A DNA stretch of 64,000 nt from Fictibacillus arsenicus (GTDB taxonomy: Bacteria > Bacillota > Bacilli > Bacillales > Fictibacillaceae), in contig NZ_CP016761.1 in assembly GCF_001642935.1 (NCBI RefSeq), positions 1,178,001-1,242,000 of the forward strand, given 5' to 3'. Under the pieces are notes generated by a model, which was given only the letters and a program-made list of their open reading frames with translations, was not told the DNA's origin and made no database searches. Below are positions 1 through 64,000 of this stretch, in pieces (the stretch's first letter is position 1; each line of letters begins with the position of its first letter). The position numbers and the translations under genes are program-made.

Positions 1-868
1 TCACGTTTACCCCGAAAGGTACTGCTGCTTTATAAAACCCGTGTCCGCTTGCCAAGTTCGTCATCAGTGGTTTGCCTAATGGAACAATAAATTCATCAAT
101 TACATTTTCGTACGTTTTCCCATAAGCAGGATTACAATTTGTACATTCTCCCATCATAATTCCGATACAATCATCAAATTTACCAGCTAGCTTCAGGTGG
201 TTCAAGTATCGATAAATCGTATTTACCGGTTCATGTGTATCTTCAAGAAATAAAATCTTTCCCTTTGTGTCAATCTCATAAGGAGTTCCTAAACTGCCTA
301 CGAATGATGTGAGATTACCGCCAACGATCGGACCGGTTACATTGCCAGGAACTTTACTGACAAGCGAAACTCCTGCTGGATTATTAATGGGCCAAGGTGC
401 GGTTAATCGTGTAGTGGCATTGAAGAACTGGTTATAGTTATAGTCCGGAGTACCTGGTTTGAAATCAAGGAGCATTAAGCTATGAAATGTGACTAGATTC
501 GCATATTGGTAAAGAACATTCAGCAGTATAGTGATGTCGCTGTAACCCGAAATAAGTTTAGGATTTTTGCTGATCAGGGGAAAGTCCAAATAAGGAAGGA
601 TGCTCGCTACCCCCACACCGCCCCTTGTAGGCAGGATCAATTTGACTTGTGTATTTTCAAACATGGACATCAAATCCGCGGCCTGCTGCTGAGGGGGAGC
701 TGCCTGGAAACCGTTAGCAGCATATACATAATCACCCACAATAACCTGGAACCCCATGTTTCTTAATGTATTGATTCCCTGATTAATCGTGCTGGCATCC
801 AACGGACTGCCTAAAGTAACAATACCAATCGTGTCACCCCGTTGCAGCTGTCGCGGTTTATTCGCCAT
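1..868 (-). CDS. LD-carboxypeptidase, peptidase S66 family (3' end outside window)
   Basis: Serine peptidases of this family cut the L,D-bond of murein tetrapeptides in cell-wall recycling, or give resistance to peptide-nucleotide antibiotics (MccF type). I translated the minus strand by hand from the ATG at 868-866, preceded by a GGGGAGAGG ribosome site. The frame is open for 289 residues to the window edge. It shows the family N-terminus (RGDTIGIVTLGSP), the RGG motif (PTRGGVG), the nucleophile motif GYSDIT, the catalytic Glu region (LFLEDTHEP) and the His region (SGHGF). Nucleophile, Glu and His are all present, so it is probably active. No signal peptide is seen, which suggests a cytoplasmic enzyme. 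Only the last residues should be missing. Confidence 0.88.
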   Translation of the reverse strand, partial: MANKPRQLQRGDTIGIVTLGSPLDASTINQGINTLRNMGFQVIVGDYVYAANGFQAAPPQQQAADLMSMFENTQVKLILPTRGGVGVASILPYLDFPLISKNPKLISGYSDITILLNVLYQYANLVTFHSLMLLDFKPGTPDYNYNQFFNATTRLTAPWPINNPAGVSLVSKVPGNVTGPIVGGNLTSFVGSLGTPYEIDTKGKILFLEDTHEPVNTIYRYLNHLKLAGKFDDCIGIMMGECTNCNPAYGKTYENVIDEFIVPLGKPLMTNLASGHGFYKAAVPFGVNV

Positions 869-1057
869 CTCTTGCCTCTCCCCTCTGTAAAACACAAAAC
901 TGCATTTCTATTTATATTCATTAAAAAGTGTTTTTATCAGACTTTTTTTGAAAGGTTGAAAAATCCAGTTAAAGAAGGAATAAACCATTCAAACAAGAAT
1001 AGTAAACCTATCATGCTCTGGAACAATAGGGTTCACTTCTATAAGGAGGAAATGACT

Positions 1058-1528
1058 TTGGATCGAATTGACTTGCTTTTAAATGTACTAGATTCAACGT
1101 ATGAAAAGGAGAGCTGGTATGCTCCGCTAAAACAAGCCATTGAAGGAATTACGGCACAACAAGCCTGCTGGAGACCAGCGGGAGAGGCAACTAAAACAAT
1201 CTGGGAGAATGTTAATCATCTCATATATTATAAAGAGAGACTTGTGTCCAACATGCAGGGAATTGAATGGACACATAATCTAGATGGTGATCAAACCTTC
1301 AACCTTACTGAGCAGTCGAATGATGATAAGGAATGGAATAAAGTTGTTGAACGCGCCGAGGATGTTTATCACCGTTTAAGAGACTTGCTGATTAAGACTT
1401 CTGAGGAGGAGCTTAACCAAAATTCACTAGAAGGGAAGTTACTGGACATCTTCCTCCACGACGCCTATCATACAGGTCAAATTATTCAAATCAGAAAAAT
1501 GCAAGGGTCCTGGCCCTCGCATCGTTAA
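1058..1528 (+). CDS. DinB-like four-helix metalloprotein
   Basis: A 156-residue DinB/YfiT superfamily protein. These are small helical bundles binding a metal through three His residues, and some are thiol-dependent transferases. His residues in VNHLIYYKERL and in HDAYHTGQIIQ near the C-terminus fit the expected ligands. The frame is open back to 842, but AAGGAGG at 1043-1049 lies 8 bases before the TTG at 1058 and only 2 before an ATG at 1052, so I prefer TTG. A hairpin terminator follows at once, so this is a single-gene unit. The substrate cannot be told from the sequence. Confidence 0.82.
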   Translation: MDRIDLLLNVLDSTYEKESWYAPLKQAIEGITAQQACWRPAGEATKTIWENVNHLIYYKERLVSNMQGIEWTHNLDGDQTFNLTEQSNDDKEWNKVVERAEDVYHRLRDLLIKTSEEELNQNSLEGKLLDIFLHDAYHTGQIIQIRKMQGSWPSHR

Positions 1529-1562
1529 GTGTTGAATAAAGAAGTTTTAAGTGAAAAGAAGA

Positions 1563-1594
1563 ATAACGCCCTCAAATGGGCGTTTATTTTTTTG
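1563..1594 (+). terminator. Rho-independent terminator of the DinB-like gene
   Basis: A 7-bp stem AACGCCC/GGGCGTT with a 6-nt loop is followed by a T-rich run (TATTTTTTT), 35 bases after the stop codon. Confidence 0.85.
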
Positions 1595-1720
1595 GTGTGA
1601 AAAGGGAATAATGGTGAAGCAGAAGAGACTCAAATAAATCTGTAATGTGTTAATGTGGAATTAGATAAGTAACGAGGAACTTTAATTATTAATAAAATAA
1701 AGATTAAGAAAGGAGATCCC

Positions 1721-3181
1721 ATGACAAAAGAAACGGGATGGAACCTAGAAAACAGTTATGCAAGTCTGCCTGACAAGTTTTATTCGACGATCAATCCGAA
1801 CCCGGTTGAAGGACCCAAATTAGTGCAGCTGAACGAATCACTTGCGAAATCATTAGGGTTGAATGTTGAAGCGTTAAAGGATGAGGAAGCCCTTCAAGTT
1901 TTCGCAGGAAATAAAGTTCCAGAAGGCGGTTCGTCATTAGCGCAAGCATATGCCGGTCATCAGTTCGGTAACTTTACGATGTTAGGTGACGGCCGTGCAC
2001 TCATGGTTGGTGAGCAGATCACACCAAATGGAGAACGGTTCGATATTCAGTTAAAAGGTTCAGGGAGAACGCCCTATTCACGTGGAGGAGACGGTCGTGC
2101 TGCACTTGGACCGATGCTGCGCGAATACATCATCAGTGAAGCGATGCATGGGCTTGGTATCCCAACCACCCGCAGTCTGGCGGTCGTGACTACTGGCGAA
2201 CCCGTTATTCGCGAAATGAATCTGCCTGGTGCTATTATGACGCGTGTTGCTTCCAGTCACCTTCGAGTTGGAACATTTGAGTTTGCGAGACAGTGGGGTT
2301 CAGTCGATGAACTTCAGGCACTCGCTGACTATGCGATCGAGCGACATTATCCAGAAGTAAAAGACGACGAAAATAAATATCTCAGTTTTTATAAGGAAGT
2401 TATTAAACGCCAAGCATCATTAATCGCTAAATGGCAGCTCGCCGGCTTTATTCACGGAGTAATGAACACAGATAACATGACAATCAGCGGGGAAACAATC
2501 GACTACGGTCCTTGCGCGTTCATGGACACGTATGATCCAGCAACTGTGTTTAGCTCCATTGATGTTCAAGGACGATATGCATATGGCAATCAGCCGAGTA
2601 TCGGCGGCTGGAATCTGGCGAGGTTTGCTGAAACGTTATTGCCGCTGTTCCATGACGATCAAGAGAAAGCAGTGGAACTCGCACAAGAAGCGATCTCCGA
2701 ATACGGGGAGCGATTCAACAGCCACTGGCTTGTAGGGATGAGAATCAAACTTGGTTTATTTCATGAAGAAAAGGAAGATGAAGCAATTATTAAGGAACTT
2801 CTTCATCTGATGAAAGAGCATTCAGCCGATTATACGAATACCTTCAGAGCATTAACCCTGGATAAAAAAGAAGATAACAAATTGTTTAGATCTCCTGAAT
2901 TTGCAGAATGGCATGCTAAGTGGGAGGAAAGACGCAGCAGACAGACAGAATCAAAAGAGTCTTCCAATGAGTTTATGCGAAACAGTAATCCAGCAGTAAT
3001 TCCTCGAAACCACCGTGTAGAAGAGGCATTAGAAGCTGCAGTGCAAAATGGAGATTTTAGTGTGATGGAGAAGCTGCTTGATGCACTATCAAATCCACAC
3101 GCATATTCACCGGAACAAGAAGAGTACTGCAAATTGCCTCCTGAATCAGAAGGTTCTTATAAAACTTATTGCGGAACATAA
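1721..3181 (+). CDS. selO: SelO protein adenylyltransferase (YdiU family)
   Basis: SelO is a pseudokinase-fold enzyme that moves AMP from ATP to Ser, Thr or Tyr of target proteins, linked to redox stress. The 486 residues match the family length. The N-terminus ([15 protein letters not shown]), the block [11 protein letters not shown], the [17 protein letters not shown] core, the VNTDN-like loop [15 protein letters not shown] followed by DYGPCAFMD, and the C-terminal Cys-Gly-Thr are all visible. The near-terminal Cys is where animal homologues carry selenocysteine. AAAGGAG lies 7 bases before the ATG. It stands alone and ends at a terminator shared with the convergent gene. Confidence 0.95.
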
Positions 3182-3202
3182 TTTAAAAGTAAAAATCATA
3201 AA

Positions 3203-3242
3203 AAAACGTGGGTCATTTTATTACAGACCCAAGTTTTTTTTT
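3203..3242. terminator. Terminator between convergent genes
   Basis: Stem CGTGGGTC/GACCCAAG is flanked by A-rich and T-rich runs on opposite sides. It lies between selO (+) and the gene ending at 3248 (-), so it may work both ways. Confidence 0.8.
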
Positions 3243-3247
3243 CAAGA

Positions 3248-3595
3248 TCAATAAGGATATGAATAAGGAGGAGCGTAACCTGGAGGATAATAATATGGAT
3301 AATACGGATAGTAGTATGGATAATAAAATATTCTTCTTATAAAAGGAAATGGAAACCTTCTTCGGCGAAATCTTCGAAACCTTGGTCTACGCCTGTAATC
3401 ATCATCATCATAATCGTCACCAGTAAAAATATACTCTCGTTCTACACTATTCATCTCTTCGGCGACCATCATCGTTACTCCCTGATCATCCGTACTTTCT
3501 ATGATGCCATCAATCGTTCGTCCATCAGTGGTTTCAAGCAGCATATGGCTGCCTATATGTTTTTGGCATTGCTCTTGCATATTTCTTACATCCAT
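3248..3595 (-). CDS. Hypothetical Sm-like protein with Arg- and Tyr/Pro-rich tail
   Basis: A 115-residue protein with no function I can name. Residues 10-50 (HIGSHMLLETTDGRTIDG followed by a second strand pair) resemble a small Sm-like or KOW-like beta-barrel. An acidic run (DDYDDDD) follows, then an Arg-rich block (residues about 66-85), then a tail made largely of Tyr and Pro with repeated YYPYY. Such tails are common in Bacillaceae spore-coat or surface proteins, so a spore-coat role is an inference only. GGAGCG sits upstream of the ATG. It is convergent with selO. Confidence 0.7.
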   Translation of the reverse strand: MDVRNMQEQCQKHIGSHMLLETTDGRTIDGIIESTDDQGVTMMVAEEMNSVEREYIFTGDDYDDDDYRRRPRFRRFRRRRFPFPFIRRIFYYPYYYPYYPYYYPPGYAPPYSYPY

Positions 3596-3788
3596 TGAAC
3601 CGCGCTCCTTTTTGGTAACTTAGATCGAACAAAATCATTATATCCGGGAATTTTTAAATTGGTGCTGGTCCGCTGTCTGAAAAATTGTTAATAGTACCAT
3701 TGAACGAATTTATTTTTTTGTGCATGAGTAATGGAGACTAATAATATACATGGGAAGGGAAACAGCATTAAGACTGTGAGGGGATACA

Positions 3789-4583
3789 ATGGCGAATCCG
3801 ATAGTGGCTAGGTCTCTAGATGAAATTCAATTTTGGTCCAGAATAATGAAAGAACATGCCTTATTTCTAAGCTTGGGTTTCACTTATGAACAGAAACAAT
3901 TGATCGACGAAGCACGTCAGTTTATAACTGTATTTGAAAGAATTGAGGAGAAGTTATCCAGATTTAATGTGAACTCAGACCTGAATCAGGTTAAAGCTTT
4001 TAACACGGAGGTCTACCAAGCAGCTGCTGCAATTTGGAGCTATAAACGGAAGGTATTAGATTTAACATTGCGCTGTGTGATCCGCACAAACAATTTTCCA
4101 TTATTGGTTGACCATATTAGCAGGGAAGCAGCCTATTTTGCCAATCGATTAAAAGAACTAAATAAAGGGGTCTTAGTCCCAAAACCGGATGAAGTTATAC
4201 AAGAAAATGTATTCTTTTTAAGAATTATGGCGGATCATGCAAAGTTTATCGGACATCTATTAGACCCTTCTGAGAGAAAGTTAGTAGAACAGGCGAGAGA
4301 GTTTAGTCATGATTTCGACCAACTACTTTTTCAAGCGATTGATTTAGATTCGATGCGGCCGCAATCTGAAACTAAACCATTATTAAGCCAGTTTTTAGAT
4401 CAAAATAAAGTCTCCGTTGCCTCATTAAGGGATTTTAAGAAAACAGCAAGAGAGCTAATAGAAGCGTGCCGTATAAAGAGTAATATCCATCCACTTCTAG
4501 CAGACCATACGTTTAGAGAAGCTGAAAGGTTTTTAGAAATCATAGATTTATTTGAGTACAGTCTAAATACGAGCCAGAGTTGA
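3789..4583 (+). CDS. DUF2935 family protein
   Basis: A 264-residue protein with two copies of a helical domain of about 130 residues. The opening motif recurs: EIQFWSRIMKEHALFLSLGF near residue 12 and NVFFLRIMADHAKFIGHLL near residue 140. Each copy carries a matching His (EHA, DHA) and later a second His (LVDHISREA, LADHTFREA), as expected of a DUF2935 metal-binding helical bundle. The family is common in spore-forming Firmicutes, and its function is unknown to me. It is monocistronic, with a terminator 28 bases after the stop. Confidence 0.88.
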   Translation: MANPIVARSLDEIQFWSRIMKEHALFLSLGFTYEQKQLIDEARQFITVFERIEEKLSRFNVNSDLNQVKAFNTEVYQAAAAIWSYKRKVLDLTLRCVIRTNNFPLLVDHISREAAYFANRLKELNKGVLVPKPDEVIQENVFFLRIMADHAKFIGHLLDPSERKLVEQAREFSHDFDQLLFQAIDLDSMRPQSETKPLLSQFLDQNKVSVASLRDFKKTARELIEACRIKSNIHPLLADHTFREAERFLEIIDLFEYSLNTSQS

Positions 4584-4611
4584 AATGAATAGTGAACAGA
4601 TAATATGAGGT

Positions 4612-4646
4612 AAACTCGGGTCACCAAGACCTGAGTTTATTTTTTA
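4612..4646 (+). terminator. Terminator of the DUF2935 gene
   Basis: Arms AAACTCGGGTC and GACCTGAGTTT are followed by ATTTTTT. It is nearly the same sequence as the terminators at 5585 and 6064. Confidence 0.87.
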
Positions 4647-4649
4647 TAA

Positions 4650-4913
4650 GAGCCAACACCATGTCCACCAGGAAAACATATCAGTTTACGGGATCCATTC
4701 GGCAGCAATATGGTATTACCGGTTAATTCACGTACGCCCAGTTACAATGAAGTTTCACCCAGAATTGTACACGTTTCACCCGAACTTGGTTCAGTTTCAC
4801 CCCAACAATTCGAAGTACCGCCCCGTGAACCCTCAGTTCCACCCGTGACTGATTTACATGAATCAACAGCCACATTATTTGGGAGGGGAAAAGCTATTTT
4901 TGTCGAAGCTTAA
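4650..4913 (+). pseudogene. Truncated glyoxalase/VOC gene tail running into a heptad-repeat reading frame
   Basis: The open frame from 4650 (after TAA at 4647-4649) begins EPTPCPPGKHISLRDPFGSN. This matches the C-terminus of the intact VOC protein at 5699-6058 (EPTDCPPGKFVSFRDPFGN), so about 21 residues of a VOC gene survive without its 5' part. The frame then leaves the VOC sequence and enters a 7-residue repeat ending each unit in VSP or VPP, stopping at 4911-4913. An ATG at 4710 could start a 67-residue peptide, but no clear ribosome site precedes it. The VOC remnant is directly visible; whether the repeat part is translated is open. Confidence 0.65.
4731..4844 (+). repeat. 21-bp periodic repeat array
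   Basis: A 9-base core (GTTTCACCC and variants GTACCGCCC, GTTCCACCC) starts at 4752, 4773, 4794, 4815 and 4836, exactly 21 bases apart. A weaker copy (CGTACGCCC) is in phase at 4731. The 12-base spacers are not alike. The period equals seven codons and also two turns of B-DNA, so it could be a degenerate coding repeat or an array of protein-binding sites on one helix face. Confidence 0.8.
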
Positions 4914-4928
4914 AAAGGGGTGATGAAA

Positions 4929-5573
4929 ATGAATAAGAAGGTAAGAACCATACATACTCCAGACCTTCCGGAAGATTTGGAAATTATTACAATTAACGAA
5001 ATGGCTGACGGATCTAACTTCGAAATGGGGAAGATCGAATCAACGATCGGCAATATCAATGCAAAGAACATTAAGTTTAGTGAAGTTCATATAAAAAATG
5101 TGAACTTTGAAGAGTCACAGCTGCCCTTTTCATCATGGGCTGATGTAGTATTTGAAAAATGCGACCTATCGAATGTGAAACTAAATGGTGCGCGATTTAA
5201 TCGTGTTGCGTTTAAAGAGTGTAAGTTAACAGGTGTGGATTTTGATGAAACTGTGATGCAGGATGTGCAGTTCATCGATTGTCCAGCCCCGTATTCCTTG
5301 TTCAGTCTTACAGATCTTCGGGATGTACGCTTTGACAACTGTTTGTTAAAGGAAGCAAATTTTATTGAGGCAAAGCTGGACAATGTTCAGCTTGGGACAT
5401 CGAACATCGAAGAGGTGCAGTTTTCAGACACATCGCTAAAGGATGTTGATCTTAGCCGTTGCGAGTTCACATTTATACATATAAAAGAGAATGACCTCCG
5501 CGGTGCAATCATCTCACCTCATCAAGCCGTTACTTTTATTGAATTGTTTGGGTTGAAAGTAAAGGGCGTCTAA
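4929..5573 (+). CDS. Pentapeptide-repeat protein
   Basis: About 214 residues. From residue 40 on, units fit the A(D/N)LXX pattern (KNVNFEES, EKCDLSNVKLNGARFNRVAF, KECKLTGVDFDE, DLRDVRFDNCLLKEANF, LKDVDLSRCEF), which folds as a right-handed quadrilateral beta-helix. Some such proteins mimic DNA and protect gyrase; most have no known job. AAAAAGGGGTGAT precedes a cluster of possible starts: GTG 4920, ATG 4923 and ATG 4929. The last has the best spacing. No signal peptide is visible. It ends at its own terminator. Confidence 0.87.
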   Translation: MNKKVRTIHTPDLPEDLEIITINEMADGSNFEMGKIESTIGNINAKNIKFSEVHIKNVNFEESQLPFSSWADVVFEKCDLSNVKLNGARFNRVAFKECKLTGVDFDETVMQDVQFIDCPAPYSLFSLTDLRDVRFDNCLLKEANFIEAKLDNVQLGTSNIEEVQFSDTSLKDVDLSRCEFTFIHIKENDLRGAIISPHQAVTFIELFGLKVKGV

Positions 5574-5584
5574 TGAACGCCTTA

Positions 5585-5617
5585 AAAACTCGGGTCATCA
5601 AGACTCGAGTTTTTTTG
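5585..5617 (+). terminator. Terminator of the pentapeptide-repeat gene
   Basis: Arms ACTCGGGTC and GACTCGAGT are followed by seven T. Second member of a family of three look-alike terminators (4612, 5585, 6064). Confidence 0.9.
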
Positions 5618-5698
5618 CGACATTTTTTGCAGGTGTTTTTTTAGATTAATCGAATAAGTAAGAGGTGTTTCCAAATAAAGGATGAAGGACGTGGGTTA

Positions 5699-6058
5699 AT
5701 GAGTCAAGTTTGTGTGATCGGGATTTATGTACCTAATATTCAGAAGGCAATAAGTTTTTACACAACTGTTTTAGGATTTGAAGTTAACAAACAGTATGGA
5801 TCCAAAATTGTAACACTTGTTCATGGAGATTTGCCAATCGTTCTAGAAGAAACTGAACATCCCATGCAAGAAGGTTCGAGCAAGCCTTCTGGAGTGGTTT
5901 TAGCTCTGAAAACCGAAGATATTCACGAGACAGTTCGTATGCTGAAAGATCATCATGTTGATTTTATCGTGGAAGAGCCGACAGATTGTCCTCCAGGGAA
6001 ATTCGTCAGCTTCCGAGATCCATTCGGTAATGTGTTAGAGTACCTGCAATTTAATTAA
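5699..6058 (+). CDS. Glyoxalase/VOC superfamily protein
   Basis: A 119-residue single-domain vicinal-oxygen-chelate protein. The N-terminus (VIGIYVPNIQKAISFYTTVLGFEV) and C-terminus (FVSFRDPFGNVLEYLQF) are typical, with Glu at the usual metal position in VLEYLQF. Family members include lyases, dioxygenases and antibiotic-binding proteins, and the substrate cannot be inferred. The ribosome site is weak (AAGGA region about 10 bases upstream). A decayed relative lies about 1 kb upstream at 4650. Confidence 0.85.
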   Translation: MSQVCVIGIYVPNIQKAISFYTTVLGFEVNKQYGSKIVTLVHGDLPIVLEETEHPMQEGSSKPSGVVLALKTEDIHETVRMLKDHHVDFIVEEPTDCPPGKFVSFRDPFGNVLEYLQFN

Positions 6059-6063
6059 TAGAG

Positions 6064-6099
6064 AAAAACCTCGGGTCATCACGACTCGAGATTTTTTTT
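6064..6099 (+). terminator. Terminator of the VOC gene
   Basis: Arms CCTCGGGTC and GACTCGAG with loop ATCAC, followed by an eight-T run. Third member of the repeated terminator family. Confidence 0.88.
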
Positions 6100-6244
6100 A
6101 TCCCTTTTGGAGTGATCGTTATATGGCATGCCACAAGAACAGCGGTACTCTCCGAATAATAAATGGTAAGCAGGCGGGAATTCCTGATTGACTCGCTGAA
6201 CTTCTCGTGCAAACTATTATCACGAATCTATCATTCTCCTGTTA

Positions 6245-6273
6245 TGGAAAAAAATTCTAACTCCTACTATGAT
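6245..6273 (+). promoter_or_regulatory. Predicted sigma-A promoter of the first Nudix gene
   Basis: TGGAAA, a 17-base spacer, then TATGAT, ending about 37 bases before the ATG. The same hexamers at the same spacing occur before the paralogue at 13739, while the spacers differ. That conservation is the main support. Confidence 0.6.
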
Positions 6274-6310
6274 GAAAATAGAATAAGAGATTTTACAGGA
6301 GGTAATAGTT

Positions 6311-6793
6311 ATGGCGATGCCAACTCATATTGTAGCGGTAGGTGCATTTGTAGAAGATGATCACGGAAATATTCTATTAGTTAAAACACATCATAACGGA
6401 TGGGTGATTCCCGGCGGACAAGTTGAGGTTGGAGAAAATTTGATGGACGCACTCGTACGAGAGGTAAAAGAAGAGAGCGGGATTGACGTCATCGTTTCTC
6501 ACTTAATGGGTGTGTATTCGAACACAGCTCAATATAAATGGCATGATGGCGTAACGGATGTACCTACTAAACTAATGCTAGATTTTGTTTGTAAACCGGT
6601 GGGCGGAGAATTGTGCGGGTCAGATGAAACGACCGAAAGCCGCTGGGTACCGAAAAATAAAGTGTTGGATTTGGTTGAAGGTGAAGCATACATAACCCGT
6701 TTTACCGATTATATGAACAAAGAAGGACAGGTGCATTATAAAGCGTATGTAACAAAACCTGACTTTGAATTGCAGCTGGAGAGGAAAGTATAG
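6311..6793 (+). CDS. Nudix hydrolase (paralogue of 13739-14224)
   Basis: A 160-residue Nudix protein that should hydrolyse a nucleoside diphosphate linked to another group. The Nudix box is intact (GGQVEVGENL, then REVKEESGI) at residues about 37-60. It is strongly similar, residue by residue, to the protein at 13739 (MAMPTHIVAVGA start, CKPVGGEL, SRWVP, FELQLER end). AGGAGG precedes the ATG. A NAT-like gene follows 50 bases later and is probably cotranscribed. Substrate unknown. Confidence 0.9.
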   Translation: MAMPTHIVAVGAFVEDDHGNILLVKTHHNGWVIPGGQVEVGENLMDALVREVKEESGIDVIVSHLMGVYSNTAQYKWHDGVTDVPTKLMLDFVCKPVGGELCGSDETTESRWVPKNKVLDLVEGEAYITRFTDYMNKEGQVHYKAYVTKPDFELQLERKV

Positions 6794-6843
6794 TGAAATG
6801 AGAAAAATTCTTTAATAAAAAACAAGTCAGGGAGGTGGCTGAT

Positions 6844-7608
6844 ATGTATCCGAAACTGAGCATTCTTCAGACGTGGAAGAAGTTTGATAGTTTTCCGATG
6901 GAAACACTGACGAAGGCTTGGTATTTTGACAAAGGAACTCCTAAGAAACAAAGAGATGTTTCCCAGATGAAAGAACATCGAGAGCGATACGGCATTACCG
7001 GTAATTGCTTTGATCTGGTCCTTTGGCTGCTGGATGAATTCAAAAAAGATGGTGTAAAAGCCTATCCGATCGGTTCAAAGTTTAACACGGAAAAGGCACA
7101 TGTAGCTGTCATTGCTCTAGACGAGAATGGCAGGCGGTATTTGTGCGATCTAGGAGATCAGTGGTTAACTCCAATCTTGGTGGATACAAGTGCTGAAGAT
7201 TTCTCGAACGATAAGCTGACTGGTTTTTTTCCAGGAGCCAAGATACAGGTGCTACCGGAGAATAACGGCTTTATCGAAATCCTTTACCACCGGCCAAATG
7301 GGAAGTGGTCCACACAAACGTTCAATCTTGAGCCCATTGAGATGAATGCCTTTATGCAAGCAGCCGAATTTTCGCAAAATCACATCGGATTATATCCACT
7401 ATTTGAGTGCAGAATCCCATACAAATTTGAAGTGGCACACTGGGAATTTTATAATTGGGAGAGCTTTCTCAGTACGAATGATGGTTTGCATGATGAGGAA
7501 CAAACGTATTCTATTGAGCATTGGGTTAACGTCATTCATGAAAAAGCAAACTACAACAAAGACTTCTTGTTTGATGCCTTAACCAAATACAAACAAATTA
7601 CTACATAA
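6844..7608 (+). CDS. Arylamine N-acetyltransferase-like protein
   Basis: About 254 residues with the Cys-His-Asp triad layout of NAT/transglutaminase-fold enzymes: Cys in GITGNCFDLVLWLL (near residue 55), His in EKAHVAVIALDENG (near residue 83), Asp in LCDLGDQWLTPI (near residue 98). NATs move acetyl from acetyl-CoA to aromatic amines, but the rest of the protein is divergent and the acyl donor is uncertain. GGAGGTG at 6831-6837 sits 6 bases before the ATG at 6844. An upstream in-frame GTG at 6835 lies inside the ribosome site and was rejected. Confidence 0.75.
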   Translation: MYPKLSILQTWKKFDSFPMETLTKAWYFDKGTPKKQRDVSQMKEHRERYGITGNCFDLVLWLLDEFKKDGVKAYPIGSKFNTEKAHVAVIALDENGRRYLCDLGDQWLTPILVDTSAEDFSNDKLTGFFPGAKIQVLPENNGFIEILYHRPNGKWSTQTFNLEPIEMNAFMQAAEFSQNHIGLYPLFECRIPYKFEVAHWEFYNWESFLSTNDGLHDEEQTYSIEHWVNVIHEKANYNKDFLFDALTKYKQITT

Positions 7609-7672
7609 CATAAAAAAGAAAAGAATGGCACAAGACTTTTGATCTTTCTATAATTAAAAGGCGAAACAGCAG

Positions 7673-7702
7673 AAACGACTCGTAAATGGACGAGTCGTTT
7701 TT
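7673..7702. terminator. Bidirectional terminator
   Basis: Stem AAACGACTCG/CGAGTCGTTT with an 8-nt loop and T run lies between the convergent NAT-like (+) and esterase (-) genes. Confidence 0.88.
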
Positions 7703-7715
7703 GCTAGATTCTAAG

Positions 7716-8435
7716 TTATTTGGTTTTCTTGTTTTGCATGATGGCCTTCCAGAATTCTTTTGCTATTACTTTGTATCCTTTTATATTCAAATGATTATCT
7801 TCTGGGTTAGGCATATATTTTTCGAAATGTGGATCGATTCGATTTCCTGTCGGAACAAACGTATCACCATTCGCTTCGGTGCGCTTTTCAATTTCTGCGT
7901 TCAGTGCGTCATTTAATGGAACTAAAAACTCTTGAACTTGTTCAGGGTAGTAAGCAAATGGATTATAATATCCCATTACATAAACTTCGACGTCAGGATT
8001 TAGTTCGTCGATGGTACTGAGTATCGTTTGTAAATTGTCACTGGCAATGATGATTCCTTCATATGCAGAGGATGGATCTGAAAGAAGTCTTTGGAACAAA
8101 TCATTCGCACCAATAGTAACGGTAATATGTGTAGCATCCCTTACTTCTTGCCGTATGATGTTGTTGTCTTTTAAGTCATTTTTTAATTGGTCTGAAGTGT
8201 AACCGGAAACCGCAAAATTATTGTAATCTACCACAGCACCTCCATTATTAAAATGTTTCAATAGATAATCTGTATAGCTGAGGTCATACGAACCATACGG
8301 TGTCATTCCGGCTGGTATGGAATCACCTAACGAGACATATTCCACATGCCGATCGGACGGTTGAGAAGCAAACGTTGCTGCATTGGACGAGAAAAGCGCC
8401 ACCACAGTCATCAAACTAACTAATCTTTTCTTCAT
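7716..8435 (-). CDS. Secreted SGNH/GDSL hydrolase
   Basis: About 239 residues with an N-terminal signal peptide (MKKRLVSLMTVVALFSSNAATFAS). Block I (YVSLGDSIPAG) holds the nucleophile Ser, block III is GANDLF, and block V (PEDNHLN) holds the Asp and His, so the catalytic set is complete. It is likely an extracellular lipase or esterase of unknown substrate. AAAGGAG lies 8 bases before an in-frame TTG (8438) and 11 before the ATG (8435); either could start. The upstream 260 bases to the AraC gene hold no convincing gene. Confidence 0.9.
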   Translation of the reverse strand: MKKRLVSLMTVVALFSSNAATFASQPSDRHVEYVSLGDSIPAGMTPYGSYDLSYTDYLLKHFNNGGAVVDYNNFAVSGYTSDQLKNDLKDNNIIRQEVRDATHITVTIGANDLFQRLLSDPSSAYEGIIIASDNLQTILSTIDELNPDVEVYVMGYYNPFAYYPEQVQEFLVPLNDALNAEIEKRTEANGDTFVPTGNRIDPHFEKYMPNPEDNHLNIKGYKVIAKEFWKAIMQNKKTK

Positions 8436-8697
8436 CAAAATAATCGCTCCTTTGTTTTTTTATTTTCCTTGTTTCAATCTATTTCCTGCATTCATTATAT
8501 AAAAGCCACTGGTATGAATCCTGTCATTCCGTGCTTTTACTAAACAGGTTAGCTGGTGCAGCTCTTGACAACAGATCACCATTTTCATCGTGCAAAGCAG
8601 GTTGGAACCTAGCAGGTGTCGAATGTAATACCGTCTATTCAAAAATGCTTAGCCGAATCGTAATTCAAGTTAACAAGGAGCAAAGAGGTGATTAGGT

Positions 8698-9543
8698 GTG
8701 GACTGGTTGAAACGGATGGAAGATGCTTTGGCGTTCATGGAAAGCAAGATGAACGAACCGCTAGATATCGAGGCGATTGCTAAGGTTGCCTTCTCTTCTC
8801 CTTTCCATTTTCAAAGAATGTTCCATATGTTAACTGGAATGACCGTAGGTGAATATGTGCGAAAACGCAAATTAACGTTAGCTGCGCAAGAACTGGCCGT
8901 ATCCTCCTCTAAAGTGGTTGATATAGCCTTGAAATATGGATATCATTCGCCGGAATCCTTCTCCAAAATGTTCCGGAAAATCCATGGCATTTCACCCAGA
9001 GAAGCTCGGCGTTCTGGCGTTTCATTAAAAGCGTTTCCCCGTCTTTCGCTCCAATTCACGATCCAAGGAGAAAAGGAAGTGGATTATCTCATAGAGGAAA
9101 AAGAATCGTTTATCGTAATCGGTAAATCTGCCACATTAACATGTGGGAAGGAAGGCTGCACCCGAGAATGGTTTTGGGGAGAATGTCAGCAGGACGGAAC
9201 ACTTGCGAAATTCAAATCCCTGGAAACCGATACGCCTCTACTCGGCATAACATTAAATTTTGATGAAAATTTTACATACATGATTGGTAAGAAAGAAGAG
9301 GCAGCGGTTCTAGCAGATGGATTAACACTGCACCATATACCTTCCTCAACCTGGGCTGTTTTCCCATGTGATGGACCGATACCTGCAGCTATTCACAATG
9401 GATTCCGTCAAATATACCAGGAATGGTTTCCGGCAACTGAATATGAACATGCCGGACTGCCCGAAATCGAGGTTTATACCGCTGATCCTACAGAACCAGA
9501 AGGCTACAGGTCCGAAGTGTGGATTCCTGTTCTGAAAAAATGA
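8698..9543 (+). CDS. AraC-family regulator with GyrI-like effector domain
   Basis: A 281-residue regulator with DNA-binding helices first. Residues about 5-105 hold two AraC helix-turn-helix units (IAKVAFSSPFHFQRMFHML and VVDIALKYGYHSPESFSKMF). A GyrI-like small-molecule-binding domain follows (YLIEEKESFIVIGKS ... FPCDGPIPAAIHNGFRQIY, ending EVWIPVLKK). Rob, SoxS-like and BmrR-like regulators use such domains to sense drugs. The start is GTG at 8698 with a weak GAGGTGATTAG-type site. Target genes are unknown; it ends at its own terminator. Confidence 0.9.
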   Translation: MDWLKRMEDALAFMESKMNEPLDIEAIAKVAFSSPFHFQRMFHMLTGMTVGEYVRKRKLTLAAQELAVSSSKVVDIALKYGYHSPESFSKMFRKIHGISPREARRSGVSLKAFPRLSLQFTIQGEKEVDYLIEEKESFIVIGKSATLTCGKEGCTREWFWGECQQDGTLAKFKSLETDTPLLGITLNFDENFTYMIGKKEEAAVLADGLTLHHIPSSTWAVFPCDGPIPAAIHNGFRQIYQEWFPATEYEHAGLPEIEVYTADPTEPEGYRSEVWIPVLKK

Positions 9544-9560
9544 TTAGTTAGTCAAAATGA

Positions 9561-9619
9561 AGGGGCTGTCCCAAAAGTAAGATAAACTTACTTTTGGCAG
9601 CTCCGAATTTTTTATTTTT
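9561..9619 (+). terminator. Terminator of the AraC-type gene
   Basis: A long stem centred on CAAAAGTAAG/CTTACTTTTG, with outer arms GGGGCTG and CAGCTCC, is followed by a T/A-rich tail. Confidence 0.8.
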
Positions 9620-9978
9620 ACAAATAAAAAATACATAATATGCTCAAGTTACAGCAATCATATCGCGGATTTTTAGAATAGTTGACGATAGCTAATAAGG
9701 TTGATTGAAAAGAGTTTTGACTTCTAAAGTTTTTTTTTGAGTCAGCTCTTCTTTAGCATTTCGGGTGTTTCTAAAATAAATCCTTTTATGCTCTAGTTAG
9801 ATAGTAATTTATAAACAAATTATTTAATGTTATAGGTATATACTTCCAAGATTTTTTAACAACGAGGAGTTATTACCTATATTTTCAATGTGTTCCAAAC
9901 TTTACAAAAGCCTCATTAGAAATTAACAGATTTTTGTTTTAATAGAATCATAAATCTATTTTTCTAGGAGGAGTATTT
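9620..9978. other. AT-rich intergenic stretch before the large secreted protein
   Basis: About 360 bases with no supported gene. It must hold the promoter of the 9979 gene, but no pair of hexamers is good enough to call. CTAGGAGGAG lies 8 bases before that gene's GTG start. Confidence 0.5.
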
Positions 9979-12900
9979 GTGAATAAATTAAGGTATTTAC
10001 TGATTGGCTCTCTATCGGTCTCTATGACAGCGGGTATGATGCAGCCGGTTATGGCTCAACCGTCCACTGAAGATGCCGAACAGGTTCGTATTCTGGATGA
10101 GCGACCAGCTCAATCATCCAAACATGATGAACCGCATACGGTCATTGAAGGTGAAAAAGAGATCACACTAGTTACCAATCATCATACGGAAACCATTGGG
10201 GATGGCGTGAAATTAACGAGTTTCGAACGGTTTGATGCCCGTGGGTGGTTAAACGGTGAAATGATGAAGGTAGATTTGGCGAAGGGATCTGTGTTTGCAG
10301 ATATTCTGCATCCTGGTGTTGTGTCAAAAGCAGAGCCATTATCAGAAACTGCTAACCGTGAAGGAGCTATAGCGGGAGTGAACGGTGATTTCTTTGACAT
10401 CAATGGAACGAAAGCAACGGTCGGTGTAGAGGTTCAAGACGGGAAGCTTTTAAAAGGAGCAGCGACTGGCAGGGAGAAATCTGCAGGGCTAGATGATAAC
10501 GGAATCGGACAGATTGCAGATGTTCTTCTTGATGGGACAATCACGTTTAATGATAAAAACTACAAGCTTACTTCATTAAATCAGTATGGCATACCGGCAA
10601 ATGGAATCGGCTTGTATTCTTCCTTTTGGGGTACAGCTTCCAGAAGCGGTGTTGCAGGCAGCAGTAAATCCGTGCATGAAGTCAGAATCCAAAATGGAAG
10701 AGTAATAGAAAGCAGTGCGGGTATTTCGGATGAACCTATTTCTGAAGATATGCTCGTATTGATAGGACGTGAAGCAGGAGCTGGTATCTTGCAGCAGCTA
10801 ACGGTTGGACAGGAAATTACGGTTCAATATGCACCGAAAATTACGAACGGCAATCCTTTTAAGTTCGCGATCGGAGGTAACCCTGTTCTGGTAAAAGATG
10901 GAGAAGTGCAGGATGTGGATAATGCTGCAGTAGCGCCACGGACGGCAGTCGGTTATTCGGCAGACGGGAAACAGATGTATCTCGTGACAGTCGATGGCAG
11001 GCAAACAAGCAGCCGCGGTTTGACGCTTTATGAACTAGGTGAGCTCATGAAAGAATTTGGCGCATACCATGCGATTAATTTAGATGGAGGCGGATCCTCA
11101 ACCATGGTTGCACGAACGTCTGGGGAAGATCAAGTCGATATCGTAAACAGTCCCTCTGATGGAATTGAACGGGCAGTGCCAAATGGAATCGGTCTATTTA
11201 CAGAAAAAGGGACGGGCGATCTTTTCGGAATGAATGTATCGACTGAGTCTGAGGTCGAAAATTCAGATCGCATCTTTCCAGGACTTACAAGAAAGTTTTC
11301 AGCAAAAGGATTTGATAACGTATACGACCCTGTACAGACGGGACAAGTCAGATGGCAAGCCATTCCTGGAGACGTTGGGAAGCTGGATGATTCAGGAGTG
11401 TTTCATGCAGCAAAATCAGGTAAAGCGAATATAGAAGCTCAAAATAAGCATATAAAAGGAACCAATCCAGTTACAGTTCTTGGCGAGCTAGAGCGAATTG
11501 AAGCGAGCGTACCAAGAGTTGGTCTTGCGGAAGGAGCAACCGGAGACTTTTATATAAAGGGATATGACAGAAACGGCTATTCCGCACCGATCGAACCTCA
11601 AGATGTGAAATTAGAGTATGATCAGTCTGTTATTGAAGTAAAGCCAAATTCCGACGGATCCTTTTCTGTGTTGACAAAAACGGATGAAAGTTCTACCTTA
11701 GTAAAAGTCATAGTAATGGGTAAAGAAGCTTTTCTTCCCGTTACAGTCGGATTAAAAACTGAAAATGTTTCAACGATGGAAACCCTGCCTGAATGGCGAT
11801 TTTCTTCAGCCCGCGGTTCTGGAACAATCCAGGCTGGAGAAGGTAAAAACGGCAACGGGATTAAAGTAAACTTTGATTTTTCAAAGTCAACCGGAACACG
11901 AACGGCTAACGTTCATCCTGTTAATCCTCTATTCCTGCCTGGCGAGCCGCAATCGATCGGTCTTTGGGTGAAGGGGAACGGTAAAGGCGAATGGATGTCT
12001 TTTACTACAAAAGGATCTGATGGGAGCAATCATTATCTTTACGGACCATATGTCACCTGGACAGGATGGCAGAAAATCGAGATTCCTGTACCTTCTGGTG
12101 TGAAGTTTCCACTAGAGTTACGAACAATCGGAGCGATCGAAACAGATAAATCGAAACAATACACAGATGAACTGGTGTACGATGATCTAACGGTAAAATT
12201 AAGCCCGACTGTGGAGGTTCCTGTTGTCGAAGAGAAGCCAGATCCTATTGTTCTACAGAACGCAGAAATTGGGGGGGAGCGCTGGAAATTTGCAGTCATG
12301 GCGGACAGCCAGTTTGTCGCAGCCTCACCAAACAGCCAGCAAGTGCGACTAGCAAGAGAAAGCTTGCGACAAATCGTAAAGGAGAAACCTGATTTCTTAA
12401 TCATCGGCGGTGATTTCGTGGATACGGCTTATACGAAAGACTTTGATCTGGCACAGCAGATTCTAGAGGAAGAAGTAGGAGATCAAATTCCGGTCTATTA
12501 TATCCCGGGTAATCACGAAATTATGGGACCCGGAAATCTTGATAACTTCTTGCACGAGTTTAAAGAAAACAACTACTTCTTTACACATAAGGGAACACAG
12601 TTCGCTCTCATGGATTCATCAACAGGCAGCTTGCGTACATCGGATTTTAGTCAGTTGGTCGAATTTAAAAACATGCTTGAAATAGCAGCCAAAGATCCGG
12701 CAATCAAGAATCTCGTTGTGTTGGAGCACCATCCAACAAGAGATCCCCTTTCTTCACAAAACAGCCAGCTGACAGACCGGAAAGAAGCGGAACTGTTAGA
12801 GAAGTGGATGACGGAGTTTAGGGAAGAATCGAAAGGAAAAGGCGTACTTCATGTTTCCGGACATGCACATACAGTAAACGTAGAACGCGTTGACGGGGTT

Positions 12901-13398
12901 CCGTATATGGTTGTCGGTCCAACAGGGAAAGCACCATACGGTCCACCTGATGCAGGTGGATTCCATGAATGGACTATGTTCGGAATCGATCCAACACCAA
13001 TCCCGTCAAAAGCGAACGGACCAGAAAGCTCGAGTGAACAAAGTCCGATCCGTGATACTGAATGGATACGGGCAGAGGTGAATCCACTATTGGAAGGTAT
13101 AACTTTGGATGTACCAGAAACGATTTCTGCAGGTGAGACGGTAAAAGTGGATACGACCGGACATCAGGCAGGAAACGTGAACTTTCCGCTGCGTTATCCG
13201 GCAAGCGTAAATTGGAGTGGAAGTGATAATGTTTTTATCGGAAAGGGTGAAGCTTTAAACAAAGCAAAAGACTCAGGCAAATACATTGCTGTTTTTGATA
13301 CAGTGACCGGGAAACTTACTGCCCTTCAAAAAGGTGAGATTCAATTAAAAGTAGAGTCTAATAACACAACAGCGGAAAAAACGGTTACTATTCAATAG
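9979..13398 (+). CDS. Secreted NAGPA phosphodiester glycosidase / calcineurin-type phosphoesterase fusion
   Basis: 1139 residues with a signal peptide (cut near VMAQPS). Residues about 115-405 are a NAGPA-type domain (GVNGDFFDINGTKATVG; INLDGGGSSTMV), a fold that removes GlcNAc from phosphodiesters. Residues about 420-510 look Ig-like (Big). Residues about 600-735 look like a carbohydrate-binding beta-sandwich (IGLWVKGNGKGEWMSF). Residues about 765-1000 are a metallophosphoesterase: MADSQF, GGDFVD, GNHE, EHHPT and GHAH supply metal ligands. The C-terminus is another Big-like domain. No LPXTG or SLH anchor is seen, so it is probably released or loosely wall-bound. An extracellular role on teichoic acids or polysaccharide phosphodiesters is inferred. 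Confidence 0.9.
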   Translation: MNKLRYLLIGSLSVSMTAGMMQPVMAQPSTEDAEQVRILDERPAQSSKHDEPHTVIEGEKEITLVTNHHTETIGDGVKLTSFERFDARGWLNGEMMKVDLAKGSVFADILHPGVVSKAEPLSETANREGAIAGVNGDFFDINGTKATVGVEVQDGKLLKGAATGREKSAGLDDNGIGQIADVLLDGTITFNDKNYKLTSLNQYGIPANGIGLYSSFWGTASRSGVAGSSKSVHEVRIQNGRVIESSAGISDEPISEDMLVLIGREAGAGILQQLTVGQEITVQYAPKITNGNPFKFAIGGNPVLVKDGEVQDVDNAAVAPRTAVGYSADGKQMYLVTVDGRQTSSRGLTLYELGELMKEFGAYHAINLDGGGSSTMVARTSGEDQVDIVNSPSDGIERAVPNGIGLFTEKGTGDLFGMNVSTESEVENSDRIFPGLTRKFSAKGFDNVYDPVQTGQVRWQAIPGDVGKLDDSGVFHAAKSGKANIEAQNKHIKGTNPVTVLGELERIEASVPRVGLAEGATGDFYIKGYDRNGYSAPIEPQDVKLEYDQSVIEVKPNSDGSFSVLTKTDESSTLVKVIVMGKEAFLPVTVGLKTENVSTMETLPEWRFSSARGSGTIQAGEGKNGNGIKVNFDFSKSTGTRTANVHPVNPLFLPGEPQSIGLWVKGNGKGEWMSFTTKGSDGSNHYLYGPYVTWTGWQKIEIPVPSGVKFPLELRTIGAIETDKSKQYTDELVYDDLTVKLSPTVEVPVVEEKPDPIVLQNAEIGGERWKFAVMADSQFVAASPNSQQVRLARESLRQIVKEKPDFLIIGGDFVDTAYTKDFDLAQQILEEEVGDQIPVYYIPGNHEIMGPGNLDNFLHEFKENNYFFTHKGTQFALMDSSTGSLRTSDFSQLVEFKNMLEIAAKDPAIKNLVVLEHHPTRDPLSSQNSQLTDRKEAELLEKWMTEFREESKGKGVLHVSGHAHTVNVERVDGVPYMVVGPTGKAPYGPPDAGGFHEWTMFGIDPTPIPSKANGPESSSEQSPIRDTEWIRAEVNPLLEGITLDVPETISAGETVKVDTTGHQAGNVNFPLRYPASVNWSGSDNVFIGKGEALNKAKDSGKYIAVFDTVTGKLTALQKGEIQLKVESNNTTAEKTVTIQ

Positions 13399-13435
13399 GA
13401 ATTACAAAGGGAGTAACTGCGCTATTTTTAATGGA

Positions 13436-13497
13436 GGGGCTGACCCAAAAGGACACGTAACGTTAACGTGATCTTTTGATGTCAGCCTTTTTTATTT
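13436..13497 (+). terminator. Terminator of the large secreted protein gene
   Basis: Outer stem GGCTGAC/GTCAGCC encloses CAAAAG/CTTTTG and CACGT/ACGTG, followed by TTTTTTATTTT. Confidence 0.88.
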
Positions 13498-13671
13498 TGT
13501 GGAGGTCTATGCACTAAAGATAAAATCATGTTTCCTCTCTTTTAAAAAACAGTAATCATACTCCATTCTTTCCAAGTTGTTTATATGCAGATATTGGATC
13601 TACATTACGCCGGTGTGATTCATCAAAGTAAAAGAATCTGATTTTATCATGAATCAATCATTTCTTTGTTA

Positions 13672-13700
13672 TGGAAAAAAATTCAAACTGCGAATATGAT
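13672..13700 (+). promoter_or_regulatory. Predicted sigma-A promoter of the second Nudix gene
   Basis: TGGAAA, 17 bases, TATGAT: the same hexamers and spacing as at 6245-6273. About 70 bases around it also align with the first copy. Confidence 0.6.
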
Positions 13701-13738
13701 GGATAAAAGAATAATTAAATTTGTGGGAGGTAATCGGT

Positions 13739-14224
13739 ATGGCAATGCCAACTCATATTGTAGCGGTAGGTGCATGGGTAGAAGATAATCATGGAAACAT
13801 TCTGCTCGTTAAAACCCATCATGAAGGCTGGGTATTTCCAGGTGGACAGGTGGAAAACGGAGAAAGCCTTATAGAAGCAGTCATCAGAGAAACGAAGGAA
13901 GAAAGCGGGATAGACATTGAGGTTTCACATCTATCAGGAGTCTATTCAAACACGGGTGAATACATAGGGTACGATGGGGTAACGAACATACCAACCAAAG
14001 TGATGTTTGATTTTGTTTGCAAACCGATCGGAGGAGAATTGGGTATACAAGAAGAAGAAACGACCGATAGCCGCTGGGTCCCAATCGATCAAGTGTTGGA
14101 TTTCATCACAGAGGAAGCGGTACGGACCCGTTTTAAAGATTACTTAAAAAAAAATGGCGGAATTCATTACAAGAACTTTGTGACAAACCCGGATTTTGAA
14201 TTGAAACTGGAACGGACAGTATAG
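13739..14224 (+). CDS. Nudix hydrolase (paralogue of 6311-6793)
   Basis: A 161-residue Nudix protein with an intact box (GGQVENGESL, then RETKEESGI). It shares start, length, internal motifs (HIVAVGAWVED, LSGVYSNTGEY, CKPIGGELG, SRWVP) and C-terminus with the copy at 6311. GGGAGG lies 9 bases before the ATG. An upstream in-frame GTG gives six more residues but overlaps the ribosome site. The two genes and their leaders look like a dispersed duplication with changes spread along the protein. Substrate unknown. Confidence 0.9.
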   Translation: MAMPTHIVAVGAWVEDNHGNILLVKTHHEGWVFPGGQVENGESLIEAVIRETKEESGIDIEVSHLSGVYSNTGEYIGYDGVTNIPTKVMFDFVCKPIGGELGIQEEETTDSRWVPIDQVLDFITEEAVRTRFKDYLKKNGGIHYKNFVTNPDFELKLERTV

Positions 14225-14232
14225 GTGGTTGA

Positions 14233-14544
14233 ATGAGAAGAAAGATATATTTTGTACTATTTTTCATGATGAGTCTATTTATCTTTCCTCCGCTGCTGGC
14301 ACCAACCTTTCATGACAGCGATAGTCAGAAATCCGCCATTCGGGCAGAGTTAACAGAAAGAGGACATCCATATCAGAGTTTCATAGCATACATAGAAGAG
14401 AATGGAAGCGATCCCGAATATGGTGAGAGGTTCGACGTAACATGGCATGATTTCGATAGTGCAACAGGAATGACACCAACCATATTTTATGTGAAAAAAA
14501 ACGATAAAGGGTATGAGGTTGTTTCAGCAGGTACTGGACCTTGA
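14233..14544 (+). CDS. Small exported or membrane-anchored hypothetical protein
   Basis: A 103-residue protein starting MRRKIYFVLFFMMSLFIFPP, a signal peptide or single anchor, followed by a small soluble domain (DSQKSAIRAELTERGHPYQS ... IFYVKKNDKGYEVVSAGTG). The layout recalls DUF3139-type lipoprotein-like proteins, but I cannot assign it. It starts 8 bases after the Nudix stop, so it is probably in the same transcript, and its stop overlaps the TTG start of the next, broken gene. Confidence 0.65.
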   Translation: MRRKIYFVLFFMMSLFIFPPLLAPTFHDSDSQKSAIRAELTERGHPYQSFIAYIEENGSDPEYGERFDVTWHDFDSATGMTPTIFYVKKNDKGYEVVSAGTGP

Positions 14545-14921
14545 TAAATTTAATTAAAAATATCGTAAATGTTATTTTGTTACTGTTTTTTATCGTTTTA
14601 GTGCCGATAGTATTTTACATACAAATATTATTTGTTGAGGAAGCTCCAACGAAAAATGAATTTTTCATATAAATAGGGTTTTCTATAACAATAGTTATAG
14701 TTGCAGTGCTGAAGAGTTTTCTAAGCGATAGCGGTGGAATAAACTTCATCTTCTATTATTCTTTAGCGTTCACTTTACTTTGGATAGCTGCTCTTATGGA
14801 TACATATAATTATGAACGAGCTCAAGTAGTGAATCAGTTGAGATATATCGGGTTTTCTGCTGCTTTCTTATCTTCCTTAATCAATTTAAGGTTAACAAAA
14901 TTTAAATCTCTGAAAAGGTGA
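14541..14921 (+). pseudogene. Small multi-pass membrane protein gene with one in-frame stop
   Basis: Starting at TTG 14541, which overlaps the previous stop, one frame runs to 14921 and is broken only by TAA at 14670-14672. Before the stop it encodes a hydrophobic segment (NVILLLFFIVLVPIVFYIQI). After it, the same frame continues with further membrane segments (IGFSITIVIVAVL; FIFYYSLAFTLLWIAALM; YIGFSAAFLSSLI). Without the stop it would be a roughly 126-residue protein of about four membrane spans. No family recognised. The fragment could restart at GTG 14706. Confidence 0.65.
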
Positions 14922-14925
14922 CAAA

Positions 14926-15525
14926 ATGATCCACTATACAGGAACCCCGAAAATAGAAACTGACCGGCTGATCTTGAGAAAGTTTGAAATAAATGATGCT
15001 CAAAGTGTTTTTGATCATTGGCTTTCAGACGAACGGGTTACTGACAATCGAATCAATGCAGCACACAAGTCAGTTTCGGAAACAATGGAGAGAGTACATA
15101 AGATCGTAAACCAATATGAAAGTGAAGACTTTTGTTACTGGGCTATTGAGCTGAAAGATACCGGCGAACTAATTGGAGAAATCGATTTATATGATTTTGA
15201 CAGTGCCACTGATAACTGTGAGGTAAGCTACTCACTCGGTTACAAATGGTGGAATCAGGGCTATGGAACTGAAGCCTTAAGAGCGGTTGTGGAATTTGGT
15301 TTCAGGACTATGAATATTCATAAGATAACAGCAGCTCATAACACCGATAACCCTGCTTCAGGAAGGATTATGAGCAAAGTGGGGATGGAGCAAGAAGGAA
15401 TCATCAGACATATGATCCGCAATAGCAAGAATCAATACAAGGACTGTGCGGTTTACGGCATTCTTCAAGAAGATTATATGAAACATCAAGGTAGTTCCCA
15501 CTCCGTTATTGTTACGGCTGACTAA
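14926..15525 (+). CDS. GNAT acetyltransferase, RimJ/RimL type
   Basis: A 199-residue acetyl-CoA-dependent N-acetyltransferase. The RimJ/RimL start (IETDRLILRKFEINDAQ), the acetyl-CoA loop region (YKWWNQGYGTEALRAVVEFG) and motif B (INHKI-like MNIHKITAAHNTDNPASGRI, then SKVGMEQEGIIR) are present. The substrate could be a ribosomal protein, an amino acid or an antibiotic. AAAAGGTG lies just before the ATG. It follows the broken membrane gene by 4 bases. Confidence 0.9.
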   Translation: MIHYTGTPKIETDRLILRKFEINDAQSVFDHWLSDERVTDNRINAAHKSVSETMERVHKIVNQYESEDFCYWAIELKDTGELIGEIDLYDFDSATDNCEVSYSLGYKWWNQGYGTEALRAVVEFGFRTMNIHKITAAHNTDNPASGRIMSKVGMEQEGIIRHMIRNSKNQYKDCAVYGILQEDYMKHQGSSHSVIVTAD

Positions 15526-15557
15526 AAAATAAAATCTGTCAGAGAGATAGGGATATT

Positions 15558-15776
15558 ATGAAGCTTTATAGGGCTTTTGTGTTTTTATTTTTTTGTTTCT
15601 GGATCATACTGTCACATTTATACCCCGAACCGAGTCGGTGGTCTGTCTTTACTTCAAACCGATCAACCGATACTCCTCTGATGGAGCAGATTTCTATCAT
15701 TAAAGTTACCTTTTTCGGACTAATCGTTGCAGGTTTACATTATATTTTTAAAAAATTGAAATTCCGATGGATTTGA
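15558..15776 (+). CDS. Small hypothetical membrane protein
   Basis: 72 residues with two hydrophobic segments (YRAFVFLFFCFWIILSHLY and IIKVTFFGLIVAGLHYIF) and a basic C-terminus, so probably two membrane spans. No family recognised. AGAGAGATAGGG is a weak ribosome site 6-10 bases before the ATG. It probably belongs to the same run of short co-directional genes. Confidence 0.55.
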   Translation: MKLYRAFVFLFFCFWIILSHLYPEPSRWSVFTSNRSTDTPLMEQISIIKVTFFGLIVAGLHYIFKKLKFRWI

Positions 15777-15835
15777 GATAAGAGGGATGGGTTTGAATAA
15801 TACCTCGTAAAATGTGGTCTTCTGGAGGGGAGAAT

Positions 15836-16211
15836 TTGGAGAAGAAAATAATAACACTATTAGTTGTTTTCTTATGTACCTTAATTGTTCCAACTAACAG
15901 AGATAAATAAAGAGATCGGCAAGGTTACGAGGTACTCGGATATGTATCAGCAGCCCGGAAATTTTTCAAATGTTTATGAGAAAGGGACGAAATATTACTC
16001 TATTAAAGGTGTTAGTCCAGATGAATCCATTGCGGTGGACGACGGCAACGGTAATTATAAAAAGGCTGTGAGAGAGAAAGAGTATACTTTTGGAAGAACT
16101 GCCGAAGACGTTTCAGAAGAGAATAGTTCGGATATGACTGCAAGTCTTTTAGTCCTGTCTACCATTACCATATTTGTGATTTTAATAGTGTTGAAGAAAA
16201 TAAAAAGATAA
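15836..16211 (+). pseudogene. Frameshifted exported protein with C-terminal anchor
   Basis: TGGAGGGG at 15822-15829 places a TTG start at 15836 that encodes a signal peptide (KKIITLLVVFLCTLIVPT) and then reaches TAA 24 codons on. From about 15885 a different frame, open to 16211, carries the body (EIGKVTRYSDMYQQPGNFSN ... VSPDESIAVDDGNGNYKKAV) and a C-terminal membrane segment (MTASLLVLSTITIFVILIVL). The two halves fit a single protein of about 124 residues broken by one indel near 15885-15900. Family unknown. Confidence 0.6.
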
Positions 16212-16241
16212 AGGCAGAAGGTAAGGAATGGTGTTCATTTT

Positions 16242-16810
16242 ATGAATAGATTAGTAATCATGACCGTTGGCAAAACACATAGCGGAAAGACGACATTTGC
16301 AAAAAAATTGGAAAAAGAATTACATAACTCCGTTGTGATCGATCAAGATAACCATGCTGAATTCCTGCATTCTTATTACCAAACATTGTTACCGAAACAA
16401 GGACCTAATCTAATCAAATATGCTATCACACAAACGATTGTTGATTATGCAGTTAATGAAACGAATTGCCATATTATTCCCTGTAAAATCGAAGTCGGAA
16501 AGGTCGTCTAAAGCAGCTTGAATATTTTCATAACAAAGGATTTACGAGTATACTAGTTAACTTCGATCTTCCAAACTATGTTCTTAAAGAGAGAATTGCA
16601 AAGAGCAATAGAAGTAAAAATGTGTTACGTGTTGCTTCAACTTTTGAGGAAGTATTAACTCGCCAAGAAAATGAGACGAATAAAGAAGATATTATAGCTC
16701 CAATAGAAGGAGAAACAGATCATTTATTTACAATCAAAAACTCCGATGACATTCAGTCTGTTATTGAAAGAATTGTTAACATTGCTCAACAGGAAAAATT
16801 AATGAAATGA
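16242..16810 (+). pseudogene. Frameshifted P-loop kinase-like ATPase (AAA_33 type)
   Basis: The first frame gives MNRLVIMTVGKTHSGKTTFA, a Walker A P-loop, plus a helical region up to IIPCKIEVGKVV and a stop at 16509-16511. From about 16487 a second frame continues directly with NRSRKGRLKQLEYFHNKGFT, the usual next motif in this kinase family, and runs to 16810 (ERIVNIAQQEKLMK). A single indel near 16475-16487 explains the break. The intact form would be about 189 residues and resemble small polynucleotide-kinase or zeta-like ATP-binding proteins. Confidence 0.7.
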
Positions 16811-16821
16811 AGAGGGTACAT

Positions 16822-17391
16822 ATGAAAAAATGGAAAACATTAAACTCGGAATATTACTTTATAACTCCATTTGGTAACTTGAGAAAAGACAGATGTGAAC
16901 TGCCAAACGGCCATATTATAGATGGTTATTACATAAATGAATATGCTGATTGGGTGAATGCCATTGTTGTAACGAAGGAAAATCAGATAGTGCTAGTGGA
17001 ACAATATCGATACGCAGGGGATGATGTTTTTTTAGAAATCCCAGCTGGGAAAATAGAAGAGAATGAATCATGTGAGGTAGGGATACTCAGAGAAGTTCGT
17101 GAAGAAACGGGATATACTTCAATGATGAAACCTATTAAATTAGGAGAATTTATGGTGAATCCTGCTACACAAAACAACAAAGTCATTACTTTTCTCATAA
17201 TGGATGCCTATCAACGATTTGAACAAGATCTTGATGCCACAGAAGAAATAGAGGTTCGGTTATTTGATTTTGATAAACTGGGAGATTTAATCAGAACGAA
17301 TCAAATTAAAACACAACTATTCACATCACACGCTTATTTTATGGCTAAAGATTATCTCGCTAATAAACGGAGTTATCTATATGATTCGTGA
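16822..17391 (+). CDS. Nudix hydrolase, ADP-ribose pyrophosphatase type
   Basis: A protein of about 189 residues. Its Nudix box is complete (AGKIEENESCEVGILREVRE, then ETGY) and is preceded by VLVEQYRYAGDDVFLEIPAGK, typical of ADP-ribose pyrophosphatases (NudF-like), which split ADP-ribose to AMP and ribose-5-phosphate. GAGGG at 16811 fits the ATG at 16822; an ATG at 16807 overlapping the previous stop is also in frame. The stop overlaps the next gene by 11 bases, indicating translational coupling. Confidence 0.87.
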   Translation: MKKWKTLNSEYYFITPFGNLRKDRCELPNGHIIDGYYINEYADWVNAIVVTKENQIVLVEQYRYAGDDVFLEIPAGKIEENESCEVGILREVREETGYTSMMKPIKLGEFMVNPATQNNKVITFLIMDAYQRFEQDLDATEEIEVRLFDFDKLGDLIRTNQIKTQLFTSHAYFMAKDYLANKRSYLYDS

Positions 17392-17809
17392 AGCTGAAGG
17401 AACAGATAAAGATAAATTGTTCAAACTCTATCGAATGTTAGTCCCCAATAGTAAGAAAATGAATGTACTTGAAGAACAAATTGAAGCAATAAGAAAAGAC
17501 CCGAACAATTTTGTACTTGTATACGAGGAAGGCGCAGAAATATTAGGGACAGTGACACTAAACATATGTTTACAAGCTCTGCATGGCAAAAGACCATATG
17601 GAGTGATTGAGAATATAATTGTCCATGAGAATCATCGAAATAAGAATATTGGACAAAAACTTTTACAGTATGTTGAGGAATATTGCAGGTCGTTAAATTG
17701 CCATAGAATTATGCTTCTAAGTAACTCATCCCGTGAAAGTGCACACCAGTTCTTCGAAAGAGAAGGATATGATGGATCAGTCAGTAAGGGATTCAAAAAG
17801 TATTTGTAA
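17381..17809 (+). CDS. GNAT acetyltransferase
   Basis: 142 residues with a full GNAT core: GTVTLNICLQALHGKRPYGV (strand region), IENIIVHENHRNKNIGQKLL (acetyl-CoA pyrophosphate loop, variant of Q/RxxGxG/A), and HRIMLLSNSSRESAHQFFER followed by EGY. Substrate unknown. It overlaps the Nudix gene, so the two are cotranscribed. Confidence 0.88.
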   Translation: MIREAEGTDKDKLFKLYRMLVPNSKKMNVLEEQIEAIRKDPNNFVLVYEEGAEILGTVTLNICLQALHGKRPYGVIENIIVHENHRNKNIGQKLLQYVEEYCRSLNCHRIMLLSNSSRESAHQFFEREGYDGSVSKGFKKYL

Positions 17810-17842
17810 GTATATACCCCGTTAATTCAGCAAGAAAAAGTT

Positions 17843-18127
17843 GTGTGGGGAGTTTGCTTTAACTTAGCCAAAAGCATTTTTAGCCATAGACCTATGCTTA
17901 AAAAAGAATTTTTCACTAAAAAATATAAGGAAGTGCTTAGTAAAGAGTCAATTGAATTAAAGGCCGAACAGGTTTCAGGTATCAAAGGGAAATTAATTGA
18001 AAAGGGCATTGTTTATTCCACCGTATCTGCCGATTACGTTCTTGTCTATGTTTTCGAAGGTGAAGGAGATATGGTTTATATTAATGCCGAGACGGGTGTG
18101 GTTGAAAGGCGTTATATTTTTAACTAG
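17843..18127 (+). CDS. Hypothetical protein, possibly an N-terminally damaged remnant
   Basis: An open frame of 94 residues. The C-terminal half (SADYVLVYVFEGEGDMVYIN, then AETGVVERRY) looks like a real small beta-rich domain of PepSY-like character. The N-terminal part (MWGVCFNLAKSIFSHRP) has no family look, and no ribosome site precedes the GTG. It may therefore be the tail of a larger gene that lost its start. No function can be named. Confidence 0.4.
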   Translation: MWGVCFNLAKSIFSHRPMLKKEFFTKKYKEVLSKESIELKAEQVSGIKGKLIEKGIVYSTVSADYVLVYVFEGEGDMVYINAETGVVERRYIFN

Positions 18128-18150
18128 GAAGTTATTAGAGAGGAAAATAA

Positions 18151-18597
18151 ATGAATTTAACCAAATATAATGGTATAGAGTTCCTTGAGTTTATTAAAGC
18201 GACAGAAGAAGAAATCTATAATTATCATCCTGTAGCGGGCTTATTTGCAGTAATAAAATGTGAAGGTAAGTACCTTTTGTGTTACAACGTTTGGCGTGAA
18301 CAGTGGGAGTTGCCAGCAGGTAGTAGAGAAGATGGAGAAACTCCAAAGGAATGTGCAATAAGAGAACTGTATGAAGAAACTGGACAAATGGTAACTGATT
18401 TAAAGTTTAAAGGTTTATTAAAGTCTAAAAAAACAATAAATGGAGAAATTAAATTTAATCCCGTGTACTTTGCAAACATGGAAAAACTCCAACCTTTAAA
18501 GGAAAACGAAGAAACTTCGAAAATAATGCTATGGGATTTAAAAGAGGAAATTGGTTCTATTGATTCGGTAGATATCAGGATACTAGATTTTATCTAA
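18151..18597 (+). CDS. Nudix hydrolase
   Basis: 148 residues with an intact Nudix box (AGSREDGETPKECAIRELYE, then ETGQ) at about residues 56-79. LLCYNVWREQWELPAGS precedes it, typical of the MutT-like group acting on nucleotides. GAGAGG lies about 8 bases before the ATG. This is the fourth Nudix gene in 12 kb. Substrate unknown. Confidence 0.88.
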   Translation: MNLTKYNGIEFLEFIKATEEEIYNYHPVAGLFAVIKCEGKYLLCYNVWREQWELPAGSREDGETPKECAIRELYEETGQMVTDLKFKGLLKSKKTINGEIKFNPVYFANMEKLQPLKENEETSKIMLWDLKEEIGSIDSVDIRILDFI

Positions 18598-18695
18598 TTA
18601 TAAAATTGAATAGGTATAAAATCTGGCTGATATAAATGGCCTTCCCAAGAAAAAATGATATGATTGTAAAAATAAATTGGGAGAGGAGCAACGAG

Positions 18696-19040
18696 ATGAT
18701 AGATTATAATGGCCGCAGCTTTGTCTCAGTAGAAAATACAGAGAACGGAGAAGTTTCTTCAAAGACTTTTTTTGAATATAAACAAGAGGGTCAGATCATC
18801 ACTGCAACTTATGGTGGAGGGGAAATAATAAAAGGAACATTAGTTGGGATCGTAAAGGAAGACGGTTGTTTAGAGTTTAGGTATAACCACGTAAACACCA
18901 AAAATGAAATTAGAGGCGGACAATGTATTTCTACTCCTGAAATCTTACCAGACGGGCGAATCAGGCTTTACGAGAATTGGAAATGGCTTGACTCAGAAGC
19001 TACTGAGGGAAATTCCATTATTGAAGAGGTTAAACTATAA
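18696..19040 (+). CDS. Small hypothetical protein of the type often labelled n-acetylglutamate synthase
   Basis: 114 residues: [20 protein letters not shown], then [34 protein letters not shown] and a Trp-rich end ([20 protein letters not shown]). The pattern matches a short beta-rich family that databases often carry under an n-acetylglutamate synthase name. No catalytic motif is visible and I would not trust that label. GAGAGGAG at 18681 supports the ATG at 18696 over the far-upstream start of the open frame. A piece of a second copy of its 3' end lies at 19988-20031. Confidence 0.75.
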
Positions 19041-19208
19041 CACTGTTCGTTACTCAAAAGATAATAAAAGCAAGCGTTAAAGTAGAGCATTTCTTCAAGA
19101 AAGAGAAGTGTTCTTTTTTATTGAATTAAAGGGAATGTTATAAAGTATGTTTGAACGAATAACTTTAAAAAAGGATTAGTAAAAAAGAATCTCGTTAGAG
19201 GGATATCG

Positions 19209-19496
19209 TTGGATAACAAGATCAAAGAATTAAGTATTATTTCATCTCTTTTAGCAATCGCAGGGTTAGTTCTGATGTTTTCAAGTAACTATTTTGGGAC
19301 TACCATGGGCGATTCTTGGCTTCATGATCAAGCTGGCGTTGCTGATACTGATCAATATAATCGAGTTGTTGACACGTATAAAAATAACTTTGTGATCATT
19401 GGAAGCATTCTGTTTGGAGCAGGTATCTTAACAGCCATTCTTACGTACTTTATATCTTTCCTAACCGTAAAGAATGAAAATAGAAATATAGTCTGA
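19209..19496 (+). CDS. Small two-span membrane protein
   Basis: 95 residues with membrane segments near residues 9-27 (SIISSLLAIAGLVLMFSS) and 62-84 (FVIIGSILFGAGILTAILTY), separated by a polar, acidic loop likely outside the cell. Start TTG at 19209 after GAGGGATATCG. No family recognised. The lipoprotein gene follows 16 bases on, so the two probably form a pair. Confidence 0.6.
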   Translation: MDNKIKELSIISSLLAIAGLVLMFSSNYFGTTMGDSWLHDQAGVADTDQYNRVVDTYKNNFVIIGSILFGAGILTAILTYFISFLTVKNENRNIV

Positions 19497-19512
19497 CGAG
19501 GTGATAAAAGAG

Positions 19513-19986
19513 TTGAAGAGCTTGAGTAAGCAAAAATATTTTGCAGCTGCATGGCTGATCTGCATTCTTCTGCTGACTGGATGTATAGGTGAGGATTATT
19601 ACGAAGACCCACCTACAGCGCATTTAGAGATAGGAGATAAGAAGTATAAACTGAAAGAGGGGAATCGTAACTGGAGATTTACTGATGAAGACCTCAATAA
19701 GGAACACATTGATCTGAAAGAGCTCGCTGCCAAACAGAAACAGATTACGGTGAAACCAGGCGGACGGGCCCTCTTAGTTTATGAACAGAATGGTAAAGAC
19801 GGCCATTATATCTATACTGGGCAAACGATAGGTGTAGTAGCTAGAAAAGGCGATGAGATTCAGATTCTAGGTGAACAAGCTGGAGGATTCTATTTTCCGA
19901 AAGAAAAAGGCAATTATGTATTAGAAATAGACTTCGATTCTGATCAGGGAGATACGGAATTTGTAGGGAATATTAAAGTGGAATAA
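19513..19986 (+). CDS. Lipoprotein
   Basis: About 157 residues with a lipobox (ICILLLTGC) near residue 24, then a beta-rich domain (HLEIGDKKYKLKEGNRNWRF ... GNYVLEIDFDSDQGD). GAGGTGAT at 19498-19505 fits the TTG at 19513; the GTG at 19501 lies inside the ribosome site. The broken lipoprotein at 23088 shares the layout (short lipidated start, KEGN/KAGNY-K-W motif, GRYIYEV/GNYVLEI end), so the two are probably paralogues. Function unknown; likely anchored on the outer face of the membrane. Confidence 0.78.
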   Translation: MKSLSKQKYFAAAWLICILLLTGCIGEDYYEDPPTAHLEIGDKKYKLKEGNRNWRFTDEDLNKEHIDLKELAAKQKQITVKPGGRALLVYEQNGKDGHYIYTGQTIGVVARKGDEIQILGEQAGGFYFPKEKGNYVLEIDFDSDQGDTEFVGNIKVE

Positions 19987-19987
19987 T

Positions 19988-20031
19988 TGATATAATGGCT
20001 TGACTTTGAAGCAACGGAGGGAAGTTCCATT
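19988..20031 (+). pseudogene. Remnant of the 3' end of a gene like 18696-19040
   Basis: The DNA from about 19991 (ATGGCTTGACTTTGAAGC ...) aligns with 18979-19021 at about 85 percent by eye. It would encode WLDFEATEGSSI against [12 protein letters not shown]. Only this tail is left. Confidence 0.65.
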
Positions 20032-20163
20032 ATGTCCATTAAGGACCGTCTCATCGCCTCCAATATTGCCATGGTCGTCATACCTTTCATTTTGTTTATC
20101 TTGTTTGAGATTTTGTTGGCAACCTTACTTTTTGGAAGAACGAATGGGACTGCTGATAACTTT
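20032..20163 (+). pseudogene. N-terminal fragment of a sensor histidine kinase
   Basis: MSIKDRLIASNIAMVVIPFI followed by a membrane segment is the usual N-terminus of a Bacillus two-component sensor kinase. The kinase-like sequence stops near codon 44 and the frame ends at 20212-20214; no sensor or kinase domain follows. The 3' boundary is approximate. Confidence 0.55.
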
Positions 20164-20164
20164 T

Positions 20165-20402
20165 TTATTTTTTATCCAGGAAATTTTTTAATGGCTTTTG
20201 AAGTAAATCCATAATGCCTGCGATGATACTTGTTGCCAAAATGCCCATTAGACTTAGTGAAATTGGACCTGCTGCATCGTCACCTGTAACTTTTGCGAGC
20301 ACCTTTAAGCTTACTATTCCTAACAGAATGAGGAAAATGACTGTAAAAGAACATTTTTTTATAACATTTAAAGATTTAAGTGATAACTCGGAGAAAGCAT
20401 TG
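20165..20402 (-). pseudogene. C-terminal fragment of a DUF2975-like membrane protein
   Basis: The minus strand reads NAFSELSLKSLNVIKKCSF, then membrane segments VIFLILLGIVSLKVLA and ISLSLMGILATSIIAGIM, and a basic end before TAA at 20167-20165. FSELSLKSLN followed by two spans is typical of the second half of DUF2975 proteins. Upstream, the frame meets a stop within a few codons, so the first half is lost. Confidence 0.5.
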
Positions 20403-20451
20403 TTCCTTTTTTATTTAAAGTAAATAATATCGTTTATCAATAAAAAAAGAC

Positions 20452-20477
20452 AAATGAAATCATTTACGATTTCATAT
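20452..20477 (+). repeat. Left target-site duplication of the IS element (26 bp)
   Basis: Identical to 21992-22017. It contains the palindrome ATGAAATC-N6-GATTTCAT, the stem of an older terminator. Confidence 0.9.
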
Positions 20478-20479
20478 CA

Positions 20480-20518
20480 GCTTGTAGACAAAGTATATGT
20501 CTACAAGCTTTTTTTATT
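20480..20518 (+). terminator. Hairpin in the IS left end
   Basis: GCTTGTAGACA pairs with TGTCTACAAGC and a seven-T run follows. It would stop read-in transcription before the transposase. A second hairpin (AAACCCCTTTTC/GAAAAGGGGTTT, 21946-21979) lies in the right end. Confidence 0.8.
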
Positions 20519-20558
20519 GTAGAATTAAACTAGATAATGTTTGAGGGGAGAAATTAAC

Positions 20559-21914
20559 ATGTTATCTAAGCATTCTACTGAAGGACGTCATCAAGTAACT
20601 TTAGCAGCTCTCGACGAGCTTGTACCTCAGGATCATTTAGTACGTAAAATTGATCAAGTTATGGACTTTGATTTTATTTATGATGCAGTAAAACATACAT
20701 ATTCACTAGATAATGGCAGACCGAGTGTAGATCCAGTTGTTCTTATCAAAATGGTCTTAATCCAGTACCTGTTTGGTATTCGCTCCATGCGTCAAACGAT
20801 TAAAGAGATTGAAACAAACGTCGCTTATCGATGGTTTTTAGGCTATGACTTTAGTGAGAAGATACCTCATTTTTCAACCTTCGGTAAGAACTACGCACGC
20901 CGTTTTCACGATAGTGATCTCTTTGAACAAATCTTCTACCGTATTCTTCGTGAAGCGATGAATCATGGATTGGTTGATCCAACTGTTGCGTTTATTGATT
21001 CCACACATGTGAAAGCAAACGCCAATAAAAAGAAGTTCGATAAGAAAACAGTTCGTGTTGAAACGCGTAGCTATCAGAACTTATTAGAAGAAGAAATTAA
21101 TGTTGACCGTGAGGAACACGGAAAAAAGCCATTACCCCCTCAAACGAAGATTGAAACTAAAGAAGTGAAAATAAGTACGACTGATCCTGAGAGTGGCTAC
21201 TATGTGAAGGATGAACGAGAGAAATTGTTTGCCTATTCCTTTCATACAGCCAGCGACTCGAGAGGATTTATATTAGGAAGTTTAGTCACAGGAGCCAATG
21301 TTCATGACAGTCGAATGCTCGAGCCATTGATGAATCAGTTGATCGAAAATGTAGGAACACCAACTGCCCTTGCCGTTGATGCAGGATATAAAACGCCAGC
21401 TATCGCTAAGTATTTAATAGATCAGGAAATCCGTCCCGTGATGCCATATACCAGACCCAAAACAAAAGATGGTTTCTTTAAGAAATACGAGTACGTCTAC
21501 GATGAATACTATGATCAATACATATGCCCACAAGGTGAGATTTTATCGTATAGAACGACGACCCGTGAGGGCTATCGTCAATACGCTTCCAATCCTTTGA
21601 AGTGCCAAAACTGTCCAGTACTCTCTCAATGTACACAGAGCCAACAGCACATAAAGATGATTCACAGGCACATCTGGGAGGATTATCTCGAAGAAGCCAA
21701 TCACCTCCGACATACTGAAGAGAATAAAGAAATGTATGCAAAGCGAAAAGAAACGATTGAACGTGTTTTTGCGGATGCAAAAGAAAAGCATGGTATGCGA
21801 TGGACGAAGCTCAGAGGGCTTAAAAAAGTGTCCATGCAGGCGATGCTTACTTTCGCTGCCATGAACCTTAAAAAACTGGCAAACTGGACATGGCGAGAGC
21901 CATGCCCAGCTTGA
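20559..21914 (+). CDS. IS1182-family transposase
   Basis: About 451 residues. The N-terminal DUF772-type domain (LAALDELVPQDHLVRKIDQV ... PVVLIKMVLIQYLFGIRSMR) is followed by a DDE domain. The acidic residues are visible in FIDSTHVKANANK, ALAVDAGYKTPA and RKETIERVFADAKEKHGMRW. A Cys cluster (CPQGEI ... CQNCPVLSQC) sits between the second and third. GAGGGGAG precedes the ATG at 20559. No frameshift is seen, so it should be functional. Confidence 0.94.
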   Translation: MLSKHSTEGRHQVTLAALDELVPQDHLVRKIDQVMDFDFIYDAVKHTYSLDNGRPSVDPVVLIKMVLIQYLFGIRSMRQTIKEIETNVAYRWFLGYDFSEKIPHFSTFGKNYARRFHDSDLFEQIFYRILREAMNHGLVDPTVAFIDSTHVKANANKKKFDKKTVRVETRSYQNLLEEEINVDREEHGKKPLPPQTKIETKEVKISTTDPESGYYVKDEREKLFAYSFHTASDSRGFILGSLVTGANVHDSRMLEPLMNQLIENVGTPTALAVDAGYKTPAIAKYLIDQEIRPVMPYTRPKTKDGFFKKYEYVYDEYYDQYICPQGEILSYRTTTREGYRQYASNPLKCQNCPVLSQCTQSQQHIKMIHRHIWEDYLEEANHLRHTEENKEMYAKRKETIERVFADAKEKHGMRWTKLRGLKKVSMQAMLTFAAMNLKKLANWTWREPCPA

Positions 21915-21991
21915 TATCTTAACTAAAAAAAGCTAAAAACAGGACAAACCCCTTTTCAATTTATAGTGAAAAGGGGTTTGTCTACGGTCTG

Positions 21992-22017
21992 AAATGAAAT
22001 CATTTACGATTTCATAT
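21992..22017 (+). repeat. Right target-site duplication of the IS element (26 bp)
   Basis: Exact copy of 20452-20477. Removing the IS and one copy restores a terminator-like palindrome with A and T runs on its two sides (AAAAAAAGAC ... GTCTTTTTT). Confidence 0.9.
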
Positions 22018-22089
22018 GTCTTTTTTAGTGTTTTTTATTGTTTGTACTCCAAAAGTGAAGTACTTACTGTTAGAGGTAGTTGCTTTTTT

Positions 22090-22458
22090 TTAATAGGCGG
22101 GCGATCCCATCTCCATATTCCCGTTTAATAAATCGATAGAGAACCACCATCCTGAAAGAGGAGACTTTTTGGCTTGATCATCTGCTTCCGTACAAGCAAC
22201 CTGTTTACCGCTCAAATACCAAAAATGATAATGTTCCGGAGGTTCAACTTTAAATAATAATTGACCTTCTAAATCAAATCCAAATAAATAGTCCGTTGTT
22301 TGCGAATCCCTTGTTAGGATTAATACTCTATTTTCTTTTGATAGAACATGGACGGTTTCAACTTTACCTAATACGAATTCCTCTGTGCCGTTTTTTACGG
22401 TGTTAAAATCATCACCATCAGTAGAAAAATGAAATGCATCATTTATTCCAAAGAACAT
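22090..22458 (-). CDS. Hypothetical protein
   Basis: A 122-residue, probably cytoplasmic protein. Short beta-strand-like stretches (VLILTRDSQTTDYLFGFDLE, then GQLLFKVEPP) suggest a beta-propeller-like or Ig-like fold. No membrane segment or signal is seen and I recognise no family. GGAGGTGGGAAG precedes the ATG. Its natural terminator was probably the palindrome now split by the IS. Confidence 0.65.
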   Translation of the reverse strand: MFFGINDAFHFSTDGDDFNTVKNGTEEFVLGKVETVHVLSKENRVLILTRDSQTTDYLFGFDLEGQLLFKVEPPEHYHFWYLSGKQVACTEADDQAKKSPLSGWWFSIDLLNGNMEMGSPAY

Positions 22459-22609
22459 CTTCCCACCTCCATAGAAAAGAATAATAGCTTCCTATTTATG
22501 TTTATTATAGATTTTGAAAGAAGCAAATGAAAGCTAATGAACTAATCTGAAAAAAGGGTTGTAAGGCGTTAAATCGAATTTAATTTTGGAAAGGAAAGGA
22601 TGTGATCGA

Positions 22610-23062
22610 TTGGATCATGAAATTATTATTATACCCTATGAATCTAAGTATGCTGAACAAACAGTTAAAATGTGGAGAGAAAGCAAGTACAAGGCTATTG
22701 GTCATAAAGAAGCTCATAGTTTTGAAAGCCATGTATACTTTTTGAATCATATTTTACATAAAGAATATCAAGTTGATATAGCCCTATGGGATGAAAACGT
22801 GGTTGGAATCATTGCATATAATGAATCGGAAATTATCCAGCTCTATATTCATAACGACTATCAGGGTAAGGGTATAGGAAAAAGCTTACTTAGAAAAGCG
22901 AAGGAACAATCATCAGGAAGATTAACATTATACACATTCGAGATAAATAAAAAAGCCCAACGCTTTTATGAGATGAATGGCTTTAAGATCATTGGTAGAG
23001 GGCATGAAAATGAAGAAAATTTGCCAGATATCCTTTATGAATGGATTAAAAGTGTAGATTAA
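22610..23062 (+). CDS. GNAT acetyltransferase
   Basis: 150 residues. VGIIAYNESEIIQLYIHNDY and the acetyl-CoA loop QGKGIGKSLLRKAKEQ are clear, as is the C-terminal NKKAQRFYEMNGFKIIGRG. AAAGGATGTGATC precedes a TTG at 22610; an upstream in-frame TTG at 22586 overlaps the ribosome site. Substrate unknown. Confidence 0.9.
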   Translation: MDHEIIIIPYESKYAEQTVKMWRESKYKAIGHKEAHSFESHVYFLNHILHKEYQVDIALWDENVVGIIAYNESEIIQLYIHNDYQGKGIGKSLLRKAKEQSSGRLTLYTFEINKKAQRFYEMNGFKIIGRGHENEENLPDILYEWIKSVD

Positions 23063-23087
23063 GTCAGATTAAAAAAGAAGGTATGTA

Positions 23088-23548
23088 TTGAAAGTGAAAA
23101 ATATATTATTTGCTCTCGTAATTGCGTCACTTTGGCTAACGGGTTGTATGATTGGTACTGAAGAAATAAAGACGATTTTCCTCCTTCTATGGCGGGATTG
23201 ATTAATGTCCAGGGGAAAGAGTATGAAATGAAAGCAGGAAATTATAAATGGAAAAGAAAGAAAGGATCGGAAACTGAGGTTGTACAAACAGATGCTGCAT
23301 CTCCATCCCAAAAAGGTGAAAATTACAATGCCATTGGGTTGGGACCGAACACTAACATTAATATTGAAATTGAAGATAATCCAAAGATATCCGTTTACCA
23401 ATGGAATGAGACCGGTAGAGATAAAGAAGTCACCATAAAAAATAATCATTTAGCTGTTCCGTCAAGAAAAGGTCGGTACATCTATGAGGTATTAGCCAAA
23501 TGGTCAAATGGCGAAGTATCCTACACGTTTGTAGTTGAAGTGAACTAA
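23088..23548 (+). pseudogene. Frameshifted lipoprotein
   Basis: TTG at 23088, after AAGAAGGT, encodes KNILFALVIASLWLTGC, a clean lipobox, then MIGTEEIK and out-of-frame sequence to a TGA at about 23202. From about 23173 another frame (KDDFPPSMAGLINVQGKEYE ...) is open to 23548 and carries the domain (KAGNYKWKRKKGSETEV ... GRYIYEVLAKWSNGEV). One indel around 23165-23180 separates signal from domain. It is probably a paralogue of the lipoprotein at 19513. Confidence 0.7.
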
Positions 23549-23602
23549 TTAACTCTTTGGATTATTACAGAAGAAGCTTTCCCTAATTTAATACTATAAA
23601 AA

Positions 23603-23764
23603 TTATTTGGAGCTTTTTAATATAGGTAGTAGAGAAGGAGCTAAACGTTTAATTGTTTCCATAGGAGAAGAATAAGAAATCTTTTGTATCTTAAAATTCG
23701 GTTGTTCATCATTATTCAGGCGTTTTAAAAGTTGTTCTTTATATTGCTTTTTTGTAAATTTCAC
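23603..23764 (-). CDS. Short ORF, 53 residues
   Basis: The minus strand has AGAGGTG 6 bases before a GTG at 23764 and then a 53-residue frame starting MKFTKKQYKEQLLKRLNN and ending LAPSLLPILKSSK. It is basic, with no membrane segment. The good ribosome site and stop-free length favour a real small gene, but no family is recognised. Confidence 0.45.
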   Translation of the reverse strand: MKFTKKQYKEQLLKRLNNDEQPNFKIQKISYSSPMETIKRLAPSLLPILKSSK

Positions 23765-24010
23765 TTCCAACACCTCTACTTTTGATTTCTAGGTATTGCT
23801 TGATATTTGTATAATACTACAAATTAGTAGAATTAGATATATTTAGGATTGTCAGTGTTCTTCACTTTTAAAACAAACCTTCTTGCTAAAACTTCCTATT
23901 TCAAAGGATTATTTATTGAGTTAATTTTAAAATTTTGAAATAATTGGTATTAACAAATGGGGTAGGTTAGTTCAATAAGTTATTATATAGATTTTGGGGG
24001 ATGTTAGATA

Positions 24011-24625
24011 TTGGTTTTGATTAATGGAAGTTTAATTATCTTATTAGCATTTATATGTTATGTAGTGGTACGAAGTATTTTAATAGGAAGAAATTATAGA
24101 AACAAAGTTCAAATTTATTGGCTTAAAGAAATGATAAAATTTCTTTTTGTTATATACATAAGTTTAGTTATCTCTGTAACTTTATTTCCTTTACCATTAG
24201 GATTTCAATATGAATATGAAAATCTTCTCCGTAATATTAACATCGTTCCTCTTGTAACGATTATCAATAATATTAGTCAAATTGGTACTGCTTATGATGG
24301 CGATGTTCTTTTTATGATTTCACTTATTGTTAGAAACGTAGGCGGGAATATTTTGTTATTCATGCCTTTAGGTTTTTTAGCACCCATTGTTTGGAATAAA
24401 GCAAAAGGTTTAAAATCAGTTACCTTTTTAGGGTTGGCTGTGTCTATCACTATTGAAATTTTACAGCTTTTAGAATCTTTTGGCGGTGGATGGGGACGAG
24501 TCACTGATATTGATGATGTTATTTGTAATGTGTTAGGTGCAGTAATAGGATACTTTATTTATGTGTTTTTTAGTAAAACAGGTGAAAAGTTTAAAATAAG
24601 CGTCATTACAAATTTGAATGCATAG
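24011..24625 (+). CDS. VanZ-like family membrane protein
   Basis: 204 residues with about five membrane segments. The VanZ signature is visible: NVGGNILLFMPLGFLAPI, an intramembrane Glu (ITIEILQLLESFGG) and RVTDIDDVICNVLGAVIGY. VanZ-like proteins are linked to low-level teicoplanin resistance and cell-envelope functions, though most have no proven role. TTG start after GGGGGATG. The gene is more AT-rich than its neighbours, which may hint at transfer. Confidence 0.85.
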   Translation: MVLINGSLIILLAFICYVVVRSILIGRNYRNKVQIYWLKEMIKFLFVIYISLVISVTLFPLPLGFQYEYENLLRNINIVPLVTIINNISQIGTAYDGDVLFMISLIVRNVGGNILLFMPLGFLAPIVWNKAKGLKSVTFLGLAVSITIEILQLLESFGGGWGRVTDIDDVICNVLGAVIGYFIYVFFSKTGEKFKISVITNLNA

Positions 24626-24662
24626 TTTTTTACGAAACTGAATCATGAATAGATATAATAAG

Positions 24663-24692
24663 AAAACGACCAGACATCAATCTGGTCGTTTT
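24663..24692. terminator. Bidirectional terminator
   Basis: A 12-bp perfect stem (AAAACGACCAGA/TCTGGTCGTTTT) with a 6-nt loop lies between the convergent VanZ-like and Gfo/Idh/MocA genes. Confidence 0.92.
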
Positions 24693-24697
24693 GATCA

Positions 24698-25693
24698 TTA
24701 TCGTGTACGGGTATCCGCTGGGAATACGAGTCCAATCTGCTTTCTAGCTTCATCCATGATCTTCATAACTTGTAAGCTGTTTTCATGAGAATTGTAATCT
24801 GACTCTAGTTTTCCGGCTTTTACGAGATCCATGAACTCTTTTGCTTCATAATACATCTTCGGCTTGTCTTGCTCTACCGTGATATCTTCTGTTGTACCGT
24901 CTTTATAACGGATTTCGATTTTCGACATGTCTTGAATATGGTCGATCAGGATGCTTCCGTTCTCGCCTTGGATCTCTGACGGAACGTACGAGTTCGAGAT
25001 CTTCGAGTACATGACCACTGCGCCTTTGTCTCCATAGTTCAAGAGGATGCTGCCTTCACCGTCCACTCCAGACTCCAACAGAAATCCGTTCGCTTTTACC
25101 GAATCAGGCTTTCCGAAAAGAACGACCATCGGGTACAGACAGTAGATCCCAATGTCCATCATCGATCCGTTTGAAAACTTAGGGTTAAACGCGTTTAGAA
25201 TCGTTCCTTCTTTGTACTTATCGTAGCGGGAAGAGTACTGACACGAGCTTGCAAAATAGCGGCGTACAGGTCCGATCTTATGTAATTTCTCCTGGATGCT
25301 CTTAAAGTTCGGCATGACAGTAGAACGCATTGCTTCCATCAAGAGGACGTTGTTCTCTTTGGCAGCTACGATCATGCTTTCCATTTCTTTTGCGTTAGAA
25401 GCCATTGGTTTCTCACAGATCACATGCTTGCCATGATTCATCAATGTAATGGCTTGTTCGGCATGAAACGAGTTCGGGCTCGCGATATAAACGGCTTCGA
25501 TCGTATCGCTCGCTGCCATCTCCTCTACATCTGTAAACGTGTGTTCAGCACCATTTCTAACGGCAAAATCCTTTGCTTTTTCTTCCGAACGTGAGTAGAC
25601 AGCTGATAATGTAAAACCTTCCACTTCTTTTGCTGCAGTAATAAAACTTTCAGTAATCCAATTTGTTCCAATCACACCGAATTTCAATACCAT
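24698..25693 (-). CDS. Gfo/Idh/MocA family NAD(P)-dependent oxidoreductase
   Basis: 331 residues. The Rossmann start (KFGVIGTNWITESFITAAKE) and the EKP motif (KHVICEKPMASNAKEMESM) near residue 95 are clear. The C-terminal alpha/beta domain (SNGSMMDIGIYCLYPMVVLF) carries the usual catalytic-region Asp. Members oxidise or reduce sugars, inositols or related polyols; this substrate is unknown. AAAGGAATG precedes the ATG. Single-gene unit. Confidence 0.92.
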   Translation of the reverse strand: MVLKFGVIGTNWITESFITAAKEVEGFTLSAVYSRSEEKAKDFAVRNGAEHTFTDVEEMAASDTIEAVYIASPNSFHAEQAITLMNHGKHVICEKPMASNAKEMESMIVAAKENNVLLMEAMRSTVMPNFKSIQEKLHKIGPVRRYFASSCQYSSRYDKYKEGTILNAFNPKFSNGSMMDIGIYCLYPMVVLFGKPDSVKANGFLLESGVDGEGSILLNYGDKGAVVMYSKISNSYVPSEIQGENGSILIDHIQDMSKIEIRYKDGTTEDITVEQDKPKMYYEAKEFMDLVKAGKLESDYNSHENSLQVMKIMDEARKQIGLVFPADTRTR

Positions 25694-25872
25694 TCATTCC
25701 TTTCAAAATAAGGTAGGCAAAAGCCATACCGTTTTCATATTATGTATTCTACTCCTTTCGTCACGAGAAAGACAAATGAACAGGACCAATTGACTGTTTT
25801 TGTCAGAAAAAGTTTTATACTATAATATTTTGGGGTAAACTATAAACAAAACCTGGTAAGGAGGGATGAGTT

Positions 25873-26016
25873 ATGCTTACAATCACTAACCATGAACAGC
25901 TAACTACCAAGCCTTTAGATTTGCCAGTACCACGATACGTGCTCAGTGAGAAACCAATTTCTGAGCAAGATAAGCAAAAGCCAGAATTCGAACTTACGTC
26001 ATTGAATCCGAAATAG
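25873..26016 (+). CDS. Short ORF, 47 residues
   Basis: AAGGAGGGATGAG directly precedes an ATG that opens a 47-residue frame (MLTITNHEQLTTKPLDLPVP ... LTSLNPK). It is soluble, rich in Pro, Lys and Glu, with no Cys or membrane segment. A good terminator follows 10 bases after the stop, so ribosome site, frame and terminator form a neat small unit. No family is recognised. Confidence 0.6.
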   Translation: MLTITNHEQLTTKPLDLPVPRYVLSEKPISEQDKQKPEFELTSLNPK

Positions 26017-26025
26017 AAGACATAC

Positions 26026-26063
26026 AAAAAAGAGCTTAGATCATCTAGATCTGGCTCTTTTCC
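26026..26063 (+). terminator. Terminator of the 47-residue ORF
   Basis: AAAGAGC ... GCTCTTTT outer stem with inner AGATC/GATCT, followed by TTTTCC. Confidence 0.8.
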
Positions 26064-26341
26064 TATTTCTAGCTTATTACTGACAGTATTATTCCGGTCC
26101 CGTTCACGATTCCAGGAGTAATGTTGCTTGGAATTACGGAACCTGTTTTTTCATACAACTGAAAAAAAAGAGACCCGAAAATTTACAGTAGTGTGTTAAT
26201 TCCAAATTGTTCCTCCTGGCTTATTTGTTATGTTATGGTAATTGTAAATGAATTTACTTTCAACAGGAGAAGCATTTGAACAATATGTTGATAGCAGTAC
26301 AGAAGAATTAAAAAGATAAATATTGAAGGGAAAGATAAAAA

Positions 26342-26587
26342 ATGAATAAATTCGGAATTTTTTCGTTTCTCATGGTTATAGCAAGTGTTGTTTCATTTCT
26401 TCTATTGAGAGGACCGAATGCGAATCTATCGACAGGTATTATCGTTCTAGGATCACTTTCATTTATTGGCGTTGTTTTGGCGGTACTATCGAAGAAATGG
26501 CTATCAAGTATATTAGGTGTATTACTAAATGGAGCGGTCTTGACCTTTGCATTTCTCTTATTGCTCGCAAAGGGAATTGGTGGTTAA
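26342..26587 (+). CDS. Small membrane protein with three spans
   Basis: 81 residues, almost all hydrophobic, with three likely spans (FGIFSFLMVIASVVSFLLL, TGIIVLGSLSFIGVVLAVLS, SSILGVLLNGAVLTFAFLLL). GAAGGGAAAG precedes the ATG. The MaoC-like gene starts 32 bases downstream. No family recognised. The 280 bases upstream hold only a 23-codon frame (26249-26320), which may be a remnant. Confidence 0.65.
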   Translation: MNKFGIFSFLMVIASVVSFLLLRGPNANLSTGIIVLGSLSFIGVVLAVLSKKWLSSILGVLLNGAVLTFAFLLLLAKGIGG

Positions 26588-26619
26588 GGACTAATGTTTA
26601 ATTCAAAGGGGAGTCCAGG

Positions 26620-27003
26620 GTGAATCTAAAAGTCGGGGATATCATTAGTTTTAAACGGATGTTCACAAAAGAAGATGTTGAGATGTTTACGAAAGTCTCT
26701 TGGGATGAAGGGGATCATCATATTCATCCAGATGAACAGGGACGGCTTGTCATCCAAGGGTTGTTAACGGCTACATTGCCAACAAAAATTGGTGGAGAAA
26801 ACAATGTACTCGCTCGTACGATGAACTTCGAGTTTTTGAGACCAGTTTTTACTGGAGATACAATCCTATGTGAAGTGCGGATTGAGGAGTTAGAACCAAA
26901 AGAAAACAATCGAACATCGATCATGGCCACTTTCCAATGCACGAATCAAAATGAGAAACAAGTATTAAGAGGAAACTTTGCAGGAGTCATCTTATCAAAC
27001 TAG
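26620..27003 (+). CDS. MaoC-like hot-dog protein
   Basis: A 127-residue hot-dog-fold protein: VGDIISFKRMFTKEDVEMFT, DEGDHHIHPDEQGRLVIQGL with the His/Asp pattern of MaoC-type hydratases, and NFEFLRPVFTGDTILCEV. MaoC members hydrate enoyl-CoA thioesters, but the active-site Asp/His pair here is only roughly conserved. GTG start after AAAGGGGAG. Confidence 0.8.
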   Translation: MNLKVGDIISFKRMFTKEDVEMFTKVSWDEGDHHIHPDEQGRLVIQGLLTATLPTKIGGENNVLARTMNFEFLRPVFTGDTILCEVRIEELEPKENNRTSIMATFQCTNQNEKQVLRGNFAGVILSN

Positions 27004-27040
27004 CAGCTCAGCGCATGACATTTGAGCTGTTCTTTTTATA
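27002..27040 (+). terminator. Terminator of the MaoC-like gene
   Basis: AGCAGCTCA ... TTGAGCTGTT stem followed by CTTTTT. Confidence 0.8.
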
Positions 27041-27042
27041 TA

Positions 27043-27069
27043 CAAAAACACCGCAAAAAACGCGGTGCT
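27043..27069 (-). terminator. Terminator of the minus-strand membrane gene
   Basis: Read on the minus strand, GCACCGC pairs with GCGGTG around a TTTTTT loop, and a T run follows. Confidence 0.75.
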
Positions 27070-27075
27070 GCATGT

Positions 27076-27267
27076 TCATTTTATTTGGTTTCTTTGTTCC
27101 TGAATAATTTTATAAAAATAAAGAGAACCATGACCACCGGCGATACCTAATGGCAGGATGATAAAGGGTGCCCAGGTTTTGTCATGCAAACCGAACACGT
27201 AGAAAACCCCATAAATGATGATCATCGTCATAATGCTAAATATGAATCGGATAAAATAGTCTTTCAC
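27076..27267 (-). CDS. Small two-span membrane protein
   Basis: 63 residues: FIRFIFSIMTMIIIYGVFYVF and APFIILPLGIAGGHGSLYFY are two likely spans, with a polar basic tail. GGAGCG precedes the ATG. No family recognised. Confidence 0.6.
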   Translation of the reverse strand: MKDYFIRFIFSIMTMIIIYGVFYVFGLHDKTWAPFIILPLGIAGGHGSLYFYKIIQEQRNQIK

Positions 27268-27381
27268 CGTTAACGCTCCTTATTGCTATGTTTGTTTTAT
27301 AGTACCACAATTCACAAAAGAGCAGGATTCAATAATGGTTTTACAGAATGGAGTAACCGAAGCAAAAAGGAGTGGTAAATC

Positions 27382-28203
27382 GTGTCTTATTGTAAAGTAG
27401 AGAAAGCGAATATCTATTATGAAGAAATCGGATCTGGAATGCCGATCCTCATGATCCACGGATTCTCACCTGACCTACGTTTGATGAAAGGATGCATGGA
27501 ACCGATCTTTCAAGAGAGGGATGGATACAGACGCATCTATATCGACCTGCCAGGAATGGGGCAGACGAAAGACTATGATACTATTCAAAACTCGGATGGG
27601 ATGCTCGAAGCTGTTATTCAGTTCATTGAAACTATATTGCCCAACGAGGCATTCTTGATTGCAGGAGAGTCATATGGTGGTTACATAACAAGGGGAGTAA
27701 TTGCGAAAATGCCTGAGCGTGTAATGGGTGCAGCGTTTATCTGTCCGATGATCATTCCTGATAAAAACATAAGAACACTACCGGAGCATGCCAACATAGA
27801 GATTGATGAAGAATTCCTCGCTACATTAACAGAAGAAGAAAGAGAAGACTTTAAAGGAATTCATGTGAAGTTAGATGAATACACGTGGAGAAGGTACAAC
27901 GAAGAAGTCGTAGTCGGAATGAAGATAGCAGATTCGGCATTCTTAGAAAAAATCTCACAAGCCTATGGATTTACGTTCCAAATTGATCAAGAAGTTTTTC
28001 AGAAGCCAAGCGTGTTTCTGGCGGGAAGGCAAGACCATATTACAGGTTTTAAAGACGTGTATGATTTACTTGATAAATATCCTCGGGCCACATTCTCTAT
28101 ACTAGATTCGGCAGGGCATAATTTGCAGATTGAGCAGAATAAACTTATAAATGTACATATTACTGATTGGTTAGAGCGGTTTCTAATGGGAGTAAAGAAA
28201 TAA
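27382..28203 (+). CDS. Alpha/beta hydrolase
   Basis: 273 residues. MLIHG-type oxyanion region (MPILMIHGFSPDLRLM), nucleophile elbow GESYGG with Ser near residue 98, acid region (VFLAGRQDHITG) and catalytic His in DSAGHNLQ, giving a full Ser-Asp-His triad. Substrate unknown. AAAGGAGTGG precedes the GTG. A decayed copy of its last 20 or so codons lies at 37083, beyond the acyl-CoA module. Confidence 0.9.
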   Translation: MSYCKVEKANIYYEEIGSGMPILMIHGFSPDLRLMKGCMEPIFQERDGYRRIYIDLPGMGQTKDYDTIQNSDGMLEAVIQFIETILPNEAFLIAGESYGGYITRGVIAKMPERVMGAAFICPMIIPDKNIRTLPEHANIEIDEEFLATLTEEEREDFKGIHVKLDEYTWRRYNEEVVVGMKIADSAFLEKISQAYGFTFQIDQEVFQKPSVFLAGRQDHITGFKDVYDLLDKYPRATFSILDSAGHNLQIEQNKLINVHITDWLERFLMGVKK

Positions 28204-28211
28204 ATATGACT

Positions 28212-28250
28212 TTAATCCTCTATTTTATAAAAATAGAGGATTTTGTCTTT
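28212..28250 (+). terminator. Terminator of the hydrolase gene
   Basis: AATCCTCTATTTT pairs with AAAATAGAGGATT, followed by a T-rich tail. Confidence 0.87.
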
Positions 28251-28420
28251 TGTTGTAAAACTATACTAAAAAGCTAATAAATATTAATTGTAGGTAAAAA
28301 TGACTACATAGGAGGTGCGTATAAATAAAATAGTTGTTTTAATAAGGTTTTATTTATAAAGAGAGAATTTTTTACTAGGGTGGAGGAAGAGTTTGTAAAG
28401 GACTTTTAGGGGGGATCGAT

Positions 28421-30307
28421 ATGAAACTAGGAGTAATATCACCATATCCTGAATTCACAAATTTAGTTAGAGAGATTTCAATTGATATGGATGTTCCGTT
28501 AATAGTCAAAGAGGGTGCATTACAAAGAGGTTTGGCCGCTGCGAATCTCATGATAGAAAAAGAGAATGTAAGTGCAATAATAGCAAGAGGAGCAACAGCT
28601 GATTTATTAGAAAGTAAGTTGAAAATTCCAATCATTAAAATTACAGTAAATAATTTTGACCTGCTAAAAACCTTCCAAACTGCTAAACAAATTTCATCCG
28701 AAATTGTTTTTATCGATCATTATGAGAATTATTCAATGTATGATATTGCTTTTATTGAGAAATTATATTCTGTAAACATAGTATTAAAACGATACCAAGA
28801 TGAACAAGAAATTGCAGACATTATGCAACAGTTGAAACAACAAGGAAAGCAGAAAGTAATTGTTGGAACAGCGCATTGCATGGAAAGAACAGCAAAGAAA
28901 TTAGACTTATCATGTTTTGTAATTAAATCTACTAAGGAAGTTATGATAGAGGCATTACATAGGGCGTTTGAAACTGCACGTCTATACGAGAGAGAAAAAT
29001 TAAGACAAAACCATCTTCAAACCATTATTTCTCATGCATTTGATGGTGTTATTGCGACTGATATTCAAGGTAATATTAGCGTATTTAATAACGTGGCAAG
29101 TGAATTATTAGATGTTAAATCACATGAACTGATCGGAAGAGAATTAAAAAAGGTACATCACCCAAAACTGAAAAAATTGTATGGAGATGGTTCTGAAGTT
29201 AGAAAGAAGATTTCAAGCTTCGGAAACCAAAGATATGTGGTTAACAGAATTCCTTTAGAAGGCGAAAGTATTGTAATTACTTTTCAAGAGACTAATAAAG
29301 TTATTGAACAAGATTCACAGTTACGGAGAAACCTGCATAATAGAAGGTTTTACGCGAAATACACATTTTCAGATATTCTTTATAAAAGTGCTGAAATGGA
29401 ACAAGTGATTGAATTATCCAGATTCTATAGTAAAACAGATAAGAGTGTGTTAATTACGGGAGAGAGCGGGACAGGAAAAGAACTTTTCGCCCAAAGTATA
29501 CACAATGAAAGTAATCGCAACAAAGGTCCTTTTGTTGCGATAAATTGTGCGGCACTTCCAAAAGACCTACTTGAAAGTGAACTATTTGGATATGAAGATG
29601 GAGCATTTACAGGGGCAAAAAAAGGCGGGAAACCGGGACTTTTTGAGATGGCTCATGAAGGTACTCTATTTTTAGATGAAATTGGAGAGCTTCCAATCGA
29701 TTTGCAAGCAAGGCTTCTCCGTGTTCTTCAAGAAAGAGAAGTGATGAGAATTGGGGGAGAAAAAATAATTCCTATTAATGTTCGAATTATTTCAGCAACT
29801 AATAAAGACCTTAAAGCTTCAATAAAAGATAATAATTTTAGGGAAGATTTATATTTTAGACTAAATATATTGCGAGTGATTATTCCCCCGCTGCGAGAAA
29901 GAAAAGATGACATCTTTGTTCTAGTGAATCATTTCTTACAAAAGAATGGCGAGGTAAATTATTTGTATGATGAGGACTTTCTAATGTTTATCAAAAGTTA
30001 TGATTGGCCGGGTAATGTTCGTGAATTAGAAAATGTCATTGAAAGAATGACTACTGTAGGTAAAGTCTCTAATGATATGAAGAAAATCTTACTCGATCAT
30101 CCTATTGGAATTCTGAACCAAACAGAAAAAAGTCTTCAGGTAAAAGGAAGTATTGAGCTAACACTAGGTACTTTAGAAGAGATGGAGAATCAAATTATTT
30201 ATCATTTCCAAAAATCCTATCAAGGAAATAAGCAAGAAATGGCTGAAAAACTCGGATTAAGTCGTACAACACTATGGAAGAAAATCAAAAAATTAGACAT
30301 TTTATAA
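28421..30307 (+). CDS. Sigma-54-dependent activator with PrpR N-terminal domain
   Basis: 628 residues. A PrpR-type sensory domain (residues about 1-190) is followed by a PAS domain (about 200-300; [20 protein letters not shown]). The AAA+ domain (about 330-560) has Walker [15 protein letters not shown] at about 394-399 for contacting sigma-54, Walker [12 protein letters not shown], and an arginine-rich region. A Fis-type helix-turn-helix ends the protein ([20 protein letters not shown]). PrpR-type domains sense small acids or CoA-pathway intermediates. It almost certainly activates the -24/-12 promoter at 30419, just downstream. AGGGGGGATC precedes the ATG. Confidence 0.95.
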
Positions 30308-30312
30308 TAAAT

Positions 30313-30346
30313 GTTCATATTTTAAACAAACGTTCACTTTATAAAC
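30313..30346 (+). promoter_or_regulatory. Candidate upstream activator sites for the PrpR-type regulator
   Basis: Two 15-base boxes of the form GTTCA-N5-TAAAC start at 30313 and 30332, 19 bases apart. They lie about 90 bases before the sigma-54 promoter, a usual place for enhancer sites. Binding is inferred from position and repetition only. Confidence 0.5.
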
Positions 30347-30371
30347 GCTGAATGTCAGAATATTAACATTA

Positions 30372-30402
30372 CAAAAGTCTTCTCCCTTGAGAAGGCTTTT
30401 TT
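30372..30402 (+). terminator. Terminator of the activator gene
   Basis: AAGTCTTCTC ... GAGAAGGCTT stem with a short loop and six T. It separates the regulator transcript from the operon. Confidence 0.82.
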
Positions 30403-30418
30403 ATGCGTTAATAAACGT

Positions 30419-30435
30419 TGGCATGGAACTTGCAT
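30419..30435 (+). promoter_or_regulatory. Sigma-54 (-24/-12) promoter of the acyl-CoA operon
   Basis: TTGGCATGGAACTTGCAT: the GG and GC dinucleotides are exactly 12 bases apart, matching TGGCAC-N5-TTGCA closely. It ends 37 bases before the first ATG and lies right after an activator of the matching class. Confidence 0.9.
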
Positions 30436-30472
30436 GATAAATAATTGTATTAAAAAAATTGGAGGGATTTTA

Positions 30473-31441
30473 ATGAATTCAGATCACTTTTTACATCCAA
30501 CACAGCCAGGTGAAGCAAATTTTGAGAAGGTTAAATATGAAAAGAAGGACATGGTTGCAACCATTACAATCAACCGTCCGGAAGTTTATAACTGTTTAAA
30601 CTTCCAGACATTAAGAGAAATGACAAGAGCATTCGAACTAGCATCTTGGGATGATGAAGTCGGAGTAGTTGTATTAACAGGTGCTGGGGATAAAGCATTT
30701 TGTACGGGTGCAGATATGAAGGAACAAAACAATGATATTTTGGAACGTCCAAGGAACTATTGGAAATGGATGGGGGTATTCATTGAAGCACATGAAAAAC
30801 TTATGAACATTGGAAAACCTACAATAGCTAGACTTAATGGGATTACTGTAGGTGGCGGAAATGAATTTAACATGAACTGTGATTTAGCTGTTATGGCAGA
30901 TCATGCTTACATCAGACAAGTTGGAAACTCTCATGGAAGTGTAGCTGCTGGCGGAGCAACACAATGGTTGCCGATAATGGTAGGTGATCGTAGAGCAAGA
31001 GAGATTCTTTGGTTGAATGAAGAAATTAGTGCAGAAAAAGCTCTTGAATGGGGTTTAGTAAATGAAGTAGTCCCTATGAGCCAATTAGATGATGCAGTGG
31101 ATCGAATGGCAAAGAAATTATTAAATAAACTGCCAGAATGTGTTCGTTATACAAAAGAACAAACAAATTATTGGAAGAAGATGTCCTTGAACCAAACTGT
31201 AGGACATGCGCGTGATTGGCTGACGGTTCATACAAGTGCATTTGAAACACATGAAGCAATGAGAGCCTTCAATGAGAAAAGAAAACCTGATTACATGATG
31301 CTCAGAAACAGAGCTGCAAATGGAGACTCTTCTGAACACTTATGGGGAGCACCAATGGTTGAATGTCATGAATGCGGAACAAAGGATCTGCCAGAACACT
31401 TTAATCATTGTGGGAAGTGTGGAAGTCCGTTAACAAAGTAA
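30473..31441 (+). CDS. Crotonase-family enzyme with C-terminal zinc ribbon (MenB/BadI-like)
   Basis: 322 residues. Crotonase core: ITINRPEVYNCLNFQTLREM, oxyanion loop GAGDKAFCTGADMKEQ, ARLNGITVGGGNEFN, then HGSVAAGGATQWLPIMVGDR followed by RAREILWLNEEISAEKALEWG. The last stretch looks more like MenB and the ring-opening hydrolases BadI/BamA than ordinary enoyl-CoA hydratase. It ends in a four-Cys ribbon, CHECG and CGKCG separated by about 11 residues, which is unusual for the family. First gene after the sigma-54 promoter; GGAGGG lies 6 bases before the ATG at 30473. The reaction could be hydration or C-C bond hydrolysis of an acyl-CoA. Confidence 0.85.
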   Translation: MNSDHFLHPTQPGEANFEKVKYEKKDMVATITINRPEVYNCLNFQTLREMTRAFELASWDDEVGVVVLTGAGDKAFCTGADMKEQNNDILERPRNYWKWMGVFIEAHEKLMNIGKPTIARLNGITVGGGNEFNMNCDLAVMADHAYIRQVGNSHGSVAAGGATQWLPIMVGDRRAREILWLNEEISAEKALEWGLVNEVVPMSQLDDAVDRMAKKLLNKLPECVRYTKEQTNYWKKMSLNQTVGHARDWLTVHTSAFETHEAMRAFNEKRKPDYMMLRNRAANGDSSEHLWGAPMVECHECGTKDLPEHFNHCGKCGSPLTK

Positions 31442-31481
31442 TGTATAAATATTACCAATTAATGTATAGGGGGTTATTAGG

Positions 31482-32852
31482 ATGAGGCTTTCTGTTTCAG
31501 AAAGAATTGCTAGTTGGTACAGCCGGTATTTTCCTCATGATTTTATTTTCGCAATAATTTTGACCCTTTTAGCTATTCTCAGCGCATATGCATTTACTGC
31601 AAGTTCTATTGGAGAAGTATTGGATGCTTGGTTTAATGGTATTCCCATGTTATTTACTTTCGCTTTTCAGCTCATGTTTACTTATGCAGCTGCATTAGTG
31701 TTAGTTGACACACCGGTAGTTCAACGGTGGATTATAAAAGCTGCAAACACCATTAAAACACCTATGGCTGCTTATATTATCACTGGAGTTTTTGGTGCTC
31801 TGACTTCTTTTTTAGGGTGGTATATAGGACCTGTTGTCACTTCAATTTTTGCTCGAACAGTCGGTAAACAAGTTAAAGGAGTCGATTATCCGTTATTAGC
31901 GTCAATAGCTTATTCTTCTTTTACCATTTCTCTAACGGGTATTTCAGGTACAATTCCACTTTTCGTATCAACAGAAGGTGAACTGAACAATCAATTATTT
32001 GGTGGTATTATTCCACTTGATCAAACAACATTTTCAACCATAAACATGGTATCTTGTTTTGCTATTGTCATGGTGACAACACTTATTTATTACTTTGTTG
32101 CAAGAAACAAGAAAAAAATTACTACATTTCAAGATTTAGCAATCGAGAATGAAGAGGTTGCGAGTAGTGTAGAACCTGAAATAACTTCGGTTAACACTAA
32201 CACGAACAAAGCGTTTGCTGACAAAGTGAATGATTTTAGACCAATGATTTTAGTTATAGGCTTAATAGGATTCCTATACCTTTTCTATTATTTTTCACAA
32301 AAAGGTATGGCTGGATTAAATTTAAATACAGTTGCATTTATTGCGCTAGTCATGGGCTTGTTAGTTCAGAAGGATGCTGTCAGTTATTCAAAGTCTTTTT
32401 CCAAAAACTTAATTTCAACTGGTTCAATCGGTCTTCAATTTCCGCTTTATGGAGGAATAGCATCCGTATTAATGGTTTCAGGTTTGGCAGGGAAACTCAC
32501 CGACTATATTGTAAGCGTTTCCACTGAAACGACTTTTCCTATTCTAACGTTTCTTGTAACTGGTTTTATTAATTTGTTCATACCTTCTGCCGGATCACAG
32601 TTTACAGCTACTGCACCATTTTTTATACCAGCTGCAGAAGCGCTTGGAGTAGAGATGCCAAGAGCTGTTCTTGCCATTACTTACGGAGACATATGGACGA
32701 ACTTAGTCCAGCCATTTTGGACATTGTTATATTTCCCTATATTAGCTGCAGGTACGAGATTGCAGGTAAGAGATTTCTTAGGATACTGTTTGCCCATCTT
32801 ATTGGCTGTAGGTGTAATTTGGATTGTAGCTTTAATGTTCCTTCCTATTTAG
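31482..32852 (+). CDS. Short-chain fatty acid transporter, AtoE family
   Basis: 456 residues with about ten to eleven membrane segments. The N-terminus (SERIASWYSRYFPHDFIFAI), FGALTSFLGWYIGPVVTSIF, and the C-terminal FINLFIPSAGSQFTATAPFF are typical of the AtoE transporter family. It should carry a short carboxylate into the cell, supplying the ligase next to it. TAGGGGGTTATTAGG lies before the ATG. Confidence 0.9.
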   Translation: MRLSVSERIASWYSRYFPHDFIFAIILTLLAILSAYAFTASSIGEVLDAWFNGIPMLFTFAFQLMFTYAAALVLVDTPVVQRWIIKAANTIKTPMAAYIITGVFGALTSFLGWYIGPVVTSIFARTVGKQVKGVDYPLLASIAYSSFTISLTGISGTIPLFVSTEGELNNQLFGGIIPLDQTTFSTINMVSCFAIVMVTTLIYYFVARNKKKITTFQDLAIENEEVASSVEPEITSVNTNTNKAFADKVNDFRPMILVIGLIGFLYLFYYFSQKGMAGLNLNTVAFIALVMGLLVQKDAVSYSKSFSKNLISTGSIGLQFPLYGGIASVLMVSGLAGKLTDYIVSVSTETTFPILTFLVTGFINLFIPSAGSQFTATAPFFIPAAEALGVEMPRAVLAITYGDIWTNLVQPFWTLLYFPILAAGTRLQVRDFLGYCLPILLAVGVIWIVALMFLPI

Positions 32853-32883
32853 TTAATAGCAATAGTTGAAAGGTGGTTATAAA

Positions 32884-34293
32884 GTGAGTTTTCCGTACTA
32901 CCATAAAACGATTGACTGGAATAAGCTCGTCTCGGAGTATGAACCTCCTCAAGAATTTGTAGAGGGAACTTGGAAATGGAGCCGTGACAGAATTGAGTAT
33001 ACACAGCTCCAACGGTTAAAAGAAACATTAAATAAAGGCAGTGAGATTCCTTTTTATCAAATTCTGTGGGAGAAACATGGTTTCTCCCCAGAAGATGTAC
33101 AGTCTTTGGATGATATGTACAAAATCCCCATTTATACAATAGAAGATATTCGAGATAGCATCGAACGAAAACCGCCATTTGGTGATTATCAAAAATATCA
33201 TTTTTCTGATGGAACTCACACACCCTTGAGATTCTTTACAAGTGGTGGAACTACTGGTACACCTAGACCGACCATTTATTCCCAGTGGGATAGAGAAGTG
33301 GGGGCTATCCTAAGTGCTCGAACGTTCTACCTTCAGGGTATTAAACCTGGTGATGCCGTAATTAATGCTTGGTCTTATTCAACTCATAATGCAGCTTGGA
33401 TAATGGATCATGCATTGTGGCATTGGTTAGGATGTACTCCCATAACGACAGGAACAGGGAATGTAACGCCTACTGAAAAACAGGTTGAATTTGCAAAGAC
33501 TTTTGGTGCTTCAGCGATCATTGCAACATCAGATTATTTATTACACATCGCTGAAACTGCAAAGAAAATGGGGTATGACCCGAAGACAGATTTTAATTTA
33601 AGAACACTATCCGCATTTGGAAATACGGCGCCAGTAGAAGAAGCATTCGGAATCCCTGTTTATGATTCATATGCGTTTCATGAAGTTCAATATGTAGCAG
33701 CGGAATGTCCAGCTAAACAAGGACTGCATATTTTTGAAGATTCCTTTATCGTTGAAGTCGTTGATTTTGAGACAGGTAAACCGCTTCCGCCAGGTCATAG
33801 AGGAAACATCGTGGTAACAGCTCTTTATAAGACAGGAACCCAGCAGATCCGTTATAACATTCAAGACATCTCTGCTCTCTATGAAATGGTGCCTTGTGCC
33901 TGCGGCAGTCTGCATAAACGGATGGAATATTTCCAAGGTCGAAGTGACACTATGGTGAAACTGCGCGGTATTAATGTATGGCCGGAAGCATGCGGGAAAA
34001 TAGTTTCTGAAGATAGCAGAACAAATGGTGAATATTACTGTTATGTAGAAAAGGTTATACAAGATGGAAAACCAGCAAAAGACGAAATGACGATATTGGT
34101 TGAAAAAAGAAGTGTTGATCAACATGATGAGTCATTAAAACAAGATTTAGAAGAGATTTTAAAAAGAAAAATCGGTGTAAAAATTCATGTTCAAATTGTA
34201 GATACGGATTCATTAAAAGAATTAACAGGACATGGTCATAGAGCAAAATTAAAACGGTTCGAGGATCGCCGAAAAGAGGGGATGGGTGTATGA
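32884..34293 (+). CDS. PaaK-like acyl-CoA ligase (adenylate-forming)
   Basis: About 469 residues, like phenylacetate-CoA ligase: RLKETLNKGSEIPFYQILWE, P-loop FFTSGGTTGTPRPT near residue 119, WSYSTHNAAWIMDHALW, and the C-terminal swinging domain after YFQGRSDTMVKLRGINVWPE. It should activate a carboxylate with ATP and CoA. GAAAGGTGG fits GTG at 32884; the frame is open to 32866. Its stop overlaps the next ATG by 4 bases. PaaK relatives often act on aromatic or cyclic acids, so phenylacetate-like or alicyclic substrates are as likely as short fatty acids. Confidence 0.88.
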   Translation: MSFPYYHKTIDWNKLVSEYEPPQEFVEGTWKWSRDRIEYTQLQRLKETLNKGSEIPFYQILWEKHGFSPEDVQSLDDMYKIPIYTIEDIRDSIERKPPFGDYQKYHFSDGTHTPLRFFTSGGTTGTPRPTIYSQWDREVGAILSARTFYLQGIKPGDAVINAWSYSTHNAAWIMDHALWHWLGCTPITTGTGNVTPTEKQVEFAKTFGASAIIATSDYLLHIAETAKKMGYDPKTDFNLRTLSAFGNTAPVEEAFGIPVYDSYAFHEVQYVAAECPAKQGLHIFEDSFIVEVVDFETGKPLPPGHRGNIVVTALYKTGTQQIRYNIQDISALYEMVPCACGSLHKRMEYFQGRSDTMVKLRGINVWPEACGKIVSEDSRTNGEYYCYVEKVIQDGKPAKDEMTILVEKRSVDQHDESLKQDLEEILKRKIGVKIHVQIVDTDSLKELTGHGHRAKLKRFEDRRKEGMGV

Positions 34294-35342
34294 AAGCCGT
34301 TGTACTTAACTCACATGGACCAATTGAACATTTAAACATTTCAAAAGACCAATCTTTACAAGACCTCCAATATGGAGAGATAAGACTAAAGATTATGTAT
34401 TGTGGTTTGAATCATTTGGACTTATGGCTTCGGAAAGGAGGAACAGGTGATAAGATAACACTGCCTCGTATACCCGGAAGTGATATCGTCGGAATTATTG
34501 AGTCATCGAAAGGTGAAGGCGTTTTTAATTTATCTAAAGGAGATACGGTATTAGTTTATCCAGGTACATCTTGCGGGGATTGCACATACTGTCAAAAAGG
34601 AAGAGAGACTCTTTGTAAGGAGTTTAAGATAATCGGTTATCACATAGATGGCGGTTATTCCGACTATATAAATGTTCCTGCAAAAAACGTAGTTAAAATT
34701 GAAGCTCAAAATCTAGACGCATGGGCTGCCGTACCCGTTTCGTATATAACTGCCTGGAATGGTTTAGTGACGAAAGGGAATCTAACTATGTTTGATACAG
34801 TAGTTGTTTGGGGTGCTACTGGCGGATTAGGATATGCAGCCCTGACCATTGCTGAAGGCTTTAGTGCGAAAACGATAGGGATAGTAGGATCAAAAGAAAA
34901 GGAACTGTTTTTAAGAGAAAGAGGATATAAAGGACATATCGTTGTAAGGTCAGAGAACTTACAAAAAGAGATTAGGGAACTAACAGATAATCAGGGTGTT
35001 GATATCGTTCTTGACCATGTAGGACAAGAGACATGGAAAGAAAGCTTGAAGATGTTAAAACGTGGAGGACGATTGGCCTTTTGTGGAGTGACAACTGGTC
35101 ATCAAGCTGTTACTGACCTGCGTTATATCTTAGGTAAACAGTTAACGATTCATGGATCATGGATGGGAGACATGAATGATTTTAAAGAAGTTGTTCAATT
35201 TATTGAAGTGAATGAAAACTTACCTTACATTTGGAAGACGTATAGTCTTGATGAAGTTAGAGATGCACACCAAGTGATGGAAGAACAAAGACACATTGGA
35301 AAAATCGTATTAAAAGTGAATGAAGAGGAAAAGGCTATATGA
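34290..35342 (+). CDS. Zinc-type MDR alcohol dehydrogenase / enoyl reductase
   Basis: 350 residues. GroES-like half with LNHLDLWLRKGGTGD, PGSDIVGIIE and a four-Cys structural-zinc loop (CGDCTYCQKGRETLC); Rossmann half with VVWGATGGLGYAALTIAEGF. LNHLD-type members include acryloyl-CoA and quinone-type reductases, and the 6-hydroxycyclohexenecarbonyl-CoA dehydrogenase of the benzoyl-CoA route belongs to the wider group. Within this operon an acyl-CoA-level redox step is likely. It overlaps both neighbours by 4 bases (ATGA). Confidence 0.87.
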   Translation: MKAVVLNSHGPIEHLNISKDQSLQDLQYGEIRLKIMYCGLNHLDLWLRKGGTGDKITLPRIPGSDIVGIIESSKGEGVFNLSKGDTVLVYPGTSCGDCTYCQKGRETLCKEFKIIGYHIDGGYSDYINVPAKNVVKIEAQNLDAWAAVPVSYITAWNGLVTKGNLTMFDTVVVWGATGGLGYAALTIAEGFSAKTIGIVGSKEKELFLRERGYKGHIVVRSENLQKEIRELTDNQGVDIVLDHVGQETWKESLKMLKRGGRLAFCGVTTGHQAVTDLRYILGKQLTIHGSWMGDMNDFKEVVQFIEVNENLPYIWKTYSLDEVRDAHQVMEEQRHIGKIVLKVNEEEKAI

Positions 35343-36190
35343 ACGTAAATCATATATTGGTGGTCGGATCAGGTGTAATGGGAAGAGGTATTGCTTATTC
35401 AGCTGCATTAGGAGGATATCAAGTAACATTATGCGATATTTCTCAAAGCGCTATAGAAAACGCAAAGAGTGAAATTGGACATTTATTTTTAAAGGCGGTG
35501 GATAGCGAAAGGCTTACCTCGGAAAAAGCAGAACATTTTTCAAGCAAATTAAACTATTCTACTGAACTTGAAAAGAGTGCATCTTCTGCAAATTTTGTTA
35601 TAGAAGCCGTGCCGGAAGTTATGTCCATTAAGAAAGAAATCTTTGAAAAGTTAGATCAATACACTTCGACTGAGACGATTTTGGCTACCAATACTTCCAC
35701 TATGAGTCCAACCGAAATAGGTTCATATACGAACAGGGCTGACAAAATAATCGCTATGCATTTTTTTAACCCGGTTCATAAGATGAAGCTTGTTGAAATC
35801 ATTAAAGGACTTGAAACAAGTGAAGAAACACTGCGTGTTACACAAGAAATAGCTCATGCAATGGGAAAAGAAACGGTTGGTGTAAATGAGTTTCCCGGTT
35901 TTGTTACTAGCCGTATTAGCAGTTTAGTAGGTAATGAAGCTTTTAACATGCTGATGGAGGGGGTAGGTTCACCAGAAGAAATTGATAAAGCCATCGAACT
36001 TGGATTGAATTATCCTATGGGACCATTTAAGTTAGGTGACTTAGTAGGTCTTGATACACGACTGAAAAATCTTGAATATCTTCATAAAACTTTGGGTGAA
36101 AAATACAGACCAAGCCCGCTTTTAGTGAAATATGTGAAGGCAGGAAGGCTAGGAAGAAAATCAGGAAAGGGCGTTTATAATTACACATAA
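35339..36190 (+). CDS. 3-hydroxyacyl-CoA dehydrogenase
   Basis: 283 residues, the length of HBD/PaaH enzymes. NAD site VVGSGVMGRGIAYSAALGGY, catalytic region ATNTSTMSPTEIGSYT, AMHFFNPVHKMKLVEIIKG with the catalytic His, and VNEFPGFVTSRISSLVGNEA. It oxidises 3-hydroxyacyl-CoA to 3-oxoacyl-CoA with NAD. The start overlaps the previous stop. Confidence 0.94.
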   Translation: MNVNHILVVGSGVMGRGIAYSAALGGYQVTLCDISQSAIENAKSEIGHLFLKAVDSERLTSEKAEHFSSKLNYSTELEKSASSANFVIEAVPEVMSIKKEIFEKLDQYTSTETILATNTSTMSPTEIGSYTNRADKIIAMHFFNPVHKMKLVEIIKGLETSEETLRVTQEIAHAMGKETVGVNEFPGFVTSRISSLVGNEAFNMLMEGVGSPEEIDKAIELGLNYPMGPFKLGDLVGLDTRLKNLEYLHKTLGEKYRPSPLLVKYVKAGRLGRKSGKGVYNYT

Positions 36191-36207
36191 TGTGAAGGAG
36201 AACGTCT

Positions 36208-36984
36208 ATGAACTTTGAATATTTGTTATTAAATGTTGAAGATCATATTGGAACGATCACAGTAAATAGACCAGAAAAAAGAAACGCGATGAATTCAGAA
36301 AGCTGGATTGAACTTCGCGATGCAGTGAGTTATTTTAATAGGATGCAAGAAGTAAGGGTAATTGTAATCACAGGAGCAGGTGACCAGTCATTTGTTTCTG
36401 GTGCTGATATTGAGTGGTTAAGAGATCGTCAGCCTCTAGATATTTATGGATCTGCTGTCCAAGATGTCCTGCTTAGTGTCTATCAATCGAAAAAACCAGT
36501 TATTGCAGCTATCAATGGATATGCATTAGGTGGGGGCTGCGAACTTGCAACTGTATGCGATTTTAGGATAGCTAGTGAGCATGCAAAATTTGGCCAGCCT
36601 GAGATCACCCTTGGTATCTTGCCAGCAGGTGGAGGAACCCAACAGTTAACGAGATTGATTGGACTTCCAAGAGCCAAAGAATTAATATTAACGGGAAAGA
36701 TAATTAATGCCCAGCAAGCTTTTGAATATGGATTAATCAATGAAATTACATCAAAAGAAAATTTCAAGGACAGAATTAAGGAGTTTGCTAAGTCACTAGC
36801 TAGTAAGCCTCCTGTAGCATTGATGTTGGCTAAGATTGCCTTAAATGAAAGTGTGACAACTGATTTAAATGCAGGATTGGCACTTGAAAAATCGTTACAG
36901 GCAATTCTATTCAGTACTCAAGATAAAATAGAAGGGACAACAGCTTTTTTAGAAAAAAGAGAAGCTCAATTTATAGGGAAGTAA
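36208..36984 (+). CDS. Enoyl-CoA hydratase
   Basis: 258 residues. ITVNRPEKRNAMNSESWIEL, oxyanion loop TGAGDQSFVSGADIEWL, INGYALGGGCELATVCDF with the first catalytic Glu in place of a standard position, and FGQPEITLGILPAGGGTQQL with the second Glu. It adds water to a 2-enoyl-CoA and should feed the dehydrogenase just upstream. GAAGGAG precedes the ATG. No thiolase or acyl-CoA dehydrogenase gene is in the operon, so the pathway must borrow these or use a different chemistry. Confidence 0.92.
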   Translation: MNFEYLLLNVEDHIGTITVNRPEKRNAMNSESWIELRDAVSYFNRMQEVRVIVITGAGDQSFVSGADIEWLRDRQPLDIYGSAVQDVLLSVYQSKKPVIAAINGYALGGGCELATVCDFRIASEHAKFGQPEITLGILPAGGGTQQLTRLIGLPRAKELILTGKIINAQQAFEYGLINEITSKENFKDRIKEFAKSLASKPPVALMLAKIALNESVTTDLNAGLALEKSLQAILFSTQDKIEGTTAFLEKREAQFIGK

Positions 36985-36989
36985 TTTCA

Positions 36990-37016
36990 CGAGACCTGTT
37001 TAAAGGTCTTTTTTTA
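36990..37016 (+). terminator. Terminator of the acyl-CoA operon
   Basis: AGACCT/AGGTCT stem followed by seven T. Confidence 0.8.
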
Positions 37017-37082
37017 CAAAAATATAAAAAAACAAGTTACTTCTTTTTAGTGCACTATTGTTGTAAAAAATTTAAAAGATTA

Positions 37083-37170
37083 ATAATTTGCAGACTGAGC
37101 AGGGTAAACTTTTGAATGTATATATTAGTGAGTGGTTGGACGGCTGGAAAATTATAGTGAGCAAATATTA
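37083..37170 (+). pseudogene. Remnant of the 3' end of the alpha/beta hydrolase gene
   Basis: 37083-37138 aligns with 28118-28173. In frame it reads NLQTEQGKLLNVYISEWLDG against NLQIEQNKLINVHITDWLER. No upstream part of the gene is present. It is followed by a terminator. Confidence 0.8.
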
Positions 37171-37190
37171 AAAGTGAAAATGTAATGGGT

Positions 37191-37226
37191 AAAGTCACCT
37201 TTTTAAAGGTGGCTTTTTATTTTTTT
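37191..37226 (+). terminator. Terminator after the hydrolase remnant
   Basis: AAAGTCACCTTT pairs with AAAGGTGGCTTT, then a T-rich run. Confidence 0.85.
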
Positions 37227-37343
37227 ACGGAAAGTGTAAATAAAGATGTTGTAACTATAAAATTTTCTTGAAATACCTTCCAAAAGGAATTATTATTAAT
37301 TTTGGAAATGAATGCTAATGTAATAAAAAGGGAGAAATGAAAA

Positions 37344-38543
37344 TTGGGGAAATATTTACTTGTATTAATTACTTTGTTTATTTTCGTACTGCCACATCAA
37401 GGGTTTGCTCACTCAGGCAGGACAGACAGTAGTGGTGGCCATAACTGTTCAGATAGTTCTAAAGCTAAAGGGTTATGTACAGGATATCATAATCATAATG
37501 GAGGAGGTACAAGCGGTGGCTCAACTCCGGCACCCGCACCAAAACCTGCTCCTGCTACTCGCAGTGATAAAGATTGTTCAGATTTTGCTAACTATGATGA
37601 AGTAGTAGCTTATTGGAATGCAAAAGGTTATTCTGCTACAAATGATCCGGAGAGATTAGATGGATTTGGTAATGTAGTGGATGATGGGATTCCATGTGAG
37701 GTACCTAGTGATTATGATACGGCAAAAATAAACGGAAGTCCAAAACAGATCGAACAGCAAGATTCAGCAAAAGGGGAAAAAGCTGGCTACCAAAAAGGAT
37801 TGGCTGATGGCACAAGTGGTGCTGAAGAAAACGATTCATCTACTGGTTCAGCAGCTTACCAATCTGGCTTTAGCACGGGTTATTCTAAAGGGTATACGGA
37901 AGGCATGCAAAAGTTTGAAGAGCAGAAAAAAGCTGTAGAGAAAGAAGGATATGAAGCAGGTAAGAAACAAGATAAGCTAATCCTGCCTGCAAAGTATCAA
38001 AGTAACGCACTTTTAAAACAAGAATACGAAAATGGTTTTAACCGAGCTTTAAAAGAAAAAGAAGAAGCACAGATTGCTAGTTTTCAAGAAAAAGGTCTTC
38101 AAGATGGAATGAAAGATATTAAGAATACTCCTGAGGATGTAAGTCAAAATTTAATAGGCGCATACCTTTCTGGATATGAGGAAGGCCAGCAAAAATTAAA
38201 AGAAAAGTATTTAAAATTGGGCTACAATGCTGCATTTACAATGATTTCTTATAAAAAGCCTGCTTTAGAAAAAGAAAAGTATGTTAAGTGGTACAAAGAA
38301 GGATTTGAATCCAATAAAGAAGTCGAAAAAATAGAAAAAGTAGCATACGAGATGGGTCTAAATGAAGAAAAGTATGAAGTTCCTCAAAAATACCTAAAAG
38401 CAGAAACGGTGTTTAAACATCACTATGGATTAGGAGAACAAGCTGCTGAAGATGCTGATGAAGCAAACACAGTGATTTTTGGATTAGGAATAGCTGCTTG
38501 GTTGGGAAGAAGATACTATGTGGCTCGTAAAATGGTAGCTTAA
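37344..38543 (+). CDS. Secreted protein with YHYH-like and Excalibur calcium-binding domains
   Basis: 399 residues. A signal peptide (KYLLVLITLFIFVLPHQGFA) is followed by HSGRTDSSGGHNCSDSSKAK and GLCTGYHNHNGG (YHYH-type Cys/His motif), a short Pro/Ala linker, and an Excalibur-type domain (DCSDFANYDEVVAYWNAKGY ... DPERLDGFGN ... GIPCE). Then come Gly/Tyr-spaced repeats (YQSGFSTGYSKGYTEGMQ), a long charged helical region and a hydrophobic C-terminal segment (VIFGLGIAAWLGRR). A cell-surface role is likely. TTG start after GGGAG. It may share a transcript with the next gene, 12 bases on. Confidence 0.85.
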   Translation: MGKYLLVLITLFIFVLPHQGFAHSGRTDSSGGHNCSDSSKAKGLCTGYHNHNGGGTSGGSTPAPAPKPAPATRSDKDCSDFANYDEVVAYWNAKGYSATNDPERLDGFGNVVDDGIPCEVPSDYDTAKINGSPKQIEQQDSAKGEKAGYQKGLADGTSGAEENDSSTGSAAYQSGFSTGYSKGYTEGMQKFEEQKKAVEKEGYEAGKKQDKLILPAKYQSNALLKQEYENGFNRALKEKEEAQIASFQEKGLQDGMKDIKNTPEDVSQNLIGAYLSGYEEGQQKLKEKYLKLGYNAAFTMISYKKPALEKEKYVKWYKEGFESNKEVEKIEKVAYEMGLNEEKYEVPQKYLKAETVFKHHYGLGEQAAEDADEANTVIFGLGIAAWLGRRYYVARKMVA

Positions 38544-38555
38544 GGAGAGAGTAAG

Positions 38556-39170
38556 ATGGGGATCTATCAAAAGATATGTTATAAAACAGAAGATTTATTC
38601 GTAAAACTTTTAACTAAGAAGCAAGATAATGTACTAGTGAAAGAAAAAGTTCAAACTTATCGAAGTAATAAAGAAGCTGCTAAAGAACAAAAGCGTATTA
38701 AAAGAAAACAAGCCGCTGAAGAACGCCAACAACAACTTGAAGCTAAAAAAGCAAAAGAAAAACAAGAGGTTGTTAATCTTTTAAAGTCACTAGTAAATGA
38801 CTCCTACACGACTTACGAATTTAACGAAGTAAAAAACAATAAAGTATTCTTTCAATCTTTAATTCGAAGTGTGTTTGAACCTGATGAAAAAGGATTAACC
38901 TTCTTATTTTGTGAGTTTGACAAAAGCAGTAAGAAAGAAATAAAAGGTTACTTAATCGCTACCAACAAACGAGTTTGGTTCATAAATAAGTCACTAGACT
39001 TTCAGCAAAAATTCCGTTATCAAACCATTAGAGACATCAAGTGGTTTAATGACGGAATGCTGGAAAAAGGTTTATACATGCAATACGGTGTAAAGCGACT
39101 TGAGTTTGATGAGATATTTGATAAAGAACAAATGATTCGTGTTGGGAATACGATTTTAAATCAAATATAA
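38556..39170 (+). CDS. Hypothetical protein with coiled coil and bacterial PH-like domain
   Basis: 204 residues. Residues about 35-72 form a highly charged helix (KEQKRIKRKQAAEERQQQLE). Residues about 110-204 look like a bacterial PH domain (KGYLIATNKRVWFINKSLDF, RYQTIRDIKWFNDGMLEKGL). No signal or membrane segment is seen, so it is cytoplasmic. AAGGAGAG precedes the ATG. It is close to the secreted protein gene but the functional link is unknown. Confidence 0.75.
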   Translation: MGIYQKICYKTEDLFVKLLTKKQDNVLVKEKVQTYRSNKEAAKEQKRIKRKQAAEERQQQLEAKKAKEKQEVVNLLKSLVNDSYTTYEFNEVKNNKVFFQSLIRSVFEPDEKGLTFLFCEFDKSSKKEIKGYLIATNKRVWFINKSLDFQQKFRYQTIRDIKWFNDGMLEKGLYMQYGVKRLEFDEIFDKEQMIRVGNTILNQI

Positions 39171-39177
39171 ATAATAG

Positions 39178-39207
39178 GAGCACTTGGCTAATACAGCAAG
39201 TGTTTTT
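39178..39207 (+). terminator. Terminator of the 37.3-39.2 kb pair
   Basis: CACTTG/CAAGTG with inner GCT/AGC pairing and a following TTTTT. Confidence 0.8.
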
Positions 39208-39293
39208 CTATTTATTACTTTTTTTGGTACAAGGTTATTGATATCATTGGAAATAATAGCATTGATTAAATATTATCCAAAGTAGGTGATTGT

Positions 39294-41801
39294 ATGCTTG
39301 AAAAATTAATTATTAACTATTTAGAGGGATTTAAAGATATCCAGACTTTAAGTTCAATGCAAACTAATTCTATTAAAGTAAGTGATGAAGGCTTCTATGT
39401 AGAAACTGATTCTTCTATAAGAAAGTTTGAAGTAGGTGAAAAGGCAAGTTCTTGGGAGTTAATTTCATTTCAATTTTTATATGAGGCCTGGAATGAATTT
39501 GCTAATACTAGGCTAGCTAATTCCTCAGACTTTATTATGGCCAAAGGTCGTACTTCATTTGTAATGGCATTGTTTTCTAAACTTCCATTTGTATCAGTAA
39601 CACAAAAAAATAAAAAAAAAGCAATTCAACTAAATCAATATTTAACAGATCAATTACCAGAGATAAATTTAAATCAGGTATTAGAATTATTAGAAGAAGT
39701 TATTTCAAAGGGACTAGATCTCAAACATCTGAAACAACACTACCCAGAAGACAATGTTTATAGATTAAAGTCTCGTGCTCGTCAAGGTTTGAAATTATTG
39801 GGTTTTATTGATAGTCAGTATGTGCTAAATGTTAATTTAATTGATGAGTACAAATCAAGTCATAACAAATCTTTAATTCTTAAGAGACAAATATTAAAAC
39901 ACCCGTACTTCTCAACTGTATATGACCTACTTTCAAAGTCTTCTGATTTAGAAAATGTATATAAGTTTCAAGCCATAAAAGAACTTGGAATGTTAATTGT
40001 GAAGAATTCTGCAGGTGATAACTTAATGCGTGATTCTGTTGCCGATGCTCGGACAAGACACATGCTTTCTTGGATGCAAGATGTCGATCTACTTAATGAG
40101 GAGTTGAACCCGATTATGGAGGAAAGCATTCGTCCTTTACTAATTAAAACAATGCAGGAATATTTAACTGCTAGAACAGAGCCGCTAACTAATCATCCAT
40201 TAGGAAAATTAGTTCGATCTGATTTACCAGATGCTATTAGTAGATTACCATTTATAGATAGAGATACATATTTAGTAAAAGGATCAGTGGGACAAGGAAA
40301 CTGGGCAACAGTACCTTGGTTAGCAATCTTAAATAAGAATATTACTACATCTACTCAACGTGGGTACTATATTGTTTATTTGTTTAGTGAAAATATGCAA
40401 GAACTATACCTGACAATTGCACAAGGAATTACTGAAACATCCAGGGATGAAATGTTGAAGCTAAATGATGAAATAAGAAAAAATATCGAAATGGATGGAG
40501 TAATAAAAAGTAGTGACTACTATCTTGGTGAAAGTGCAAAAGCACGAGGATATGTAGAAAGTACTGCAGCTTACATAAAATATACCTTAGAAGACATGCC
40601 TTCAGAAAACCAACTTATAAAAGACCTTGAAAAAATGATTTCCTACTATGAGAGGTTCATAGAGTATAAAAAAGAAAATAGCGTAGAAGAAAAGTTAGCC
40701 TTTTTAAATGTAAATGAACAAGAAATAACAGATCATATTCATTCCTACATACAAAGCAAAGGTTTTTATTATAAAAAGGAAGAGGTTATAAATCTTTACT
40801 TGTCTTTAAAAACAAAACCCTTCGTCATTCTCTCTGGGATTTCAGGAACAGGTAAAACCAAAATGGTGCAATGGTTTGCTGAGAGTTTGGGAGCTACAGA
40901 GGAAGATGGTCAGTTTACTTTAATTCCAGTTCGTCCTGACTGGAGTGATGGTTCTGATCTATTAGGCTATGTTGATATTAAAGGTGACTTCAAAAAGGGT
41001 CCTTTAACATCGGTGTTAGAAAGAGCAATGGATGATCCGGACAAACCGTTCTTTGTTTTACTCGATGAAATGAATTTAGCTCGAGTCGAGTATTACTTCA
41101 GTGATTTATTAAGTGTAATGGAAAGTAGACGCCGGAAAGATGGGAAAATTGTTACAACACCAGTGTTACCTTTTGAGGTGGAAGGCAGAGACATTATTCT
41201 TCCTTCAAATGTATATATCATTGGAACGGTTAACATGGATGAGACTACACATCCGTTTAGTAAAAAGGTGTTGGATAGAGCAAATACAATTGAGTTTAAT
41301 AGAGTTCAATTAGATCATTTTTCTTTCCTCGAAGATCAAGAAGAACAGGCACCTTTGTCTATTATAAATCAGTCTTTAGCCGGAGACTTCTTACATTTAA
41401 AAGATGCTTACCAAGATAATATCGCGTTAATTAAGAAAGTTACCGAAGTGTTAGTAAATATTAACAAACAACTCGAAGGCATCGGTGCACAGGTAGGTTA
41501 TCGAGTCCGAGATGAGATTTGTTTCTATGTCATTTATAGTAAAAAAAATAACTTACTGACATTTGAAGAAGCTATGGATCAATCGATTCTTCAGAAGATC
41601 CTTCCTCGAATATCAGGTAGTGATGAGCGTGTATGGGACACTCTTAAAGGTCTTTATGAAATCTGCATGAGTAAGGTCTACAATGCTGATGTTGGGCCAG
41701 AATTGAATCACGCTATATATCCTAAATCTACTGAAAAGATCTTACATATGATTAGGAGGTACGAGAATGATGGCTTCACTTCCTTCTGGGCTGGTTCGTG
41801 A
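39294..41801 (+). CDS. McrB-like AAA+ NTPase with DUF3578-type domain
   Basis: 835 residues. Residues about 1-280 are helical and not recognised. Residues about 295-390 look like the DUF3578 (MrcB N-terminal) domain (RLPFIDRDTYLVKGSVGQGN ... RGYYIVYLF). Residues about 500-810 are the McrB AAA+ motor: Walker A SGISGTGKTKM (about 515), the block PVRPDWSDGSDLLGYVD, Walker B FVLLDEMNLARVEYYFSD, and sensor GTVNMDETTHPFSKKVLDRA. In McrBC systems the motor moves on DNA and drives a nuclease partner against modified foreign DNA. The partner gene overlaps its 3' end by 35 bases, and the pair is the core of a defence island. Confidence 0.9.
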   Translation: MLEKLIINYLEGFKDIQTLSSMQTNSIKVSDEGFYVETDSSIRKFEVGEKASSWELISFQFLYEAWNEFANTRLANSSDFIMAKGRTSFVMALFSKLPFVSVTQKNKKKAIQLNQYLTDQLPEINLNQVLELLEEVISKGLDLKHLKQHYPEDNVYRLKSRARQGLKLLGFIDSQYVLNVNLIDEYKSSHNKSLILKRQILKHPYFSTVYDLLSKSSDLENVYKFQAIKELGMLIVKNSAGDNLMRDSVADARTRHMLSWMQDVDLLNEELNPIMEESIRPLLIKTMQEYLTARTEPLTNHPLGKLVRSDLPDAISRLPFIDRDTYLVKGSVGQGNWATVPWLAILNKNITTSTQRGYYIVYLFSENMQELYLTIAQGITETSRDEMLKLNDEIRKNIEMDGVIKSSDYYLGESAKARGYVESTAAYIKYTLEDMPSENQLIKDLEKMISYYERFIEYKKENSVEEKLAFLNVNEQEITDHIHSYIQSKGFYYKKEEVINLYLSLKTKPFVILSGISGTGKTKMVQWFAESLGATEEDGQFTLIPVRPDWSDGSDLLGYVDIKGDFKKGPLTSVLERAMDDPDKPFFVLLDEMNLARVEYYFSDLLSVMESRRRKDGKIVTTPVLPFEVEGRDIILPSNVYIIGTVNMDETTHPFSKKVLDRANTIEFNRVQLDHFSFLEDQEEQAPLSIINQSLAGDFLHLKDAYQDNIALIKKVTEVLVNINKQLEGIGAQVGYRVRDEICFYVIYSKKNNLLTFEEAMDQSILQKILPRISGSDERVWDTLKGLYEICMSKVYNADVGPELNHAIYPKSTEKILHMIRRYENDGFTSFWAGS

Positions 41802-44250
41802 GGATGTTGAACTCGTATTAATCGAAACGAATGAATTTACTCTTTTTATGAAAGGGAAACCTTATCATCAGCGGTTCGAAGGGCTGTCTCAATATAAGAA
41901 GAGGCTGCAGAATGAAATGATGGAGTTTAAGGTTGAGGGAGAATCTATACAATCAGTTAAAGTTTTTGATTTGGACCAACAAATGCTGGCCGCTAGTTCA
42001 GCGTTTAGACCAATCTTTTTTGAGAATGGAAACTATCAAATTATCGTTACTTCGAAAACAGATTCAGAGTTAGAGTTTTATCATGAACACCATCTTTTAA
42101 GAAACGCTGTAAGTAATGTGCCAGTAAGTTCTAAACAAGTTTTAATGGGGAATCTACAATTTCAAAATGAAGTTGGTTTGTCATCATTTGAAATTCGTAC
42201 TCAAGGGAAAACGTTATTGACTGTGATTTTCGAAATCTTTCCTTCCAAGCTTGATTATAAGGAAGATTACAGAAAGTTATTAGATGAAGTGAACGAAGAA
42301 ATTTATAATCTAGCTTTTCATTTTTTACGGAAAACGTATCTTGGTGCTAGGACTAGGGTAGAGGGAGAAGCGAGTGCTGCTGAATTTTATCGATTAATTC
42401 AACATCATTTCAGATCCTTTCTACAGGCGATCAAAAGAATCGAGCAACAACCACATCATCAACTGATTACCACTCATCAAAAAGTGAGAGGAGATCAACT
42501 AAAGAAACTGGACTCTTTTGGTAGAAATCAGCTTAGAAAAAAAGTTTCATTGTTTCAAGAGGTTCAAAATGGTATAAGATTTGGTAACAAACAACTAATG
42601 CCTACAGAGGGCTTGCAGGTCAAAAAACAGCACTCATTTGATACGATGGAAAACCGCCTAATCAAGTGGTTGTTGATTCGTATTGAAGATAAGCTAAAAG
42701 ATTTGCTGAATAAAGTAGAAACTCCTATTGGTCGATATAAATCAGAACCAGATCAATTTGTAGTTCAAACGATTAAAGAAATGCAAAAGCATTTACAACA
42801 AAGAATAAAAAATCCGTTTTGGAAGACAATTAGTAAGCTTGACCGTTCTGTGATGAGTTTAGTGATTCAGATGGCACCAGGGTATAGAGATGCTTTTCAA
42901 ATCTATGTGTTACTATCTCGGGGATTAGAGCTCAATGGACAAATTTATAAAATGTCTGTTAAAGATGTAGCTCAGCTTTATGAGTATTGGACCTATCTCA
43001 AGCTTGGGGCTTTATTGGATAAAAAGTATGTACTTCTTTCTCAAGATGTGGTGAAGGTGAATAGAGAAGGTCTGTTTGTGAACCTCGATAGTAGTAACTC
43101 AGCTAAACGCGTGTATAGCCATCCGCATACAGGAGAGAAGATTATTCTTCAATATCAAAAGGAAGAAAGACATTTACCTACTATCACACAGAAACCAGAT
43201 ACGATGTTGAGCATTGAGAAAAAAGGTAAGGATTACACCTACAATTATATCTTTGATGCCAAATATCGTATTGATTTTGCCGTAGAAGATAGTTATTACG
43301 AAAAGCGATATAACAGCCCAGGACCTATGGAAGATGATATAAACACCATGCATCGATACCGAGATGCGTTAGTTGTTCAACATAATGGTCCCTTTGAACG
43401 AACAGCATTTGGTGCATATGTATTATTTCCTTGGTTTGAAGAGGAGTTATATGAGCAGCATGCTTTTTATAAAAGTATAGAATCGGTTAATATTGGTGGC
43501 TTGCCGTTTTTACCAAATGCAATGAGGTTAGTAGAGCAGTTTGTGGAGCATCTTATTGAGAAAAGTCCTGAAGAAATACAAGAAGAAGGGATACTACCAA
43601 GAGGTACATTAGATAGTTGGAAGTCTTCATTAGATGAAAAAGTTGTAGTTGGTTTAGTGAGTAATGAGGAAGTTTTTAAAGATTGTATCCAACAAAAAAC
43701 TTATAAAATTTCTATGAAGGATTTGAAAAAAGGATGGCAAGAGGCAAAACATATTGCCCTTTACCTATCAAGTAATGTATCCAGTAATAACGGTGTAAAG
43801 TATTACGGTGAAATTGTGGGTATTTCCTTCAGTTCAATGGAAAACAGTGAGCAAGTAGTTGCATTTACAGTGGATATTTGGAAATCATTAAGGAACATTA
43901 TCAAACCAGTCGGATATGGTATATCGTCTTATATGCTTACAACGTTAAATACTTTGAAAGAAGCGAGTGAGTTACCAGAGCTTTACATGAAAAGTAACGA
44001 TGAACTAGCTTTATGGAGAACAATGCGCAGGCTTACAAAAAATCCTAAACTTAATTTAAATCATACTGAAGTTGACCAAGCATCGGAAATTGTTCAAATA
44101 AAATCAGGTGAGGTACTAGTTACTCTAAGTAAAAAAGAAATACAAGTAAAACGTATAGGAAGTATGAAATTAACTTCTATTGATAGAGAAGAGTTTTTAA
44201 ACAATCCCAATCGATTATTCAAGGAAGTCATTGATGTTTTAAATAATTAG
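41767..44250 (+). CDS. DUF2357 protein with PD-(D/E)xK nuclease (McrC-like partner)
   Basis: 827 residues. The N-terminal part to about residue 330 fits DUF2357, with a basic helical segment (HQKVRGDQLKKLDSFGRNQL). Residues about 470-570 hold the nuclease core: KPDTMLSIEKKGKDYTYNYI, then FDAKYRIDF, then a helix with MHRYRDAL, a PD-ExK/DxK pattern. The last 200 residues (WQEAKHIALYLSSNVSSNNG, VKYYGEIVGISFSS) form an added beta-rich domain that could read DNA. The start (ATGATG after TAGGAGGT) lies inside the upstream motor gene, so the two are translationally coupled. It probably cuts DNA when activated by the motor. Confidence 0.85.
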   Translation: MMASLPSGLVREDVELVLIETNEFTLFMKGKPYHQRFEGLSQYKKRLQNEMMEFKVEGESIQSVKVFDLDQQMLAASSAFRPIFFENGNYQIIVTSKTDSELEFYHEHHLLRNAVSNVPVSSKQVLMGNLQFQNEVGLSSFEIRTQGKTLLTVIFEIFPSKLDYKEDYRKLLDEVNEEIYNLAFHFLRKTYLGARTRVEGEASAAEFYRLIQHHFRSFLQAIKRIEQQPHHQLITTHQKVRGDQLKKLDSFGRNQLRKKVSLFQEVQNGIRFGNKQLMPTEGLQVKKQHSFDTMENRLIKWLLIRIEDKLKDLLNKVETPIGRYKSEPDQFVVQTIKEMQKHLQQRIKNPFWKTISKLDRSVMSLVIQMAPGYRDAFQIYVLLSRGLELNGQIYKMSVKDVAQLYEYWTYLKLGALLDKKYVLLSQDVVKVNREGLFVNLDSSNSAKRVYSHPHTGEKIILQYQKEERHLPTITQKPDTMLSIEKKGKDYTYNYIFDAKYRIDFAVEDSYYEKRYNSPGPMEDDINTMHRYRDALVVQHNGPFERTAFGAYVLFPWFEEELYEQHAFYKSIESVNIGGLPFLPNAMRLVEQFVEHLIEKSPEEIQEEGILPRGTLDSWKSSLDEKVVVGLVSNEEVFKDCIQQKTYKISMKDLKKGWQEAKHIALYLSSNVSSNNGVKYYGEIVGISFSSMENSEQVVAFTVDIWKSLRNIIKPVGYGISSYMLTTLNTLKEASELPELYMKSNDELALWRTMRRLTKNPKLNLNHTEVDQASEIVQIKSGEVLVTLSKKEIQVKRIGSMKLTSIDREEFLNNPNRLFKEVIDVLNN

Positions 44251-44342
44251 TCAGATCTTACTAGATTATGATTCTATCTCATATGTTAGATTGGAATATT
44301 GTTAGGGTATGGCTTTAATATGTAAAAAAGGGGTGGGAAAAC

Positions 44343-46142
44343 ATGAAGCCAAGGTATGAAGTAAATAACAGTTCAATAGAAAGCATTTTAAGCTGGATAA
44401 AAGATGGAGAGATCGCAATACCCGAAATACAAAGACCATTTGTTTGGGATTCGTCTAAAGTTCGGGATTTAATGGACTCTCTTTACAAAGGATTTCCTGT
44501 AGGTTATATCATTACTTGGCGAAGTCCTGATACAAATTTAAAAGACGGTACGAGGTCGGAAGGAAAAAAGATACTAATTGATGGACAGCAGCGTGTAACT
44601 GCATTGACAGCAGCATTATTGGGGCAGCAAGTTGTCACATCTGATTATAGGAAAAAACGTATAAGAATTGCATTTCATCCAATTGAAGAACGATTTGAAG
44701 TTACTAACCCGGCAATTGAGAAGGATTCTATATGGATTTCTGATATTTCAATGTTCTTCCAGCAAAATTATCAGTCTTTTCAATTTGTAATGGATTATTG
44801 CCAAAAAAATAGTATTTTAGATTTTAATGAAGTAGCACAAAAAGTGGATCGGTTGATAAAGATTCGCTACAGCAATTTGGGTATTATAGAATTATCACAT
44901 GAATTAGATATTGAAACTGTAACAGAAATTTTTATTCGAATTAATTCCCAAGGGGTTGTGTTGAGTCAGGCAGACTTTGCGATGTCAAAGATTGCTGTAA
45001 ACGAATTATATAATGGAGTAAATATTCGTAAAACAATTGATTATTTCTGTCACTTAGCTAAACGTCCTGGAGATTTCCATTTGATAGAACAAAACGATTC
45101 AGAATTCTCAGCAACTGATTTATTTCATAAACTTAAATGGATTAAAGATTATATAGAGGAGTTATATGTTCCAGACTACTCTGATTTACTACGAGTAGCA
45201 TTCACACATAAATTCCTTAGAGGAAAACTAGCTGATCTTGTAAGCTTATTATCAGGGCGTGATTTTGCTACACGTGAATATAAAGAAACAATAGCAGAGG
45301 AATCTTTTAAAAAGCTAGAAGAAGGCGTGCTAGATTTTATAAATGAAACGAACTTTAAGCGTTATATTATGATTGTAAAATCAACTGGTATAATTAATCA
45401 AAAATTGATTCGATCACAAAATGTGCTTAATTTCGGCTATATTCTTTATCTTTTGCTTAAACAAAAGGGAACAAATAAAGGAGATATTCCAAAAATAGTA
45501 CGTCGCTGGTTGGTATTATCAATTTTAACGAGACGGTATTCTGGATCTCCAGAATCAATGTTTGAATTTGATGCTCGTCGATTTGCAAATGCTCAAAATC
45601 CAATGAATTATTTGGAGCACATAGAGAGTGGGGAATTATCTGATGCTTTTTGGAACAATATTTTGATTTCCCGGCTTGATACGCCTGTGACAAGTAGTCC
45701 ATATTTTAATCTGTATTTAATGGCACAAGTAAAGAATAATGAAAAAGCTTTTTTATCTAAAGAAAGCGAAGTTCGACACTTGATTGAAGGACGTGGAGAT
45801 GTTCATCACATTTTTCCTCGTAAGTATCTTCAGAAAAATGGATTTACAAGCAGAAATCAATATAATCAAATTGCTAATTATGCAATTATACAACAGGAAA
45901 TAAATATTGCAATTGGTGATAAAGCACCTGAAGAGTATATGAAATCCTTAAATGAACAATGTGAAACAAAAATATTAAAGTATGGTGAGATTGTAGATCG
46001 AGATAGATTGAAAAACAATTTAATATCTAATGCCATCCCAGATTCTATATTTCATATGAATGCATCACATTATTCAGAATTTCTTGAAGAACGACGAAAA
46101 CTAATGGCCATTAAAATTAGAGATTACTATCATTCTTTATAA
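44343..46142 (+). CDS. DUF262-DUF1524 protein (GmrSD/SspE-like type IV restriction)
   Basis: 599 residues in one chain. The N-terminal DUF262 (ParB-like NTPase) has IPEIQRPFVWDSSKVRDLMD and the DGQQR motif at about 80-84. The C-terminal DUF1524 HNH nuclease has GDVHHIFPRKYLQKNG near residue 486 and a following Asn in NYAIIQQEINIAIG. GmrSD and SspE with this layout cut DNA carrying glucosylated or phosphorothioate modifications. AAAGGGGTGGG precedes the ATG. It starts 92 bases after the McrBC-like pair, possibly in the same transcript. Which modification it senses is unknown. Confidence 0.9.
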   Translation: MKPRYEVNNSSIESILSWIKDGEIAIPEIQRPFVWDSSKVRDLMDSLYKGFPVGYIITWRSPDTNLKDGTRSEGKKILIDGQQRVTALTAALLGQQVVTSDYRKKRIRIAFHPIEERFEVTNPAIEKDSIWISDISMFFQQNYQSFQFVMDYCQKNSILDFNEVAQKVDRLIKIRYSNLGIIELSHELDIETVTEIFIRINSQGVVLSQADFAMSKIAVNELYNGVNIRKTIDYFCHLAKRPGDFHLIEQNDSEFSATDLFHKLKWIKDYIEELYVPDYSDLLRVAFTHKFLRGKLADLVSLLSGRDFATREYKETIAEESFKKLEEGVLDFINETNFKRYIMIVKSTGIINQKLIRSQNVLNFGYILYLLLKQKGTNKGDIPKIVRRWLVLSILTRRYSGSPESMFEFDARRFANAQNPMNYLEHIESGELSDAFWNNILISRLDTPVTSSPYFNLYLMAQVKNNEKAFLSKESEVRHLIEGRGDVHHIFPRKYLQKNGFTSRNQYNQIANYAIIQQEINIAIGDKAPEEYMKSLNEQCETKILKYGEIVDRDRLKNNLISNAIPDSIFHMNASHYSEFLEERRKLMAIKIRDYYHSL

Positions 46143-46275
46143 CTACTATATCGTAATCACCATGAAAGGACAGAAAGTGAATTTGTTGTTTTTTAATTCC
46201 TTGTCCCTACACTTAACAAAAAAGTAGAATATATATAATTGAAAGAAATCAAAATAAATAGTTGTAGGTGATCAT

Positions 46276-46464
46276 ATCAATAACAAAAGGTGTATAAAAT
46301 GTGGGATTCAAATTCACTATACAGATTGGATAATATTAAAAGAAATGTCTTACCTACCGATATGTGATAATTGTATATTTGCTGAGGATCAGGGAGTTGA
46401 AATTAATGAAAAACAAAATTTTTCCTTGAATAAAATAATAAAATTTCCTGAAAAAAGAGAATAG
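46276..46464 (+). CDS. Small CxxC zinc-ribbon-like ORF lacking a standard start
   Basis: The frame INNKRCIKCGIQIHYTDWII ... PICDNCIFAEDQGVEINEK is open to TAG at 46462-46464. It has two CxxC pairs, so a small zinc-binding protein is likely. No ATG, GTG or TTG lies before the first pair; TAGGTGAT sits 4-5 bases before an ATC at 46276. The start may use ATC, or the original start codon was mutated. A terminator follows. Function unknown. Confidence 0.45.
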   Translation: MNNKRCIKCGIQIHYTDWIILKEMSYLPICDNCIFAEDQGVEINEKQNFSLNKIIKFPEKRE

Positions 46465-46483
46465 TTACGTCTATTATAGTTAA

Positions 46484-46508
46484 AACACGCAAATGAGCGT
46501 GTTTTTTT
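46484..46508 (+). terminator. Terminator after the CxxC ORF
   Basis: AACACGC/GCGTGTT stem with a 6-nt loop and seven T. Confidence 0.9.
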
Positions 46509-46522
46509 AATTTAATACACTG

Positions 46523-46645
46523 GTTCGTTAAAGTGCACTTTTACGAACAGTAGACCTAACTTAATAACATACTAGATTTATGCGTTCATAAAACTATTAA
46601 AAAAGATTTACGAACGTTCATTTGTTTTTACATACTTTTATGAAC
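46523..46645 (+). other. Candidate res site (three resolvase-type subsites)
   Basis: Half-sites of the form GTTCRTWAA and TTWAYGAAC lie as three inverted pairs: 46523-46548 (26 bp, close to a perfect palindrome), 46584-46615 (32 bp) and 46616-46645 (30 bp). The gaps are 35 and 0 bases. Tn3-type res sites have three dimer sites of about 28, 34 and 25 bp, with the last two nearly touching, next to the recombinase gene. A broken serine recombinase start lies at 46689. Confidence 0.7.
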
Positions 46646-46647
46646 TA

Positions 46648-46677
46648 TTTGGTACAATTAAGGTAAATTGTACCAAA
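46648..46677 (+). promoter_or_regulatory. Perfect 12-bp inverted repeat before the recombinase remnant
   Basis: TTTGGTACAATT, 6 bases, AATTGTACCAAA, ending 11 bases before the ATG. Candidate operator, or a hairpin without a T run. Confidence 0.6.
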
Positions 46678-46688
46678 ATAGGGGTTCT

Positions 46689-46760
46689 ATGAAAATTCGT
46701 AAGTTTGGATAAATTCGAGTGAGTAGTAAAGATCTAAGAATATTTAAACACAAAACATTT
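46689..46760 (+). pseudogene. Serine recombinase (resolvase) remnant
   Basis: ATG at 46689 begins MKIRKFG, then TAA at 46710-46712, then in the same frame IRVSSKDLRIFKH. The intact family start is MKIRKFGYIRVSSKDQN-like, so one base change (TAT to TAA) removed the residue before IRVSS, the motif next to the catalytic Ser. The homology ends after about 20 residues, so the rest of the gene is lost. The 3' end is approximate. Confidence 0.65.
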
Positions 46761-47212
46761 AGGAATTAAATGACTTTCGTCCTTTTGACGTGGAGACGAA
46801 AGACACCCTAGGCAGGAGTTCAAGGGGGTAAAGTGGCTACCCTGATGGAAAGGTAGGGAACTTCGGTAGTTTTACGATTCATGATGCAAGAGTGGGAAAT
46901 ATAAAAGAGAACAAAAAAAAGCAGACGCTAGGCCTGTTTTCTATAAAGGAACTGATTTTATTTAATATTTTAATCCTCTAGACTCGTTCCGTATGACCAA
47001 ATAACAAACGAAAAAGGAACCTACAGATGTGTGAGAGCCCGACTATCTGTTGTTACCGGTTGAATTATAGAAGATTCAATATAGAGCTAACATGGGTCCG
47101 GGGATGTAAGGTACTTAGATAAAGGTTTGATCAACTTTTTTTCTAGAGTTGTAAGATCTGCAAAACTCCTTTTTTATAATCTTTATATTGATTTGAAAAC
47201 CATATTGTACAG
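46761..47212. other. Non-coding stretch with RNA-like structure, unidentified
   Basis: About 450 bases without a supported gene. 46775-46875 is richer in G and has several short hairpins (for example CTACC/GGTAG and CGTC ... GACG). 46980-47110 holds further paired segments and GTGTGAGAG, a string also seen near the 3' part of some bacterial group II introns. No GUGYG start or domain V could be recognised, so no class is assigned. Confidence 0.3.
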
Positions 47213-48112
47213 TTATTTTACTGAATCTTGTATAACAAATTCTTTTACAAGTGTAATAAAAGGATCTACAATACTTGATTTTTCATTATGCCGCCAGGCA
47301 ACTGCTGTTTCGATCTTTGTAGTGGTGTCTGTAATCTCTTTGAAAACTACTCCTTTCATTTGAAGATTTTCCAATAAATATGGTAGTAGAGCTACCCCCA
47401 TTCCAGCGGAAACAAGAGATGTAACAGCTGTTGATACATGGGCGGTTGTTATTTTTGGTATAAATCCCACTTTATGGAAAATACTCATAATGGTGTCATA
47501 ATAAACGGACCCCTCTTGTCTTGGGGTCATAATAAACGTGTCTTCCGCTAATTCCCGTATCTCAAGAGGGAATTTTTTTTTTGCCATCTTATGAGTTTCA
47601 GGTAAAACAGCAATAAAATGTTGTCTACGGATGGGTGAAATGTTTAATTTACTGTTTTCGATGGCGATGGGTGTGCAAATAAGACCTACATCAATTCGCT
47701 CTTCATTTAACGCAAGAACTTGCTCGGGTGTGCTCATCTGGTGAACGATCACCTCAACGAGCGGAAACTTCGCTCTATAAGATTGTAGTAAAGGAATGAA
47801 GTCGTATGTTGCTGAACCCGTAAATCCAATCACCAACTGGCCATATTTCCCTTCGTACGCTTTCTTTGTGTGATCGCATGCTTTCTCCACCTCAAATAGA
47901 ATTTTATATGCTTTTCCCAAAAAAACTTTTCCCGAATCGGTTAATTCAACTTTACGTTTTGTGCGATAAAATAACGGAACTCCTAATTCGCTTTCTAATT
48001 GTTGAATCTGTTGACTGAGTGGGGGTTGGGATATATTTAAGCGAACAGCGGCACGGCTAAAATTCAATTCTTCGGCAACGGTCACAAAGTATCTTAAGTG
48101 CCTTAGTTCCAT
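47213..48112 (-). CDS. LysR-family transcriptional regulator
   Basis: 299 residues. The N-terminal winged helix-turn-helix (LRYFVTVAEELNFSRAAVRL, then NISQPPLSQQIQQLE) is followed by a two-lobed effector domain (LVIGFTGSATYDFIPLLQSY). Such regulators usually control a divergent operon in response to a substrate. Here the divergent target is the peptide uptake and hydrolysis operon at 48345. A palindromic LysR box lies between them, 30 bases from this start. No clear terminator follows. Confidence 0.93.
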   Translation of the reverse strand: MELRHLRYFVTVAEELNFSRAAVRLNISQPPLSQQIQQLESELGVPLFYRTKRKVELTDSGKVFLGKAYKILFEVEKACDHTKKAYEGKYGQLVIGFTGSATYDFIPLLQSYRAKFPLVEVIVHQMSTPEQVLALNEERIDVGLICTPIAIENSKLNISPIRRQHFIAVLPETHKMAKKKFPLEIRELAEDTFIMTPRQEGSVYYDTIMSIFHKVGFIPKITTAHVSTAVTSLVSAGMGVALLPYLLENLQMKGVVFKEITDTTTKIETAVAWRHNEKSSIVDPFITLVKEFVIQDSVK

Positions 48113-48141
48113 GTTGATTACCCCTCGTTTCTAAAGTACTT

Positions 48142-48156
48142 ATACTTAAAAAGTAT
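48142..48156 (+). promoter_or_regulatory. LysR box (T-N11-A)
   Basis: ATACTT-AAA-AAGTAT is a perfect 15-base palindrome with the T-N11-A pattern, in the intergenic region between the LysR gene and the peptide operon. Confidence 0.75.
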
Positions 48157-48344
48157 TATAATTCAATTTTTTAAATATTGGAAATATTTTTAATTTCTAT
48201 ATAAAATAAAAACTAAGACAAGAGTGGGAGGGGATGACACAAGATCCTCAATAATTTTTCAGTTAGGAATACGCATTGCATAAAGATTGTTCCAGATCAA
48301 TGCGCTAATTTTACAACCAATTATTCTAATTAAGGGGTGAGGGT

Positions 48345-49556
48345 ATGATGTCAAAAGTAATAGTCTGTGGAACTTTAATTGATGGATCTGGTAAAGCACC
48401 AATGCAGAACATGGCTATCTCAGTCGAGAATGGCAAAATTCAATGGGTGAGGCCGGCAGACCAATTAGATCTTAGTGAAGGGAATGTAATAGATCTAAGT
48501 CATCTCACAGTTCTCCCAGGTCTTATCGATTGCCACGATCATCTTGGAATCGATGTTGGTGACGAAGAAGCTCAGTGTCAAGAACCGATTGAATATATCT
48601 CAATTAAGTGTACTAGGAACGCACGGGATATCCTGCATGCTGGGATAACTACTCTCCGGAGCGTAGGTGAAAAAGAACGTATTGGTTCAATGATGAAACG
48701 GGCGATTGAGGAAGGCTTGGTTCAAGGTCCGAGGTTGCTGGTGGCTGGTCGAAATATCGTACGTACAGGTGGTCACGGTTATTTTCTTGGCCGTGAAGCA
48801 GATGGTCCAAATGGATTGCGTACAGCCGTGCGGGAAGAGATAAAAAATGGTGCAGACTTAATCAAAATAATGGTAACTGGTGGTGTATCTACTGCTGGTT
48901 CCAACATGCTCACAACGGAGTTCACGGATGAAGAAATTGTGGCAGTAATAGACGAGGCACATCGCAATGGACGGAAGGTTGCCGGTCATGGTTATGGTGG
49001 TCCAGGGGTAAGATCAGCGATTAAGGCAGGAATTGATTCCATCGAACATGGACTCTATCTCACGGAAGAAGATATTCAGCTAATGGTTCAACACGGTACC
49101 TATTTGGTCGTTACCGCTGGAATCTATTACGCAATTCTTAAACATCCTGAGGTACCAGCTTTTATGAAAGAGAAGGTTAAAGGTTATACAGATACTTTAC
49201 TTGGAACGTTGGCACTTACAAGAGGCTCTGGTTTAAAGATCGCACTTGGTACCGATGAGGTTCATGGCAAGATTTATGAAGAAATGCAGTTCCTGACTCA
49301 AGTCGGTTACTCACCGATGGAGGCATTACAAGCGGGGACAAAACATGCAGCTGAACTTTGTGGATTAGCCGATCACACAGGTACTATTGATGCCGGTAAG
49401 TTTGCAGATGTGATTGCAGTACCAGGTGACCCGTTAGAAGATCTATCTCGATTGGCAGATGTTCATTTTGTCATGAAAGCAGGCAAAGTTGAGTTTGTCA
49501 AACACCAGGAAATCAATCGACTTTTTACGGTTGGTCAGAAGCTTTTCATAGACTGA
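48345..49556 (+). CDS. Metal-dependent amidohydrolase (imidazolonepropionase/prolidase-like)
   Basis: 403 residues. Amidohydrolase hallmarks: PGLIDCHDHLG (HxH) near residue 66, a lysine in DLIKIMVTGGVST (the usual carbamylated position), GRKVAGHGYGG, SIEHGLYL, and Asp in ALGTDEVHG. The C-terminal ADHTGTIDAGKFADVIAVPG is typical. Members of this branch cleave Xaa-Pro and other acyl-amino acid or dipeptide amides, and the operon context fits a peptidase role. GGGGTGAGGG precedes ATGATG. First gene of the LysR-linked operon. Confidence 0.9.
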   Translation: MMSKVIVCGTLIDGSGKAPMQNMAISVENGKIQWVRPADQLDLSEGNVIDLSHLTVLPGLIDCHDHLGIDVGDEEAQCQEPIEYISIKCTRNARDILHAGITTLRSVGEKERIGSMMKRAIEEGLVQGPRLLVAGRNIVRTGGHGYFLGREADGPNGLRTAVREEIKNGADLIKIMVTGGVSTAGSNMLTTEFTDEEIVAVIDEAHRNGRKVAGHGYGGPGVRSAIKAGIDSIEHGLYLTEEDIQLMVQHGTYLVVTAGIYYAILKHPEVPAFMKEKVKGYTDTLLGTLALTRGSGLKIALGTDEVHGKIYEEMQFLTQVGYSPMEALQAGTKHAAELCGLADHTGTIDAGKFADVIAVPGDPLEDLSRLADVHFVMKAGKVEFVKHQEINRLFTVGQKLFID

Positions 49557-49622
49557 TAAACATCCGTTCTCGTGTCAAGTTTGGTGGGTTGCAATTAAAC
49601 TAAAATTAAGGAGGAAAATAGT

Positions 49623-50654
49623 ATGGGAAGTGTATCAGAATCTTTAACGATTGATGGCTGTGCATATGCTGAAGGCGAATTTGAAGGGTGTTCAGATGCG
49701 GTACATCGATCTAAATTAAGCGCCTTCTTCCTAACCTTGTCTTCTTTTGAAGGTTTTTCGGAAACAATTCGCTCAATTGGTAAGATCTATAATTTGGCAG
49801 ATAAGGAAGAGAAAAAGATATGTGTAGCTCGATCTTATGATGATTTAGTCAAAAATGCTCAAGTAGGTAAAAAGTCTATCATTTTAGCTTTCCAGGAACC
49901 ATATCCAATAGGGAATTCTTTGGATAACCTTCGCGTTTTCTATGAACTTGGGGTGAGGGTTGTTCAACTCACTTATAATAAATCGAATTATATCGGTACG
50001 GGTTGCACGGAATCAACAGATCGTGGTCTTACTGACTTTGGCAGGGAGTTAATCGCTGAGATGAACCGGCTGGGTATGCTTATCGATGTCTCGCACTGCA
50101 GCAAATTAACTGTATTAGAAGCGATTAAAGCCAGTTCTCAGCCTATCGTAATCTCCCATGCTAATGTGAAAAACATAAGTGATAATCCACGAAATAAAAC
50201 AGATGAAGAGATCAAGCTACTTGCGGAGAAGGGCGGCGTGATCGGATTAACTCCCTGGTCAGCGATTCTTTGGAATTCAGAATTAGACAAGCAGCCATCC
50301 CTTGATGATTATTTAGATCATGTAGAATACATTATCAATCTAGTAGGGATTAACCATGTAGGGTTTGGCAGTGATATAACGCTTGATGATAAGGAAGATC
50401 AATCAGGTACGTTAGTCCAAGCAAATTTATACCCAGAAGTGGTGAGTGAATATTACAGAAGAGTAGGCTCTGAACCAATAGTATCTCATGCCAAAAATTT
50501 TAAAGGTGTAAAAGAGATCGATAACGTAATTGTAGGTTTAAAAAAGAGAGGATACAGTGAAGAAGCTATCGGGAAGTTTTTAGGCGGCAACTTTACGAGA
50601 GTGTTAAAGCAAGTTTGGAAATCAGAAAGGAATGTTGTTTCAAGTTCAAAATAG
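49623..50654 (+). CDS. Membrane dipeptidase homologue (peptidase M19)
   Basis: 343 residues. The barrel is recognisable: YELGVRVVQLTYNKSNYIGT, GRELIAEMNRLGMLIDVSHC, PIVISHANVKNISDNPRNKT, INHVGFGSDI, and a C-terminal FLGGNFTRVLKQV. His in DVSHCS and ISHAN and the Asp in GFGSD are kept. The N-terminal metal motif DGHxD is changed to DGCAYAEG, and the bridging Glu sits in LAFQEPYP. Activity may therefore be altered or use one metal. AAGGAGG precedes the ATG. The role is probably hydrolysis of imported dipeptides. Confidence 0.87.
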   Translation: MGSVSESLTIDGCAYAEGEFEGCSDAVHRSKLSAFFLTLSSFEGFSETIRSIGKIYNLADKEEKKICVARSYDDLVKNAQVGKKSIILAFQEPYPIGNSLDNLRVFYELGVRVVQLTYNKSNYIGTGCTESTDRGLTDFGRELIAEMNRLGMLIDVSHCSKLTVLEAIKASSQPIVISHANVKNISDNPRNKTDEEIKLLAEKGGVIGLTPWSAILWNSELDKQPSLDDYLDHVEYIINLVGINHVGFGSDITLDDKEDQSGTLVQANLYPEVVSEYYRRVGSEPIVSHAKNFKGVKEIDNVIVGLKKRGYSEEAIGKFLGGNFTRVLKQVWKSERNVVSSSK

Positions 50655-50669
50655 AATGGGGACATTGAA

Positions 50670-51509
50670 ATGAAAAAAGGCACATTCATGAATATAGCAT
50701 TAACTGAGCAAAGAGATTCAAGAGAAAATCAGCTAGGTTGGTCTAAATCAATATTAGAAATGTCCAAGGAAGTAGCGGGAATTAACGAAGAGCTAGAGAA
50801 AACACCGAATAACGCGGATTTATGGATGATAAAAGGAATTGCATTATCCAAATCCTTGCTTTTTAGAGAGGCAATCGATGCGTACTCAATCGCATTAAGC
50901 TATGATCCTTTCCATGCTTTGGTATACAGGCACAGAGGACACCGTCACTTATCTATACGCATGTACAAACAAGCAGCAGCTGACTTTGAGCTATCATCAC
51001 GTATTGATTCAACGAACTGGGATACCTGGTACCATTTGGGCCTAGCCTATTACTTACTAGGTGATTTCAAACGTTCTGAAAGCGTATACAGAAAATGCAT
51101 GGAGATTACTGATACTGATGATAAATATGTAGCCATTGCAGATTGGTACTGGATGACCCTTATGCGTCTAGGGAAAAAAGAAGAAGCCATAAAACTGATT
51201 GAACCCATTACAGAGGATACAGATCCAGGAGAAAATGCTTCTTACCATAGAAGATTGCTTATGTATAAAGGTTTACTAAAACCAGAGGAACTTCTGTATT
51301 TTGAAGGTGCACAGCTTCCTGACTTAGAACTTGCCACACAAGGTTATGGGTTGGGACATTATTATCTTGTGTACGGTGAAATAGAGAAAGCAAAGGCTAT
51401 GTTTAAGAGAATCGTTGAAGATTCAACGCAATGGTCCGCATTTGGCTATTTGGCAGCTGAAGCGGAACTAAGCAATATGTCCAAGAGTGATTCTTTATCT
51501 AGTTATTGA
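50670..51509 (+). CDS. Tetratricopeptide-repeat protein
   Basis: 279 residues. TPR units are visible at about 45-80 (NADLWMIKGIALSKSLLFRE, then AIDAYSIALSYDPFH), 81-115 (ALVYRHRGHRHLSIRMYKQA) and 116-150 (DTWYHLGLAYYLLGDFKRSE), with a looser repeat near residue 225. No signal peptide is seen. TPR folds bind proteins or peptides; a partner in the operon is likely but unknown. ATG at 50670 after GGGGACATTG; an ATG at 50688 is also possible. Confidence 0.85.
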   Translation: MKKGTFMNIALTEQRDSRENQLGWSKSILEMSKEVAGINEELEKTPNNADLWMIKGIALSKSLLFREAIDAYSIALSYDPFHALVYRHRGHRHLSIRMYKQAAADFELSSRIDSTNWDTWYHLGLAYYLLGDFKRSESVYRKCMEITDTDDKYVAIADWYWMTLMRLGKKEEAIKLIEPITEDTDPGENASYHRRLLMYKGLLKPEELLYFEGAQLPDLELATQGYGLGHYYLVYGEIEKAKAMFKRIVEDSTQWSAFGYLAAEAELSNMSKSDSLSSY

Positions 51510-51622
51510 GGTTTATATAATCAATGCATTCGAGGTCGGCATCTTTGAAAGAACGAATACTAGAATGACAACAGCGTATGCCAAAGTATAAATGAAGTAA
51601 AGTAGATTTGGAGGGGGATAAT

Positions 51623-53176
51623 ATGAGGAAATTATCATTTTTGCTTTCATTAAGCTTGGTACTAGCTCTTGTTGGGTGCTCTTTTCCCACTAGCGGAGAT
51701 CAAACTACAGATAAGTTAGTGTTTGCTCCTAATACGGATGCTCAAACTTTAGATCCGCAGCATATGAATGACAACACCTCTGAGCAAGTAATTAGAATGC
51801 TTTACAATGGATTACTGAAATTTAATGAAAAACAAGAAATAGTAGGCGATTTAGCAAAATCATGGGAAGTGTCTAAGGACGGAAAAGTATGGACGTTTAA
51901 ATTAAAGAAAGGGGTTAAATTCCAAGACGGTGAAGACTTTAACGCAGAAGCTGTGAAAAAGAGCTTCGATCGTTTCCTCAATAAAGATAATGGGTTAGCG
52001 CAGTACCAATCGTATGAAATGATAAAGGAAGTAAAGGTTATCGATGACTATACGGTAAGCTTTACCACCAAGGAGCCATTCGGTGCTTTTAAAGCCAGCA
52101 TGGCGAATACGTCAGGTGGGATCATCAGTCCTAAAGCGATAGAAGCATATGGTAAAAATCTTGGGAAAACAGCGAAATCTAGTGTTGGTGGTACTGGTCC
52201 ATATAAAGTTGTTGAGTGGAAAAAGGATGAACAAATCGTTCTGGAACGTTTTGAAGATTATTTCGGCAAAAAAGGTGTGACCAAAACAATCGTTTACAAA
52301 CCGATTCCCGAAGCAGCATCTCGTGTAATGGCATTAGAAACGGGAGAGGTGGATGTAATACAACAAATCCCAGCAAAAGAACTGAAAAGACTTGAGTCTG
52401 TCAAAGGGATCGAGATTACTAAACTCCTTGGAAACAATCAGAGACAGTTTAGATTTGACGTTTCGAAAAAACCGTTTAATGATACACGCGTAAGACAAGC
52501 GGTATCTTATGCGATTGACAGGCAATCAATTTTAGATAACGTTGTACCTGGTTTAGGTGAATTGTCTACCAGTGCATTAGCAAAAGTAACATGGGGCTAT
52601 ACTGATCTCGGTTCAATTCCATACGACCCCGAAAAAGCAAAGAAATTGTTGGCAGAGGCAGGCTATCCAAATGGATTTAAGACGAAAATTACCACCACGG
52701 AACGATATATACAAGGGGTAGAACTTGCCGAGGCATTAGCTGCACAGTTGAAAAACGTAGGTATCGAAGCAACAATTGACGTGAAAGAGTGGAGTGAGAT
52801 CGTAAAAGAGTGGGGCGGCGTAACTCCGGATAAATTTAATCAAGGTATCTTTATCATGGGCGCTGCACCATCTACTATGGATGCGGACAAGGGTATGCGA
52901 CCGATCTACGCTACTGCAAAAACAAACGTTCAAAACTACGGTTTCTACTCGAATAAAGAGTTTGATGATGTGATTTATAAGGCAATGAAAGAGATAGATC
53001 CAAATAAGCGAAAAGCTCTCTATAAACGTGCACAAGAGATTGTTTACCTCGAAGATCCAGTTGCATTCTGGCTCTACGATCAATACGTGATTGTTGCAAA
53101 AAAAGACAAGGTGAAGGAAGTAACAGTAAGCCCGTTAACCTTGATTACATTTGAGAAAGCATACATTGAAAAATAA
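51623..53176 (+). CDS. Oligopeptide ABC transporter, substrate-binding lipoprotein
   Basis: 517 residues, SBP_bac_5 family (DppE/OppA-like). Lipobox LALVGC near residue 20, then KLVFAPNTDAQTLDPQHMND, YNGLLKFNEKQEIVGDLAKS, WTFKLKKGVKFQDGEDFNAE and AVSYAIDRQSILDNVVPGLG. It catches peptides outside the cell for the permeases encoded next. GGAGGGGG fits ATG at 51623; an upstream TTG overlaps the ribosome site. A stem-loop follows the stop. Confidence 0.94.
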   Translation: MRKLSFLLSLSLVLALVGCSFPTSGDQTTDKLVFAPNTDAQTLDPQHMNDNTSEQVIRMLYNGLLKFNEKQEIVGDLAKSWEVSKDGKVWTFKLKKGVKFQDGEDFNAEAVKKSFDRFLNKDNGLAQYQSYEMIKEVKVIDDYTVSFTTKEPFGAFKASMANTSGGIISPKAIEAYGKNLGKTAKSSVGGTGPYKVVEWKKDEQIVLERFEDYFGKKGVTKTIVYKPIPEAASRVMALETGEVDVIQQIPAKELKRLESVKGIEITKLLGNNQRQFRFDVSKKPFNDTRVRQAVSYAIDRQSILDNVVPGLGELSTSALAKVTWGYTDLGSIPYDPEKAKKLLAEAGYPNGFKTKITTTERYIQGVELAEALAAQLKNVGIEATIDVKEWSEIVKEWGGVTPDKFNQGIFIMGAAPSTMDADKGMRPIYATAKTNVQNYGFYSNKEFDDVIYKAMKEIDPNKRKALYKRAQEIVYLEDPVAFWLYDQYVIVAKKDKVKEVTVSPLTLITFEKAYIEK

Positions 53177-53198
53177 ACAACTTAAAGGAAGATTAATT

Positions 53199-53233
53199 AC
53201 TCGCTTGGTGGAGGTCAACTTGACTAAGCGAGT
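53199..53233 (+). other. Stem-loop between binding-protein and permease genes
   Basis: ACTCGCTT (53199-53206) pairs with AAGCGAGT (53226-53233), with extra pairing inside. No T run follows, so it is more likely an mRNA stabiliser or partial terminator than a full stop. Confidence 0.65.
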
Positions 53234-53314
53234 CTACAATCCATTCTGAATAACGACCTTTCAAGATAATAAAGTAGTTTGGTTCCAGTGAGGGAGATAA
53301 TGGAGGTGGGAAAA

Positions 53315-54235
53315 ATGTTAAGCTTCATTATTAAAAGACTTTTGCAGATATTCCCCGTTTTAATGGGTGTTACGATTTTGGTATTTAGTATGCTTCATAT
53401 GATCCCTGGGGATCCAGCAAGAACGATGGTTGGGATTGAAGCGTCACAAGAAATAATTGAAAAAGCAAGGGAAGAACTAGGACTTAATAAACCGTTATAC
53501 GAACAATTTGGTATTTTTATAGGTAATGCACTTACAGGAGACTTAGGAATGTCGATAAGAACAGGTCTTCCTGTTACGCAGGAAATCGCGGAGAGACTCC
53601 CTATCACTGCTACAATCGCGGTTGGCGCAACAATTTTCGCGACTATTTTTGGCGTGCTTTGTGGCATTATTGCTGCCATTAAACAAAATAAATTCGGAGA
53701 TAATCTGATCATGATATTGTCACTTGCTTCTATTTCAACCCCATCCTACTTTTTGGGGCTGTTGCTGATGCTCGTTTTTTCGTTATATCTTGGATGGCTT
53801 CCAACGATTGGGATAAGCTCGCCGATTCATTATATTCTCCCTATCATCACCCTGGGAGCACAATCTATGGGCTTGATTGCTAGGATGACAAGGTCCAGTA
53901 TGCTTGATGTGATTAGGCAAGACTTCATTCGAACGGCAAGAGCCAAGGGCTTGCCCGAACGAATCGTTATTTACGTTCATGCCTTAAAAAATGCGTTGAT
54001 CCCAGTTGTTACAGTTATTGGGTTACGTTTTGGAGGATTATTGGCTGGTACGGTGCTGGTAGAAAGTGTGTTTGCGGTTCCAGGTATCGGCCGTTTTATG
54101 GTAGATGCTGTATTGACCCGTGATTATCCTGCCGTACAAGGAACGGTACTTGTCGTGGCGACAAGCTTCGTCTTGATTAATGTGCTAGTAGATATTGTAT
54201 ATCGAATTATAGATCCAAGAATTCGCTACAACTGA
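53315..54235 (+). CDS. Peptide ABC transporter permease, DppB type
   Basis: About 306 residues with six membrane segments. LSFIIKRLLQIFPVLMGVTI, MLHMIPGDPARTMVG, LGLNKPLYEQF and the EAA-loop region DFIRTARAKGLPERIVIYVH are standard. TGGAGGTGGG fits the ATG at 53315, where the family N-terminus starts; the frame is open to 53279. It pairs with the next permease to form the membrane channel. Confidence 0.94.
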   Translation: MLSFIIKRLLQIFPVLMGVTILVFSMLHMIPGDPARTMVGIEASQEIIEKAREELGLNKPLYEQFGIFIGNALTGDLGMSIRTGLPVTQEIAERLPITATIAVGATIFATIFGVLCGIIAAIKQNKFGDNLIMILSLASISTPSYFLGLLLMLVFSLYLGWLPTIGISSPIHYILPIITLGAQSMGLIARMTRSSMLDVIRQDFIRTARAKGLPERIVIYVHALKNALIPVVTVIGLRFGGLLAGTVLVESVFAVPGIGRFMVDAVLTRDYPAVQGTVLVVATSFVLINVLVDIVYRIIDPRIRYN

Positions 54236-54249
54236 GGGGAGTGACTCGC

Positions 54250-55152
54250 ATGGACCAGCCGGTAGCAAAAATGGGAACATTGCCAGAGGTGGAGAAATTC
54301 AAAGCCAATCCAAGGGAGATTAAGAACCAGGTATTAAAGCGCTTTTTAAAAAGAAAAGTTTCTATCGTTGGTGGAATCATTATTATTATTTTTGTAATTA
54401 CGGCAATATTCGGACCACTATTTGCCCCTTATGATCCGCTTCAACAGGATTTGGCAAACAATTTCCAAGGGGCGAGTGCAGAGCATTGGCTCGGGACAGA
54501 TAATTTGGGAAGAGATACTTTGTCCCGGTTAATCTACGGCGCAAGAATCTCTTTGGAAATAAGTATGGCAAGTGTAGGCTTGGCGCTGATTGTAGGTTTA
54601 GTACTTGGCGTTACAGCAGGTTATTATGGTGGCAAAATTGAAACCCTCATTATGAGATTTGTCGATATATTATTGGCTTTCCCAGGTATTTTACTGGCAA
54701 TCGTAATTGTCGCGGTGTTAGGAAATGGTTTAGTTAATACCATGATGGCGGTAGCGATTTTCTCCGTTCCGGACTTTGCGCGGATAATCCGGGCTTCTGT
54801 CATTTCGTTAAAAGAGATGGAGTACATTGAGGCATGCAAGGCAGCCGGCGCGTCTAATCTTAGGATTATTTTACGGCATATTATTCCCAATTCATTATCA
54901 CCTGTCATTGTGCAAACAACCCTTATGATGGGTACGGCAATCTTAACTGCTTCTGGTCTTTCCTTTATTGGACTAGGCGTGCAGCCTCCCAATCCAGAGT
55001 GGGGAGCCATGTTAAGTAAAGCGAGAGAATTGCTGAGAAGTGCACCGCTTGCAGCAATTGCGCCAGGAACTGCGATTACATTGGTTGTACTGAGCTTCAG
55101 TCTAGTTGGGGATGGCTTAAGAGATGCACTCGATCCCAAGCTAAAAAACTGA
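54250..55152 (+). CDS. Peptide ABC transporter permease, DppC type
   Basis: About 300 residues. LKRFLKRKVSIVGGIIIIIF, FAPYDPLQQDLANNFQGASA, HWLGTDNLGRDTLSRLIYGA and the EAA loop MEYIEACKAAGASNLRIILR are typical. GAGGGGAG fits the ATG at 54250; a GTG at 54241 is inside the ribosome site. It starts 14 bases after the DppB gene. Confidence 0.94.
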   Translation: MDQPVAKMGTLPEVEKFKANPREIKNQVLKRFLKRKVSIVGGIIIIIFVITAIFGPLFAPYDPLQQDLANNFQGASAEHWLGTDNLGRDTLSRLIYGARISLEISMASVGLALIVGLVLGVTAGYYGGKIETLIMRFVDILLAFPGILLAIVIVAVLGNGLVNTMMAVAIFSVPDFARIIRASVISLKEMEYIEACKAAGASNLRIILRHIIPNSLSPVIVQTTLMMGTAILTASGLSFIGLGVQPPNPEWGAMLSKARELLRSAPLAAIAPGTAITLVVLSFSLVGDGLRDALDPKLKN

Positions 55153-55173
55153 TAAGGGAAGCAGGTGAAAAAA

Positions 55174-56178
55174 ATGGATGAAAAATTATTAGACATTAAA
55201 GGGTTAAAAACATATTTCTTCACGGAAGAAGTCACTGTTAGAGCGGTAGATGGTGTGGATCTGCAGCTGGGGAAAGGTGAAACACTAGGGATCGTAGGCG
55301 AATCTGGTTGCGGTAAAAGTATGATGTCATTATCGATCATGGGACTTGTTCCATCTCCACCGGGAAAGATTGTAGAAGGAAGTATTAATTTTAAAGGAAA
55401 AGATCTTTGCAAAATTAGTGGCTCAGAGTATCGAAGAATTAGAGGAAATGAAATATCAATGATTTTCCAGGAACCGATGACCTCTTTAAATCCGGTATTT
55501 ACGATTGGAAAACAGTTGATGGAGGTGTTTCAATATCACCAAAAATTACCAAAAAAGGAAGCGAAAGAAAAAGCGGTTAAAATTTTACGGCTTGTCGGTA
55601 TTTCCATGCCAGAAAGTCGGATTCATGAATATCCCAATCAATTGAGTGGTGGAATGAGACAAAGAGTAATGATCGCAATGGCACTTGCATGTAATCCGGA
55701 TTTATTGATCGCGGATGAACCGACTACCGCGTTGGATGTTACGATTCAAGCACAAATTCTAAAACTAATGAGTGATCTGAAAGCAGAATTTAACACCTCT
55801 ATTATCCTGATTACCCATAACCTTGGAGTTGTTGCAGAAATGGCTGAAAAAATCATGGTTATGTATGCGGGAAAAGTGATGGAATATGCTGATACAAAAA
55901 CGATTTTTAACAACCCCAAACATCCTTATACCGAAGGATTGCTTGATTCCATTCCGAATATTGATAAACCGGTAGAGAGGCTATCAGCCATTCCCGGTAC
56001 AGTTCCAAGTCCTCATCATTTCCCAACTGGCTGCAGGTTTCACCCGAGATGTAAATACGCAATGCCGGTGTGCTTAGAAAAAGAACCTGAGCTCATACAC
56101 TTGGAAGATAACACTCAAGTAAGATGTTGGAAATACGGAGAGGAGGGAGCTCATGAATCAAGGACTACTGCAAGTTAA
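55174..56178 (+). CDS. Peptide ABC transporter ATP-binding protein, DppD type
   Basis: About 334 residues. Walker A GESGCGKSMM, Q-loop MIFQEPMTSLNPVFTIGKQL, signature LSGGMRQRVMIAMAL, Walker B LLIADEPTTALDV and switch His in LITHNLGVV. The C-terminal oligopeptide-type cysteine extension (PTGCRFHPRCKYAMPVC) is present, which binds an iron-sulfur cluster in some relatives. Its 3' end overlaps the next gene by 26 bases. Confidence 0.94.
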   Translation: MDEKLLDIKGLKTYFFTEEVTVRAVDGVDLQLGKGETLGIVGESGCGKSMMSLSIMGLVPSPPGKIVEGSINFKGKDLCKISGSEYRRIRGNEISMIFQEPMTSLNPVFTIGKQLMEVFQYHQKLPKKEAKEKAVKILRLVGISMPESRIHEYPNQLSGGMRQRVMIAMALACNPDLLIADEPTTALDVTIQAQILKLMSDLKAEFNTSIILITHNLGVVAEMAEKIMVMYAGKVMEYADTKTIFNNPKHPYTEGLLDSIPNIDKPVERLSAIPGTVPSPHHFPTGCRFHPRCKYAMPVCLEKEPELIHLEDNTQVRCWKYGEEGAHESRTTAS

Positions 56179-57115
56179 AAATCTAAAAAAATACTTCCCA
56201 ATCAATAAAGGACTCTTTTCCAAAACAGTCGGGGCTGTTAAAGCTGTAGATGGCATTAGTTTTTCTATTCTCGAAGGGGAGACATTTGGACTTGTTGGAG
56301 AAAGTGGTTGTGGAAAATCAACAACTGGAAGGATGATTCTAAGACTCATCGAGCCTACAGATGGTCAGGTTATTTATAAAGGGAAATATATCCAGGACCT
56401 TCCGAAAGACAGCATGAAGAAACTGCGCCGAGAAATTCAGATCATTTTCCAGGATCCGTATTCGTCTTTAGATCCACGCTTTACCATAGCCGATACGATC
56501 GGAGAAGTATTAGAAATCCATAATATGTACACCAGAAAAGAAAGAACAGACCGAATCTTGCATCTCTTGGAAGCAGTGGGTCTAGGACCCCAGCATATCA
56601 ATCGGTACCCGCACGAGTTTAGTGGAGGACAAAGGCAGCGGATCGGCATCGCGAGAGCACTTGCGTTAAATCCATCGTTGCTGGTTTGTGATGAGCCAGT
56701 TTCGGCTTTGGACGTTTCAGTGCAAGCCCAAATCATAAACCTTATGCAAGATTTGCAAAAAGAGTTGAAGTTAACCTATCTTTTTATTTCACATGACCTT
56801 AGCGTCGTACACCACATTTGTGATCGTATCGCCGTTATGTATATGGGGAAAATTGTTGAAACTGCTGATAAGAAAACACTATTCGAAAATCCATCTCATC
56901 CGTATACCCAAGCTTTGTTAAGTGCGATTCCTGTACCTAATCCTGGTTTGGCAACCCAAAGAATTGTGTTGGAAGGGGATATTCCTAGTCCGGCACATCC
57001 GCCAACAGGCTGTCGCTTTCATACCCGTTGTAAATTTGTTACTGAGAAATGCAAAAAAGTGGAACCGCAACTGAAGGATATTGGCGGAAGCCATCTTATG
57101 GCATGCCATTTATAA
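56153..57115 (+). CDS. Peptide ABC transporter ATP-binding protein, DppF type
   Basis: 320 residues. Walker A GESGCGKSTTG, IIFQDPYSSLDPRFTIADTI, signature FSGGQRQRIGIARAL, Walker B LLVCDEPVSALDV, LFISHDLSVVHH, and the cysteine-rich C-terminus (PTGCRFHTRCKFVTEKC). It completes the five-gene importer as the second ATPase. GGAGGGAG precedes the ATG inside the DppD gene. Confidence 0.94.
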   Translation: MNQGLLQVKNLKKYFPINKGLFSKTVGAVKAVDGISFSILEGETFGLVGESGCGKSTTGRMILRLIEPTDGQVIYKGKYIQDLPKDSMKKLRREIQIIFQDPYSSLDPRFTIADTIGEVLEIHNMYTRKERTDRILHLLEAVGLGPQHINRYPHEFSGGQRQRIGIARALALNPSLLVCDEPVSALDVSVQAQIINLMQDLQKELKLTYLFISHDLSVVHHICDRIAVMYMGKIVETADKKTLFENPSHPYTQALLSAIPVPNPGLATQRIVLEGDIPSPAHPPTGCRFHTRCKFVTEKCKKVEPQLKDIGGSHLMACHL

Positions 57116-57134
57116 CTAGAAAGGGGTAATTAAA

Positions 57135-58337
57135 GTGGTAGAAGCGATTACAATGAGAGAACCATTTATGCTTGAATTTCCAGCGTCGGAATACAAAAAA
57201 CGACTAAAATTGTTGATGGAAAAGATGGAAGAAAACGCGATGGATGCAGTTATTCTCACCACAAAGGAGAATACAAGATATTTTACAGGATACCAGCTGA
57301 TCGTATGGGGTAGTGGTATATCAAAGCCGGCATGTGCAATCATCACAAAAGATGGAGAAGTAACGATGGTGAGTGGTTATAGCAACCGTGAGGCTTTGAA
57401 GGTTACCACTTGGGTAGAGGATCTCAGAATTTGGGACCCATTGGGAAGAGATGATGCAATTACGAACTTGCCGGATGCAATCTATGATGTACTCACCAAG
57501 AAAGGATTGGCAAAAGGAAAAATCGGTATGGAGACCGGAGTTGGTTTTCGAATTCACATGAACACCACTGATTACAGTAAACTGATGGGACATTTACAGG
57601 ATGCTGCCATTATTGATGCTGGCCCGTCCATTTGGGATCTTCGTGCAATAAAATCCGAACTGGAAATTAGCCACATGAAAAATGTTTGTAATATCAACAT
57701 AAAGGCATATGAAAAAGCACTTAACTCCATTTATCCAGGGATGACTGAATTGGAGTTATTTAGAGAGATTTCCAAGGCGATGTTCGAATTCGGTGCAGAT
57801 GAGGTATTTCCTCTCGGTATAAGAGCAGGTGCGGAACGGTATACACAAAGCAATTGTCCACCAAGTGAGCGTCCAATTGAAAAAGGAGAAATAATTCTCA
57901 TTGACGGCGGTCCGGGCTGTAAAGGTTATTACTCCGACATCATACGTGAGGCGATCATTGGTCAACCTTCTGACAGACAAAAAGAGCTATATGATTTCTC
58001 TGTAGCCGCATGTGAAAAAGGACTGGAATTCATTAAACCGGGTGTGACTGCCGGTGAAGTATGCCAGGTGGTCGATGAATTTGTCGATGCACATGGCTAT
58101 GGAAAATACTACGAAACTCGCGGATGGGTTGGACATTCTATCGGAGTATCCATTCATGAAATGCCGACCTTTGAATTGGGATCAGAATTAATTCTGAAAT
58201 CTGGTATGGTATTCGCTATCGAACCTGCTTTTTATGAAGAAGGTGAAGGCTGGTTTGGCATCGAGGAAAATATTTTAATAACAGATAAAGGATATGAATT
58301 ATTAACACCACTCAAGCGCGATCTGTGGATTTTGTAG
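57135..58337 (+). CDS. M24 family metallopeptidase (Xaa-Pro peptidase/creatinase-like)
   Basis: 400 residues. The N-terminal creatinase domain (EYKKRLKLLMEKMEENAMDA, LTTKENTRYFTGYQ) precedes the pita-bread domain. Metal ligands are visible: Asp in ILIDGGPG, Asp in YYSDIIRE, His in WVGHSIGVSIHE, Glu in FAIEPAFYE and GIEENILI. Members cleave Xaa-Pro bonds or related amides. As last gene of the operon it should process imported peptides in the cytoplasm. GTG start after AAAGGGG. Confidence 0.92.
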   Translation: MVEAITMREPFMLEFPASEYKKRLKLLMEKMEENAMDAVILTTKENTRYFTGYQLIVWGSGISKPACAIITKDGEVTMVSGYSNREALKVTTWVEDLRIWDPLGRDDAITNLPDAIYDVLTKKGLAKGKIGMETGVGFRIHMNTTDYSKLMGHLQDAAIIDAGPSIWDLRAIKSELEISHMKNVCNINIKAYEKALNSIYPGMTELELFREISKAMFEFGADEVFPLGIRAGAERYTQSNCPPSERPIEKGEIILIDGGPGCKGYYSDIIREAIIGQPSDRQKELYDFSVAACEKGLEFIKPGVTAGEVCQVVDEFVDAHGYGKYYETRGWVGHSIGVSIHEMPTFELGSELILKSGMVFAIEPAFYEEGEGWFGIEENILITDKGYELLTPLKRDLWIL

Positions 58338-58353
58338 GAAAGAGAAGGAGCGA

Positions 58354-58407
58354 GTGGCAATACAAACGAAAATCCCCACCCTTAAAATAGGTAAAACACA
58401 AATCTAG
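58354..58407 (+). other. Possible 17-codon remnant of a gene start
   Basis: GAAGGAG, 4 bases, then GTG opens MAIQTKIPTLKIGKTQI and a stop. It resembles the first residues of nitronate monooxygenase-like proteins from memory, but the match is too short to rely on. Confidence 0.25.
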
Positions 58408-58486
58408 GTTCTCGGCCATCGCATCACAGAATTCATAAGAAAAGATAGTTGAAGAAGGGTTGCACTGATCCTGGTCCATAGATTAA

Positions 58487-58516
58487 AAAAACTCGCCAAT
58501 TCGCGGCGAGTTTTTG
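58487..58516 (+). terminator. Terminator of the peptide operon
   Basis: ACTCGCC/GGCGAGT stem, short loop, followed by five T, about 150 bases after the last stop. Confidence 0.85.
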
Positions 58517-59023
58517 AGTTTTTATATGCCAATTATTATGTTAGGAACCCTTTACTTTTTTTGGGGGGTACTTTCTATTCATGATGTTGTCCTTTTGAGT
58601 GTATCGTTTATTCCTTGTTTGTTTCAATAGGGTAGACTTTAATGGAACGCACTAGGTGAGATATTAGAATACCGTTTTGAAATATCCCATTTCTCTGTTT
58701 CAAAATTCAGCTATTAAACCTAAGTAATTAAGAAATGCCTCGATAATATAAATACAGGTATTTAAGGCTCCTGCTTATTTAGATTGAGACCATACTGCAT
58801 GGTGCATAGTGGTCTATTTTTAGTTGATATTCCTAATCCGTATAGAATCAAATTTATATAGGCAATTTTAAGCGGTAAAACGTTCATTTTATGCAGTATT
58901 ATGTGTAATGATTACCCCTAATTGAGTTGAATTTTCGCCTAGCATGTTATTTTACACACCCACGAAAAATTATTTATAGTAAGTTATTACCTTTAATTGT
59001 AAGATTGAAGTGGGTGATGTTGT
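58517..59023. other. Intergenic stretch with one hairpin
   Basis: No gene supported. A hairpin AGACCA ... TGGTCT with inner TGCA pairing and a following TATTTTT lies at 58787-58821 and could terminate plus-strand transcription. Nothing else stands out. Confidence 0.5.
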
Positions 59024-59755
59024 GTGAATAAATTAGAAGAAAAAGTTTATTGTAATGTATGTAAAGGTGCTAGAAATCATCATATTTTAAAGACTTATAG
59101 TGAGGTTGCAGATTATCATTCAGATATACACTGGCATGCGAAATATCACATAGTTCAATGCTTGGGATGTGACACTATTGCTTTTGTTGAACAATATGGT
59201 GATGAGGATACTTGGGATTATAATGAATATACGGGTGAAAGGGAATGGAAAGATATTTTTAAAGTGTTTCCAGAAGAGCCACCAAAACCATCCAAAGATG
59301 ATTTTTTCCTTGGAGATTATAAGTTAAAAATAAAAAATTTTAATCATGTTGATCCTGAACTGAAAGAATTGTATTCACAAATAGTCCAAGTTTTTAATCA
59401 ACGGTTTAATATTCTTTGTGCAGCAGGGTTAAGAACGTTAATTGAAGCAATTTGTCTTAAAACTAATATAACGGGTGGAAGACTTTATGATGAAGATAAA
59501 AAAGTTAAAATCTCTAAAAAAGGTAATGAAGTATATTCCACATCCCTTGAAGGAAAGATATATGGATTATATGATAAACAGTTAATTCTATGGGATCAAT
59601 GTAGAATTTTACAAGAAATAAGGGACATAGGTAATAGTGCAGTTCATGAAATAGAAATTCCATGTATTAAAACTCTTAGACCTGCAATCATTATCGTAGA
59701 AGGAATATTTGAAAGTATATATGAGTTGAGAGAAAAAAGTTTAGTCAAAAAGTAG
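59024..59755 (+). CDS. DUF4145 domain protein with N-terminal zinc ribbon
   Basis: 243 residues. CNVCKGARNHHIL and CLGCDTIAF form a four-Cys ribbon at about residues 10-52. The C-terminal part (AAGLRTLIEAICLKTNITGG, ILQEIRDIGNSAVHE) is a DUF4145 helical domain. DUF4145 is found alone and in restriction or defence-related proteins; no activity is established here. GTG start after a GTGGGTGATG region. Genes 59024, 59809 and 60472 may form one small accessory group. Confidence 0.82.
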   Translation: MNKLEEKVYCNVCKGARNHHILKTYSEVADYHSDIHWHAKYHIVQCLGCDTIAFVEQYGDEDTWDYNEYTGEREWKDIFKVFPEEPPKPSKDDFFLGDYKLKIKNFNHVDPELKELYSQIVQVFNQRFNILCAAGLRTLIEAICLKTNITGGRLYDEDKKVKISKKGNEVYSTSLEGKIYGLYDKQLILWDQCRILQEIRDIGNSAVHEIEIPCIKTLRPAIIIVEGIFESIYELREKSLVKK

Positions 59756-59808
59756 CAGGAAAATTATCCCTTTTTGTCGTATTTAGTAGATAGGAAGGGG
59801 GTGTCAAG

Positions 59809-60138
59809 GTGAATAGTGATAAAAGAGCAGAAATTCGTATGTCAGAAGCAAAAGCATGGCTTAAGGAACTAAAAGAAGAAAACAATGTATTAGAACAAGA
59901 ATTAGATGCAATGGAAGTAAAAGTTGAAAGATTACAGGCAAGGTTTGAATTAGCAGAAAAAACTTATAGACGTTCATCTATGGAAAGAATTAAAGAAGAC
60001 AATGTAACTCCATTACAAGAAAGTCTTCTTGCTTTGAAAAAAGAATACGAATTAAAACAAGTTAATAACAATCAAAAAATTATTGCAAATGAAAAACTTA
60101 TCGAGAATATTGAAGCAGTAATTAAGGTTAATTCATAA
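59809..60138 (+). CDS. Coiled-coil protein
   Basis: 109 residues, nearly all charged helix with heptad-like spacing (EAKAWLKELKEENNVLEQEL, DAMEVKVERLQARFELAEKT, ALKKEYELKQVNNNQ). No signal or membrane segment. GGAAGGGGG lies 8 bases before the GTG. No family assigned. Confidence 0.65.
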   Translation: MNSDKRAEIRMSEAKAWLKELKEENNVLEQELDAMEVKVERLQARFELAEKTYRRSSMERIKEDNVTPLQESLLALKKEYELKQVNNNQKIIANEKLIENIEAVIKVNS

Positions 60139-60142
60139 AAAT

Positions 60143-60166
60143 AAGCACTTCTAACCGAGTGCTTTA
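60143..60166 (+). terminator. Weak hairpin after the coiled-coil gene
   Basis: AAGCACT/AGTGCTT stem with an 8-nt loop but only a short T stretch. Confidence 0.5.
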
Positions 60167-60440
60167 ATATATTTTAAGGGGATAATGGATTATAGAGTAT
60201 TTTCTAATTAACTTTTTTATGAAACGATGAAAGTGGTTAATCATTAATTAACCGTTCTTTAAGTGAGGAGTATCAATAAGTATCGTTTATGAAACGACAG
60301 CATTGAATTTTCTTCCAAATGCTTATCTTTTTCCTTCAGGTTCCTTTTGCCCTATACATAGAAAGGAATACGATTATATTTGTATTATAAAGGATGATAT
60401 ACTTATAAAAAAAAATTTAATTATTCGAGGAGAGTGCACA

Positions 60441-60503
60441 ATGTTTAAATATGGACGAGAAATGGGTTGGGATGAAAATGATTGTATCATTTCAGGACAT
60501 TAA
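60441..60503 (+). CDS. Possible 20-residue leader peptide
   Basis: GAGGAGAG at 60427-60434 lies 6 bases before an ATG that opens MFKYGREMGWDENDCIISGH and stops. It overlaps the start of the GIY-YIG gene in another frame. This could be a coupling leader, or the original start of the GIY-YIG gene now shifted out of frame. Confidence 0.35.
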   Translation: MFKYGREMGWDENDCIISGH

Positions 60504-60924
60504 CAACAGATTACAAGAGAGACTGGATCAACTATTAACAGCAACAAAGTTTCCAATTCGCACCCTAACAGAAGGGGAAATCAAAAAAATATTTGGAGAA
60601 TACCTTTTGCCGATAGAGGGGGTTTATCTTATTGTAAAAAATAAACCATTGTATGTTGGACGTTCTAGGAACTTAGCACAGCGCATTGGAGTTGATTTAA
60701 GGGCAACTACAAGAAAACAAGCAACACTGTCATACAAGTTAACAACGTTAAAAGATCGCTTTCCCCAACTGCAGACAATCCAAGATGCAAGGAACTATAT
60801 TTACGATCATTATTCTATTCAAATGATAAGAGTAGAGGACGAGAATGAACGGGCAATAATTCAGATATATGCAGCAATGGAATTGGGTACAATAAAGGAG
60901 TTTAACAGTTTCAGAGAAACGTAA
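60472..60924 (+). CDS. GIY-YIG nuclease-domain protein
   Basis: About 150 residues. GVYLIVKNKPLYVGRSRNLA, then QRIG is a GIY-YIG motif (GVY...YVG) with the following catalytic Arg. A Glu lies in DENERAIIQIYAAMELGT. The start is unclear: in-frame ATGs at 60451, 60472 and 60478 lack a strong ribosome site, while a good site serves an overlapping frame at 60441. Its role could be DNA cleavage for mobility or defence. Confidence 0.75.
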   Translation: MKMIVSFQDINNRLQERLDQLLTATKFPIRTLTEGEIKKIFGEYLLPIEGVYLIVKNKPLYVGRSRNLAQRIGVDLRATTRKQATLSYKLTTLKDRFPQLQTIQDARNYIYDHYSIQMIRVEDENERAIIQIYAAMELGTIKEFNSFRET

Positions 60925-60997
60925 AATAATGAAGTTACTATTCTACATACTGAATAACAGACCGAATAATATCATTTTTAAAAGATGGAGGAATGTT

Positions 60998-62959
60998 ATG
61001 AAAAGGAGACTGAATATCCCCAGTTCTGACTATGTTAATTTTAATTCTTCTGTTCAAAAGGCTTGGTCCGCTTATATTGAAAAGGATGATTTGTCGGAAG
61101 GTAAAATACGTACTGACATTCTAAATTCATGGGAACGTTCAAAACAATTTGGTGTTGATCCTTTTCAGTTAGAAGTTAAAGAAGTTGTGCAACAAGATGA
61201 CTTGATTTATAGACGTGAAAAGAATGACACTCTACTTTCCTTCGCTTTACCTGATATGAAATACCTCTCAGATTCCCTCCAACATACCGATACAATAGTG
61301 ACCATTTCTGATAAAAATGGCGTAATTCTTAACTCTTTTGGGGACACTGCTATCTTGAAAAAAGGTGAAAAAGTACGGCATATGCCCGGTGCTGTTTGGA
61401 CTGAAGAAGTAGCCGGAACGAATGCAATTGGAACGGTACTGAAAAGCAAGAAACCAGTACAAGTTTTGTTCACTGAACACTTTTGTACTGGATGGCACGA
61501 TTGGTACTGTGCGGCGGCACCCATACTTAATCCGTTTACAAAAGAGTTACTTGGAGTTTTTGATATTACTGGTAAAAGTACTATTATAAATCCCCATACA
61601 ATAGGTCTAGCTATTTCAAAAGCTAACCACATTTCAAAATATATAGAACAAAATGTTTACCAATATGGCTTAAAACTTAACCCTTTTTTAAACGCGACGC
61701 TAGATTCAACTGAAGACGGAATTATTATTGCGGATGCGAAAAAGAACATCTTGAAAATGAACGTAAAAACTGAGTTATATCTTAAAAACATGGGTGTTAA
61801 ATCTCTCAAACACCTTGGTGAATTGGATGCGTTAGTAAATCTTGTTTTAGAGGGCCAAGAAAATACCATAGAGCATGAAATTACACTACATAAAGACAAC
61901 TCTAGATATATTTGTTCTGTAATTCCCATTATTATGGACCAAGAATTACTTGGTGTTGTTATACGACTACGTGTAAGTAAGCCTAATTCTAAATTGATGA
62001 AAACTTCAGTAACTAAAGTGAATCAATTATCATCTACTAAATACAATTTTGGACAATTAATCGGGAAATCACCGAATTTTTTAAAAAGCATAAAACTGGC
62101 CGAGAAAGCGTCTCTGTTAAATTCCACCTTATTGCTTTCTGGCGAGACTGGCACAGGAAAAGAAATATTTGCACAATCTATCCATCATGCAAGCGAAAGA
62201 AAGAATGAGCCGTTTATAGCCATAAATTGTGCAGCGATACCTAGAGAATTAATAGAAAGTGAATTGTTTGGATATGAATCAGGATCGTTTACGGGTGCTA
62301 AATCTAAAGGTAGTCAGGGGAAATTTGAGCTGGCAAAAGGAGGAACAATTTTTTTGGATGAAATTGGGGATATGCCGCTAAAAGTACAAGTGCATCTCCT
62401 CCGAGTATTAGAAGAGAAAGTTGTTACAAGAATTGGCGGGGAAAAGCCGATTCCTATAGATGTCCGAATTATATCTGCTACACACAAAAATTTAATCGAT
62501 GAGGTTCACAAAGAACAGTTCCGCCAAGATTTATTATATCGTTTACGCGTGATTCAAATAAGACTTCCTTCTTTACGTGAAAGAACCGAGGATATCCCAT
62601 TACTTGTTAAACATTTTGTTAAAAAATTTAGTCCTCAATTCACTGACAAAGATGTACTGTTGCCTATAGAAACAATCCAATTACTTAAAAAATATCAGTT
62701 TCCCGGAAATATTAGAGAGTTAAAGAATATTGTCGAGCAGTCACTTTTCAATATGGAAGGAAATGTTTTACATCCTTATTATTTACCGTCTGAACTAATT
62801 GAGTCTGTAGAACATCCAATCGATTTTGAAAAAGAGCAGTTGATTGCAGCTCTAACGAGAATGAGCGGAAATATTACTAATGTAGCTATAGATCTTGGCA
62901 TTTCACGCGCTACCTTGTATCGAAAGCTAAAGAAATATGGCATTCAAGCCAAATTTTAA
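60998..62959 (+). CDS. Sigma-54-dependent activator, AcoR type (GAF-PAS-AAA-Fis)
   Basis: About 653 residues. A GAF domain (PGAVWTEEVAGTNAIGTVLK, GWHDWYCAAAPILNPFTKEL) is followed by a PAS domain (TLDSTEDGIIIADAKKNILK). The AAA+ domain has GETGTGKE near residue 381, and GSFTGA in place of GAFTGA, a variant seen in this group. A Fis-type helix-turn-helix ends it (NVAIDLGISRATLYRKLKKY). TGGAGG fits the ATG at 60998; the frame is open to 60929. It should activate the -24/-12 promoter at 63139. Confidence 0.94.
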   Translation: MKRRLNIPSSDYVNFNSSVQKAWSAYIEKDDLSEGKIRTDILNSWERSKQFGVDPFQLEVKEVVQQDDLIYRREKNDTLLSFALPDMKYLSDSLQHTDTIVTISDKNGVILNSFGDTAILKKGEKVRHMPGAVWTEEVAGTNAIGTVLKSKKPVQVLFTEHFCTGWHDWYCAAAPILNPFTKELLGVFDITGKSTIINPHTIGLAISKANHISKYIEQNVYQYGLKLNPFLNATLDSTEDGIIIADAKKNILKMNVKTELYLKNMGVKSLKHLGELDALVNLVLEGQENTIEHEITLHKDNSRYICSVIPIIMDQELLGVVIRLRVSKPNSKLMKTSVTKVNQLSSTKYNFGQLIGKSPNFLKSIKLAEKASLLNSTLLLSGETGTGKEIFAQSIHHASERKNEPFIAINCAAIPRELIESELFGYESGSFTGAKSKGSQGKFELAKGGTIFLDEIGDMPLKVQVHLLRVLEEKVVTRIGGEKPIPIDVRIISATHKNLIDEVHKEQFRQDLLYRLRVIQIRLPSLRERTEDIPLLVKHFVKKFSPQFTDKDVLLPIETIQLLKKYQFPGNIRELKNIVEQSLFNMEGNVLHPYYLPSELIESVEHPIDFEKEQLIAALTRMSGNITNVAIDLGISRATLYRKLKKYGIQAKF

Positions 62960-63049
62960 ATTTCGAATAAATAATCCACTTTTAGACCGTGAAATGGGTG
63001 CCATAAACAATGGTACTATGGTTTTAGCTTCTTTTAATAGGTTAAGACA

Positions 63050-63068
63050 TGAGACAGATTTTGTCTCA
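63050..63068 (+). promoter_or_regulatory. Candidate upstream activator site (19-bp palindrome)
   Basis: TGAGACA-GATTT-TGTCTCA is a perfect 7-5-7 palindrome about 75 bases before the sigma-54 promoter, with a further TGAGACA half-site at 63070. It is a good enhancer candidate for the AcoR-type activator. Confidence 0.7.
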
Positions 63069-63138
63069 ATGAGACACACAGTTTTTTAAATATAAGGGTA
63101 AAAATGCCTATTACTACGGAAATTTGAATATTTTTAAT

Positions 63139-63156
63139 TTGGCACACATCTTGCAT
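63139..63156 (+). promoter_or_regulatory. Sigma-54 (-24/-12) promoter of the SDR gene
   Basis: TTGGCACACATCTTGCAT matches TGGCAC-N5-TTGCA exactly, with GG and GC 12 bases apart. About 110 bases of leader separate it from the SDR start. Confidence 0.93.
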
Positions 63157-63265
63157 AATAATTAGTCACAATAATGAAGTGGGGTGAAAACGGAAAATCA
63201 ATGGCAAATTTTCAAGTGTAGAGCAGAGAACGAAATTCACAATAAAAAACAAGGAGGAATATCTA

Positions 63266-64000
63266 TTGGGTAAAAGGTTGGAAGGTAAAATTGCGATTGT
63301 TACAGGTGCGAGTTCAGGTAATGGGCGTGCTATTGCGCTTGCTTTTGCGAGAGAAGGTGCCAAAGTTATTTGTAGTGACTTACAAAAATCAGCCCGACAA
63401 GGAGGATATGAGAAAAGTATTGATATTGACACAGATGATCTTATTCGCAATCAAGGTGGTGAAGCTCAATTTATTAAAGGCGATGTAACAAAGTCAGAAG
63501 ACGTTCAATCATTAGTTGACGCATCTGTATCTAACTATGGCCGATTAGATATCATAGTCAACAATGCTGGTGTTTTTACTGGACTTGCTGGAATTGTGGA
63601 AGAATCGGAGGAAGCATTTGACTTAAGCATGGCTGTTAATACAAAAGGGGTTTGGTTGGGGTGTAAATTCGCCATTACTCAAATGTTAGAACAAAATGAA
63701 AGCGCTTCAAATGAATCGCGAGGAAAAATTATTAATATAGCTTCCATTGGGGGTCTTGTTGGTTTAGCACAGGAACCTGCATATTGCGCCTCTAAAGGTG
63801 CGGTTGTCAATTTAACAAAGCAACTGGCTGTTGATTACGCTCCTAGTCGCATTAATGTAAATGCTATTTGTCCCGGTTTTTTAGCAACTGCGATGGTAAG
63901 GCCATTTTTAGAAAATCCTGAATTAAATAAAGGTCTTCACGATCAATCACCATGGCCAACTTTAGGAACGGCAGAAGATGTTGCAAAAGCAGCTGTATTT
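63266..64000 (+). CDS. Short-chain dehydrogenase/reductase (3' end outside window)
   Basis: My own translation gives 245 residues to the window edge. NAD(P) motif IVTGASSGNGRAIALAFARE, LDIIVNNAGVFTGLAG, catalytic Ser in IINIASIGGLVG, YxxxK in AYCASKGAVVNLTK, and VNAICPGFLATAM. AAGGAGGAAT lies 6 bases before a TTG start. An acidic residue (CSDL) at the end of the second strand suggests NAD rather than NADP. First gene of a sigma-54-controlled unit; acetoin or alcohol metabolism is plausible given the AcoR-type regulator but is not shown. Confidence 0.93.
   Translation, partial: MGKRLEGKIAIVTGASSGNGRAIALAFAREGAKVICSDLQKSARQGGYEKSIDIDTDDLIRNQGGEAQFIKGDVTKSEDVQSLVDASVSNYGRLDIIVNNAGVFTGLAGIVEESEEAFDLSMAVNTKGVWLGCKFAITQMLEQNESASNESRGKIINIASIGGLVGLAQEPAYCASKGAVVNLTKQLAVDYAPSRINVNAICPGFLATAMVRPFLENPELNKGLHDQSPWPTLGTAEDVAKAAVF

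Follow-up and report, generated by a model that had tools for sequence, protein, structure and literature searches.

A putative sigma-54-controlled operon of Fictibacillus arsenicus encodes a zinc-ribbon crotonase, a probable ring-opening hydrolase related to Oah/BamA

Results

Gene content and control region of the operon

We analysed a 64-kb window of Fictibacillus arsenicus contig NZ_CP016761.1, and all coordinates below refer to it. Positions 28421-36984 contain a PrpR_N/PAS/sigma-54 activator gene, then two 15-bp imperfect palindromes and a terminator, and finally six genes preceded by a -24/-12 promoter; all parts named in the first-pass annotation were found, with the open reading frames at the coordinates it gave. 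The domain models assigned to the activator (28421-30307, plus strand) a PrpR_N sensor, a PAS domain, an AAA+ domain and a Fis-type HTH (PF06506, 109.5 bits; PF00158, 237.2 bits), and its score against the PrpR model TIGR02329 was 417.1 bits, below the cut-off of 499.2. A pattern search placed two putative upstream activator palindromes of the imperfect form GTTCAN5TAAAC (no strand assigned) at 30313-30327 and 30332-30346. They are followed on the plus strand by an intrinsic terminator hairpin separating activator and operon (30373-30402, z -4.25) and by the sigma-54 promoter TGGCATN5TTGCA (TGGCATGGAACTTGCA, 30419-30434).

The strict -24/-12 pattern occurs three times within the 64-kb window and is therefore weak proof when taken alone. 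However, of 11 upstream regions from Bacillales, including that of the window, 10 have TGGCAYN5TTGC at the equivalent position, and the genome carries the sigma-54 gene (rpoN). The palindrome GTTCAN5TAAAC, a pattern picked after the sequences had been seen, recurred in 10/11 Bacillales upstream regions, compared with 0.01-0.04 expected per region from single-base shuffles. The pattern of the palindrome pair matched once in the whole 4.06-Mb genome, and the reversed control gave no match. At the sequence level, the locus has the elements of a sigma-54 regulon, namely a bEBP with AAA+, a -24/-12 promoter, upstream palindromes and rpoN.

The first gene of the operon, crtA (30473-31441; all six genes lie on the plus strand), encodes a crotonase with a zinc ribbon. 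An in-frame ATG lies upstream at 30434, but GGAGGG at 30461 suits a start at 30473. The second gene (31482-32852) encodes a short-chain fatty acid (SCFA) transporter family protein (PF02667, 311 bits; TIGR00366, 304.4 bits, cut-off 575.75), a family compatible with linear acids too. It is followed by a PaaK-like acyl-CoA ligase (32866-34293) that scored 193 bits against the PaaK model TIGR02155 (cut-off 646.3) and is 33% identical to the ligase of the genome's own paa operon.

The next gene (34290-35342) encodes an MDR oxidoreductase, which had been called a dehydrogenase. All 10 operon MDRs examined carry NHLD and GSD/GAD, compared with CHTD and GHE in 4/4 Had-like proteins, so the catalytic-zinc ligands found in Had-like proteins are missing and the name is doubtful. 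A Had-type dehydrogenase was rejected on this ground; the score in the Had comparison was 72.4 bits. The protein scored 161.5 bits with the acryloyl-CoA reductase model and 166.6 bits with the quinone reductase model, both below cut-off; judged by motif and family scores, it is more likely a reductase, probably acting on an enoyl or enone group. The 3-hydroxyacyl-CoA dehydrogenase (35339-36190; NF006722, 444.9 bits, over the cut-off of 429) is of the same type as the copy in the genome's own paa operon, its closest relative within the genome (66% identity). The last gene (36208-36984) encodes a second crotonase with both catalytic Glu, an ordinary enoyl-CoA hydratase.

All seven genes are kept in 9 of 10 Bacillales relatives. 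Neither an acyl-CoA dehydrogenase nor a thiolase lies inside the operon, as first annotated, but the thiolase gap proved not to be a feature of the pathway, because 5/10 relatives (L031-L040) carry a thiolase directly behind the operon and the own paa operon encodes a similar one, which shares 66-71% identity with the thiolases of three of these relatives, the ones compared. The best family of these thiolases is 3-oxoadipyl-CoA thiolase, and enzymes of this type act on dicarboxylyl-CoAs.

CrtA is a sister of Oah/BamA with an Oah-type active site

Grouping of the first crotonase with ordinary enoyl-CoA hydratases, which the first-pass annotation had named as one half of the evidence that would refute its own reading, was not seen. 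CrtA grouped with Oah in a tree of 56 rows (support 99/93) and in another of 48 rows (100/97), and in neither did it fall with BadI/MenB or with the ordinary hydratases, so an ordinary beta-oxidation operon was rejected. CrtA as a single clade distinct from Oah had weak support in the 48-row tree (56/87), long branches are involved, and AU tests against a CrtA+BadI/MenB grouping gave p values of 0.047 and 0.019, which is not strong. Among its best 25 families, CrtA was over no curated cut-off; it scored 170.7 bits with the Oah/BamA model TIGR03200 (cut-off 464.45), 181.4 bits with the BadI model TIGR03210 (cut-off 467.6) and 178.7 bits with the MenB model TIGR01929 (cut-off 342.7). Its relatives from Heliophilum (201.3 bits) and Lokiarchaeota (L101, 187.9 bits) were likewise below the TIGR03200 cut-off.

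The alignment was then read at the active-site positions. At the position of crotonase Glu144, Glu (Glu131 in CrtA) was present in 61/61 CrtA rows and 7/7 Oah rows, two of the latter scoring 365-366 bits and hence below the TIGR03200 cut-off, and Val was present in BadI (3 rows) and MenB (2 rows). The Glu164 position was Gly in all CrtA, Oah, BadI and MenB rows (Gly151 in CrtA), so that CrtA has one, Glu131, of the two catalytic Glu of an ordinary enoyl-CoA hydratase. Neither CrtA nor Oah has Asp at the BadI/MenB Asp position (GSVA in CrtA versus GSVD in BadI); in a single Oah row, L111, the residue after this position is Asp. CrtA shows the Oah pattern at all three positions, and since the BadI/MenB Asp is missing it is BamA-like rather than BadI-like. 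A BadI homologue was rejected on the score below the BadI cut-off, the absent Asp and the presence of Glu131. The original description as a BadI/BamA-like ring-opening hydrolase therefore holds for the Oah/BamA-type active site and fails for BadI, and the protein scores below the cut-offs of both family models.

Two features set CrtA apart from Oah: an Oah insert of about 50 residues near residue 203 is absent from the CrtA alignment, and the CrtA C-terminus carries a Cys4 zinc ribbon that Oah is missing. No zinc-ribbon ring hydrolase was described by title or abstract in the open-licence library searched, which for the most part does not include subscription papers. These features suggest that CrtA forms a separate and apparently undescribed zinc-ribbon family. 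Oah acts as both hydratase and hydrolase, as given in PMC5742626, and by analogy with Oah/BamA, CrtA is likely to hydrate an enone and to cleave a ring C-C bond by hydrolysis. Residues 80/85 were A/Q in 11/11 Bacillales CrtA versus G/Y in 20/20 sequences of the benzoyl-CoA-pathway branch, indicating that the ring opened by Bacillales CrtA may differ.

CrtA relatives occur with benzoyl-CoA reductases in genomes lacking Oah over cut-off

We examined the neighbourhoods of CrtA relatives, which are about 60% identical. Genes of benzoyl-CoA-reductase type lay nearby in 26/80 loci, the labels being assigned by similarity and one of them weak (L108, by a 30% match alone); 44 non-Bacillales loci among the 80, many on short contigs, had no reductase gene in the flank examined. 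Where family models were applied, BzdN and BzdO were over cut-off at the Heliophilum locus, and BzdN, BzdO and BzdQ in Lokiarchaeota L101. The Lokiarchaeota gene order is CrtA, Dch-like, Had-like, BzdN, BzdO, activase, BzdQ and ferredoxin, with the Dch-like (171.5 bits, cut-off 292.5) and Had-like (237 bits, cut-off 338.65) neighbours below cut-off. Locus L052 had BcrB and BcrC over cut-off, with BcrA-like and BcrD-like proteins narrowly below, and the protein at L051, one of two BcrB-like proteins scanned, scored 306.9 bits (cut-off 486.55). Paradesulfitobacterium (L054) had Had-like, hydratase and thiolase genes near crtA, but its neighbourhood contained no reductase, and BzdN did not reach cut-off.

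Twelve of the genomes searched have CrtA together with BzdN over cut-off, and in none of them did Oah or BadI exceed its cut-off. A further such genome, G539, was the thirteenth without Oah over cut-off, and one genome, a Tectomicrobia (G830), had both Oah and CrtA. BadI/MenB-like matches of 309-337 bits, below the BadI cut-off, occurred in 9/32 genomes. Two of these belong to the BzdN+CrtA set, the Lokiarchaeota genomes G822 and G823, in which the matching gene, for a crotonase that carries the Asp motif (320-324 bits, cut-off 467.6), lies among unrelated ORFs, away from the reductase genes; a third Lokiarchaeota genome, G824, had no such match. This crotonase could be a ring hydrolase, which slightly lowers confidence that CrtA replaces Oah. 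Taken together, the 12 genomes and the neighbourhoods suggest that CrtA probably stands in for Oah there, and we regard it as likely that CrtA is an unrecognised ring hydrolase in benzoyl-CoA-reductase organisms. Two MAG studies, PMC5736913 and PMC6472368, mention 'oah' for Chloroflexi and further MAGs in passages that give no sequence detail, so the CrtA family may already carry this label from automatic annotation.

The nearest relatives of the Bacillales CrtA branch lie in paa-like clusters, not beside benzoyl-CoA reductases. In a search confined to class I reductases, the BzdN model had no match at 1e-20 in 9/9 Bacillales genomes, and on this result a benzoate operon was set aside. As the operon also contains no oxygenase, benzoate itself is an unlikely substrate. 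The initial proposal of an unsaturated, cyclic or aromatic acid is thereby narrowed: a ring-opening set fits the genes and accounts for the missing acyl-CoA dehydrogenase, and benzoate drops back.

Discussion

From the gene content, conserved control sites and neighbourhoods, together with the family position and active-site pattern of CrtA, we infer a substrate, an effector and an ordered set of catalytic steps. The operon would activate a cyclic, probably unsaturated acid and open its ring to a dicarboxylyl-CoA, a reading to which we give a probability of about 60%. The substrate would be a small monocarboxylic acid with a ring, probably an unsaturated one, that enters through the SCFA-family carrier and is converted to its CoA thioester by the PaaK-like ligase. 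The MDR protein might then reduce or adjust a C=C bond, a step that is uncertain; the second crotonase would hydrate the ring at the position adjoining the carboxyl carbon, and the 3-hydroxyacyl-CoA dehydrogenase would oxidise it there. CrtA would open the ring hydrolytically to a dicarboxylyl-CoA, which would pass to the dehydrogenase and then to a 3-oxoadipyl-CoA-type thiolase. Oah, which hydrolyses 6-oxocyclohex-1-ene-1-carboxyl-CoA to 3-hydroxypimelyl-CoA, yields a 3-hydroxy-dicarboxylyl-CoA, and a product of this kind could reach these two enzymes without the action of an acyl-CoA dehydrogenase. The probable effector is the acid or its CoA ester, sensed via the PrpR_N activator; the activator would bind both palindromes and turn on transcription from the sigma-54 promoter.

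Three other explanations were weighed. The first is a bad-type pathway, of the bad-ali route described in PMC9795900, in which CrtA hydrolyses 2-oxocyclohexanecarboxyl-CoA derived from cyclohex-1-ene-1-carboxylate to pimelyl-CoA. Ligase, hydratase, 3-hydroxyacyl-CoA dehydrogenase and ring hydrolase do make up the minimal bad set minus the acyl-CoA dehydrogenase, but CrtA lacks the BadI Asp, keeps the Glu absent from BadI and scores 181.4 of the 467.6 bits at the BadI cut-off; moreover, pimelyl-CoA needs a further dehydrogenase and 3-hydroxypimelyl-CoA does not (PMC9795900). We consider this route unlikely, with some weight left to it.

The second is a branch of phenylacetate-like chemistry, in which the ring cut by CrtA in this subclade is seven-membered or of the oxepin type (C-O) and stems from phenylacetyl-CoA chemistry, the Bacillales enzyme acting on a related shunt product. 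Outside Bacillales, the CrtA genes nearest to this branch are accompanied by genes for PaaK-, PaaX-, PaaA- and PaaG-like proteins, a 3-hydroxyacyl-CoA dehydrogenase, a thiolase and an aldehyde dehydrogenase. In the 56-row tree the Bacillales clade groups with these paa-cluster CrtA at 100/99, and 9/10 of them share the A/Q motif. However, the Bacillales operon contains no epoxidase subunit or aldehyde dehydrogenase, the genome already encodes PaaA, PaaC and PaaX, all over cut-off, in a paa operon distinct from this one, and the ligase is only distantly similar to the ligase of that operon, which makes this branch quite improbable. A linear unsaturated acid of the acrylate/crotonate type, handled by ligase, hydratase, 3-hydroxyacyl-CoA dehydrogenase and the MDR protein as an acryloyl/crotonyl-CoA reductase, CrtA then being a hydratase or an enzyme that hydrolyses thioesters, would suit the SCFA-family transporter, the PrpR_N sensor and the sub-cut-off reductase scores of the zinc-ligand-free MDR, but is very doubtful given the Oah-like tree position and active site of CrtA, its missing second catalytic Glu, its relatives in ring-degrading clusters and a dehydrogenase closest within the genome to the paa-operon copy.

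Ring opening of a cyclic acid, our preferred reading, can be extended tentatively. CrtA might be the first member of a third class of ring-opening CoA hydrolases, made up of zinc-ribbon crotonases and found across many phyla of bacteria and archaea, and be the 'missing' Oah of many benzoyl-CoA-reductase organisms, Asgard archaea included; its A/Q sub-branch might have been recruited by Bacillales to a reductase-free, oxygen-independent, sigma-54-controlled opening of a natural alicyclic acid that is not yet known to serve as a growth substrate. We hold this combined proposal with somewhat less than even confidence. Oah/BamA is given as highly conserved in all bacteria degrading benzoate by this route (PMC5742626), or in all but R. 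palustris (PMC9795900), and its gene serves as a field marker of anaerobic aromatic degradation (PMC3794298). If CrtA is a second ring hydrolase, marker surveys could miss many organisms. It could also account for the oah reported missing in Asgard bins including Lokiarchaeota in PMC8072921, which places bcr genes in one Thorarchaeota bin. For Bacillus-like bacteria, the operon points to an acid-degrading route that we found assigned nowhere, with a presumably inducible promoter at hand.

Among known systems, Oah/BamA comes closest: it is the sister of CrtA in both trees and, like CrtA, has Glu where crotonase has Glu144 and Gly where it has Glu164, without the BadI/MenB Asp. Next to bzd, bcr-type and bam-type genes, CrtA relatives occupy the place of Oah. 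CrtA differs in its score below cut-off, the missing insert of about 50 residues, the Cys4 zinc ribbon and, in Bacillales, A/Q at residues 80/85. BadI, the 2-ketocyclohexanecarboxyl-CoA hydrolase, shares the crotonase fold and Gly at the Glu164 position, and CrtA is 36-41% identical to seven badI-annotated plasmid genes among the matches listed, but CrtA has Glu, no Asp, and lies outside the BadI/MenB clade. The best PDB sequence match of CrtA is 2iex, a dihydroxynaphthoic acid synthetase, which links it to MenB (1,4-dihydroxy-2-naphthoyl-CoA synthase), but it lies outside the MenB clade, has no Asp and is below that cut-off. With the paa lower pathway the operon shares its dehydrogenase (66%) and, in three relatives, the thiolase (66-71%) when compared with the own paa copies, whereas the Fictibacillus operon has no epoxidase, isomerase or aldehyde dehydrogenase and has a sigma-54 activator, not PaaX. 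In its control, the operon resembles PrpR-type sigma-54 regulons in the PrpR_N and AAA+ domains, the activator gene adjoining the operon and the -24/-12 promoter, but the activator is below the TIGR02329 cut-off and the genes it adjoins are not those of the methylcitrate cycle.

Operon layout, control region and spread

The operon lies in a host genome consisting of a single contig of 4.06 Mb, and its locus was best matched among named species by Fictibacillus nanhaiensis (99%), followed by F. barbaricus (98%). The first-pass annotation had described an activator and six genes, and its coordinates were borne out: the six genes, codirectional and behind the activator, encode the first crotonase, CrtA (30473-31441, + strand), an SCFA-family transporter, a PaaK-like ligase, an MDR protein, a 3-hydroxyacyl-CoA dehydrogenase and a second crotonase. 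The activator contains PrpR_N, PAS, sigma-54 AAA+ and Fis-type HTH domains. The gap between activator and operon holds a hairpin terminator, a -24/-12 element and a pair of imperfect palindromes of 15 bp each; searched as a pair, the palindromes gave a single match genome-wide. TGGCAYN5TTGC was found in 10 of 11 Bacillales upstream regions, the exception (L039) reading ATGC, and at least one palindrome was present in 10 of 11, with none in L033.

Of ten Bacillales loci compared (L031-L040), nine retained the complete seven-gene set, and gene order within the six-gene operon was identical in these; the activator gene is divergent in L038. L034 lacks the transporter, ligase and MDR genes. This locus, from Bacillus piscicola (L034:9998-13279), retains the activator, CrtA, dehydrogenase and hydratase, with a gap of ~670 bp where the other genes are absent. 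A thiolase gene lies directly behind the operon in five of the ten loci. CrtA was matched in 6 of 34 family genomes (E up to 1e-80), 3 of 397 order genomes and 5 of 398 phylum genomes (both E up to 1e-70), own genome counted each time, and the distribution of the operon is patchy. A 58-bp piece from the 3' end of an alpha/beta hydrolase gene (28118-28175) is repeated behind the operon (37083-37140) at 84% identity, possibly a scar of the operon's arrival. Upstream in the window, a transposase-like ORF was recognised by eye at 20541-21914.

CrtA forms a zinc-ribbon family closest to Oah

With the Oah, BadI and MenB models CrtA reached 171-182 bits, below their cut-offs of 343-468. Of 61 aligned CrtA rows, 60 carried a C-terminal CxxC...CxxC zinc ribbon, and the other row is truncated by a contig end. 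In the predicted structure, the ribbon (residues 291-320) had a pLDDT of 90-94, and residues 158-161, part of the active-site region, fell below 50.

In the 56-row tree, ordinary hydratases fell outside (100/99), BadI and MenB formed a separate clade (97/86), and Oah was sister to CrtA (99/93). The CrtA and Oah grouping received 100/97 in the second tree, which omits the longest branches and two sub-cut-off Oah rows; there, the placement of Oah beside rather than inside CrtA was weakly supported (56/87). Grouping CrtA with BadI/MenB was disfavoured in both trees (AU p 0.047 and 0.019).

CrtA lies near benzoyl-CoA-reductase-type genes in some of the loci

Named genomes were scanned for CrtA homologues by tblastn (E up to 1e-3), giving 405 stretches, of which the best 80 were retained (53-99% identity). 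Hosts among these 80 included Chloroflexota, Acidobacteriota, NC10, Zixibacteria, Armatimonadetes, Melainabacteria, Thermoplasmata, Lokiarchaeota, Heimdallarchaeota and anaerobic Bacillota. Neighbours were labelled by tblastn against representatives, and family models were run on example loci. Benzoyl-CoA-reductase-type genes lay nearby in 26 of the 80 loci (type A): 12 bzd, 2 bam-type and 12 bcr-type, the last including L108, where the match was weak. Three Lokiarchaeota loci (L094, L101, L109) share the order CrtA, Dch-like, Had-like, BzdN, BzdO, activase, BzdQ-type and ferredoxin. At L101, BzdN, BzdO and BzdQ passed the cut-off; the Dch-like (171.5 of 292.5) and Had-like (237 of 338.65) proteins were below it, and the top-scoring family for the Had-like protein was Had. 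Peptococcaceae loci L061, L065 and L066 carry thiolase, CrtA, BzdN and BzdO, then a Had-like dehydrogenase (273 of 338.65 at L061) and a hydratase. Within the bzd operon of L061 and L065, from anaerobic Bacillota, two amidohydrolases (adenine-deaminase-like and Amidohydro_2) follow the bzd genes and sit beside the Had-like gene. On Salipiger plasmid pPABY4 (L147:3506-7801), genes for a sigma-54 regulator, a crotonase and a Zn-ribbon OB-fold protein adjoin the plasmid's own rpoN.

Among 23 non-Bacillales CrtA genomes searched, BzdN was above cut-off in 12 and Oah in one. Neither Oah nor BadI exceeded the cut-off in any of the 12 genomes with BzdN and CrtA, several of which are metagenome bins of unstated completeness. 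In the 398-genome phylum sample, there was no overlap between the four other CrtA genomes and seven Oah-type genomes (five above cut-off), small numbers in both cases. Two of the 12, both Lokiarchaeota, encode a sub-cut-off BadI/MenB-like crotonase distant from the reductase genes. These lone crotonases (L161:6126-6917 and L162:5762-6553) bear a GSFDPG motif and are surrounded by unrelated ORFs. CrtA quite probably replaces Oah in the type A relatives, a view held slightly less firmly because of these Lokiarchaeota genes.

Reductase-free neighbourhoods and the Bacillales operon

Type B consists of loci that lack a reductase gene, nine of them EthD and six PaaK-like; the Bacillales operon (type C) clusters with type B rows (100/99). 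L041 encodes PaaX-like (254 of 264.55) and PaaK-like (600 of 646.3) proteins, L042 and L047 a PaaA-like protein (122-131 of 280 bits), and L080 a PaaG-like crotonase (305.6 of 345.15) with EthD and an aldehyde dehydrogenase; 3-hydroxyacyl-CoA dehydrogenases are present at L042. These four loci form compact phenylacetate-like clusters in which a divergent PaaA-like protein stands alone and the second 3-hydroxyacyl-CoA dehydrogenase is of half length; this may represent an unusual epoxidase arrangement.

The operon's 3-hydroxyacyl-CoA dehydrogenase has its nearest own-genome paralogue in the paa operon (66%; second best 47%). That paa operon is genuine: PaaA, PaaC and PaaX passed the cut-off, PaaK scored 637.7 of 646.3 and 3-oxoadipyl-CoA thiolase 604.3 of 605. 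Thiolases behind three relatives' operons were 66-71% identical to the own paa-operon thiolase, and 3-oxoadipyl-CoA thiolase was the best family of the two scanned (577 and 549 of 605). Thiolases of this type act on dicarboxylyl-CoA compounds, the product class of hydrolytic ring opening.

In the second crotonase, both catalytic Glu are in place. Ligase and transporter are distant from the characterised families. The operon MDR retains four structural Cys and carries NHLD with GSD/GAD (10 of 10), whereas Had-like proteins carry CHTD and GHE, and judged by these residues it is more likely a reductase. The BzdN model, which covers class I reductase only, had no match in nine of nine Bacillales genomes. 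The Fictibacillus genome gave no BadI-model match of ~330 bits, unlike four other operon-bearing Bacillales genomes, its top match being CrtA itself; menB may be absent from this strain.

Best supported is a pathway that lacks a class I benzoyl-CoA reductase, in which a cyclic and probably unsaturated acid would be activated and its ring opened by CrtA, the proposed ring hydrolase, to give a dicarboxylyl-CoA. Ring opening by the Bacillales operon is likely (probability about 0.6), a less confident claim than Oah replacement in type A.

Comparison with known ring hydrolases

Among the titles and abstracts listed in searches of open-access literature, none described this zinc-ribbon crotonase family. 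Two MAG studies name 'oah', without sequence detail in the parts consulted, so CrtA-family proteins may already bear earlier labels. Excerpts of PMC9795900 and PMC5742626 state that BamA is conserved, and one study reports oah missing from Asgard bins (PMC8072921).

At the active site, CrtA resembles Oah: both have Glu where crotonase has Glu144 and Gly in place of Glu164, and neither has the Asp found in BadI and MenB. Oah is described in part of PMC5742626 as bifunctional, a hydratase and ring hydrolase, and the retained Glu would suit the hydration half of an Oah-type reaction. Residues 80/85 are G/Y in all 20 type A and all seven Oah rows, and in 18 of 20 rows of unclassified context (the other two A/Q); they are A/Q in all 11 Bacillales and nine of 10 type B rows. 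On these alignments, the A/Q versus G/Y split would reflect a changed ring substrate, and the A/Q motif argues against naming Fictibacillus CrtA simply an Oah.
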